A stretch of DNA of 35,655 bases from Phycisphaerae bacterium (lineage in GTDB: Bacteria > Planctomycetota > Phycisphaerae > Phycisphaerales > SM1A02): NCBI GenBank assembly GCA_002689385.1, contig NZFX01000081.1, forward strand, positions 22,595 through 58,249, read 5' to 3'. Made by a program: the position numbers and the translations under genes. The notes beneath the pieces were generated by a model, which saw nothing but the letters and a program-made list of their open reading frames with translations, searched no databases and had not been told where the DNA came from. Within the stretch, counting starts at the first letter, position 1, and each line of letters opens with the position of its first letter. Shown here in pieces: positions 1 to 35,655 of this stretch.

Positions 1-1
1 G

Positions 2-472
2 GCTAGTGATGTTGATGGCGATGGCGATGTGGATTTTCTTATTGCGGCCCCTGATGAGGAGGATTCACTTATTGTATTGCGAAACGGCGGTCCTGCTGCG
101 AGTCTTCTTGGTGGGGGTATAGGCGGAAGATCGTGGGGAGCGCAATCAGTGGCTACCAGCAATCCTGTTAGTAAAGTAATTACAGGTGGTCTTGATGACA
201 AGGACGAAGATGATGACTGGTTAGGGAGTAGTGGGAGAAGCCAGGCATTTAATGGTGGTCTAGGTAATATTGACCAAACTGTTATTGTCACAAATGTGTT
301 CTGCGATGCAGATTTCAACCAAGATGCAAACATCGATGTATTAGATTTATTATCACTTATTGCAGTTTGGGGTCCTTGTGAAGGATGTCAAGAAGATCTC
401 AACCTAGACGGCGCCGTTGATGTAATGGACCTTCTCTTGTTGATAGCAGCATGGGGGCCATGCGAACTGTAA
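2..472 (+). CDS. Exported FG-GAP/dockerin protein, C-terminal part (cut by window start)
   Basis: The frame is open from the first bases, so the gene begins before the window; the GTG at 29 is not a credible start because the codons before it (ASDVDGDGDVDFL) already form a calcium-binding FG-GAP/VCBS-type repeat. Next come an acidic low-complexity linker and, in the last ~50 codons, two dockerin-like EF-hand repeats (DFNQDANIDVLDLLSL and DLNLDGAVDVMDLLLL), each followed by a W-G-P-C motif. The protein ends WGPCEL-stop. FG-GAP repeats usually build extracellular beta-propellers, and the dockerin-like tail resembles those of the three peptidases further right, so a secreted or surface protein is inferred. 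Its substrate or partner cannot be judged from this fragment. Confidence 0.8.
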   Translation, partial: ASDVDGDGDVDFLIAAPDEEDSLIVLRNGGPAASLLGGGIGGRSWGAQSVATSNPVSKVITGGLDDKDEDDDWLGSSGRSQAFNGGLGNIDQTVIVTNVFCDADFNQDANIDVLDLLSLIAVWGPCEGCQEDLNLDGAVDVMDLLLLIAAWGPCEL

Positions 473-496
473 TACTCAAATCTACTGCAGGGATGG

Positions 497-502
497 TATT
501 GT
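497..502 (+). promoter_or_regulatory. Candidate -10 box for leaderless kinase mRNA
   Basis: TATTGT lies exactly 6 nt before the ATG at 509, and no Shine-Dalgarno is visible. Transcription would start at or next to the start codon. No recognisable -35 was found. See the finding on leaderless starts. Confidence 0.4.
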
Positions 503-508
503 GCACAT

Positions 509-2764
509 ATGACAAATGATTTCCCAACAGATCCAAATGCTGAAACCATCGGCTTGCCAAGTGACGATTCTGGCAATGGAAGTGTGCCTGAACTTGGTAA
601 ATTTGTTACGACTGGAATGCCATCAGAAATTGGTAGGTATAAAATTTTGGGAATCATCGCTAGTGGTGGTATGGGCGTTGTCTATGAAGCAATGCAAGAA
701 GCTCCGAGAAGGCGTGTAGCATTAAAAATTATTAAAGCAGGCGCAGGGAGCGATATGGCTTTGCGTCGATTTCAATTTGAAGCCCAAACCCTCGCAAAGT
801 TAAGCCACCCAAATATCGCTCAAATTTTTGAGGCGGGTACTTGGGAAAGTGAAAATGGCGAAAGTCCATTTTTTGCAATGGAGTACATTCCAGGAGCAAG
901 CGGTCTTGTGGAGTATGCGCAAAAACGCAATCTCTCTATAAAAGATCGCCTGGAGTTATTTCAGAAAATTTGCGAAGCAGTGCATCACGGTCATCAAAAA
1001 GGTGTCATCCACCGCGATCTCAAACCAGATAATATTTTGGTTGATAACCAGGGCGAACCTAAAGTCATCGACTTTGGCGTTGCGAGAGCGACGGATGCTG
1101 ACCTTGCTGTTACAACAATGCAAACAACGATGGGGCAACTCATTGGTACATTGCAATATATGAGCCCAGAGCAATGCGATGCAAATCCAGATCGCATTGA
1201 CATACGTAGTGACGTGTATGCTCTTGGAGTAATTTTGTTTCAACTGTTGTCTGGCAAGTTGCCTTACGATTTAAAAAAGCAAGCAATTCATGAAGCCGTC
1301 AGAGTGATTAAGGAAGAACGTCCGGAATCACTTGGAACAATTAGCATAACACTGAAAGGTGATATAGACACCATTGCGTTGAAAGCGATGGATAAAGATC
1401 GAGAAAGACGATATCAATCAGCATCCGAACTTGCGGGCGACATTCAACATTACTTAAACAACGAACCAATCATCGCACGTCCGTTAAGTATTGTTTACCA
1501 ATTAAGTTTGTTTACAAAAAAATACAAACGAACTTGTCTTGCCGCAATTTTGATTATTGTTTCAATTGTGCTCGGTATCATTGGTACTACATGGGGAATG
1601 GTTGAAGCGAATCACCAGAGAGCCCTCGTAGAAGATCGAAATAGGGCATTAGAGAGTTCTGTAGATTTGTTAATAGTTGGCGTGAAAGATGTCGTGCAAG
1701 ATTTAGGGAACTCTGCTGAAGCGCAAAGAATGTTGCTCAATATTGCACGCATGAATATTGATGCAATGCAGCAAGGGGACGAGGCAACCCCAATGCAGCA
1801 AATTGATCTTGCCCAATTACTTATTCGAAATGCTAAATCTTCCATAGCAATTTCAGGTGTTGGTTTTGGAAATGTTGATGAAGCGAGAGTTTCTTTAGAA
1901 GAAGCACAGCAGATAATTAGTAGCATTGATGATTCTGTGTTGACACCTGAATATGCCATTGGAGTTGCAAGGCTTAGGTTAGATATCTGGAAGTACTTTG
2001 CCGAGGTTGCAAGAACCCAAGCACGTTTGGAAACAAACAAAGAGGCTAAAAATGCTGCATTACAACAAGCGGCACGAATGTATCGAGAACGAGAACAAGC
2101 AGGAAAACAATACTACGATGATACAGGTGATATTAAAGGTATTGATGTGCAAAAATCATCACTTCAGGGATTAGGCAATGTGCTTGTATTGCTTGAAGAA
2201 ACAGAAGAAGCTCAGAATGCCTTCAAAGACGGGCTTAGATATGCTCGAACCTTACTAGAAAAAGATCCAATGTCTACTCGTAGGCAGAGGGGGGTTGCAA
2301 TTGCGCTGTACGGTCTTTCAGAGCAAATGAGTTCGCATAATCCAGAAGTTGCTTTGGCTCAACTTAATGAAGCGGTGAAAATTACACGCTCTGTTAACCG
2401 TACTGAACCAAATCATGCACGAAGACCACGTGATCTAGCTTTGATGCTTTCACTTCGAGGTCAACTTCTTATTGCAATAGGCGAAAATCAGGAAGCAGGG
2501 ATTAAAGATTGCGAAGAAAGTGTTGAATGGCTTACTCTTCGTGCGGTAGAGAGCCCAAGAGAACTTACTTCCCAAATAGATTTTGAAGATACGATAATAA
2601 GTATGCTGACCACGATGGCGGAAGCGAACTTGCTCGAAGAAGGGAAAGCCATGTTGGTTGATACTATCAATCAGTTAACATGTATTGCCAGTGCAGAAGA
2701 ACTTGCTGGACGTACCCAGTGGAGTGACATTTTGTTGCGACTCGAAGAGCATTCAGGCTTTTAG
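509..2764 (+). CDS. PknB-type transmembrane Ser/Thr protein kinase
   Basis: Eukaryotic-type kinase of 751 aa that phosphorylates Ser/Thr in a signalling role; the targets are unknown. The catalytic domain spans about residues 44-316: glycine loop IIASGGMGVVYEA (first loop glycine replaced by Ala51), ATP-binding Lys73, HRDLKPDN with Asp170, DFG at 188-190, GTLQYMSPEQ activation segment end (219-221 as SPE), and DIRSDVYALG. A hydrophobic segment at about 342-364 is a single transmembrane helix. The ~385 residues after it would lie outside the cytoplasm; they are helical, rich in Ala/Glu/Gln and TPR-like, probably a sensor or interaction domain. All core catalytic residues are present, so it should be active. 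It begins 37 nt after the preceding gene with its own -10-like box, which suggests separate transcription. Confidence 0.95.
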   Translation: MTNDFPTDPNAETIGLPSDDSGNGSVPELGKFVTTGMPSEIGRYKILGIIASGGMGVVYEAMQEAPRRRVALKIIKAGAGSDMALRRFQFEAQTLAKLSHPNIAQIFEAGTWESENGESPFFAMEYIPGASGLVEYAQKRNLSIKDRLELFQKICEAVHHGHQKGVIHRDLKPDNILVDNQGEPKVIDFGVARATDADLAVTTMQTTMGQLIGTLQYMSPEQCDANPDRIDIRSDVYALGVILFQLLSGKLPYDLKKQAIHEAVRVIKEERPESLGTISITLKGDIDTIALKAMDKDRERRYQSASELAGDIQHYLNNEPIIARPLSIVYQLSLFTKKYKRTCLAAILIIVSIVLGIIGTTWGMVEANHQRALVEDRNRALESSVDLLIVGVKDVVQDLGNSAEAQRMLLNIARMNIDAMQQGDEATPMQQIDLAQLLIRNAKSSIAISGVGFGNVDEARVSLEEAQQIISSIDDSVLTPEYAIGVARLRLDIWKYFAEVARTQARLETNKEAKNAALQQAARMYREREQAGKQYYDDTGDIKGIDVQKSSLQGLGNVLVLLEETEEAQNAFKDGLRYARTLLEKDPMSTRRQRGVAIALYGLSEQMSSHNPEVALAQLNEAVKITRSVNRTEPNHARRPRDLALMLSLRGQLLIAIGENQEAGIKDCEESVEWLTLRAVESPRELTSQIDFEDTIISMLTTMAEANLLEEGKAMLVDTINQLTCIASAEELAGRTQWSDILLRLEEHSGF

Positions 2765-2923
2765 CTTTTAAAGTGTATGAAATATTGAACAAGAAAGCAG
2801 ATGAAGGATAAAAAGAAGAGTTGAAACAAGACAACGGATGGAATGAGAATATCCAAGTAAAACTCTTAAGTGAATGCAAGTAAATACTCTAGGTTTCGCT
2901 TACATTTGAGGCAAGTCTCAACA

Positions 2924-2929
2924 TACAAT
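2924..2929 (+). promoter_or_regulatory. Candidate -10 box for leaderless glutathione peroxidase mRNA
   Basis: TACAAT is 7 nt before the ATG at 2937. There is no purine-rich ribosome site in between (cataaaa). No clear -35. Confidence 0.4.
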
Positions 2930-2936
2930 CATAAAA

Positions 2937-3539
2937 ATGATATCAAACAAAATCAAAATAAGAATAGTTTTATTGTTTTCGTTATTAATTTCAATGAGTT
3001 GTGATTCTAGAGTCATCGAAGTTTCAGAAAAAAATGTAAAAAATGAGAATAAGAATATGAATGTCGAAAATCTATATGCAATGCAGGCTACTAATCTTGA
3101 GGGCGAAACGATAGAGCTTTCCAGTTATGCCGGCAAGATTACTTTGCTAGTAAATGTTGCTAGTAAATGTGGTTATACAAAACAGTATGCAGATCTTCAA
3201 CAATTAAATGATGAATATGCAGAGCAAGGATTTGCAGTTATTGGTTTTCCATGTAATGATTTTGGAAAACAAGAGCCCGGTGATGCGCAAGATATTAGTG
3301 CATGTGCTGCAAAATATTCCGCTACATTTGACTTAATGTCAAAAGTCGTTATATCTGATCATGCAAATCGTTCTGCTATTTATGATTATTTAATATTAGA
3401 GACTGGTGTAGAGCCATCATGGAACTTCGGAAAATATTTAGTCGATGTAGATGGGAAACCTATTGCATTTTTTGGTTCCAATATTAATCCGACTTCAGAT
3501 GAGATAACTTCAAGAATAGAGACATTGCTTAAGCGATAA
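2937..3539 (+). CDS. Lipoprotein glutathione peroxidase (thioredoxin-type, Cys form)
   Basis: Thiol peroxidase of 200 aa that reduces hydrogen peroxide and lipid hydroperoxides. The N-terminus has a hydrophobic stretch ending in a lipobox-like LISMSC (Cys22), so the enzyme is probably membrane-anchored outside the cytoplasm. Family motifs: NVASKCGYT with peroxidatic Cys78 (cysteine, not selenocysteine), FPCNDFGKQEPG with Gln112, and WNFGKYLVD with Trp162 and Asn163. Cys123 sits where thioredoxin-dependent bacterial and plant members carry the resolving cysteine, so thioredoxin is a likelier reductant than glutathione. The family usually has ~160 residues; the extra ~45 are the signal and a linker. 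No Shine-Dalgarno precedes the start. Confidence 0.93.
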   Translation: MISNKIKIRIVLLFSLLISMSCDSRVIEVSEKNVKNENKNMNVENLYAMQATNLEGETIELSSYAGKITLLVNVASKCGYTKQYADLQQLNDEYAEQGFAVIGFPCNDFGKQEPGDAQDISACAAKYSATFDLMSKVVISDHANRSAIYDYLILETGVEPSWNFGKYLVDVDGKPIAFFGSNINPTSDEITSRIETLLKR

Positions 3540-3657
3540 AATATAGTAAGGTTCCTTCTTAGGAAAGGGCGTTTTCTTATGTGTATTCGTGTTTATTCGT
3601 TCGCACATCTATGGCATAGGACTTTCTTGAGGAGTGGTAGATGGGGGAATATGTGAC

Positions 3658-4605
3658 TTACTTTCTCCATGCTTTATGGCATTGAATACATGTTTGTTCT
3701 ACGCGGTGCAAGTGTTCACTGAATAACTTGACATCAATTGTATCTGTGTTCAAAATCTGTTCTAATCTAGATGCTTCATGAAACGCATTAATAGTCTCCC
3801 CGACGAAATTCTTATTAAAAAATGGAGATTCTTCATCCAGTTGCATGGAGCGAAATGTTTCAGCAATTATTCCTGCGTCTGCGGTTGGTGCAAGGTCAGG
3901 GTGTGACTTTGGAACAATCCATTTTGACTGCTCAACAAGCAAGAGTCTATCAAGAGCTTCATCAATGTCAATCATTTGTGCGGTCATGCCAGTTGGTTTT
4001 ACAACCGAAGGAAATGTTTTTTCATTTTTAACGATCTCAGACATACTGATTAATTGCTGCCGCTCAACTGCTTCCCACAACCCTGTGTAGTACTGGGATG
4101 TTTCAGAAACTTGCATCCTTTCTTTCATTTCTTGCGCATTTGATAAATCAAGTGCAATCGATACGAGTGCTGCTGCTGCTGCCGATCGATGTTTTCCATG
4201 ATGGCAATGAATGTATACATTCCCATTCAATCTATTCATCATGAATGCGGAACAAAGGTCGAGAATCTGTGTTTTATTTGGCGAGTTGTATTTAAGAGGG
4301 AGATGAATCGTATTGATGCCATACTCTCTTGCCCTTTCAACTTCTGGTGCAATGCCATCGACACAAATAATAGAAGCAATATTGAGTTCAACTAACGATT
4401 TCATTCCCCACTCGCCTTCCGGCCTACTTCCAGAAAATAAATCATCCTGAAACGCTACAACTTGTTTTAACCCTGGGAAGAAGGCGGGTTTCGTTGCTGT
4501 TAACAGTGGTAAAGCATTTTTAACTTTATATGGGTCTGACTGTTCCGAGACAACGCAGCTAACGCAGAAATATACGAAGCATAGAATTATGCAGAAACGA
4601 ATCAC
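3658..4605 (-). CDS. Exported tyrosine-phosphatase-like protein with C-terminal cytochrome c'-like haem motif
   Basis: This 315-aa protein has a GTG start, a hydrophobic N-terminus (residues 1-18, possible lipoprotein Cys17), and a cysteine-phosphatase fold: residues ~45-185 with the C-x5-R loop HCHHGKHRSA (Cys134, Arg140). A helical region of ~110 residues follows and ends in CIQCHK (306-310), a haem c attachment motif placed near the C-terminus as in cytochrome c'. Haem c attachment happens outside the cytoplasm, which fits the signal peptide. The phosphatase could act on phosphotyrosine or another phosphate ester; the general acid is not obvious. The combination is unusual and the redox role is inferred from the motif alone. 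It is convergent with the glutathione peroxidase gene. Confidence 0.8.
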   Translation of the reverse strand: MIRFCIILCFVYFCVSCVVSEQSDPYKVKNALPLLTATKPAFFPGLKQVVAFQDDLFSGSRPEGEWGMKSLVELNIASIICVDGIAPEVERAREYGINTIHLPLKYNSPNKTQILDLCSAFMMNRLNGNVYIHCHHGKHRSAAAAALVSIALDLSNAQEMKERMQVSETSQYYTGLWEAVERQQLISMSEIVKNEKTFPSVVKPTGMTAQMIDIDEALDRLLLVEQSKWIVPKSHPDLAPTADAGIIAETFRSMQLDEESPFFNKNFVGETINAFHEASRLEQILNTDTIDVKLFSEHLHRVEQTCIQCHKAWRK

Positions 4606-4712
4606 AATGTTTATATTTTATTATCTCGACGAGTGTCGGGACCTTAATTGTTTGGTGCAATTCTTGATTTTTTTGAACACTAGATGCTAGAAAAAGATGA
4701 TAGGGGGTTGGG

Positions 4713-4740
4713 CTTTTGAACTTGTTAGTAAGATCAAAAG
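4713..4740. repeat. Inverted repeat (hairpin) left of the GC-rich gene
   Basis: CTTTTGA-a-CTT, loop GTTAGT, AAG-a-TCAAAAG: 10 of 11 pairs with one symmetric A-A mismatch. Flanking TGGG and CCCA could extend it. It lies between the divergent phosphatase and metallopeptidase genes, about 100 nt left of the GC shift. There is no T-run typical of a terminator, so it could be an operator or an element boundary. The rest of 4606-4864 shows nothing recognisable. Confidence 0.45.
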
Positions 4741-4864
4741 ATAAACCCACCTGATGGGGTCGAAATCAGGTAGGATAAAATCTACAAAGCCCGGCATCTC
4801 GTTGATGAAGATGAAATTAGATCGTCGACCCGGCCCGACGCATCCTGCGTGAAGTGATGTTCTC

Positions 4865-6304
4865 ATGATTCTAGTTCTTCTTGCGTGTGTTCTTTCACAG
4901 AGTTCTGCCCCTGCCATCCAGTGGGGTGGTGCACATTCTGGTGTGGAGCGCGTCCGCATTCAGTTGGTGACTGACGCGGAGATGCTGGAAAACGCCTGGC
5001 GACTCACCCATGGCGACTCGATCGACGGCCTGCCGAAGGTTAACTTCGGTCGATGTCGACTCGTTCTGGCCTGCCGCGGACGGGAGATGGGTGTGCAGCG
5101 TGTCGCGGCGACCGGGGTTGATCATTCAGGCTTGGAAATCCTTCTCACCATTGATGCCAGCTATTCCCGTGAATCTAGAGAGCAGGCAATGCAAGAGACC
5201 ACCGCGTGGGGATTGTTCATGATCCCATTGACGCCGGAACGCGTGCGTGTGCGACGAAATGCCTCGGAGGATCTCGGCGGAGAGCCGCAGTGGGAGACGG
5301 TCGCGGTTCTAGAGCCGGATGATCGCCGTTCCCGGGAACGCGTAGCCTCACGTCGGCCGGAGCTGAGTTCATCGCCGGAGATGCTGAGGGCGTATGAGGA
5401 ACATCTGGAGGCGAATCGTCGTCCCTTCACCATGAAGCTTCAGGGGCCGCCAAGTTATTTTGTCAGTCACGACTACGACAAGCGTTGGGTCAGGGCCATC
5501 AGGTCCGGCATCGATGTGACTCGCGACTACCTTGGCAACTATGGGCCAGTACAGGTGTATATTGTAGGGCAGCAGAACGAGGAACTTTCGGACCCCGCCC
5601 ATCGGAATGAGATTGCCGAGGCCTTCTGCAACATTCACAATGCCGGGAGTGATCGTCCGATCGAGGACTGTCTCGCGGATGATGGGAATGAGATGGCACG
5701 GAAGGCGGTCGAGGGTGCGTCGGAAGCGTTCATGACGGCGGCCTTCGATTCGGACCCACCGGTCGCGGAGTTAGTGTTCATCAATGCGCACACCATGGGT
5801 GGCGAGGAGACGATGCCGGTTCTGGGCATCCACGAGTACGTCCATGTGTACCAGAAGTCGTTCGAGTTCACGCCGACCTGGATGATGGAAGGAGCGGCGG
5901 TGCTGCTGGCCAGTCATCTGGGTGCAAAGCACGGATGGGGAGATTTCAAGCAGGCCATGGAGTGGTGTGCACGCCATCTAGAGGAGGTCGAAGACCTTGA
6001 GTATACGATCAGAGACATGGAAGAGATCGAGACGGCTTCGCCTGATGTCGCCCGGTGGCACCATGAGCTTGCATACGAAGCGGGGCCTTGGGCCGTCGCC
6101 TTCGCAATCTCCCGATCACCGTCTCGAAGCATCGGCCAACACTATCGGTCGTTCTATCCTCTGGTGGACAAGGTGGGATGGCAGGCAGCGCTCTGCGAAT
6201 ATTCGGGTATGGAGAACATCGACGCCTTCTACTCGGGCTTCGAGTCATTTATGCAGCGTCCGCTTGCAGATCGCCTTGCGGTGCTCGATGCACTCAAAGA
6301 CTGA
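4865..6304 (+). CDS. Exported gluzincin metallopeptidase, GC-rich, probably acquired
   Basis: The protein has 479 aa, a short signal peptide (MILVLLACVLSQSSAPA), an N-terminal domain at ~25-135 that recalls the PrcB C-terminal fold (strand-rich, with LPKVNFGRCRLVLACRGRE and WGLFMIPLTPERVRVR), and a C-terminal peptidase domain. HEYVH at 323-327 gives two zinc ligands and the catalytic Glu; Glu342 in WMMEGAA would be the third ligand, as in gluzincins of the peptidase MA clan (DUF1570-like). The substrate is unknown. The first in-frame stop upstream is at 4850, so ATG 4865 is the earliest start; no ribosome site is seen. Base composition is clearly GC-richer than all neighbours, with many GCG/CGG/GTC codons, and the gene ends ~120 nt from a tRNA, so transfer is likely. 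Confidence 0.82.
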   Translation: MILVLLACVLSQSSAPAIQWGGAHSGVERVRIQLVTDAEMLENAWRLTHGDSIDGLPKVNFGRCRLVLACRGREMGVQRVAATGVDHSGLEILLTIDASYSRESREQAMQETTAWGLFMIPLTPERVRVRRNASEDLGGEPQWETVAVLEPDDRRSRERVASRRPELSSSPEMLRAYEEHLEANRRPFTMKLQGPPSYFVSHDYDKRWVRAIRSGIDVTRDYLGNYGPVQVYIVGQQNEELSDPAHRNEIAEAFCNIHNAGSDRPIEDCLADDGNEMARKAVEGASEAFMTAAFDSDPPVAELVFINAHTMGGEETMPVLGIHEYVHVYQKSFEFTPTWMMEGAAVLLASHLGAKHGWGDFKQAMEWCARHLEEVEDLEYTIRDMEEIETASPDVARWHHELAYEAGPWAVAFAISRSPSRSIGQHYRSFYPLVDKVGWQAALCEYSGMENIDAFYSGFESFMQRPLADRLAVLDALKD

Positions 6305-6373
6305 TTTCAGTACTTACGGGTGCATCTGGGTTCGACAAACGAACAACATCTAGGGGAGTTCAACCCAAAGATA

Positions 6374-6395
6374 AACCCCGCAGTGGTGCGGGGTT
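6374..6395 (-). terminator. Hairpin terminator downstream of tRNA-Gly
   Basis: Nine-pair stem AACCCCGCA / TGCGGGGTT with loop GTGG. Read on the minus strand it is followed by TATCTTT, a weak U-tract, and lies ~30 nt after the tRNA 3' end. On the plus strand no T-run follows. Confidence 0.55.
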
Positions 6396-6423
6396 ATGCG
6401 AGCAAGTGCGATGCACTGCTTAA

Positions 6424-6495
6424 AGCGGGTGAGGCGATTCGAACGCCCGACATTCACGTTGGCAACGTGACGCTCTACCACTGAGCTACACCCGC
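6424..6495 (-). tRNA. tRNA-Gly (anticodon GCC)
   Basis: The minus strand folds as a full cloverleaf: acceptor GCGGGTG/CACCCGC, D-arm GCTC...GAGC, anticodon stem TCACG/CGTGA with loop TTGCCAA (anticodon GCC), and T-arm GGGCG-TTCGAAT-CGCCT. The discriminator is U, as is usual for bacterial glycine tRNAs. CCA is not encoded (TTA follows), so it must be added after transcription. tRNA genes are common integration sites, which fits the GC-rich gene beside it. Confidence 0.96.
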
Positions 6496-6510
6496 AAAGG
6501 TGTTGTTGGA

Positions 6511-6529
6511 CAGTAACCATCGGTTACTG
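6511..6529 (-). other. Perfect hairpin in the tRNA-Gly leader
   Basis: CAGTAACC-ATC-GGTTACTG, eight pairs and a 3-nt loop, lies 15-33 nt before the tRNA 5' end on the minus strand. It could be a structure in the precursor or a protein-binding operator. A TAAACT hexamer (-10-like) occurs further upstream on the same strand. Confidence 0.4.
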
Positions 6530-6966
6530 GGGATGCAAAGTTTACCATAATTTGAAAGGGGTTGTTTTAGTGCGCAAGCACTCTTTTGAGTATCCCTGCG
6601 ATAACTAATCGGAAGATAATTCGCCGCAGTACTCGACTTGAAGCGCGTTATTGAACCATTTAACCATATTTATGTAACCAAACAGTAAGGTCACCTCATA
6701 GAATTTAGAAGCGAGAGAATTATTTTGCTGGCTTTGATCTAAGGTACAAATTTTGAATTCCTGTAAGGGTTGGTGTCATCCGCAAACAGTGATGCACCGA
6801 TGGAGCAAATGGATGCGATAGGAGGCAGGCTAAACTTGATTGGTGTGCCCTCGTAGTCTTGTAGGTATAAAAAAATATGCAGAGCAGAGTTATTCGCTTT
6901 CTGCAAGGGACAGATCCAGTTCTAAGATTTTCAACTAGTGTGCATTCGAACTATTCTGTTTGGGAT
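6530..6966. other. Long intergenic stretch without recognisable gene
   Basis: No convincing ORF, RNA or repeat was found here. One minus-strand frame is open for ~60 codons (6739-6921) but has no start and no recognisable family. It may be decayed coding sequence or plain spacer. Confidence 0.5.
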
Positions 6967-7045
6967 AAAAAACCCCGTCGTGGGTCAAGCCAACGATCGG
7001 GGTTTGGTTGTTGCAGATAACTCTGCAACGGGAGGGAGGGAGCAT
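6967..7045 (-). ncRNA. Candidate small RNA with C-rich 5' region and terminator
   Basis: On the minus strand there are, in order: a pyrimidine tract CTCCCTCCCTCCCG (about 7040-7029), a perfect 8-bp hairpin GTTGCAGA-GTTA-TCTGCAAC (7029-7010), and an intrinsic terminator with stem AACCCCG(A)TCGT / ACGACGGGGTT (about 7004-6971) followed by six T. No minus-strand gene precedes it, so the terminator must serve a short transcript from this gap. The unpaired UCCCUCCC run could pair with GGAG(G) ribosome sites. The 5' end and promoter are not fixed: TATATA-like hexamers lie at ~7095-7100. Confidence 0.45.
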
Positions 7046-7211
7046 AAGTAGAGGGTTTCCAATACTTACGTGTAATTACAGACGGTGTTGCAGTTATATA
7101 GAAAATATGTAGATTAAATACATATAATTTTGTGCTGATTCACTTAAAAACAGGATTTCAATTGCTTTTTTGTAGGAACCGTGTACGATTGCCGTACGAA
7201 TATTTAGATGT

Positions 7212-7235
7212 GGCGGAAGTGGATTTCGCCTTTTT
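7212..7235 (+). promoter_or_regulatory. Terminator-like hairpin in the leader of the first peptidase gene
   Basis: GGCGGAA-GTGGA-TTTCGCC followed by TTTTT, ending 33 nt before the start codon at 7269. With no plus-strand gene upstream, it would lie in the gene's own leader and could act as an attenuator. A weak promoter (TTGCTT, 16 nt, TACGAT) lies just upstream. Confidence 0.4.
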
Positions 7236-7268
7236 GCCTATTTTAACACTTAGAGAGGAACCACTTTT

Positions 7269-9548
7269 ATGCTTCGAACTTCAACATTCTCACTTGCTGC
7301 ATTAGCAATGTGCGCATCAGCGCCATTTGCCTTCGCAGTTCCTTCGTCGCAACTGACCTTGGATCAACTTCGACAAGCGCATCCAAAACTTCAAACACTT
7401 GATGTTGCTGGAAAATTAACAAAAATGGTTGCTCCAGAAATGGCAACTGGCAATACTGCTGAACGCTCAGCGCAAAACTTCCTTAGGACATGGTCACACT
7501 CACTTGGTGTGAATGCAAATGATTTTATTGCTGAGGGCCCATTTGAAGATGGCCGTCACACACAACAAATTATGTACAACCAAGAAACAGGCACATATAA
7601 GTTTACCGGTGTGTACTACAAGCAAGCAGCGGATGGACTACCTGTATACGGAACGCGCCTTATGGTGCTCTCCAGAAATGTTGCAAATAACCCAATCGTA
7701 AACGCAGAAGTTAACCTTCGAGATGTAAAAGGGTTTAAAAAACCTGCACGTCTGATTAATAACGATGCGCTTGCGCTTATGACTGCTGCTACTCGATTCG
7801 GTACTTCAGTAACGACAACGAATCCAGAACTTATGGTATTCGCTGGTTCAAAAGAAATACATAGCGAGCCACGGGCTGCTCTCGTTTTTGAAGCAAAAAC
7901 AGGTGGTAATTGGGACCCCTCAACATATCAAAAAGCAGAGCTTGTTATTGATGCGCAAACAGGTGAAATATTACACGAGGAGAATCTTATTCTTCATGCG
8001 GATGGCAATGTTTCCGGTGTTTCTACAGAAAGTTCAGGTGCAGATACTTGTGATGCAGAATCAGCAACTGGTCTCCCTTATGTAAAAGTGACTCGCGGTG
8101 GAAATACGGCGTATGCCGATGCAAATGGCAACTTTTCGATTAATGGTTCTGGGAATATAACATCGCTGCTTGAAGGACAATGGTTTAAAGTAAATAATCA
8201 GAACGGTTCTAATAGCTCTATTTCACAAAGTGGCTTGAATATTGTTCACAACGCAGCTAATTCAAGCGAATCGTATCGAGCAGAAGTAAATGCTTATTTG
8301 CAAGCAAACATTGTTCGTGACTTTACGCTTGTGCAAAACCCTTCCTACCCTACTATTGACACACAAACTTCATTTGCTACCAATGTAAATATTGGTAGTA
8401 CTTGTAATGCTTACTACGATGGCAACTCCACGAATTACTATAGTTCAGGTTCAGGATGTAGTAATACGGCATTCTCTGTAATTGTGCACCACGAATATGG
8501 CCACCATCTTGTTAATGTTGGGGGTAGCGGGCAAGGTCAATACGGTGAAGGTATGGGCGATGTTATGGGTGTACTCATTACTGGTGACAATCAACTCGCT
8601 CGCGGTTTTTTCAGCAACGATTGTTCCAATGGTATTCGTAATGCAGTCAATAACAAGCAATATCCTTGCAGTGGTGGCATACATGATTGTGGCCAGTTAA
8701 TTTCTGGTTGTGTATGGGACACGCTTGTCGAAATGGAATCAGCATACCCAGCAACAGGGCACGCAATTGTTTCTTCACTCGCTGTTAACTCAATTCTTAT
8801 GCACTCTGGTGATTCTATTACTCCAGCAATTACATTTGACTGGCTTACACTAGACGATGATGATGGTGACCTTACTAATGGTACGCCGCACTCCGAACAA
8901 ATTCTTGCTGGTTTCGGTATGCATAATATGGCAGATTTTCCAGAGCCACTAGCAAATGACGCGTGCGAGTCAGCTAAGCCACTTGTCGACGGTACGCATT
9001 CATTTACAACAGTTGGCGCAAGCGCAAGCAGTGATGCATACGACGAAGCTCAATGCGAAGGCACATATCTTGGTGAAATGGCAGCAGACGTATGGTTCTC
9101 ATACACAGCGTGCGGTACTGGGTCCATGGTTGTTAGTACTTGCGACATTGTTGATTTTGACACAGACATTGTTGTGTACACAGGCAACTGTGGAACTAAA
9201 ACGCAAATCGCATGCAACGGCGATGGCGATGCGTGTGGTGGATATTCATCTTCTGCAACATTCGACGTGAACCAAGGTAGCGACTATCTCATTCGAGTTG
9301 GTGGTTGGGATGGTTCGAGCCAAGGCAGTGGTCAACTTCTCGTTGATGGGCCGGGTGAACCTTGCGACACAGGCACTCCATGTCCTGGCGATCTTAATGA
9401 AGACGGCACCGTTGGTGTTGCAGATCTTCTTGCCATTGTTGACGTGTGGGGCCAAGCAGGTGGCGCAGGGGATATCGATGATGATGGCACAGTCGGCGTA
9501 GGCGACTTGCTCACTTTGATTGATGCTTGGGGCAACTGTCCTGAATAA
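7269..9548 (+). CDS. Exported fungalysin-like (M36-type) metallopeptidase with dockerin-like tail
   Basis: 759 aa. The signal peptide ends AFA (23). Residues ~27-245 form a propeptide like the fungalysin/thermolysin (FTP) and PepSY regions (KFTGVYYKQAADGLPVYGTR). The catalytic domain has HHEYGHH (His408, Glu409, His412) and GEGMGD with Glu427 as probable third zinc ligand. A jelly-roll-like module (~560-690, NDACESAK...VWFSYTACGTG...VDFDTDIVVYTGNC) precedes two dockerin-like repeats (GDLNEDGTVGVADLLAI and GDIDDDGTVGVGDLLTL) and the end WGNCPE. The predicted role is secreted protein breakdown, possibly held at the surface by the tail. A GAGAGGAA ribosome site precedes the ATG. It is a paralogue of the gene at 12207. 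Confidence 0.9.
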   Translation: MLRTSTFSLAALAMCASAPFAFAVPSSQLTLDQLRQAHPKLQTLDVAGKLTKMVAPEMATGNTAERSAQNFLRTWSHSLGVNANDFIAEGPFEDGRHTQQIMYNQETGTYKFTGVYYKQAADGLPVYGTRLMVLSRNVANNPIVNAEVNLRDVKGFKKPARLINNDALALMTAATRFGTSVTTTNPELMVFAGSKEIHSEPRAALVFEAKTGGNWDPSTYQKAELVIDAQTGEILHEENLILHADGNVSGVSTESSGADTCDAESATGLPYVKVTRGGNTAYADANGNFSINGSGNITSLLEGQWFKVNNQNGSNSSISQSGLNIVHNAANSSESYRAEVNAYLQANIVRDFTLVQNPSYPTIDTQTSFATNVNIGSTCNAYYDGNSTNYYSSGSGCSNTAFSVIVHHEYGHHLVNVGGSGQGQYGEGMGDVMGVLITGDNQLARGFFSNDCSNGIRNAVNNKQYPCSGGIHDCGQLISGCVWDTLVEMESAYPATGHAIVSSLAVNSILMHSGDSITPAITFDWLTLDDDDGDLTNGTPHSEQILAGFGMHNMADFPEPLANDACESAKPLVDGTHSFTTVGASASSDAYDEAQCEGTYLGEMAADVWFSYTACGTGSMVVSTCDIVDFDTDIVVYTGNCGTKTQIACNGDGDACGGYSSSATFDVNQGSDYLIRVGGWDGSSQGSGQLLVDGPGEPCDTGTPCPGDLNEDGTVGVADLLAIVDVWGQAGGAGDIDDDGTVGVGDLLTLIDAWGNCPE

Positions 9549-9564
9549 TTGTTATTGACTTTAG

Positions 9565-9601
9565 ACGCCCGCTAGTTATCATAAACTAGCGGGCGTTTTT
9601 T
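9565..9601 (+). terminator. Strong intrinsic terminator
   Basis: Perfect 13-bp stem ACGCCCGCTAGTT / AACTAGCGGGCGT with loop ATCATA and a run of six T, 17 nt after the stop of the first peptidase gene. Confidence 0.93.
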
Positions 9602-9654
9602 ATTGAAAGGAACACGTATAAAACATATTTCACTTTGGTAACTTTAGCACTAGA

Positions 9655-9750
9655 AACTTCTGTTGCACAAAGAGACTTTGTAATGAGCCAGGAGTCGATG
9701 GAGCAGACGATTTGATCGCATTGGTGGATTTGTGGAAAGCATGTCAATAA
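9655..9750 (+). pseudogene. Degenerate dockerin-tail fragment
   Basis: A frame without any start codon reads NFCCTKRLCNEPGVDGADD, then LIALVDLWKACQ and a stop. The pattern G-V-D-G-A-D-D-L-I-A-L-V-D-L-W-x-x-C matches the second dockerin-like repeat and the terminal W-G-x-C of the neighbouring peptidases, with Gly replaced by Lys. The same frame is closed by a TAA shortly upstream (~9617). It is best read as the remnant of another exported gene in this array. Confidence 0.65.
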
Positions 9751-9847
9751 TAAATGCATAAAACAGTACTTATTTCTTGCCTTTTCAGCCATTATAAGGC
9801 ATTATTAGTAATAGTTTCTGAGATTTGAAACGTAAAGAGAGAACGCT

Positions 9848-12058
9848 ATGCTTTTAAGCACAATTTTATCAATGGTCATTCTTGCATCTCCGCAAAAGTT
9901 GTCAATTACTGCTTCATCAATAACACCGGATGTTGTTGCTTCGTATAACGGTGTCGTTGTGCCGATTGATGCTGATGACCTTCGCTCAGTCGAAGAGAAC
10001 GCTACTGTTGTTATTTCAGAATTTCCTCTGGGCGCCGATGGCGAAGTGAACTTGCGACTGCAGCGGTTTGATGTTTTTACAGAAGATGCACAAGTTGTTA
10101 TTGGTTCACAAAACAAACGCGGTGATTTTATTGATGCGTATGTTACACGACCGAATATTATATTTCTTAGGGGTACGATTGAGCGTGATCCAAGTTCACG
10201 CGTATTCCTAGCTCTTGGTGAGCACACAACAAATGGACTTATCGAAACAGAAGGCAATACGTATGTTCTTGCTCAAGATAAAACAAACAATGTAAACGTT
10301 GTGTACAACTTACGAGATTTAGACCCTGAGGTAATGAACTGGGCTGATTTGCATTGCGATGTAGACGAATATGCAGACCCAATCATTTCAAAAGGCAAAG
10401 ACCAGCAAGAACGATCATTAGTTAATGGGTGCAAGTCAATTCAACTTGCAATCGAAACTGATTTTGAGTTTACAAATGACTTATTCGGCGGGAGCACAGC
10501 ACAAAGTAGTGAGTACGCAACAACATTGATTGCCGCTGTGTCGTCGATATTTAATACGGATGTTGGTTACGCACTGCAAATTTCGTATCTACGGCTTTGG
10601 GACAATTCGTCAGATCCATGGAATGGTTCAACGACAAGTTCACAACTCGGGCAGTTTCGAAGTTATTGGGTAGACAATATGGATTCTGTTAGCAGGCACC
10701 TTGGACATTTCCTGAGCGGCCGCCCACTTGGTGGCGGAAAGGCGTACATCGGAGCAGTCTGTACAAATTATGGATACGCTGTTTCAGGAAACTTACGCGG
10801 TTCTTTCCCCATCCCTGTTGAAGATCATAGTTACAACAACTGGGATTTATATGTGGTTGCCCACGAAATAGGACACAATGTAGGGACACAACACACGCAC
10901 GATTACTCACCGCCTATTGATAATTGCGGAAACAATGACTGCGCCGATGCATGGGGTGGAACGATTATGAGTTATTGCCATCAGTGCAGCGGCTCACTTT
11001 CAAACATCGTTTTGAGTTTCGATCCTCGTGTACAAACTACGATTGAAACCTATTTAACACTCGTTGAAAGTTCAGAGTGTGTTCTTGATTGTAACTCAAA
11101 CATTCCCGGCGCCTGTTGCATAGAAGAAAACTGTACTAACCAAGTTTCTGGTGATTGCGTTCTTGCAGGTGGTGTTTTCTTAGGCAGCGCCACATCGTGC
11201 AGTACTAGTTCATGCGTAGAACAATTTGGCGCTTGTTGTATTGGTGGAATGGAGTGCCAAGACACAGACAGTTTTTCATGTGAAGTAGTAGGTGGTGTTT
11301 TCCTTGGAGATACGAGCGATTGCAACGCTGGTGGATGCAGCTCTAGTGCAGAGTATGCTTGCTGTATTGCGGAAAACTGTGTAGAACTTACTCAAGAAGC
11401 ATGCTCTAATGCAGGAGGTTTATGGGAAGGTTTTGGCGCAACATGTGCAAGCGGTGCATGCGATCCACTCTCGAATGATTTCTGCGAGATTGCTCGTTCT
11501 GTTTCGACTGGTTCTTGGTCGTTCACAACAGTAGGGGCCGTGACTGATGGCGTACCCTATGACAATACGCAATGCGATGAAGAATACCTCGGCGGGATGA
11601 ACTCAGATGTTTGGTTTTCTTACGAAGCATGTGAAGCTGGAAATTTACTTGTAAGTACTTGTGAGTCGATAGATTTTGATTCTGATATTGTTGTGTACGA
11701 AGGCGATTGCGAAAATCTGGTGCAAGTTGAGTGCAATGGCGATGGTGCTGGTTGTGGTTCATACACTTCAGAAGTAAATGTGAGTGTACAAGAAGGTAGT
11801 ATCTACTACATACGCGTCGGTGGGTTTAGCGAAGGCAGCTCTGGAAGTGGCCAACTCGTTATTGGTGGACAGCAATGCAATCCCGACGCGCCATGTATTG
11901 GCGATCTTGATATCGATGGTGTTGTTGATGTTGATGATCTTCTAGAAATTATTAATTATTGGGAAGAAACTGATGCAGTGTATGACTTAGATGAGAATGG
12001 CATAGTTGGCATTGGTGATGTGTTGTTGCTTGTTGCTAACTGGGGTAATTGTGAGTAA
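9848..12058 (+). CDS. Exported reprolysin-like (M12-type) metallopeptidase with dockerin-like tail
   Basis: 736 aa with an N-terminal signal (about residues 1-14), a propeptide of ~190 residues, and a metzincin catalytic domain: HEIGHNVGTQHTH (His339, Glu340, His343, His349) with Met-turn IMSYC (Met374). Three cysteine modules of ~40 aa follow (each starting ACC/GACC and ending in two Cys, ~421-540), then the jelly-roll-like module also present in both neighbours (SNDFCEIARS...VWFSYEACEAG...), and two dockerin-like repeats ending WGNCE. Predicted secreted endopeptidase with a substrate- or surface-binding C-terminal half. An AGAGAG purine stretch lies ~8 nt before the ATG. No terminator of quality follows; the next gene starts 148 nt on. 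Confidence 0.9.
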   Translation: MLLSTILSMVILASPQKLSITASSITPDVVASYNGVVVPIDADDLRSVEENATVVISEFPLGADGEVNLRLQRFDVFTEDAQVVIGSQNKRGDFIDAYVTRPNIIFLRGTIERDPSSRVFLALGEHTTNGLIETEGNTYVLAQDKTNNVNVVYNLRDLDPEVMNWADLHCDVDEYADPIISKGKDQQERSLVNGCKSIQLAIETDFEFTNDLFGGSTAQSSEYATTLIAAVSSIFNTDVGYALQISYLRLWDNSSDPWNGSTTSSQLGQFRSYWVDNMDSVSRHLGHFLSGRPLGGGKAYIGAVCTNYGYAVSGNLRGSFPIPVEDHSYNNWDLYVVAHEIGHNVGTQHTHDYSPPIDNCGNNDCADAWGGTIMSYCHQCSGSLSNIVLSFDPRVQTTIETYLTLVESSECVLDCNSNIPGACCIEENCTNQVSGDCVLAGGVFLGSATSCSTSSCVEQFGACCIGGMECQDTDSFSCEVVGGVFLGDTSDCNAGGCSSSAEYACCIAENCVELTQEACSNAGGLWEGFGATCASGACDPLSNDFCEIARSVSTGSWSFTTVGAVTDGVPYDNTQCDEEYLGGMNSDVWFSYEACEAGNLLVSTCESIDFDSDIVVYEGDCENLVQVECNGDGAGCGSYTSEVNVSVQEGSIYYIRVGGFSEGSSGSGQLVIGGQQCNPDAPCIGDLDIDGVVDVDDLLEIINYWEETDAVYDLDENGIVGIGDVLLLVANWGNCE

Positions 12059-12206
12059 TCTCGTCTGAAGAGCAATGATAATGCTTACCTAAGTTATTAA
12101 TAAAAGCATTCGGTCCCTATTTGCCTTGCAAATCATTTAAAACCTGTCATTATGGTTACAACTATATACATGTAAAGCGCAATTTAAATGGAGAGGAACC
12201 ATACAA

Positions 12207-15200
12207 ATGCACATTAAACGACTATTGGCCCTGTCGGTCACCTCGCTGATAGCTTGCTCTGCAAGTTATGCAGCTTCAGATGTATCACCAAGTCAGGCGA
12301 TGAATCAAATCCGTAAAGATCATCCCAATTTGATGACGGTAAATCGAGCTGGCAACATTCATAAAATACTAGATAAAGAACTCGCAACTGGTCGAACACC
12401 ACTTGCAACTGCAGAAAACTTTATTGACACCTTTGCAGCAGCCCTGGATGTTGATGCAAAGGAGTTTGTAGAGCGCGGCCCATTTCAAGACCAACATTCC
12501 CATCAAGATTTTATGTATAACCGAGAAACCGGTCAGCATAAATTTACGGGCGTGTATTACATGCAAACAGCTGACGGACTCCCCGTTTACGAGTCTAGAC
12601 TTATGGTTCTTGTTCGAAACATAACGGATTACCCTGCAGTTAGTGCTACAACTGTTCTTCGGGACGTAAAAGGTTTTAAGAAACCACGCAATGTATTTGC
12701 GAGTGAAGCGATTGCGCTTATGTCAGCAGCCACCCGTTTGGGTAAAGGGGTTGTTATTACTTCACCTGAACTCATGGTTTTTGCAGGGACAGATGTTAAG
12801 CAACATGAACCAACGGCCGCGCTTGTGTTTGAAGCAACTCTTGGTGGCGCATGGGATTTCGAAACGTATAAAAAACTTGAACTAGTCATCGACGCTCAGA
12901 CAGGCGAAGTTCTTTTAGAAAAGAATTTGATTTTACATGTTGACGGCAATGTTTCAGGTGTCGCAACAGAAAGTTCGGGCGCAGATGTTTGCGATCCTGA
13001 ATCAGCAGTTGGTTTGCCTTATGCTAAGGTTTCGCTTGGCGGTAGTACTGTTTTTGCAGATGCAAACGGTGACTTTACAATTTCGGGATCGGGCACAATC
13101 ACATCTACACTTGACGGAGAATGGTTTGATTCACAGAATCAATCTGGTTCTGATGCCTCGCTGGCACAAAACAGTAGCGATCCACTCTTTATGCATAATG
13201 ATGCAAATGATAACGAGCAATACCGTGCGCAGGTAAACGGGTACCTTCAATCGAATATTGTGCGCGACTTTACGCTTTTGTATGCACCTTCATTCCCAAC
13301 CATTGCAACGCAAACTTCGTTTCCTGTGAAAACAGGCGTAAGCGGAACATGCAACGCGTTTTATGATTATTCATCCATTAACTTTTACAATGCCGGCAGT
13401 GGTTGTTCAAACACAGCCTTTTCTGTAATTGTCCATCACGAATACGGCCATCACTTGGTTGCCGTTGCAGGTAGTGGTCAAGGTCAATACGGTGAAGGTA
13501 TGGGTGATGTTATGGGCGTACTCATTACTGGTGACAATCAACTCGCTCGTGGTTTTTACAGCGACGATTGTGCGAATGGTATTCGTAATGCAGTCAACAA
13601 CAAGCAATATCCTTGCAGTGGTGGCATACATGATTGTGGCCAATTAATTTCTGGTTGTGTATGGGACACTCTTGCCGAAATGGAAGCGGCATATCCTGGT
13701 CAGGGTCTCGATATTGTTGCTGAACTAGCAATAAATTCTATTCCTATGCACGCTGGAGATATTATCGATCCAAGTATTACAACAGACTGGTTAACGCTTG
13801 ATGATGATGACGGTGACCTTACAAATGGTACGCCACACTCAGCGCAAATTCTCGCAGGGTTCGCGTTGCATAACATGGACGAATTCCCGCCACCAGCTAC
13901 GTATGCTTGTTGTATCGATGAAGTTTGTAGTGAACTTACATCTGCAGACTGTGAGAACTCTGGCGGTGTTTGGCGCAACGGTTATTTCTGTAACCAAGTA
14001 AGTTGTGTTCCACTTCCAAATGACTTCTGTGATTCGGCTCAGTTAATCACGGATGGTACTTGGGACTTAATAACAATTGGTGCTTTGAGTGATTCTGATC
14101 CTTATAATGATGCAACTTGTACAGGAACCTATCTTGGTCAAATGCACGCTGATGTCTGGTTCGATTATATTGCTTGCGAAACAGGTCAAATGACAATTAC
14201 TACTTGTAACCTTATCGATTTCGATAGCGATATCGTTGTGTACGAAGGTTCATGTGACGCAATGACCCAAGTAGCGTGTAATGGCGATGGAGATGGTTGC
14301 GCAGGTTATTCTTCAGCCGTAGTTTTCAATGTAACTGCTGGCGCAATGTATAAAATCCGAGTTGGCGGTTATGACACAGCTGCTGAGGGCTCTGGTTCAC
14401 TCTCTGTTGATGGACCAGGTGCAGGATGCGTGACAGATCCTTCAGTTGAGATTGCCTATCCTGATGGTCGGCCATCTTTAGTAAATCCAAACGGCGGGAC
14501 GATTGTTGCAATAGATGTCACTGATGGCACAAGTAGCCCTGTAAGTGGCATGCTCCACTTTAATAGTGGTTCTGGTTGGAATACATCACCGCTGAACGCA
14601 GCTTTTGATGCAACATTTCCTGAATTTGCTTGTGGAGCGACCGTTAACTGGTACATCTCTGTTGATTCTGCAGATAGCGAAACAACGATCAGCCCTTTAG
14701 GTGCTCCGAGTACTACTTGGGATGCGATGGCGTTTACAGGGAGTGATATTGCATTTGACGATGACTTTAATACCGACATGGGTTGGGACGTTGAAGCAAC
14801 TGCAGGTACAGGAAACTGGGAGAGAGTAACACCATCAAATGGTGGGGCTCGTTGTGATAACCCTACAGATGCTGATGGTTCTGGAATGTGCTATGTCACA
14901 GGAAACGGTGTCGACGAAGATGTTGATACTGGTACGACTATATTGAACTCGCCAATCATGGATTTCACCGATGGTGCAATTCTTAGTTATTCCCGTTGGT
15001 ACTCTAATGGTGCTGACTGTGGTGGTGCTGACTCGAACAACGACTACTTCTATGTAGACATTTCTGTTGACGGCGGTGCATGGGAAAACCTTGAAACAGT
15101 AGGTCCAATTGATCAGTCAAGTGGCGGTTGGTATGCAGTCGAGCACATACTTTCAGGCGAAGGCGCGTTGCGTATTCGATTTGTTTGCGGTGACTTGGAC

Positions 15201-15434
15201 ACAGGTTCAGTCGTTGAAGCAGCTGTTGATGGTGTTTCTATTAAAAACAGTTTCTGTGACGAAACACCATGTGCAGGTGATGTTAATGGTGACAGCATTG
15301 TTGATGTGACAGACATACTTTCGGTAGTCGGCGCTTGGGGTACTGCTGGTGGACCTGGGGATGTCAATGGTGACGGCATTGTTAACGTTGGTGACTTGCT
15401 TGCTATCGTTGAAGGTTGGGGCTCTTGCCCGTAA
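12207..15434 (+). CDS. Exported fungalysin-like (M36-type) metallopeptidase, long multidomain form
   Basis: 1075 aa, paralogue of the gene at 7269 over the propeptide and catalytic domain: HHEYGHH (His411, Glu412, His415), GEGMGD with Glu430. The signal peptide ends around SYA (20-22). After the catalytic domain it adds one ACC cysteine module (~568-605), the shared jelly-roll-like module, a strand-rich domain (~750-850, VEIAYPDGRPS...), and a MAM/lectin-like domain (~850-1015, DDFNTDMGWDVE...WYSNGADCGG...). Two dockerin-like repeats end WGSCP. The extra domains probably widen substrate binding. The GGAGAGGAACCA ribosome region matches that of the 7269 gene, so the duplication seems to include the leader. 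One catalytic patch is nearly identical at DNA level to the paralogue. Confidence 0.9.
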   Translation: MHIKRLLALSVTSLIACSASYAASDVSPSQAMNQIRKDHPNLMTVNRAGNIHKILDKELATGRTPLATAENFIDTFAAALDVDAKEFVERGPFQDQHSHQDFMYNRETGQHKFTGVYYMQTADGLPVYESRLMVLVRNITDYPAVSATTVLRDVKGFKKPRNVFASEAIALMSAATRLGKGVVITSPELMVFAGTDVKQHEPTAALVFEATLGGAWDFETYKKLELVIDAQTGEVLLEKNLILHVDGNVSGVATESSGADVCDPESAVGLPYAKVSLGGSTVFADANGDFTISGSGTITSTLDGEWFDSQNQSGSDASLAQNSSDPLFMHNDANDNEQYRAQVNGYLQSNIVRDFTLLYAPSFPTIATQTSFPVKTGVSGTCNAFYDYSSINFYNAGSGCSNTAFSVIVHHEYGHHLVAVAGSGQGQYGEGMGDVMGVLITGDNQLARGFYSDDCANGIRNAVNNKQYPCSGGIHDCGQLISGCVWDTLAEMEAAYPGQGLDIVAELAINSIPMHAGDIIDPSITTDWLTLDDDDGDLTNGTPHSAQILAGFALHNMDEFPPPATYACCIDEVCSELTSADCENSGGVWRNGYFCNQVSCVPLPNDFCDSAQLITDGTWDLITIGALSDSDPYNDATCTGTYLGQMHADVWFDYIACETGQMTITTCNLIDFDSDIVVYEGSCDAMTQVACNGDGDGCAGYSSAVVFNVTAGAMYKIRVGGYDTAAEGSGSLSVDGPGAGCVTDPSVEIAYPDGRPSLVNPNGGTIVAIDVTDGTSSPVSGMLHFNSGSGWNTSPLNAAFDATFPEFACGATVNWYISVDSADSETTISPLGAPSTTWDAMAFTGSDIAFDDDFNTDMGWDVEATAGTGNWERVTPSNGGARCDNPTDADGSGMCYVTGNGVDEDVDTGTTILNSPIMDFTDGAILSYSRWYSNGADCGGADSNNDYFYVDISVDGGAWENLETVGPIDQSSGGWYAVEHILSGEGALRIRFVCGDLDTGSVVEAAVDGVSIKNSFCDETPCAGDVNGDSIVDVTDILSVVGAWGTAGGPGDVNGDGIVNVGDLLAIVEGWGSCP

Positions 15435-15451
15435 CTTTTAGTTACTTAATG

Positions 15452-15485
15452 AAAAGGCCCCGCTCTAGCGAGCGGGGCCTTTTTT
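15452..15485. terminator. Strong, probably two-way terminator
   Basis: AAAAGGCCCCGCTC-TAGC-GAGCGGGGCC followed by six T. The A-run on the left lets it also serve the minus-strand gene that ends at 15510. It lies between convergent genes. Confidence 0.93.
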
Positions 15486-15509
15486 ATTCGTAAGCAAGGG
15501 GATGGTTCT

Positions 15510-16316
15510 TTACTTCTTACCGCTGTCGATTTCAGCAAATACTTTGAGTGGATCTTTGAGTACCTTTGGGATGCATCCTCCGCAACAAAGTTGAACAAGC
15601 CGATTGCCGACAATCATAAAATCAGGTCCGCCCATGCCATCAAGTGGCCCACGACCAACGATGCAGTAATCAAGTGGGTAACCCTTCTTTTGTGCTTTGA
15701 TGATTGCTTCATCTAGCTCAGGAACAAATTTTGCTGGATTTTCAAGGAACTCAGCCTTGCAGTCATTGCAACAAGTTCTAAACAAACGATTTCCATAGAT
15801 GAAGTCAATTGAAGCGCCTTTCGAGTCAAGCTTTTCACCACTTACTACGCATGTGTCAATTGGGTAATAAGGAAGTTGTTGTGTAATCATTTTTGCATCG
15901 ATTTCTTTAAACTTTGCCTCTTTGTCCGCCTTGAATTGTGTAGGACAGCCTGCACAACAGAAACGAACTTCGCGACCATTGATAACTTCCATTACAACCT
16001 CGCCCATTGAGTCCAGTGGCTTGCCTGTAACTGGGCAAGTATCAAGAAGGTAGGGTGTAGTGACTGCAAGTTCAGGTTTTGCATTTGCAGCCTTTTGCTC
16101 TGCTACATACGCGACCTTTCGTGCATCGTCCCATTTTTTAAAGCCACTGAGACAACCGCCACAACAAAATGCAACGGAGTCGTCGCCAACTTGCGCGGTG
16201 ACCATTGGGTTAACTGGGTTCCCCGTGAATGGGCACATTTCGTTTACTGGCTCACCAGCAAATACGAGGGTTGGTAATGCTACGACTGCAAAAATGAATG
16301 AATTGAAAAGTTTCAT
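15510..16316 (-). CDS. Exported protein with four TRASH/YHS-like metal-binding modules
   Basis: 268 aa; the signal peptide ends VFA-G (20). Four tandem modules of ~60 aa each show C-x3-G, ~20 residues, then C-C-x2-C: Cys28/51-52/55, Cys94/120-121/124, Cys156/182-183/186, Cys218/244-245/248 (FCCGGC, FCCAGC, TCCNDC, LCCGGC). This resembles the TRASH/YHS zinc-ribbon-like folds linked to copper and other heavy metals. The gene lies directly downstream of a wrecked metal-efflux operon on the same strand, so a periplasmic metal-binding role next to a Cus-type pump is inferred. An AAAGGA ribosome site lies 6 nt before the ATG. The gene itself looks intact. Alternative role: a general redox or zinc protein. 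Confidence 0.82.
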   Translation of the reverse strand: MKLFNSFIFAVVALPTLVFAGEPVNEMCPFTGNPVNPMVTAQVGDDSVAFCCGGCLSGFKKWDDARKVAYVAEQKAANAKPELAVTTPYLLDTCPVTGKPLDSMGEVVMEVINGREVRFCCAGCPTQFKADKEAKFKEIDAKMITQQLPYYPIDTCVVSGEKLDSKGASIDFIYGNRLFRTCCNDCKAEFLENPAKFVPELDEAIIKAQKKGYPLDYCIVGRGPLDGMGGPDFMIVGNRLVQLCCGGCIPKVLKDPLKVFAEIDSGKK

Positions 16317-16328
16317 GAGTTTTCCTTT

Positions 16329-16616
16329 TTACTTTTCGGTTTTAGAAACGTGTGTAATTGCAGTAGAGAATTTCAGTTGCAACTCTGCAACGGATGCATA
16401 CAACACTGGTACGGTAAGCAAGGTGAATAGAGCAACGAGCATTATACTAAAGACCGGAATCGCCATTTGCATCATAAGGTCAGCGCCTCATTGAGTGGCA
16501 ATTAGAACAGGTAACCGTTCAAAAATGTTCGTCGCTGACCTCATTAAGCATGCTCGGATTCGCAAGCAATCGCGCTCGACAATTACTTCATGGATTTCCG
16601 CAATCGTAGTTAGTTT
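16329..16616 (-). pseudogene. C-terminal remnant of a CusA/CzcA-type RND metal efflux pump
   Basis: The minus-strand frame reads ...EVIVERDCLRIRACLMRS, ATNIFERLPVLIATQ, stop (TGA, complement of 16488-16490), GADLMMQMAIPVFSIMLVAL, FTLLTVPVLYASVAE... and ends at 16329. This follows the last ~95 residues of heavy-metal RND pumps (LRxRPxLMT...LPVL.STG.GAD.M.PMAIPVFGGMLVAL.TLFVVPVLY), where the final transmembrane helices lie. The in-frame stop and missing ~950 upstream residues show it is dead. It ends 12 nt before the start of the TRASH/YHS gene, so these were probably one operon. Confidence 0.8.
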
Positions 16617-16868
16617 TCACTCATTAATGGATTGCATAAGACGTTTTGCCATAAGAGTTTGTCTTCGAGTTTGCCGAGCCCAAATTGAATTCGAGCAAGT
16701 GCGGCTTTACATATATGAAAGGCAACGCGCAATTCGAGTAATCAAAGCAAAGCGTACGCAAGGCACTGTTGCAACGGAGCATCTTCAGCGAGGTCTGGTA
16801 ACTTGGCATCTAGACCATTGTTGTAGGGACTGAAGCAATAGAAGTAGCATGGGGATAAAGCGGAGCAT
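16613..16868 (-). pseudogene. N-terminal remnant of a TolC-family outer-membrane efflux protein (CusC-like)
   Basis: From an ATG at 16868 the minus strand encodes a signal-like MLRFIPMLLLLLQS. After a frameshift near 16820 it continues NGLDAKLPDLAEDAPLQQC, then LAYALL, a stop (16744-16742), LLELRVAFHICKAALARI. This matches the start of planctomycete-style TolC proteins of metal pumps (LP.LAEDAPL..YLAYAA.N.PELRAAF..WKAALARI). Similarity fades near 16690, after which sequence of the RND remnant begins. The deletion removed most of the TolC gene, all of the membrane-fusion gene expected in between, and most of the pump gene. Confidence 0.68.
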
Positions 16869-16940
16869 TAGGTTAAAATTATGCGACAAATATAAGGAGA
16901 AACTATTGACATTTTTATTCATTTTTACGTCCAAGTGGTT

Positions 16941-16946
16941 TATTCT
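16941..16946 (+). promoter_or_regulatory. Candidate -10 box for leaderless mutY mRNA
   Basis: TATTCT lies 7 nt before the GTG start at 16954, with no Shine-Dalgarno between. A TTGACA at 16906-16911 is too far (29 nt) to be its -35. Confidence 0.4.
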
Positions 16947-16953
16947 TCCTTAA

Positions 16954-17982
16954 GTGGCAACGCAGTCGAAAAAGAAACTAATCGTACATGAAATTGAATC
17001 ATGGTTTTCAGAAAATGCTCGCGCCTTTCCATGGCGAACAGACGATTTCCCATGGGGGCGACTTGTTAGCGAGTTTATGTCCCAGCAAACACAGATAGAC
17101 CGTGTTGCGCTGAAATGGCCATTAATACTTGAACGCTTTCCAACGCCAAAAAGTTTGGCTCAAAGTAATGAACAGAACATACTCTCACTCTGGCAAGGGC
17201 TTGGATATTACCGAAGAGCAAAATTTCTAAAGAAAACTGCGGAGATAATTACAGAAGACTTTGCTGGCGAAGTGCCAAGTGATGTTGATGATCTTCTAAA
17301 ACTCTCTGGCGTAGGAAAGTATACAGCGGGTGCAATTTCTTCAATTGCTTTTGATAAACGCGAAGCAATTGTTGACGCAAATGTGCACCGAGTGCTTTGC
17401 AGACTATGGAATCATGCAGGAGAATGGGCGCCTTCGTCATGGACTTGGGGAAAAGCGGAACAGCTTGTATCGGTTTGCAGTTCTCCTAAAGTATTCAACG
17501 AGGGTTTGATGGAGTTTGGTGCAACTGTTTGCTCTAAGTCCCCGAAATGCGAAACTTGTCCGTTGCAGGGTCAATGCGATGCATTTGCAAAAAACACCCA
17601 AAGTATGTTGCCGACTGTGAAGAAAAAAACAAAGAAAAAGAAGGTTTTTCACTATGCAGTAGTTCTTGAACACCAAGGAGAGTTTGCCTTTGAGCAACGT
17701 GGAGACACAGGCTTATGGTCTGGAATGTGGCAAGTTCCGACAGTTGACTCTGATGTAGAGTTGGATGTAAATGAAATTTCTAAGCAGTTAAACGTGCGCG
17801 GTAAGCTGAAAATGCTTGGGTCTTTCGAGCATATGTTATCGCATCGAGCAATTTCTTTCACAGTGTTTAGTTGCAAAGTAGGCAAGGACAGCCGTTTTAA
17901 CTGGTTTTCTGCTGAAGCTCTTGAAGAACTTCCACTTGCAACAGCTCAACGAAAAGTACTCGCGGTACACTGTGCTGCATGA
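16954..17982 (+). CDS. mutY: Adenine DNA glycosylase MutY
   Basis: Base-excision repair enzyme (342 aa) that removes adenine mispaired with 8-oxoguanine. It shows the glycosylase core with Glu40 (SEFMSQQTQ), helix-hairpin-helix LKLSGVGKYTAGAI (~115-128), catalytic Asp141 (VDANVHRVLCRLW), the iron-sulphur loop Cys193/199/202/208, and the C-terminal NUDIX-like domain that reads 8-oxoG (GLWSGMWQVP, FEHMLSHRAISF). The loop spacing is C-x5-C-x2-C-x5-C, one residue shorter at the first gap than the usual C-x6-C-x2-C-x5-C. A TAA directly before GTG 16954 fixes the earliest start. The stop overlaps the next start (ATGA), so the two genes are co-translated. Confidence 0.94.
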   Translation: MATQSKKKLIVHEIESWFSENARAFPWRTDDFPWGRLVSEFMSQQTQIDRVALKWPLILERFPTPKSLAQSNEQNILSLWQGLGYYRRAKFLKKTAEIITEDFAGEVPSDVDDLLKLSGVGKYTAGAISSIAFDKREAIVDANVHRVLCRLWNHAGEWAPSSWTWGKAEQLVSVCSSPKVFNEGLMEFGATVCSKSPKCETCPLQGQCDAFAKNTQSMLPTVKKKTKKKKVFHYAVVLEHQGEFAFEQRGDTGLWSGMWQVPTVDSDVELDVNEISKQLNVRGKLKMLGSFEHMLSHRAISFTVFSCKVGKDSRFNWFSAEALEELPLATAQRKVLAVHCAA

Positions 17983-19520
17983 ATTTAAAAATGCTCATTC
18001 TTCTTCTTGTTGCTTCGACTGCATCAGCGCAACACCCACGAGACTTTGTTACCGATGGCGCACTATCGGTGCTCTCTATTCAAAATGGCAATGCAGTTAA
18101 CGCAATCATTGAAACCATCTATGAAGAATCAAGGTCTGAGTATGCCGACGCTTCCTATCTGAATATGTTTCTTGCTCAGTTGTTTGAAGACCCAACCGCA
18201 GTTGATCTATCACAAGAATTTTTACTTGCAGTTGAACCAACCGTTCTTGCTGATGGACAGCGCCCATCTGGGATGTTTGGCCCAATGCCGCATTTGTTGG
18301 TTGTTTGTAAGGCCAAAGAAGGCAGGGCATTGGTGCCGTTAGGTTCTCTTTTGAAAAGTTCAGAAAAGGTGGACGGTTGGTTTGTTGCTTCGGGTGCAGA
18401 TGCAATATCAATTCGAACGAAGAAAGAACTTTCGCCCATTTTTGCTCAGTTGCCAGATGCTCAAATTGGAAACGTCATTCGTTTTGGTCCTTTATGGCGA
18501 CAACTAGGCCCAATTGCACAAATGATGGGTGGGATGTTTATAGGTTCAATGAATAAGCCCGGAATTGACGGCGTTATTTCAAAAGAAACACGAATGCAAT
18601 CAAAAGCAGCTAGGGGAGCATTCCAAGTTGCTACTGCTTGGTGCGGCAAGGTGGAAACTATATCTGTTGGTTTAAATATTGAGAACTTTGAACTCACTTC
18701 AATTATCGAAGTGGAGATGAAAGAAGCTGATGGCGTTACAGTTGACAACGACTCTTTGATGGAAATGGCTTCGTACTTTGTGGACAATTCTTTGCAGTAT
18801 GGGATGTCAAAAGAATTGACATTGAAACTTTTTGCTTTGCAACAAAGTATGATTGGGCAACAAGATCAGGTACTTCCTTTGGAACTTCTCGAGGGAATTC
18901 GATTTATGGCAGAAAATTCAGGCGAATACGTCGTTGGAATGAATTTAGATTCAACAAATGGTTTGGCCATTTCTGCTCTTAACGATGTTTCAGATCAAGG
19001 GGCATATCTTAAAGGAGTTTCTGAACAAGTAACAACTTCAGTTGCTGTTCTTGCTGAAGAGTTGTTTATAAACTTGTCTGCAAGTGATGCTCCATTCTCT
19101 TGGAACATTTCGATGAAGGGCACGAGTGCCCAGGAACAACAAGTTATGGACTCTATTGTGCATAAAGGTGACCAACTGCGTTTTAAAAAGCAGGGGTCTG
19201 ACCGAGTTGCCATGCTGTTTGGCCCAAAGTCATGGCGAGCATTCGCAGCACCTCACGCATCATCCTTGTCGCAAGTGATGCGTCCACACGCAAATTCTAT
19301 AGCAATTGACCTAGCATGCTCGATTGACGCACGCAAATTAATCGCGGGCTTTCTGCACGTTGCAAACCAAGAAACAGATGAGCCAATGTATGTTGCATCT
19401 TCTCCATCGGCGAGAAACTCATTGTTGTTTGGTTCAACAAACACCGGCATGTTTATCGAGTTAAAATCAAACTTGCTTGGGTTAGCCAAACTTGCATTTG
19501 AGTTGAATAACGGTAACTAG
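17979..19520 (+). CDS. Exported protein of unknown function
   Basis: 513 aa with a clear signal peptide (MNLKMLILLLVASTASA-Q). The rest is a soluble alpha/beta protein without cysteine pairs or a catalytic motif that I recognise. Segments such as VDGWFVASGADAISIRTKKE recall DUF3352-like exported proteins of planctomycetes, but this is a weak resemblance. Its start overlaps the mutY stop by 4 nt, so it is co-transcribed with mutY; a functional link to repair is not implied. It converges on the pgpH-like gene with 5 nt between the stops. Confidence 0.75.
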   Translation: MNLKMLILLLVASTASAQHPRDFVTDGALSVLSIQNGNAVNAIIETIYEESRSEYADASYLNMFLAQLFEDPTAVDLSQEFLLAVEPTVLADGQRPSGMFGPMPHLLVVCKAKEGRALVPLGSLLKSSEKVDGWFVASGADAISIRTKKELSPIFAQLPDAQIGNVIRFGPLWRQLGPIAQMMGGMFIGSMNKPGIDGVISKETRMQSKAARGAFQVATAWCGKVETISVGLNIENFELTSIIEVEMKEADGVTVDNDSLMEMASYFVDNSLQYGMSKELTLKLFALQQSMIGQQDQVLPLELLEGIRFMAENSGEYVVGMNLDSTNGLAISALNDVSDQGAYLKGVSEQVTTSVAVLAEELFINLSASDAPFSWNISMKGTSAQEQQVMDSIVHKGDQLRFKKQGSDRVAMLFGPKSWRAFAAPHASSLSQVMRPHANSIAIDLACSIDARKLIAGFLHVANQETDEPMYVASSPSARNSLLFGSTNTGMFIELKSNLLGLAKLAFELNNGN

Positions 19521-19525
19521 AAAAA

Positions 19526-21880
19526 TTAACCAGCGGTGTCGTTCGTTTTTTCTGCTTCGATGACTTCAGGGTCATTTGCAGCTAAGGAGTCGGCGGATTC
19601 CGCTTGGTTGGAATCATCAGAAGGATATTTGATGCGTGTGTGGTAGATTGAATTGAGCCGAGCAATAATGGCTTCTTCAATTTTGGCAAGTTCTCTAAAC
19701 GTTAAGCCACACTCATCGAATTGATGATCAACAAGTCTCTTGCGTGATAGGTCACGAACAAGGGCTTCTATTCTTGCTGGGTTTGGATCTGGTAACGCCC
19801 GTGATGCAGACTCCACAGCATCAGCAATCATCAGCACAGCACATTCTTTTGTGGCTGGTTTTGGTCCTGGATATCGAAACTGTGATTCGTTCACAGGTTC
19901 ACCTGTTTGGTCAGCTCGTTTTTTGGCTGCATGATAAAAGTATTCAACGAGCGTTGTTCCATGGTGCGCCTCAATGAAGTGCAGAAGTTCTCGAGGAAGG
20001 TCGTACTCTTTGCCCAATTCAATGCCGTCTTTCACATGGCCAATGATGACGAGCAAACTCATCGATGGTTTCAAGTCTTTGTGTCGGTTGTACCCAGTTT
20101 GATTTTCAACAAAGTACTCCGGTTTGTTCATCTTTCCAATGTCGTGGTATAGCCCGCCAACATAGGCAAGAAGGGAATCACCACCAATTGCCTCAGTTGC
20201 AGTTTCTGCAATGTCAGCGACTTGTCTTGAGTGGTTGAAAGTCCCAGGAGCGAGGTGTTGTAACTGTTTAAGCAGGGGTTTCGTGGGGTCACGCAAATCA
20301 GCGAGTGTCATGCCAGTTGTAATATCGAATAAACTTTCGATACTTGGAAGAATGCCCAGCACGAAGAAGCCTACAACAAGAGCAGAAGCCCCAGCAAAGA
20401 GAGCGTCTGTTGTTATGAATTGCCACGTTGTAGTGATGTCGGGAACTTGTACAAGCCCAAGAAAAATAGCGCCGATAGCGAATGTGATTGCAGTCTTACC
20501 AGAAGCGTGAATGAGTGTTTGGCGTTGTCGTACTACTTTGATTTGACTGATCATCATTCCACAGCCGGCGATTAACAAAATGAACCACCCGATTGATTGC
20601 GAGAGTGCCATGGTGACAAGCGCGCATTGCATGAATGCAATGAACATACCCATGCGCTGGCCATAGGCAAGGGTAATGATGGTGACAACGAGTAATGTAG
20701 GGGCTATGGCTGCTGCATAGACAAAAGCAGATGATTGAAGTGTGATTATTATTGAAAGCCCAAGCATGAGTGCCATGAGCGAACAGAGCGCAAACAGGCG
20801 AAGTCGGTTTTTAGAAACCCTTTGGTTTGCGGAGGTGGTATATGCTCCGATGAAAATTGCAAGCATAGCAAGCAGGCCGACGGAACCAATTCGAGGAATC
20901 CATCTATTTGCTAACGTCGAGTTTGCTAAAAAGTGTTCTTGTTCAAGAATAGCATTTTCATATTGGGTAGCCGATATAGTGTCACTCTTGCGCCAAATGA
21001 TTTCACCTTGTACATGTTTCACAGTAACAGGCTCAACAGCTTCAGCAGCAGCATCTGCACGTGCTTGCGTGTCTTTTAGATCGAGCTGAAGACTAGGTTG
21101 ATGGCTCATAACCAAGCGTGCTTCAATGGTTGGCACGAGCGATTCTGGAAAATCAAGGTTACTGATAAACTCTGCAAGTTTTACATCTGTTGCATCACCC
21201 AACTTTGCGGGCAGGGAAATAGCATCAGCTTGATATGGCCGGATAATTCTGCCTGCGCCGAGAAACAATTCTCGGTTTGATGAAGCAGTAGTTGTGAACA
21301 CTTGAAACTCTTCACTCGTGAGAAGGGGTGTTTGTTTTTGTATTTGTTGAATGAGTTTCGAAGTTGATCGTTTCCAAGAAAAAATCGGTTCGCCATCTTT
21401 TGACATCGATTGTAATGCGGATAGCGATTCTGGAGTCAACTTAAATTGCGTGGCAAGTTCTGGCGTAACATCCGCTAGGGTTGTCTTTCCAGCTACCGCT
21501 GTGGGAAGACCGAGCAAAGATGCACTTAGTCGTTCGATGAAGGTTTCGTTGATAGTGTAAATTCTAGGCGAGGAATTTTTTGCTTCATCCCGTTTGGCTT
21601 GTGTTGCTGCGATGTCATCAAACTCAAAGTTGATTCGTTTGATTCTTGTTTGCGCAGCAATCTGACCATCATGAACTTTTATTTGTTCTCCTGACCAAGT
21701 TGCAAGTGACGAAACAACAATAAGAAAAAGAAAGACGATGAAACAGGTCTGTAGAAAATCAGGCTTACGTAACAACTGCGCAACTGATATTGATGGCTTA
21801 GGCACGTTTCGAAGGACGGTATCTCTTCGGCTGGTGCTGTTGCTTTTATTCTTATGTTTATGTCCTGATGATTTAGCCAT
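19526..21880 (-). CDS. pgpH: 7TM-HD phosphodiesterase, PgpH type (cyclic-di-AMP)
   Basis: 784 aa, the usual length for the family. Order: first membrane helix (~43-63), extracytoplasmic 7TMR-HDED domain (~64-325), a bundle of membrane helices (~330-515), and a cytoplasmic HD domain (~545-735). HD motifs: FNHSRQVADIAE (His550), GLYHDIGK (His579-Asp580), NRHKDLKPS, IEAHHGTTLVEYFY, FRYPGPKP and IADAVESASRALPDP, all diagnostic of PgpH. The family hydrolyses cyclic di-AMP to pApA and so controls osmotic and cell-wall homeostasis. A charged tail follows. It starts 41 nt after the SPOR lipoprotein gene on the same strand; a GATAAT box 14 nt before the ATG could give a second start of transcription. 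Confidence 0.93.
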   Translation of the reverse strand: MAKSSGHKHKNKSNSTSRRDTVLRNVPKPSISVAQLLRKPDFLQTCFIVFLFLIVVSSLATWSGEQIKVHDGQIAAQTRIKRINFEFDDIAATQAKRDEAKNSSPRIYTINETFIERLSASLLGLPTAVAGKTTLADVTPELATQFKLTPESLSALQSMSKDGEPIFSWKRSTSKLIQQIQKQTPLLTSEEFQVFTTTASSNRELFLGAGRIIRPYQADAISLPAKLGDATDVKLAEFISNLDFPESLVPTIEARLVMSHQPSLQLDLKDTQARADAAAEAVEPVTVKHVQGEIIWRKSDTISATQYENAILEQEHFLANSTLANRWIPRIGSVGLLAMLAIFIGAYTTSANQRVSKNRLRLFALCSLMALMLGLSIIITLQSSAFVYAAAIAPTLLVVTIITLAYGQRMGMFIAFMQCALVTMALSQSIGWFILLIAGCGMMISQIKVVRQRQTLIHASGKTAITFAIGAIFLGLVQVPDITTTWQFITTDALFAGASALVVGFFVLGILPSIESLFDITTGMTLADLRDPTKPLLKQLQHLAPGTFNHSRQVADIAETATEAIGGDSLLAYVGGLYHDIGKMNKPEYFVENQTGYNRHKDLKPSMSLLVIIGHVKDGIELGKEYDLPRELLHFIEAHHGTTLVEYFYHAAKKRADQTGEPVNESQFRYPGPKPATKECAVLMIADAVESASRALPDPNPARIEALVRDLSRKRLVDHQFDECGLTFRELAKIEEAIIARLNSIYHTRIKYPSDDSNQAESADSLAANDPEVIEAEKTNDTAG

Positions 21881-21921
21881 TTGGTTTAATGTGCATTATC
21901 GTCTATGCCATGGCATCGTGC

Positions 21922-22587
21922 TTAAGGAGAAACTACAACAATGCACGGCGGTAAATCGCCCTTGTCACGTCTTGCAGCAGCTAGTTTTCGTGTGGCAAAA
22001 TGTCCTGCCTGGACTAAAAACATTGTTTTCCCTAGAGATCCATCTTCTTCAGTTATCTCGATACTCCCTAATGAACCTTGCTTGATGGTTACAGCAAGGT
22101 CATTCATCGCTGCTTGGGCATTTGCTTTTGACCGATACGCGCCAAATTGAAGGGTGAAATTACCACTTGAAGAGGTGATTCCGCTGCGTGCATTGGCCTC
22201 GGTTCTGTCTTTACCTTCAAGATCATACGACGCAGTTGCATATGCTTTTTCTGCTTTATCGAATTCACCGTTATTTGATGCGATAACGCCTAACATTGCG
22301 GTTGCCTTGCCTTTTACTTCTTTATCTGATGCGGTAGATGCTTTAGCGAACCATTGTTCTGCTGCATTGAGGTCCTGCAGTTGAAATTCACACAGTCCGA
22401 GCATGTATTGCGCTTTATGAGTTTCCATCCCTGATGTAAGTTCTTTTTTTGCCCACATTTCTGCAATACGCCATTGCCCCTTGTTGTACTCTTGAAGCGA
22501 TAAGTCAAGAGAATTGGTTTTGCTACCGTCACAACCAAGCTGTTGAGAGAGTGAAATTATGAAAAGCAAAAGTAAAGGTATTCGCAT
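21922..22587 (-). CDS. Lipoprotein with TPR-like repeats and SPOR domain
   Basis: About 221 aa from the preferred ATG at 22587 (MRIPLLLLFIISLSQQLGC); an upstream GTG at 22614 would add nine charged or polar residues before the signal. The lipobox ends at Cys19, so it is lipid-anchored outside the cytoplasm. Residues ~25-140 are helical TPR-like hairpins (AEMWAKKEL, AQYMLGLCEF, AEQWFAKAS, AEKAYATAS). The C-terminus (~145-221, FTLQFGAYRSKANAQAAM...) is a SPOR domain, known to bind denuded peptidoglycan at division sites. A cell-envelope or division role is inferred. It is probably co-transcribed with the pgpH-like gene. Confidence 0.85.
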   Translation of the reverse strand: MRIPLLLLFIISLSQQLGCDGSKTNSLDLSLQEYNKGQWRIAEMWAKKELTSGMETHKAQYMLGLCEFQLQDLNAAEQWFAKASTASDKEVKGKATAMLGVIASNNGEFDKAEKAYATASYDLEGKDRTEANARSGITSSSGNFTLQFGAYRSKANAQAAMNDLAVTIKQGSLGSIEITEEDGSLGKTMFLVQAGHFATRKLAAARRDKGDLPPCIVVVSP

Positions 22588-22605
22588 AGTATGGTTCCAG
22601 CGTGT

Positions 22606-22615
22606 ATCGTACACT
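22606..22615. promoter_or_regulatory. Overlapping divergent -10 boxes
   Basis: In ATCGTACACT the plus strand gives TACACT (22610-22615, 15 nt before ATG 22631) and the minus strand gives TACGAT (complement of 22606-22611, 18 nt before ATG 22587). The two promoters would share bases and exclude each other. Confidence 0.4.
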
Positions 22616-22630
22616 TTTGGAAAGACTACG

Positions 22631-24103
22631 ATGCGACTTTTGATATCTATTTACAAGACATGGCGACGTAATCCATTTCGCACTTTGATAGTCGACGATT
22701 ATCGAAAGTGGTCAGGGCTAGCTTTGCAGGTTGCTTCTTGGCATATTGCAAAGCGTATCAATACGGATAAGCCCCACGTCGCAATTTTGTTGCCAACATC
22801 TGGGATGTTTCCGGCAACGGCAACGGCGATATGGTCACAAGGAAAAACCGTTGTACCCTTAAATTATCTTTTGACAAAAGATGACATTGATTACATAATT
22901 AAGGATAGTGGTGTCGACACCGTTGTGACAGTGAATGCAATGGTTGAGATGATTGGCGGCTTGCCTGAAGGTGTCAACGCTATCAAACTTGATGAGATGT
23001 CTTTTGGCGGTGTCCCGCCAATTCGAAGGTCAGTTAAAAGCGATGATGAAATGCTTGCAGCACTTCTTTATACATCGGGTACTTCTGGAAAACCAAAGGG
23101 CGTCATGCTCACTGCAGGGAATATTTCTTCCAATGTTGAGCAGTGCAAAAAGTGGGTCCGGTTTACAAAAGACGACGTGTTCTTAGGATTGCTTCCGCAG
23201 TTTCATAGTTTTGGCTTTACTGCAACAACATTAATTCCATCAGCTATTGGCGCAAAAGTTGTATATACCGCGAGGTTCAATCCTCGAAAAGTTCTTACGC
23301 TCATGCAAGACCATGCACCAACAGTAATGCTAGCGATTCCTTCTATGTTTAATGCAATACTTAATACTAAAAGTGCTCAGCCGAGTCATTTTGATTCAGT
23401 CAGAATTGCACTTTCTGGTGGTGAAGCACTGCCTGATGCAGTGTACGAAGGGTTTAAAGATAAGTTAGGCATGACTATTTTAGAGGGGTACGGCCTTACC
23501 GAAACATCGCCGGTGACAAATCTTTGCCGGCCTAAAGAACAAAGACGTGGGACGGTTGGCAAGCCAATCATCGATGTGCATGAACGCATAGTTGATGAAG
23601 ATGATAACGATGTGCCTGCTGGGCAAAATGGTGAGATACGAATCGCTGGACCAAACATTATGAAGGGGTATTACAACCTCGATAAGGAAACAGACGCGGC
23701 ATTTGATTCTCAAGGATATTTTAAAACTGGTGACATGGGTCAACTTGATGAAGAGGGTTTTTTATACATAACTGGTCGTATCAAAGAGATGCTCATCATT
23801 GGTGGCGAAAATGTTTTCCCGCGAGAAATTGAAGAAGCTTTAACAAACCACCCAGATGTAACTGCCGCAGGCGTAGTTGGAAGAGCAGATCCTTCGCGTG
23901 GTGAAGTAGCGGTTGCCTTCGTTGAATTACAAGAAGGCGCCACATTTGATGAGCACGCATTGCGTGCTTGGTGTCGAGAAACGATTGCGCCTTTCAAGGT
24001 CCCAAAATCTATCACTCAGCTTGAAGCGCTGCCAAGGAATCCAACTGGGAAAATTATGCGCAGAGAACTCGCTAAAATAGTTGCGAAGAAAAGGAACTCT
24101 TGA
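22631..24103 (+). CDS. AMP-forming acyl-CoA synthetase (fatty-acid CoA ligase type)
   Basis: Activates a carboxylic acid with ATP to the acyl-adenylate and then the CoA thioester (490 aa from ATG 22631). Motifs: P-loop YTSGTSGKPKG (147-157), GYGLTETSP (286-294), YFKTGD (363-368), GRIKEMLIIGGENVFPREIE (382-401) and PTGKIMRRELAK with the catalytic Lys near the C-terminus. The start at 22559 would place a basic, unconserved stretch inside the divergent gene, so 22631 is preferred. The chain length of the substrate cannot be read from the sequence; long-chain fatty acid is likely. The stop overlaps the next start. Confidence 0.9.
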   Translation: MRLLISIYKTWRRNPFRTLIVDDYRKWSGLALQVASWHIAKRINTDKPHVAILLPTSGMFPATATAIWSQGKTVVPLNYLLTKDDIDYIIKDSGVDTVVTVNAMVEMIGGLPEGVNAIKLDEMSFGGVPPIRRSVKSDDEMLAALLYTSGTSGKPKGVMLTAGNISSNVEQCKKWVRFTKDDVFLGLLPQFHSFGFTATTLIPSAIGAKVVYTARFNPRKVLTLMQDHAPTVMLAIPSMFNAILNTKSAQPSHFDSVRIALSGGEALPDAVYEGFKDKLGMTILEGYGLTETSPVTNLCRPKEQRRGTVGKPIIDVHERIVDEDDNDVPAGQNGEIRIAGPNIMKGYYNLDKETDAAFDSQGYFKTGDMGQLDEEGFLYITGRIKEMLIIGGENVFPREIEEALTNHPDVTAAGVVGRADPSRGEVAVAFVELQEGATFDEHALRAWCRETIAPFKVPKSITQLEALPRNPTGKIMRRELAKIVAKKRNS

Positions 24104-24969
24104 AACAAAAAATTACACTAGCGCATAGCCCCGATCCCGATGATGCATTTATGTGGTGGCCACTGGCAGATATAGACGGAACTGGCCCTTCAATGGATGT
24201 TGGCGAGTTCGAGTTTGAGCTGGTTATGAAAGACATTGAAACGCTAAACGCTGAATCGGAACATACTGAGTATGACATCACTGCAATTAGCATTGCGCAT
24301 TACCCCACAGTCGCGCACTTGTATGATTTGACGGCGTGTGGTGCGTCTTTAGGCGATGGTTATGGCCCAAAAGTTGTAGCAAAGACAGATGCCACTATGG
24401 ATGTGTTGCTTGCGACAAACCCATCTTTCGCTGTGCCAGGGCTACGCACGTCTGCACTAGCAGCGCTTCGGATTCTTGCAGGGCAGCGAACAATGACATG
24501 GGAGCCGATCGCGTTCACAGAAATCATGGATGCTGTAATTGCAGGTACATTTGACGCGGGTGTCGTTATACATGAGGGGCAACTTACATACGAAGAACAT
24601 GGTCTGCATGAAGTGTGTGATTTGGGCGCATGGTGGAAAAGCCGAACATCGTTGCCCTTGCCACTTGGAGGCAACGCGATTAAGAAAGAATTGGATGTTC
24701 GACTAGGCGCGGGTGCAACCGAAAAAATTACTACACTTCTGCTTCAGTCAATTGAATACGCAATGGCGAACAGAGAAGAATCGCTCGCTTGGGCAACAAA
24801 GTGGGGACGTGGAATTGACATGGCTTGTACTGACGAGTTTGTCGAAATGTATGTTAATAGCTGGACGCTCGACTTTGGGCAACAGGGCAAAGAAGCAGTG
24901 CACTGTTTTCTGAAAGAGGCAGCTTCAGTTGGAGCAGTGCCTGATGTGAGCAATGTTGCGTTTGTCTAA
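24100..24969 (+). CDS. mqnD: 1,4-dihydroxy-6-naphthoate synthase MqnD
   Basis: 289 aa of the MqnA/MqnD periplasmic-binding-like fold; the N-terminal AHSPDPDDAFMWWPL is typical of MqnD. The enzyme cleaves cyclic de-hypoxanthine futalosine to 1,4-dihydroxy-6-naphthoate in the futalosine route to menaquinone. Other matches: EYDITAISIAHYP, CGASLGDGYGPK and PLPLGGNAI. The start is TTG at 24100, overlapping the ligase stop (TTGA) and preceded by AAAAGGAA, so translation is coupled. No other mqn gene lies in the window. Its stop overlaps the convergent ACT gene by 4 nt. Confidence 0.9.
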   Translation: MKQKITLAHSPDPDDAFMWWPLADIDGTGPSMDVGEFEFELVMKDIETLNAESEHTEYDITAISIAHYPTVAHLYDLTACGASLGDGYGPKVVAKTDATMDVLLATNPSFAVPGLRTSALAALRILAGQRTMTWEPIAFTEIMDAVIAGTFDAGVVIHEGQLTYEEHGLHEVCDLGAWWKSRTSLPLPLGGNAIKKELDVRLGAGATEKITTLLLQSIEYAMANREESLAWATKWGRGIDMACTDEFVEMYVNSWTLDFGQQGKEAVHCFLKEAASVGAVPDVSNVAFV

Positions 24970-25439
24970 ACAGTGAGGTCGCCTTCGCCAAGCAATGTGA
25001 AGCCCTTTTTTAGTAGCAAATTGCTACCTAAAGTTAGGTCATCAATTGCAACTGCAATGACCGAGTCGCCAATGGTTGATTGCTGGATGAGCGAATAGAT
25101 AAACAAAATATTCAATTCTGCACCGAGTAGATACAAACATAAATCGGCAAGAGAATGTGATTCGTCAATAACAGTCACCATGACATTCGTTTCTGAAAAC
25201 GCAATGCCAAGTTCACGAAGTAACAACCGTGCAGCATCGGCATTGTCAGGAATCATCCTGATGACCGCGTGGTCAGAAGAGTCAATGACATTGATTCCCA
25301 TGACATGCACGTGCGAAGCGTCATCAAAATGACGAAGCAAGTCGAGAAGTCGCCCAACTCTATTTTCGAGAAAGACGCTGAACTGTCGCACGGAAGGTGC
25401 GCTGTATCCCTGTAATGTTTCGGAAGGTACTTGTGACAT
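24966..25439 (-). CDS. Tandem ACT-domain protein
   Basis: 157 aa with two ACT-type ligand-binding folds: ~17-80 (VRQFSVFLENRVGRLLDLLRH...HVMGINVIDSSDHAVIRM) and ~85-155 (ETNVMVTVIDESHSLADLCL..., ending LLLKKGFTLLGEGDL). ACT domains usually bind amino acids and regulate enzymes; free-standing pairs act as regulators. No ligand can be named. It starts 12 nt after the cyclophilin stop on the same strand, so it is co-transcribed with it. No Shine-Dalgarno is obvious. Confidence 0.8.
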   Translation of the reverse strand: MSQVPSETLQGYSAPSVRQFSVFLENRVGRLLDLLRHFDDASHVHVMGINVIDSSDHAVIRMIPDNADAARLLLRELGIAFSETNVMVTVIDESHSLADLCLYLLGAELNILFIYSLIQQSTIGDSVIAVAIDDLTLGSNLLLKKGFTLLGEGDLTV

Positions 25440-25451
25440 AACTGTTACTTG

Positions 25452-26732
25452 TTATTCCCCAGAGCTTAATGTTGGTTTACGAGTTTCTTTACCGGTATCA
25501 ATCGGCCCAATACTCAAGTTTTTTTGTTCCCCGATTTTTTCAGGTATGTATTCGTGGTCGCGTTTGTTCGTAATAATGATTGTGACGATGTCATCATTCA
25601 CTTCAAGTGTTCGTGCGATTTCAAGGCCGCTTGTGATCCGACCAAACACTGTGTGTCGCCCATCAAGGTGAGGGGTTGGGAGGTGCGTTAAAAAGAACTG
25701 ACTTCCGCCAGTATCTGGTGCGCCTGTTTTTGCCATCGATAGTGTGCCAGCGAAGTGCTTTCGGATATCTTCGCCCGTGTGTTCATCCTTAATGGTGTAC
25801 CCTGGACCACCAGTACCTGCTTGTCCTTCAGCACCTTCACGGCTATTGGGGTCACCGCCTTGAGCCATGAATTTGGGAAGAACGCGATGAAAACGAGTAC
25901 CGTCGTAATAGCCAGATTCAGCAAGGGATACGAAGTTTGCAACGGTGTTTGGCGCGTGGTCTTCAAAAAGTTCAAGTGTTATTGGGCCCTTTTTAGTAAG
26001 TACTTGTGCGATTGGAAGGTCGCCATTGATAGCTTCAGATTCACGGATAACAAGTTCAGTCTCAAACAAATCCGAAGTGTTTTGATAGCGCGTTTTCTTT
26101 GAATTCACTCTTGTAGAAAGAGTCGGATTTGAGGCGAGTAGTTCGGAGTCAATACCGTCTAGAGTCTCCACTGCTTCTTCGAATCGGTTGTTTGCAAAAA
26201 GTAGATCAGCGTACAGTTCAGACAGCTCTGTTGAAAGAGCAGCATTTGCTTGACGTGTTTCGATTTCGGCAATTCCTTCTGTGAATCTATTCGCGCTATC
26301 AAGAAATTGTATCCATGCAACTGCAATCTCTGGAGAGTCCGGGTACCGTTCTGCAAGTTCAGAGTAGACTTCTTCAGCTTCAGCACCATCTTGCTTTAAG
26401 CGGAAATCAGCCCACGCTAGGCCGATGTTTGTATTCTCTGGTTTTGCATCGGCGAGTCGTTTAAAAAGCGAATTGCAAACATCTAAATCATTGATGAGCA
26501 AACTTAACTGCAGTTCTGCAACGATAAGATCGAAATTTTCGTTTGTGCTGTTCCAACTTGTAATCTCATCACGCAGTGCGGTAATCGAAGGTACGTCACC
26601 AGGTGCTATGCCTCTTTGGTTCTTGAGGGACTGTTGAACGTTATTGCATCTCTCGAGGAGATTGTCTGAAGTTGTGTCCATCGCAAAAGTCGTTGTTGCA
26701 AGCAGTAAAGAGGAGAGAGTGAGTAGTCGCAT
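25452..26732 (-). CDS. Exported cyclophilin-type peptidyl-prolyl isomerase with N-terminal helical repeats
   Basis: 426 aa. The signal peptide ends TFA (17). Residues ~20-235 are TPR-like helical hairpins. The cyclophilin domain is at ~241-400: GPITLELFEDHAPNTVANF, FHRVLPKFMAQGGD (Arg283), GSQFFLTH and LDGRHTVFGRI. The tryptophan often found before the conserved LDG region is not present, as in many bacterial members. It catalyses cis-trans isomerisation of proline bonds and assists folding of exported proteins; the repeats may bind clients. An AAAGGA ribosome site lies 11 nt before the ATG. Its promoter may lie in the 140 nt after the small-RNA unit. Confidence 0.9.
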   Translation of the reverse strand: MRLLTLSSLLLATTTFAMDTTSDNLLERCNNVQQSLKNQRGIAPGDVPSITALRDEITSWNSTNENFDLIVAELQLSLLINDLDVCNSLFKRLADAKPENTNIGLAWADFRLKQDGAEAEEVYSELAERYPDSPEIAVAWIQFLDSANRFTEGIAEIETRQANAALSTELSELYADLLFANNRFEEAVETLDGIDSELLASNPTLSTRVNSKKTRYQNTSDLFETELVIRESEAINGDLPIAQVLTKKGPITLELFEDHAPNTVANFVSLAESGYYDGTRFHRVLPKFMAQGGDPNSREGAEGQAGTGGPGYTIKDEHTGEDIRKHFAGTLSMAKTGAPDTGGSQFFLTHLPTPHLDGRHTVFGRITSGLEIARTLEVNDDIVTIIITNKRDHEYIPEKIGEQKNLSIGPIDTGKETRKPTLSSGE

Positions 26733-26872
26733 GTTTGAGTTAGTCCTTTGCTAAGTAGGGTGTGTGCGCAGGATAGCATTCTTGACATTTGTCGTAATCG
26801 ATGTGTGGAAAATTTGTTCCCGAAATTCGCTTCTTAAGGACAAAAGAAGCAAAGATCTTACATAAAGACCAT

Positions 26873-26943
26873 AAAAAAAGACCCAGTGGATTCAAAGAAC
26901 CACACCGAGCCCTTCCGGGGGCAAAGTCAATCACATAAGCGAT
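26873..26943 (-). ncRNA. Candidate small RNA, unit 2 of a tandem pair
   Basis: Read on the minus strand, a consensus promoter is followed by GCCCCCGGAAGGGC, then an imperfect hairpin CTCGGTGTGG...CCACTGGGTC and seven T (complement of 26873-26879). The length from the expected start is ~70 nt. The central part matches unit 1 almost base for base. It holds no ORF. An alternative is a terminated leader of the cyclophilin gene 140 nt downstream. Confidence 0.55.
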
Positions 26944-26949
26944 AGAAAA

Positions 26950-26977
26950 ATAATAACCATTTACCGAAGTTTGTCAA
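26950..26977 (-). promoter_or_regulatory. Strong sigma70-like promoter
   Basis: On the minus strand TTGACA (complement of 26972-26977), 16-nt spacer, TATTAT (complement of 26950-26955). This is the best consensus promoter I found in the window and it points at the small-RNA unit. Confidence 0.65.
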
Positions 26978-27077
26978 CCTAGTTAGCTGAGATTGTTAAC
27001 AAACACAATTATGACTGCAGATTGAACTGACTTGGATCTTTCAAATCGCATAAGGCAATTGGGCGACTAGATTTGGT

Positions 27078-27140
27078 AAAAAATAAAGGCCCGGTAGACG
27101 CAAGCGCCGTACCGAGCCCTTTCGGGGGCATAAGTTAAGT
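27078..27140 (-). ncRNA. Candidate small RNA, unit 1 of a tandem pair
   Basis: On the minus strand ATGCCCCCGAAAGGG is followed by a long hairpin, stem GGCTCGGTA / TACCGGGCC extended by GGCG-CTTG-CGTC, then TTTATTTTTT. It is ~60 nt and starts ~40 nt after the ruvC stop. It could simply be the ruvC terminator, but a TATACT box just upstream and the similarity to unit 2, which has its own strong promoter, favour an independent RNA. Confidence 0.5.
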
Positions 27141-27146
27141 GTGCAT

Positions 27147-27152
27147 AGTATA
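27147..27152 (-). promoter_or_regulatory. Candidate -10 box of small-RNA unit 1
   Basis: TATACT on the minus strand, 7-8 nt before the expected RNA start. No good -35 at the usual distance. Confidence 0.35.
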
Positions 27153-27176
27153 GCGTATAAAAACGATGTGTGGGCT

Positions 27177-27656
27177 TTAGTGCTCTCGAATACCCGCAGT
27201 AATTGCAATTGCGAGTGCATCAGCAACATCGGGAGGTTGTGGTGGCTCATTGAGCTTTAAAAGCCCCGCTACGGCGTGTTGAACTTGGTCCTTTGTTGCT
27301 CTGCCACTACCTGTGACAGATTTCTTGATTTCGGTCGGTGCAAGTTCAAGAAGAGGGAGGTTTGCTTGCTCGCCTGCGAGTAGAATTATGCCTCTGGCAT
27401 GCCCCATGATTGCAGCAGTTGAGAGGTGCGCTTCATGCGCGAATATTGTTTCAACTGCCAGCAGGTCGGGAGAAAGTTCCGTGATAATCTCAGTTAAGTC
27501 ATCGTAAAGTTGTTCAAGCCTAAAGGAAATGGATGCTTTGGTATTGAGTTTGATAGCACCAGCTTCAACAATCGTTGGTGTAATGGCATTGCCTTCAATC
27601 GAAACACAACCATAACCTGCAATTCGTAAACCGGGGTCAATGCCGAGGACTCTCAT
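27177..27656 (-). CDS. ruvC: Holliday junction resolvase RuvC
   Basis: Endonuclease that cuts Holliday junctions with RuvAB during recombination repair (159 aa, normal length). The catalytic acidic residues are visible: Asp7 (GIDPGLRIAGYG), Glu69 (AVETIF), Asp143 and Asp146 (PPDVADALAIA). The segment FAHEAHLSTAAIMGHARG replaces the usual FxxKNxxSALxLGQARG, a modest divergence. The ATG overlaps the stop of the ABC ATPase gene (ATGA), so translation is coupled. No ruvA or ruvB is adjacent. Confidence 0.94.
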   Translation of the reverse strand: MRVLGIDPGLRIAGYGCVSIEGNAITPTIVEAGAIKLNTKASISFRLEQLYDDLTEIITELSPDLLAVETIFAHEAHLSTAAIMGHARGIILLAGEQANLPLLELAPTEIKKSVTGSGRATKDQVQHAVAGLLKLNEPPQPPDVADALAIAITAGIREH

Positions 27657-28354
27657 GCGTTGAACTTGTCCGTGTCAATGAGCCCGTCCTTAAGATGAAT
27701 AACGCGTTGGCATCTTTTACCAACTTCGTCGTCGTGTGTCACCATAATTGTCGTGAGCCCTTCAGCGTGCAGTGTGTCAAACAATGCCAGCACATCATTT
27801 CCTGTTTGTGAATCTAGGTTGCCGGTTGGTTCATCTGCTAACAAAATAGAGGGTTTTGTGACAAGTGCGCGTGCGATTGCAGCACGTTGTTGTTGGCCAC
27901 CAGAAAGCTCGCCGGGCTTGTGCCCGACTCTATCTGAAAGCCCAACAAGGTCAAGCATTGCAAGTGTGCGCTCTCTTCGTTCGGTCGGGCTTACACGTTG
28001 GTAATACAAGGGCACTTCGATATTTTCTTCAATGGTTAACTGCGGAATCAAGTTGAATGATTGAAAGACAAATCCGATTTGTTGTCCGCGAATTTTTGAA
28101 AGTGTTTGGTCCTCAAGTGTGGCAACTTCATGACCACCGAGGGTGTACTCCCCAGAAGTGGGTCTGTCGAGGCAACCCAGAATATTCATAAGCGTACTCT
28201 TGCCAGAGCCCGAAGCCCCCATGATTGCGATGGATTGACCGCTGGGGACGTCCAAATCGACACCTTGGAGTGCTTTTACGAGCACTGAACCATCAGGTTT
28301 GTAATAAAGGCGTTCAATTTTTCGAAGTTTTACAACTGTGTCATAAGTAGGCAT
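27653..28354 (-). CDS. ABC transporter ATPase, LolD/MacB type
   Basis: 233 aa with all ATPase motifs: Walker [10 protein letters not shown] (46-54), Q-loop [10 protein letters not shown], signature LSGGQQQR, Walker [14 protein letters not shown] and H-loop MVTHDD. The [13 protein letters not shown]-like region and length match the MacB/LolD/FtsE group, which powers permeases for lipoprotein release, peptide or antibiotic export. No FtsX-like permease lies in the window next to it, so its partner is encoded elsewhere. It is co-translated with ruvC. The start codon lies 34 nt from the preferred trpE start on the opposite strand. Confidence 0.92.
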
Positions 28355-28360
28355 GGATAC

Positions 28361-28366
28361 ATCGTA
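28361..28366 (-). promoter_or_regulatory. Candidate -10 box for leaderless ABC ATPase mRNA
   Basis: TACGAT on the minus strand lies 6 nt before the ATG at 28354; no ribosome site. Confidence 0.4.
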
Positions 28367-28376
28367 CGCTCTGCTC

Positions 28377-28382
28377 TACACT
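28377..28382 (+). promoter_or_regulatory. Candidate -10 box for leaderless trpE mRNA
   Basis: TACACT lies 6 nt before ATG 28389. This supports 28389 rather than ATG 28353 as the trpE start. Confidence 0.4.
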
Positions 28383-28388
28383 TCGGGT

Positions 28389-29945
28389 ATGCCAAAAGAA
28401 GCTTTTGATGCCTTAAGAAGTGAATTCAATGTGATTCCGGTTGTCTGCCGGATAATGTCGGATCACTTGAGCCCTGTTCTAGCCTACAGACGACTCGTTG
28501 CGACTGACGATAGGACTGCCCCAAGTTTTTTATTCGAGTCGGTTGATAACGGCGACGAGGTAGGAAGGTTTTCGTTTTTAGGAGCCGATCCGATCCTCGA
28601 AATAATCGCCTACGAAAATGATGTCACACTTCGCGATCATGCAACAGGTAAAGTTGAGAAAAAAAAGAGCGACAATCCCTTGGAACTTGCGCGAGAAATT
28701 TCATCTTCGTGGAAGGTTGCACCGCCATTGACAACAACCGACTTACCCTTGCCTAGCTTTACAGGTGGTTGGGTTGGCTATGCTGGTTATGACACAGCTC
28801 GATTTACAGAAATCGAAGCGTTGCCTTTTTCAAGCGCGCCTTGCGATGATCGATCCCTTCCAGATGTGCATTTTGCTTTGTATAAAACAGTTGTTGTATT
28901 TGACCACGTCGCCAAAGTGGTACACGTTATTCACAATAGTATCGATAATGGTGAGACCTCAGAACAACAGTGGGATGCTGGCAATTGCGCACTCGACAAA
29001 GTTGTTGGTTTGTTGCAACGCAACGGAGAAAACATACCGGTAGGCACTATTTCAATGGATTTAGGTTCACCACCGCCAAAGCCAAAAAAGTCAAACATGT
29101 CACAGGAAACATTTGAATCCTCTGTTATGAAATGTAAGGACTATATTGCCAAAGGTGATGCATTTCAAATTGTCATTTCACAACGGTTTGAACACAGGTC
29201 ACAAGTTGATCCGTTTGAGATTTATCGTGCGCTTCGCGTTGTGAACCCAAGCCCTTACATGATTTACTTGCAAGCGGAAGGATGTATTCTCGTTGCTTCG
29301 AGTCCAGAGATTCTTTGCCGATGCAGAAACGGGCACATTGTTAACAGACCGCTTGCGGGCACAAGGCGGCGAGGAAAAACAGAAGATGAAGATATTGCGT
29401 TAGAAAAAGATTTACGCGGGGACGACAAAGAAAAAGCCGAACACGTCATGCTTGTTGATCTTGGACGAAATGATTTAGGGACTGTATGTGCTTTGGGTTC
29501 GATTGAGATTGAACGAGTAATGGACATCGAGCGGTATAGTCATGTCATGCACCTTAGTTCGACCATTGTTGGCCAACTTGCAGAAGGAAAAGATTGCTGG
29601 GATGCACTTGCCGCAACGCTTCCAGTTGGCACTGTTAGCGGTGCGCCTAAAATTAGAGCTATGCAGATTATCGATGAGATTGAATCCACACGGCGCGGAC
29701 CTTACGCAGGTGGCATTGGCATGATCGGGTTTAGCGGTGATATGGATATGGCAATTGCACTACGGACAATGGTGATTCCGACTGCGAAACGTAACAACAA
29801 GGGGTGGAGAATTGATATTCAAGCAGGTGCAGGTGTAGTCATGGACTCCAAATCGGAATTGGAGTGGAAAGAGACTATAAACAAGGCTGCGGGGCTTGGC
29901 AGGGCGATAGAACTTGCTCAATTAGCATTTACAGCGAGTGAATAG
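28389..29945 (+). CDS. trpE: Anthranilate synthase component I
   Basis: Converts chorismate to anthranilate with glutamine-derived ammonia from TrpG, the first step of tryptophan synthesis (518 aa). The N-terminal domain has SFLFESV and GRFSFLGADP (feedback-site region) and GGWVGYAGYD. The catalytic chorismate-binding domain has GDAFQIVISQRF, NPSPYMIYL, ASSPEILCR, RPLAGTRRRG, VMLVDLGRNDLG, LPVGTVSGAPKIRAM, and the C-terminal IQAGAGVVMDS. ATG 28353 in the same frame overlaps the start codon of the divergent gene, so 28389 is preferred. No trpG is adjacent. The AsmA-like gene follows after 15 nt. Confidence 0.94.
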   Translation: MPKEAFDALRSEFNVIPVVCRIMSDHLSPVLAYRRLVATDDRTAPSFLFESVDNGDEVGRFSFLGADPILEIIAYENDVTLRDHATGKVEKKKSDNPLELAREISSSWKVAPPLTTTDLPLPSFTGGWVGYAGYDTARFTEIEALPFSSAPCDDRSLPDVHFALYKTVVVFDHVAKVVHVIHNSIDNGETSEQQWDAGNCALDKVVGLLQRNGENIPVGTISMDLGSPPPKPKKSNMSQETFESSVMKCKDYIAKGDAFQIVISQRFEHRSQVDPFEIYRALRVVNPSPYMIYLQAEGCILVASSPEILCRCRNGHIVNRPLAGTRRRGKTEDEDIALEKDLRGDDKEKAEHVMLVDLGRNDLGTVCALGSIEIERVMDIERYSHVMHLSSTIVGQLAEGKDCWDALAATLPVGTVSGAPKIRAMQIIDEIESTRRGPYAGGIGMIGFSGDMDMAIALRTMVIPTAKRNNKGWRIDIQAGAGVVMDSKSELEWKETINKAAGLGRAIELAQLAFTASE

Positions 29946-29946
29946 G

Positions 29947-29952
29947 TAAACT
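29947..29952 (+). promoter_or_regulatory. Candidate -10 box before the AsmA-like gene
   Basis: TAAACT lies 8 nt before ATG 29961 and directly after the trpE stop. This is the weakest of the series. Confidence 0.3.
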
Positions 29953-29960
29953 ATCTAAGT

Positions 29961-32900
29961 ATGACTGAGCATAGAAATCCGCTTCGGCGAAAAAGACGAA
30001 TTTGGATTTTTGGCTTTATTGGGCTGTTACCGTTCTTGTTGGTGTTTTTATTGACACGGCCTTTTTTGCTTACGCCTATTGTTGTGGGTCTTCTCAAGGG
30101 AGAAGTCCGTACAGAGGTTTCCATTGAACAGGCCCATTGGGATTGGTCGGGCAAACTGTCACTTGTTGGCCTTGCATTGCATTCTGAAAATGTAACGGGA
30201 CCTGCTTCGCAGTTGCTTTTCGCGCCAACAGTTGAAATTGTTTTTTCATCGTTTATTCCATCGGCGAGTTCAGTCGATTTGATTTCAGCAGAATCAATTA
30301 CTGTTCGCGTGGCTGAATCGTCCAAAAAATCGGGCGAGTATAATTTTGCGCCTTGGGAAACCATGCAAGTACAAGACGATTTTTCTTCGACCACCTCATC
30401 TTTGGACACCTCATCTTCGGGCACTCTCGATTTTCCGAACATTGCAATCGATACTATCCATCTTGAAGCGGGCACAATGCAAGATGGACTATGGACGAAA
30501 ATGGTACAAAAATCGTTTTCAGTGGAAATTGCCTCGGGTGAAGAAAGTGAAGTAAACGTGAACTTGCATGATGTGCAAGAATCACTTTCGCTTTCAATGC
30601 GGTTTGCGGAGGAACAATTCCAGCTTTCAATCGACAATGTTTCGTTGGGCAATTCTCTATTTTCTTTCTTGCCGCGCAGGGTTCGAGTTTGGTGCGAAGA
30701 AACAGAGTTGCACGGGAGAGTTGATTCTCTTGGTGTTTTGTGGAGCGCTCAAGATGGGCTGTCGATTGAAGCGACTGTCGAAAATGTCCAGTTTTTCCTT
30801 CCCGAAGAGCACGGTGTTCGCTGGGCGGATTATGACAAGGGTGCTTTTTCAAGATTGCACGGTAACGCAAAATTGGATGTGCAAAATGGGACCATCGTGT
30901 ACAACGGTGAGTCTGTTTCTTTACGGGATATTGAAGGCGAACTATTTCCACCACAAAGCGGGGGTGAATTGCCGGTTTCATTTCGAGCTGATTTAAATAT
31001 ATTTGAACTTCCTAACTTTGGGGAACAAGACGGTAAAGAGTGGATGGAAACGATGCTCTCGAAGTCACCATTTGACGCTAAGTTTTTTATTAGCGACGTT
31101 CAATCCAGAGATAATGGCCAAGCAAACGTGCCTGTTGCGGCAGCAAAAATTCTAAAGTTATTCCAATTAGAAAAATGGAATATTGCTTCCAAAGTAAGTG
31201 TGCAACGAGAAGAGTTTGGACAAGAGGCAGTTATTCTGGGCGAAATTCTTATTGATGGTGCAAAAGGCATGTATGAAGGGTTTCCCTATCCACTTCATGC
31301 TATTACGTCTTCTATCAAGTTTCACAATAATGGAATTGAAATTGTCTACCTCAATGCAATAGGAAGCGATGATTCGAAAGTACATATCAGTGGTAACGTA
31401 GATGCTTCATCAGACTTTTTAGCGGTGCAGTTAAATTTGCATGCACCAGCAGCACCGCTAGATAGTGCATTGCAAAATGCATTGCCATCTGGACTGCAAA
31501 ATGTTATGGGTAGACTGTTACACACAGAATCGTATGCAAGCATGAAGAATGAACCATTCGATTCCTACGAAAACGGATTTGATTTTGGCGGTGTCATTGA
31601 TCTAGATTTAGACATTCTTCATGATAGCCGGCTGAGCAATGACGTAACAGTGCGAGGGCAAGTATCGTTTGAAGACGTTGGCATTTTGCACGATGGATTT
31701 CCGTATCCAATCACACTGCAGCGTGGCATGGTCGAAGTAGATTCTGATGGCATCTTCATTCCAGATGGCGAAGTAGTATTGTTTGAGGGTGCCGGGGGAG
31801 GCAACGGTGAACTGCAGGGTTCAATTGCTTTCTTAAAAGATGGGTCTGCAAGCCCAGAATTACAGTTTAAACTCACGCATGAGTGGATTACTCCTGCATT
31901 ACTAAAGGCAATTTCAGCAGCAGCTGGAGACTCACATGATTTGGCGCTAGAGGTGTTGACTGGGCTAGGCCTCAACTCGAGGTTGACCGCAGTTGGTAAT
32001 GTTTCTGGAAACGAAACAGGTGGCATTGATACTAATTTCTTAGTCAATATGAGTGAAGGTGTTGCAGTATTGAACGAATATTTCGCAGAGGCAATCGAAG
32101 CAACGGGCCCTTTTTGGCCTGAAGGTTTTTTATTTGAGGGCATCGATGCGACAATTCAAATTGAGAACGGTGCAGTCACTATGGACGGCGCCACTTGCGA
32201 ATGCGGAACAGGCTCTGTTGAAGTTTCTATGGAAATCGATGGCGACTGGTTCGACTTAGTACTGCGCGGATCTGATTTACCCATAAGCGCAGAGTTCGTT
32301 AAAGTATTGCCCGAAACCGCCTCGAATGCACTGTCAAATGCCTGGAATACATTGCAGCCAACGGGGTTCATGGATGCAACTATTCGAATGGCTCATTCGG
32401 GTAATGAGCATGCACTCAACATGGAGATTATTCCAACGGAGCTAGTTGTCTCAAATGACGATGCATCGATGACACTAGCAAGAAGTTCAGGTTCATTGGT
32501 TATAGAAAACACAGACGTGTTCTTAAATGATTTGCTTTTTTTACTAGAGGAAGACGATGTTCAGATGGGCGAGTTAGAAATTGCTGGCTCAGTTCACGGT
32601 TTAGAAAAAACATTCACGCTTGACATCAATGCAGATTGGAAAAATGCTGCGGTTGGCTCACCACTTTCAAGGGCTATCACTGGTATTGTTGGTGGCGATT
32701 CAGGGCTGAAGTATTTTGATTCGTTAAAACCAACGGGGACCGCAGAAGCATCATTACATGCGCATGGCAATTCTGAATCAGTTGCGTACTCTATCGATGT
32801 TATTCCTTCTATACTCTCTGCAACGTTTAGCGATAGGCAAGCAGTCGCTGTTTTCACAAATGAAACAGAAGCTAAGATTCATTTTGACACGAGCGGCATC

Positions 32901-33983
32901 GAGTTTCGAAACATGGAGGGTAAACTTGGGGACGGCACATTTTCGCTTGATGGCGTTATCGACACGGTAACTGGAATTGACGGCGTGTTTCAATTGACGT
33001 GGGAAGGTCCTGCAGATGACAAAAGTTTGTTTGCAGTGTTACCATCAGCTGTCGGAAACACTTTAGAAGCAATCGAGATTGAAGAAGGCATCAGTACTCT
33101 GCCTGAAGGGATCGTGACACTCTCAGGTGATAGTTGGACAGAGCTGGCGGTTGGTTTTGCAGGTGATATTTTTCTTGATGATGTTTCAGTTCAGGTAGGT
33201 GTACCACTAAAAGATATTGACGGCGTGATTCGAGTAGACGGCACCTACGATCAAAAGAACTTGTCGGAACTTGAATTGTCAATGGATATCAACGACATGG
33301 TTGTGTTAGGAAGACCAATAAATTTTGTAACAGGTGGCCTTCGGTTAGATCCAGAGGCAAAACGGTTGATATTTGAAGACATGGGTGGTGAGTCAACCAC
33401 TGGTGGCGTGGCTGTACAAGGATGGATCGCGGTAGACGATTCTAAGGAGTTTGAAATAGAGATTTCTGTATCAGAAGCCAACATTGCCGCTAAAGATGGC
33501 GATGAAACACGAGCATCACTTGAAGGAAAGTTAACAGGGTGGTTATCGATTGCTGGAGTCCAAGGGGACGTTGGTAGTAAACGTGGCGTTGGCAGGGTAG
33601 AGATTTATCAAGGTAAAATAGTATTAGATCCACTTTCAAATACTGCGATGCACTTGCTGCAGTTTGCTTTGCCAACGGCAAATACAATTACTGGGGCGGA
33701 TATTCAGTTATTTATTGTTGGCGATAAAATCGTATTAGAAGGAATTACGCTTAAGAGCAGTGACTCTGATAATGCGAACCTTGTACTCAGTGGTGATGGA
33801 ACGATTGATATTAATACATTTGAAATTAAAGCACGGTTGAATCCAAGAGTTGGATTGCCTCTTATTCGAGACATTTTTGGTGCTATAAATGATAACTTTT
33901 ATGCAATTGATGTAACGGGTGAGTTGTTTAACCCGAAAGTTTCAATTGAGCCATTTCCTTTTCTTTCGCCACAAAAAAAATAG
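29961..33983 (+). CDS. Giant AsmA/YhdP-like membrane-anchored protein
   Basis: 1340 aa. After a basic N-terminus (RRKRR) one membrane helix (~13-38) anchors it; the rest lies outside the cytoplasm and is almost wholly beta-strand with recurrent segments of the type DxxF...G.G...LxG.I. The N-terminal region (VEVRTEVSIEQAHWDWSGKL-like, ALHSE..) and the C-terminal end (GDGTIDINTFEIKARL, ...LPLIRDIFGAI, IDVTGELFNPKVSIEP) match the AsmA/TamB/YhdP superfamily, long hydrophobic-groove proteins thought to carry phospholipids between membranes. That implies a diderm envelope. Function by family only. A possible own -10 box is present. Confidence 0.8.
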   Translation: MTEHRNPLRRKRRIWIFGFIGLLPFLLVFLLTRPFLLTPIVVGLLKGEVRTEVSIEQAHWDWSGKLSLVGLALHSENVTGPASQLLFAPTVEIVFSSFIPSASSVDLISAESITVRVAESSKKSGEYNFAPWETMQVQDDFSSTTSSLDTSSSGTLDFPNIAIDTIHLEAGTMQDGLWTKMVQKSFSVEIASGEESEVNVNLHDVQESLSLSMRFAEEQFQLSIDNVSLGNSLFSFLPRRVRVWCEETELHGRVDSLGVLWSAQDGLSIEATVENVQFFLPEEHGVRWADYDKGAFSRLHGNAKLDVQNGTIVYNGESVSLRDIEGELFPPQSGGELPVSFRADLNIFELPNFGEQDGKEWMETMLSKSPFDAKFFISDVQSRDNGQANVPVAAAKILKLFQLEKWNIASKVSVQREEFGQEAVILGEILIDGAKGMYEGFPYPLHAITSSIKFHNNGIEIVYLNAIGSDDSKVHISGNVDASSDFLAVQLNLHAPAAPLDSALQNALPSGLQNVMGRLLHTESYASMKNEPFDSYENGFDFGGVIDLDLDILHDSRLSNDVTVRGQVSFEDVGILHDGFPYPITLQRGMVEVDSDGIFIPDGEVVLFEGAGGGNGELQGSIAFLKDGSASPELQFKLTHEWITPALLKAISAAAGDSHDLALEVLTGLGLNSRLTAVGNVSGNETGGIDTNFLVNMSEGVAVLNEYFAEAIEATGPFWPEGFLFEGIDATIQIENGAVTMDGATCECGTGSVEVSMEIDGDWFDLVLRGSDLPISAEFVKVLPETASNALSNAWNTLQPTGFMDATIRMAHSGNEHALNMEIIPTELVVSNDDASMTLARSSGSLVIENTDVFLNDLLFLLEEDDVQMGELEIAGSVHGLEKTFTLDINADWKNAAVGSPLSRAITGIVGGDSGLKYFDSLKPTGTAEASLHAHGNSESVAYSIDVIPSILSATFSDRQAVAVFTNETEAKIHFDTSGIEFRNMEGKLGDGTFSLDGVIDTVTGIDGVFQLTWEGPADDKSLFAVLPSAVGNTLEAIEIEEGISTLPEGIVTLSGDSWTELAVGFAGDIFLDDVSVQVGVPLKDIDGVIRVDGTYDQKNLSELELSMDINDMVVLGRPINFVTGGLRLDPEAKRLIFEDMGGESTTGGVAVQGWIAVDDSKEFEIEISVSEANIAAKDGDETRASLEGKLTGWLSIAGVQGDVGSKRGVGRVEIYQGKIVLDPLSNTAMHLLQFALPTANTITGADIQLFIVGDKIVLEGITLKSSDSDNANLVLSGDGTIDINTFEIKARLNPRVGLPLIRDIFGAINDNFYAIDVTGELFNPKVSIEPFPFLSPQKK

Positions 33984-34005
33984 TGTGCCTGAATTGATTC
34001 GTGGA

Positions 34006-34011
34006 TACAAT
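34006..34011 (+). promoter_or_regulatory. Candidate -10 box for leaderless LOG-family mRNA
   Basis: TACAAT lies 7 nt before ATG 34019, the same arrangement as at 2924-2937. It supports 34019 over the upstream GTG 34001. Confidence 0.4.
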
Positions 34012-34018
34012 GTGTCGC

Positions 34019-35047
34019 ATGAGTTCAAATGAAAATATACAGAAAAGTATTCTTGGGTTGGTTGATCATGTTGGCAACTTTGCACAAGGCGACCCCCGAC
34101 GTGAAATGATTGGCCAGATGGTTGACACCTGTTTAAAAATGGCAAAAGACGGGCACGATGATGGGCAAGTAAAACTTGTCACACACGCACTTAAAGAAAT
34201 GCGATATGGATACCAAGTTTTTAATAGGTACATCGGCATTCGTAAAGTGTCAATTTATGGTTCCGCGCGCACTCCAGAGGATCACCCTGACTACATTGCG
34301 GCTTCTGAATTTGGCCGTCTTATGGCTGAGCAAGAATGGATGGCGATAACTGGCGCTGGTGACGGCATCATGAAGGCAGGGCACGAAGGTCCTACTCGAG
34401 AGGCTAGTTTTGGGCTTGCTATTCGCCTACCGTTTGAAACTACAGCGAATGCAATCATTGAAGGCGATGCGAAACTTATAAACTTCCGTTACTTTTTTAC
34501 GCGCAAATTGATGTTCATGACGCATTCTGACGCAGTTGTTGGTTGCCCTGGTGGTTTTGGTACCCAAGATGAATTGTTTGAAGCATTAACACTTGTACAG
34601 ACAGGTAAGTCAAATATTATTCCAATTGTTATGATTGCAGGTGAGGGTAATGATTATTGGATTAACTGGGAAAAACATGTGCATACAGATTTGCTTGGAC
34701 ACAAAATGATCAGCGAAGAGGATGAGTCGTTATTCCATGTCGCAAGTTCTCCGCAGGACGCTGTTGAGCACATCATGCAGTTTTATAGAGTCTACCATTC
34801 AAGCAGGTATGTCCATGGCGATTATGTGATTCGCATTCATAAAGAAGTGACCCAAGATTCAATTAACCGTTTGAACGCAACTTTTGGCGACATACTACGA
34901 GACGGCGAAATGGTTCAAAGCGGCGGCGCACATCCTGTAGAAAAAGATCACGTTGACTTGCCTCGCTTGATTGTTCCGCATAAGCGAAGAAGTTTCGGGA
35001 GATTACGCCAGCTCATCGACATGGTGAACACATGCGATTTTGCATAA
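34019..35047 (+). CDS. LOG-family (PpnN-like) nucleotide nucleosidase
   Basis: 342 aa from ATG 34019. The Rossmann-type core carries VSIYGSARTPEDHPDY, ITGAGDGIMKAGHEG, FRYFFTRKLMFM and the signature PGGFGTQDELFEAL, shared by LOG/'lysine decarboxylase-like' proteins. Characterised members cleave nucleotide 5'-monophosphates or cytokinin ribotides to base and ribose phosphate. At this length, with added N- and C-terminal helices, it is nearer the long PpnN-type than the short ~190-aa LOG, but the exact substrate is uncertain. The upstream in-frame GTG 34001 lies inside the predicted promoter. The next gene starts inside its last codons. Confidence 0.87.
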   Translation: MSSNENIQKSILGLVDHVGNFAQGDPRREMIGQMVDTCLKMAKDGHDDGQVKLVTHALKEMRYGYQVFNRYIGIRKVSIYGSARTPEDHPDYIAASEFGRLMAEQEWMAITGAGDGIMKAGHEGPTREASFGLAIRLPFETTANAIIEGDAKLINFRYFFTRKLMFMTHSDAVVGCPGGFGTQDELFEALTLVQTGKSNIIPIVMIAGEGNDYWINWEKHVHTDLLGHKMISEEDESLFHVASSPQDAVEHIMQFYRVYHSSRYVHGDYVIRIHKEVTQDSINRLNATFGDILRDGEMVQSGGAHPVEKDHVDLPRLIVPHKRRSFGRLRQLIDMVNTCDFA

Positions 35048-35655
35048 CACTCTTTCTGTTTTTTCTTGTAGGTTGTAATGCACCAAAAAGCGAACCTATA
35101 GTATTTGAAGTTGAAACAACCATTGAACCAACTGCTGACGGAGTGCTGGTGACGAAAATTGTTATCTCTCCACAAGACGGCGGCTATAGTAAAATGCTAT
35201 CCGAGTTTGGGGAACCACTTAAAAGTATCGAGTTAGCAAAAGGGCTCGAGGCTGAAGGTCTTTCAGCTCGAGTGATTGATGCAGTGGATGTGCCAGCGAT
35301 TATCTCCACAATAGGAACACAGGACGACAGTGCGTTTGTTTGGCACGGCCAGTTTGTTCAATGGCGGGCGGTTATCCAACGACGGATTCCTGATGACGGT
35401 ATTCTTGTTGTTGCTTCTGGCCGTTCTCATTTTGTCGACAAAGGCTTTTTGTCAATCCTTTCTCGAAGTTGGTTATTGCATCGAGATTCAGAACTTTCAG
35501 TCTATGTCCAGCTATTGCCAACTTGGCATATTCCTATTGAAGGTGGACTCGTCTTGGCGCAAGGAGAGGCTGCGAAACAATCGACGTTGTTTCGAGAGTT
35601 GGAAATTGAATTGCTGCTCGCAGATGGTGAGGCGCTTTTACTGTCCACTGAACTT
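35032..35655 (+). CDS. Lipoprotein of unknown function (cut by window end)
   Basis: ATG 35032 opens a frame that stays open to the last base (208 codons seen). It begins MRFCITLFLFFLVGCN, a signal with lipobox LVGC, so a membrane-anchored exported lipoprotein. The visible body (VFEVETTIEPTADGVLV..., later ARVIDAVDVPAIISTIG, VWHGQFVQWRAVIQRRI) has no motif I recognise. It overlaps the LOG gene stop by 16 nt in another frame and is probably co-transcribed. Confidence 0.78.
   Translation, partial: MRFCITLFLFFLVGCNAPKSEPIVFEVETTIEPTADGVLVTKIVISPQDGGYSKMLSEFGEPLKSIELAKGLEAEGLSARVIDAVDVPAIISTIGTQDDSAFVWHGQFVQWRAVIQRRIPDDGILVVASGRSHFVDKGFLSILSRSWLLHRDSELSVYVQLLPTWHIPIEGGLVLAQGEAAKQSTLFRELEIELLLADGEALLLSTEL

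Follow-up and report, generated by a model that had tools for sequence, protein, structure and literature searches.

Cysteine-dependent phosphatases are inactivated by oxidation, and we know of none that is controlled by haem. Among haem proteins, the cytochromes c′ (PF01322) are stand-alone four-helix bundles with a C-terminal CxxCH; their distal residue is varied and usually not a ligand, and their haem is five-coordinate. For a haem c to be attached, the CxxCH protein must be exported and an assembly system must be present. NaxLS (Kusta0087/0088), from the planctomycete Kuenenia, is a heterodimer of two small cytochromes without a phosphatase, and its distal position is a Cys; in NaxL, ligation of the class II haem does not prevent NO binding. 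On the phosphatase side, PFA-DSP1 and Siw14 are eukaryotic inositol-pyrophosphate phosphatases without a haem domain, and the P-loop of Siw14 ends in KHR. According to PMC9038691, the P-loop of PFA-DSP1 also ends in KHR, both enzymes lack a WPD-type general acid, PFA-DSP1 is active, and mutation of the P-loop His that precedes the Arg costs it over 90% of its activity. TpbA, a periplasmic dual-specificity phosphatase (DSP) of Pseudomonas aeruginosa, likewise has no haem domain; PMC4409338 gives its P-loop as HCKHGNNR and its proposed general acid as Asp105.

In a 35,655-nt stretch of DNA from a Phycisphaerae bacterium (the window), a single gene encodes both kinds of module. Its product shares with TpbA a predicted export leader, the DSP fold and an HCxHGxxR loop, but it carries a haem domain, its loop reads HCHHGKHR and Asn107 takes the place of Asp105. 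With PFA-DSP1 and Siw14 it has the KHR ending in common; unlike those two, about half of its family has an Asp at the acid position. The haem domain has the four-helix bundle and C-terminal CxxCH of the cytochromes c′ but is fused to a phosphatase, and it has a Met where NaxLS has its Cys. Both domain types are known; their pairing was not found described in Pfam, NCBIfam or the literature searched.

We tentatively propose that this is an exported Cys phosphatase controlled by a His/Met-ligated class II haem serving as redox input. The protein would be exported, perhaps as a lipoprotein, and would unite two working parts in one chain, a DSP-type Cys-dependent phosphatase and a class II haem c, bound covalently, with His310 and probably also Met211 as its ligands. 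The haem iron would be set to Fe(II) or Fe(III) by electron carriers or oxidants of the periplasm, and this redox state would change the activity, the access or the oxidation state of the adjoining phosphatase.

Layout of the protein

The gene (positions 3658–4605) lies on the minus strand, which the preliminary description had not recorded, and runs from a GTG start to a stop codon at 3658–3660, encoding 315 aa. The export that the preliminary description had suggested is consistent with a hydrophobic leader of 17 residues ending in Cys (4555..4605, minus strand), for which the structural model predicts a helix at residues 2–18. By the lipobox rule, the leader is a candidate lipoprotein signal; its lipobox is poor in the window protein (CVSC) and reads IAGC in the relatives L004 and L005. 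The AlphaFold2 model of the whole protein, built from 30 aligned sequences, had a mean pLDDT of 89.5 and a pTM of 0.75, a value that leaves the orientation of the domains, and with it the distance from haem to Cys, unsure. It contained four helices between residues 206 and 313 (206–226, 239–255, 265–285 and 292–313), as expected from the four-helix bundle that had been suspected at 205–315. Because structural comparison of the whole model by VIA covered residues 41–194 only, the C-terminal domain was modelled separately (82 sequences), giving four long helices at a pLDDT of 93.4.

Pfam recognized both halves of the window protein only under the cut-offs (PTP-SAK, 22.3 of 27 bits; Cytochrom_C_2, 15.9 of 26.5), every phosphatase model, including Y_phosphatase2 (PF03162; 17.1 bits versus 27), scoring under its cut-off. 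No NCBIfam family matched it, and 3 of 30 family members weakly matched an NCBIfam sulfur transferase/dioxygenase model. A model of the entire protein was found in neither Pfam nor NCBIfam. Our literature searches found no description of a phosphatase–cytochrome fusion; a survey of the rhodanese-phosphatase superfamily, which reportedly appeared in NAR Genom Bioinform in 2023, may mention the pairing. When the window protein was shuffled 20,000 times, a CxxCH arose at some place in 157 of the shuffles, so the motif by itself is modest evidence. Comparison with the 95%-identical relative L002 (dN 0.023, dS 0.12; NG86) indicated that the gene is under purifying selection.

A family spread through Planctomycetota

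At E ≤ 0.001, with partial matches counted as well, 97 of the 181 genomes in the same family had a match, as did 167 of 301 in the order and 204 of 392 in the phylum. A scan of genome contigs confirmed at least 393 relatives; the 80 retained from it bear planctomycete or 'uncultured bacterium' titles, except for two metagenome-assembled genomes named Leptolyngbya (L088) and Chitinophaga (L141), which are probably mislabelled. In a first set of 118 distinct full-length homologues, drawn from 161 loci with the window's own copy (L001) included and repeats of the same core dropped, HC(x5)R and CxxCH were both present in all 118. A second set comprised 80 further places, most of them picked since the match reached the end of the profile; CxxCH was found in 80 of 80 and HC(x5)R in 79. 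The fusion is no accident but a planctomycete family spread through the phylum.

The one second-set member without the HC(x5)R motif, L243 (382–1599, minus strand), is a fused protein whose P-loop flank has degenerated to TCETGRDR, while the equivalents of Met211 and CxxCH are kept; judging from these residues, it is perhaps turning into a haem-only protein.

The sets were joined in an alignment of 198 rows, in which the window protein stands twice (P0001 and L001) and from which one exact duplicate was dropped. Nine residues were invariant (His101, Pro103, Cys134, Gly137, Arg140, Met211, Cys306, Cys309 and His310), and five more were nearly so: His133 (197 rows), Asp83 (196; 4357..4359, minus strand, a feature of the family), Arg314 (195), Tyr173 (194) and His139 (191). 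Cys17 of the leader was aligned in 131 of the 198 rows, and a lipobox-like pattern occurred in 62 of the 118 members of the first set.

The haem domain and its candidate ligands

The class II cytochrome c (cytochrome c′-type) domain spans residues 198–315 (3661..4014, minus strand). Its top VIA match was the Kuenenia NaxLS complex (6r6o; rmsd 2.3 over 103 residues) with a Z of 13.7, which is not higher than the best Z of about 14 that VIA states as typical when a helical model lacks a clear match. Next came Shewanella and Thermochromatium cytochromes c′ (Z 13.0–12.6) and engineered b562, the first eight entries all being class II cytochromes. Foldseek returned nothing at E ≤ 0.001, its best hit being a cytochrome c′ at 0.02. 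A profile of the domain (A2) matched cytochrome c′ 5b3i at E=1.4e-6, and Cytochrom_C_2 was matched at E ≤ 0.01 by 75 of the 82 members, the window domain alone reaching 17.5 bits against a gathering threshold of 26.5. A PF01322 search of the window's genome gave no match though the domain is present there, the window copy being a weak match. Since the VIA score does not exceed 14 and Foldseek was empty at its threshold, it is chiefly the profile matches and CxxCH that carry the class II assignment, with which the first eight VIA entries agree.

The motif itself, which the preliminary description had placed at 306–310, reads C306-IQ-C309-H310 (3676..3690, minus strand) and is the predicted site of haem c attachment, with His310 as proximal ligand. 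None of its haem residues varies in the 198 rows, and the R/K that follows a class II CxxCH is present as Arg314. A further residue, absent from that description, is the invariant Met211 in helix A (3973..3975, minus strand; 198 of 198 rows), a candidate second axial ligand. The first residues aligned by VIA paired model residue 8 with residue 1 of the b562 chain, and model residue 7 with residue 25 of the NaxLS chain and residue 9 of Chromatium c′; these values, which are range ends and not residue pairs, would place Met211 (domain residue 14) at b562 Met7, at NaxLS Cys32 and at residue 16 of c′. These three are the distal haem positions. Against the VIA ranges, a profile–sequence alignment to cytochrome b562 placed Met211 one helical turn off the ligand Met7. 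Ligation of the haem by His310 and Met211 is likely on the evidence of conservation, and the invariant Met211 favours a redox haem with six-fold coordination over an open site for gas binding, and argues against a five-coordinate, high-spin haem.

This bears on the possibility that the protein is a gas sensor, in which a five-coordinate haem like that of classical cytochromes c′ would bind NO or CO and thereby switch the phosphatase. The haem domain does have the fold of the cytochromes c′, but a Met kept in every row is unlike their varied distal residue, and we consider such a sensor unlikely, though the NO binding by the ligated haem of NaxL leaves it some probability.

For cytochrome c assembly, the genome contains a gene of the CcsA type (L257; PF01578 E=1.5e-31; WGWDPKE). 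At this locus (L257:1489–3695, minus strand) the CcsA-like ORF adjoins a short ORF that matches only part of ResB, just under the cut-off, and a whole-genome search for ResB returned no match; L257 is perhaps a reduced System II. Elsewhere, L279 (1678–3160, minus strand) holds two tandem class-II-like cytochrome ORFs, recalling the NaxL/NaxS pair.

The phosphatase domain and its catalytic residues

Residues 41–195 (4021..4485, minus strand) have a DSP/PTP fold according to VIA, Foldseek and a whole-protein profile (A1). VIA matched them to VHZ/DUSP23 (2img; Z 17.2, rmsd 2.6 over 143 residues), TpbA (4r0s; Z 16.6, rmsd 3.1 over 157 residues) and Siw14 (Z 15.9, rmsd 3.0 over 149 residues), with Z 15.0–15.9 for PFA-DSP1 and Siw14 and Z 14.7–17.2 across the best 50 entries; the Foldseek E was 9e-6. 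With profile A1, a single search of the PDB retrieved TpbA at E=3.7e-8 and, at E about 6e-4, class II cytochromes c. The pairing of a Cys phosphatase with a cytochrome c′-type haem domain, originally read from motifs, is thus borne out by the predicted folds, by the profile matches and by its conservation throughout the phylum.

The C-x5-R loop was where the preliminary description had located it (His133-Cys134-HHGKH-Arg140). The P-loop HCHHGKHRS (residues 133–141; 4183..4209, minus strand), with the predicted nucleophile Cys134, Arg140 and His139, sits at the N-terminus of a helix (strand 129–134 and helix 140–151 in the model) and has the HCxxGKHR form, with a His before the Arg, of PFA-DSP and Siw14. 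By contrast, the usual general-acid Asp of the WPD-like loop, on which the preliminary description was silent, is absent: profile alignment matched TpbA Asp105 to Asn107 (4285..4287, minus strand). Position 107 is D in 101 of the 198 rows, N in 41 and another residue in 56, and 13 of 119 rows, among which the window protein is counted twice, lack an acid at 107, 110 and 111. This Asp does not decide membership of the DSP/PTP superfamily, because PFA-DSP1 and Siw14 also lack it, nor does its absence mean a dead enzyme, given that PFA-DSP1 uses the P-loop His. The missing acid may instead point to a substrate whose leaving group is good, for example a phosphoanhydride; taken together, the basic P-loop (GKHR) and the absence of a fixed general acid weakly suggest a phosphoanhydride or a polyanionic phosphate rather than plain phosphotyrosine.

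Cys134 would lie in an oxidising compartment, and across the 198 rows no second Cys of the catalytic domain is conserved, only the leader Cys17 being common among the other Cys of the window protein; the usual protection by a resolving Cys is therefore missing. The haem could then be an electron conduit that gives electrons to Cys134, or takes them, and repairs periplasmic oxidation as upkeep rather than as a signal. However, 11 phosphatase-only relatives have no adjoining haem partner, TpbA works alone, and one-electron thiol chemistry requires a special site, none of which was identified in this protein; we regard the conduit as quite unlikely.

The absent acid and the degenerate P-loop flank of L243 could equally suit a pseudo-phosphatase, whose DSP fold would bind a phosphorylated ligand or partner without turnover and leave the haem as the active part. 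Set against this are the complete conservation of Cys134 and Arg140 (198 of 198), that of His139 in 191 rows, and the precedent of PFA-DSP1, active without the acid that Siw14 also lacks (PMC9038691). A protein without turnover is very unlikely, and a haem-controlled active phosphatase remains the reading that we prefer.

A probable path from neighbouring genes to one chain

Among the phylum matches listed (to about 1e-17), 14 relatives ended before profile position 200 and were classed as phosphatase-only; their loci were examined with flanks of mostly ~1.5 kb. The preliminary description had regarded homologues lacking CxxCH as evidence against the haem domain. All fused homologues examined keep the motif, in favour of the domain, whereas these 14 lack it; in three of them (L167, L168 and L173), a separate class II cytochrome gene lies directly downstream on the same strand. 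The three cytochromes matched the domain profile at E=5.6e-6 (L167), 1.6e-5 (L168) and 8e-4 (L173), values that apply to a small search, and were separated from the phosphatase gene by an 83-nt gap, a 4-nt overlap and 58 nt to the first possible ATG, respectively. The accompanying P-loops were HCHAGRHR, HCKNGKHR and HCHHGKHR. Each cytochrome has its own hydrophobic leader followed by Cys, with a clear lipobox in L168 only, and a Met was seen by eye in a helix-A-like stretch of the L167 and L168 proteins.

The other 11 loci contained no match to the cytochrome profile within E 0.01 and no CxxCH ORF of at least 40 aa, and their P-loops end in DR in ten cases and in HR in one (L163), which sits on a long branch away from the fused rows. 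A further candidate pair, L166, was rejected: its cytochrome-profile match was sub-threshold (E=0.51) and the ORF had no CxxCH. Conversely, in 20 regions around other cytochromes, covering 21 of 26 weak matches (most regions hold class-II-like cytochromes and one, L276, a class I-looking one), no such phosphatase was found at E<0.01, while the same phosphatase profile recovered 14 of 14 phosphatase-only loci. The 11 unpaired loci and the 20 cytochrome regions lead us to reject chance adjacency of the split genes. Among the matches listed for the order and the class to which one split-pair genome belongs, and for the order of a second such genome, no further pair appeared. L173 (1079–2029, minus strand) has an odd N-terminus unlike the family, lies near a contig end and shows an apparent second, degenerate phosphatase-like repeat; it may be an assembly join.

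A tree was built from 123 phosphatase domains, comprising 28 random members of the 118, the 80 further relatives, the window protein and the 14 phosphatase-only relatives. The 109 fused rows formed one side of a branch (support 100/98; 100% of 200 bootstrap trees), with no phosphatase-only row among them. The three split-pair rows adjoined the fused side at a weak node (96/38), L167 and L173 on long branches. The simplest history is that neighbouring genes came first and a single fusion later. Distances of the two domains correlated at r=0.77 (permutation maximum 0.11), as expected for joint inheritance, relatedness not being corrected for. Because operon neighbours became one chain, which is strong evidence of joint work, the two partners very probably act together. 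Two activities that are independent and were joined solely to be co-expressed or co-anchored might explain why split genes exist whose cytochromes have their own leaders, but are highly improbable when the fused form has spread through the phylum with its haem and catalytic residues invariant and the 109 sampled fused rows have no phosphatase-only row among them.

Gene neighbourhood

An all-against-all comparison of ORFs at 81 loci (80 retrieved loci and the window) revealed no gene that keeps a fixed position except among close relatives, and the neighbours at these loci gave no hint of a pathway. In the window, a glutathione-peroxidase-like protein with a lipoprotein-like leader (2937–3539, plus strand; PF00255 E=2e-32) is encoded tail-to-tail with the gene. 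It is tempting to see it as fitting a theme of peroxide, thiol and haem; this peroxidase was absent from the neighbour clusters of four or more loci among those listed. A Ser/Thr protein kinase with a weak TPR match lies at 509–2764 (plus strand; PF00069 E=2e-43), and 8 loci, counting the window, have Ser/Thr kinases in the vicinity of the gene, at varying distances and on varying strands. In one subgroup (L095, L098, L110, L115 and L154), a rhodanese-like gene is directly downstream of the phosphatase–cytochrome gene and a lipoprotein-like gene is upstream, adjacent or within about 1.1 kb.

Haem as a possible gate for a thiol phosphatase

Between the actions considered for the haem, we infer that control of the phosphatase by the haem redox state is the likeliest, and favour it over gas sensing. 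With somewhat more reserve than for the single protein, we suggest that the family may be a new class of haem-gated Cys phosphatase, periplasmic and signalling or metabolic in role, with an activity that follows the redox state of the enzyme's own class II haem; it would be widespread in Planctomycetota and derived from fused neighbours. Periplasmic signalling in Planctomycetota is poorly known, and the phylum-wide pairing in a single chain, together with its split-gene relatives, offers a ready system in which to ask whether haem can gate a thiol phosphatase.
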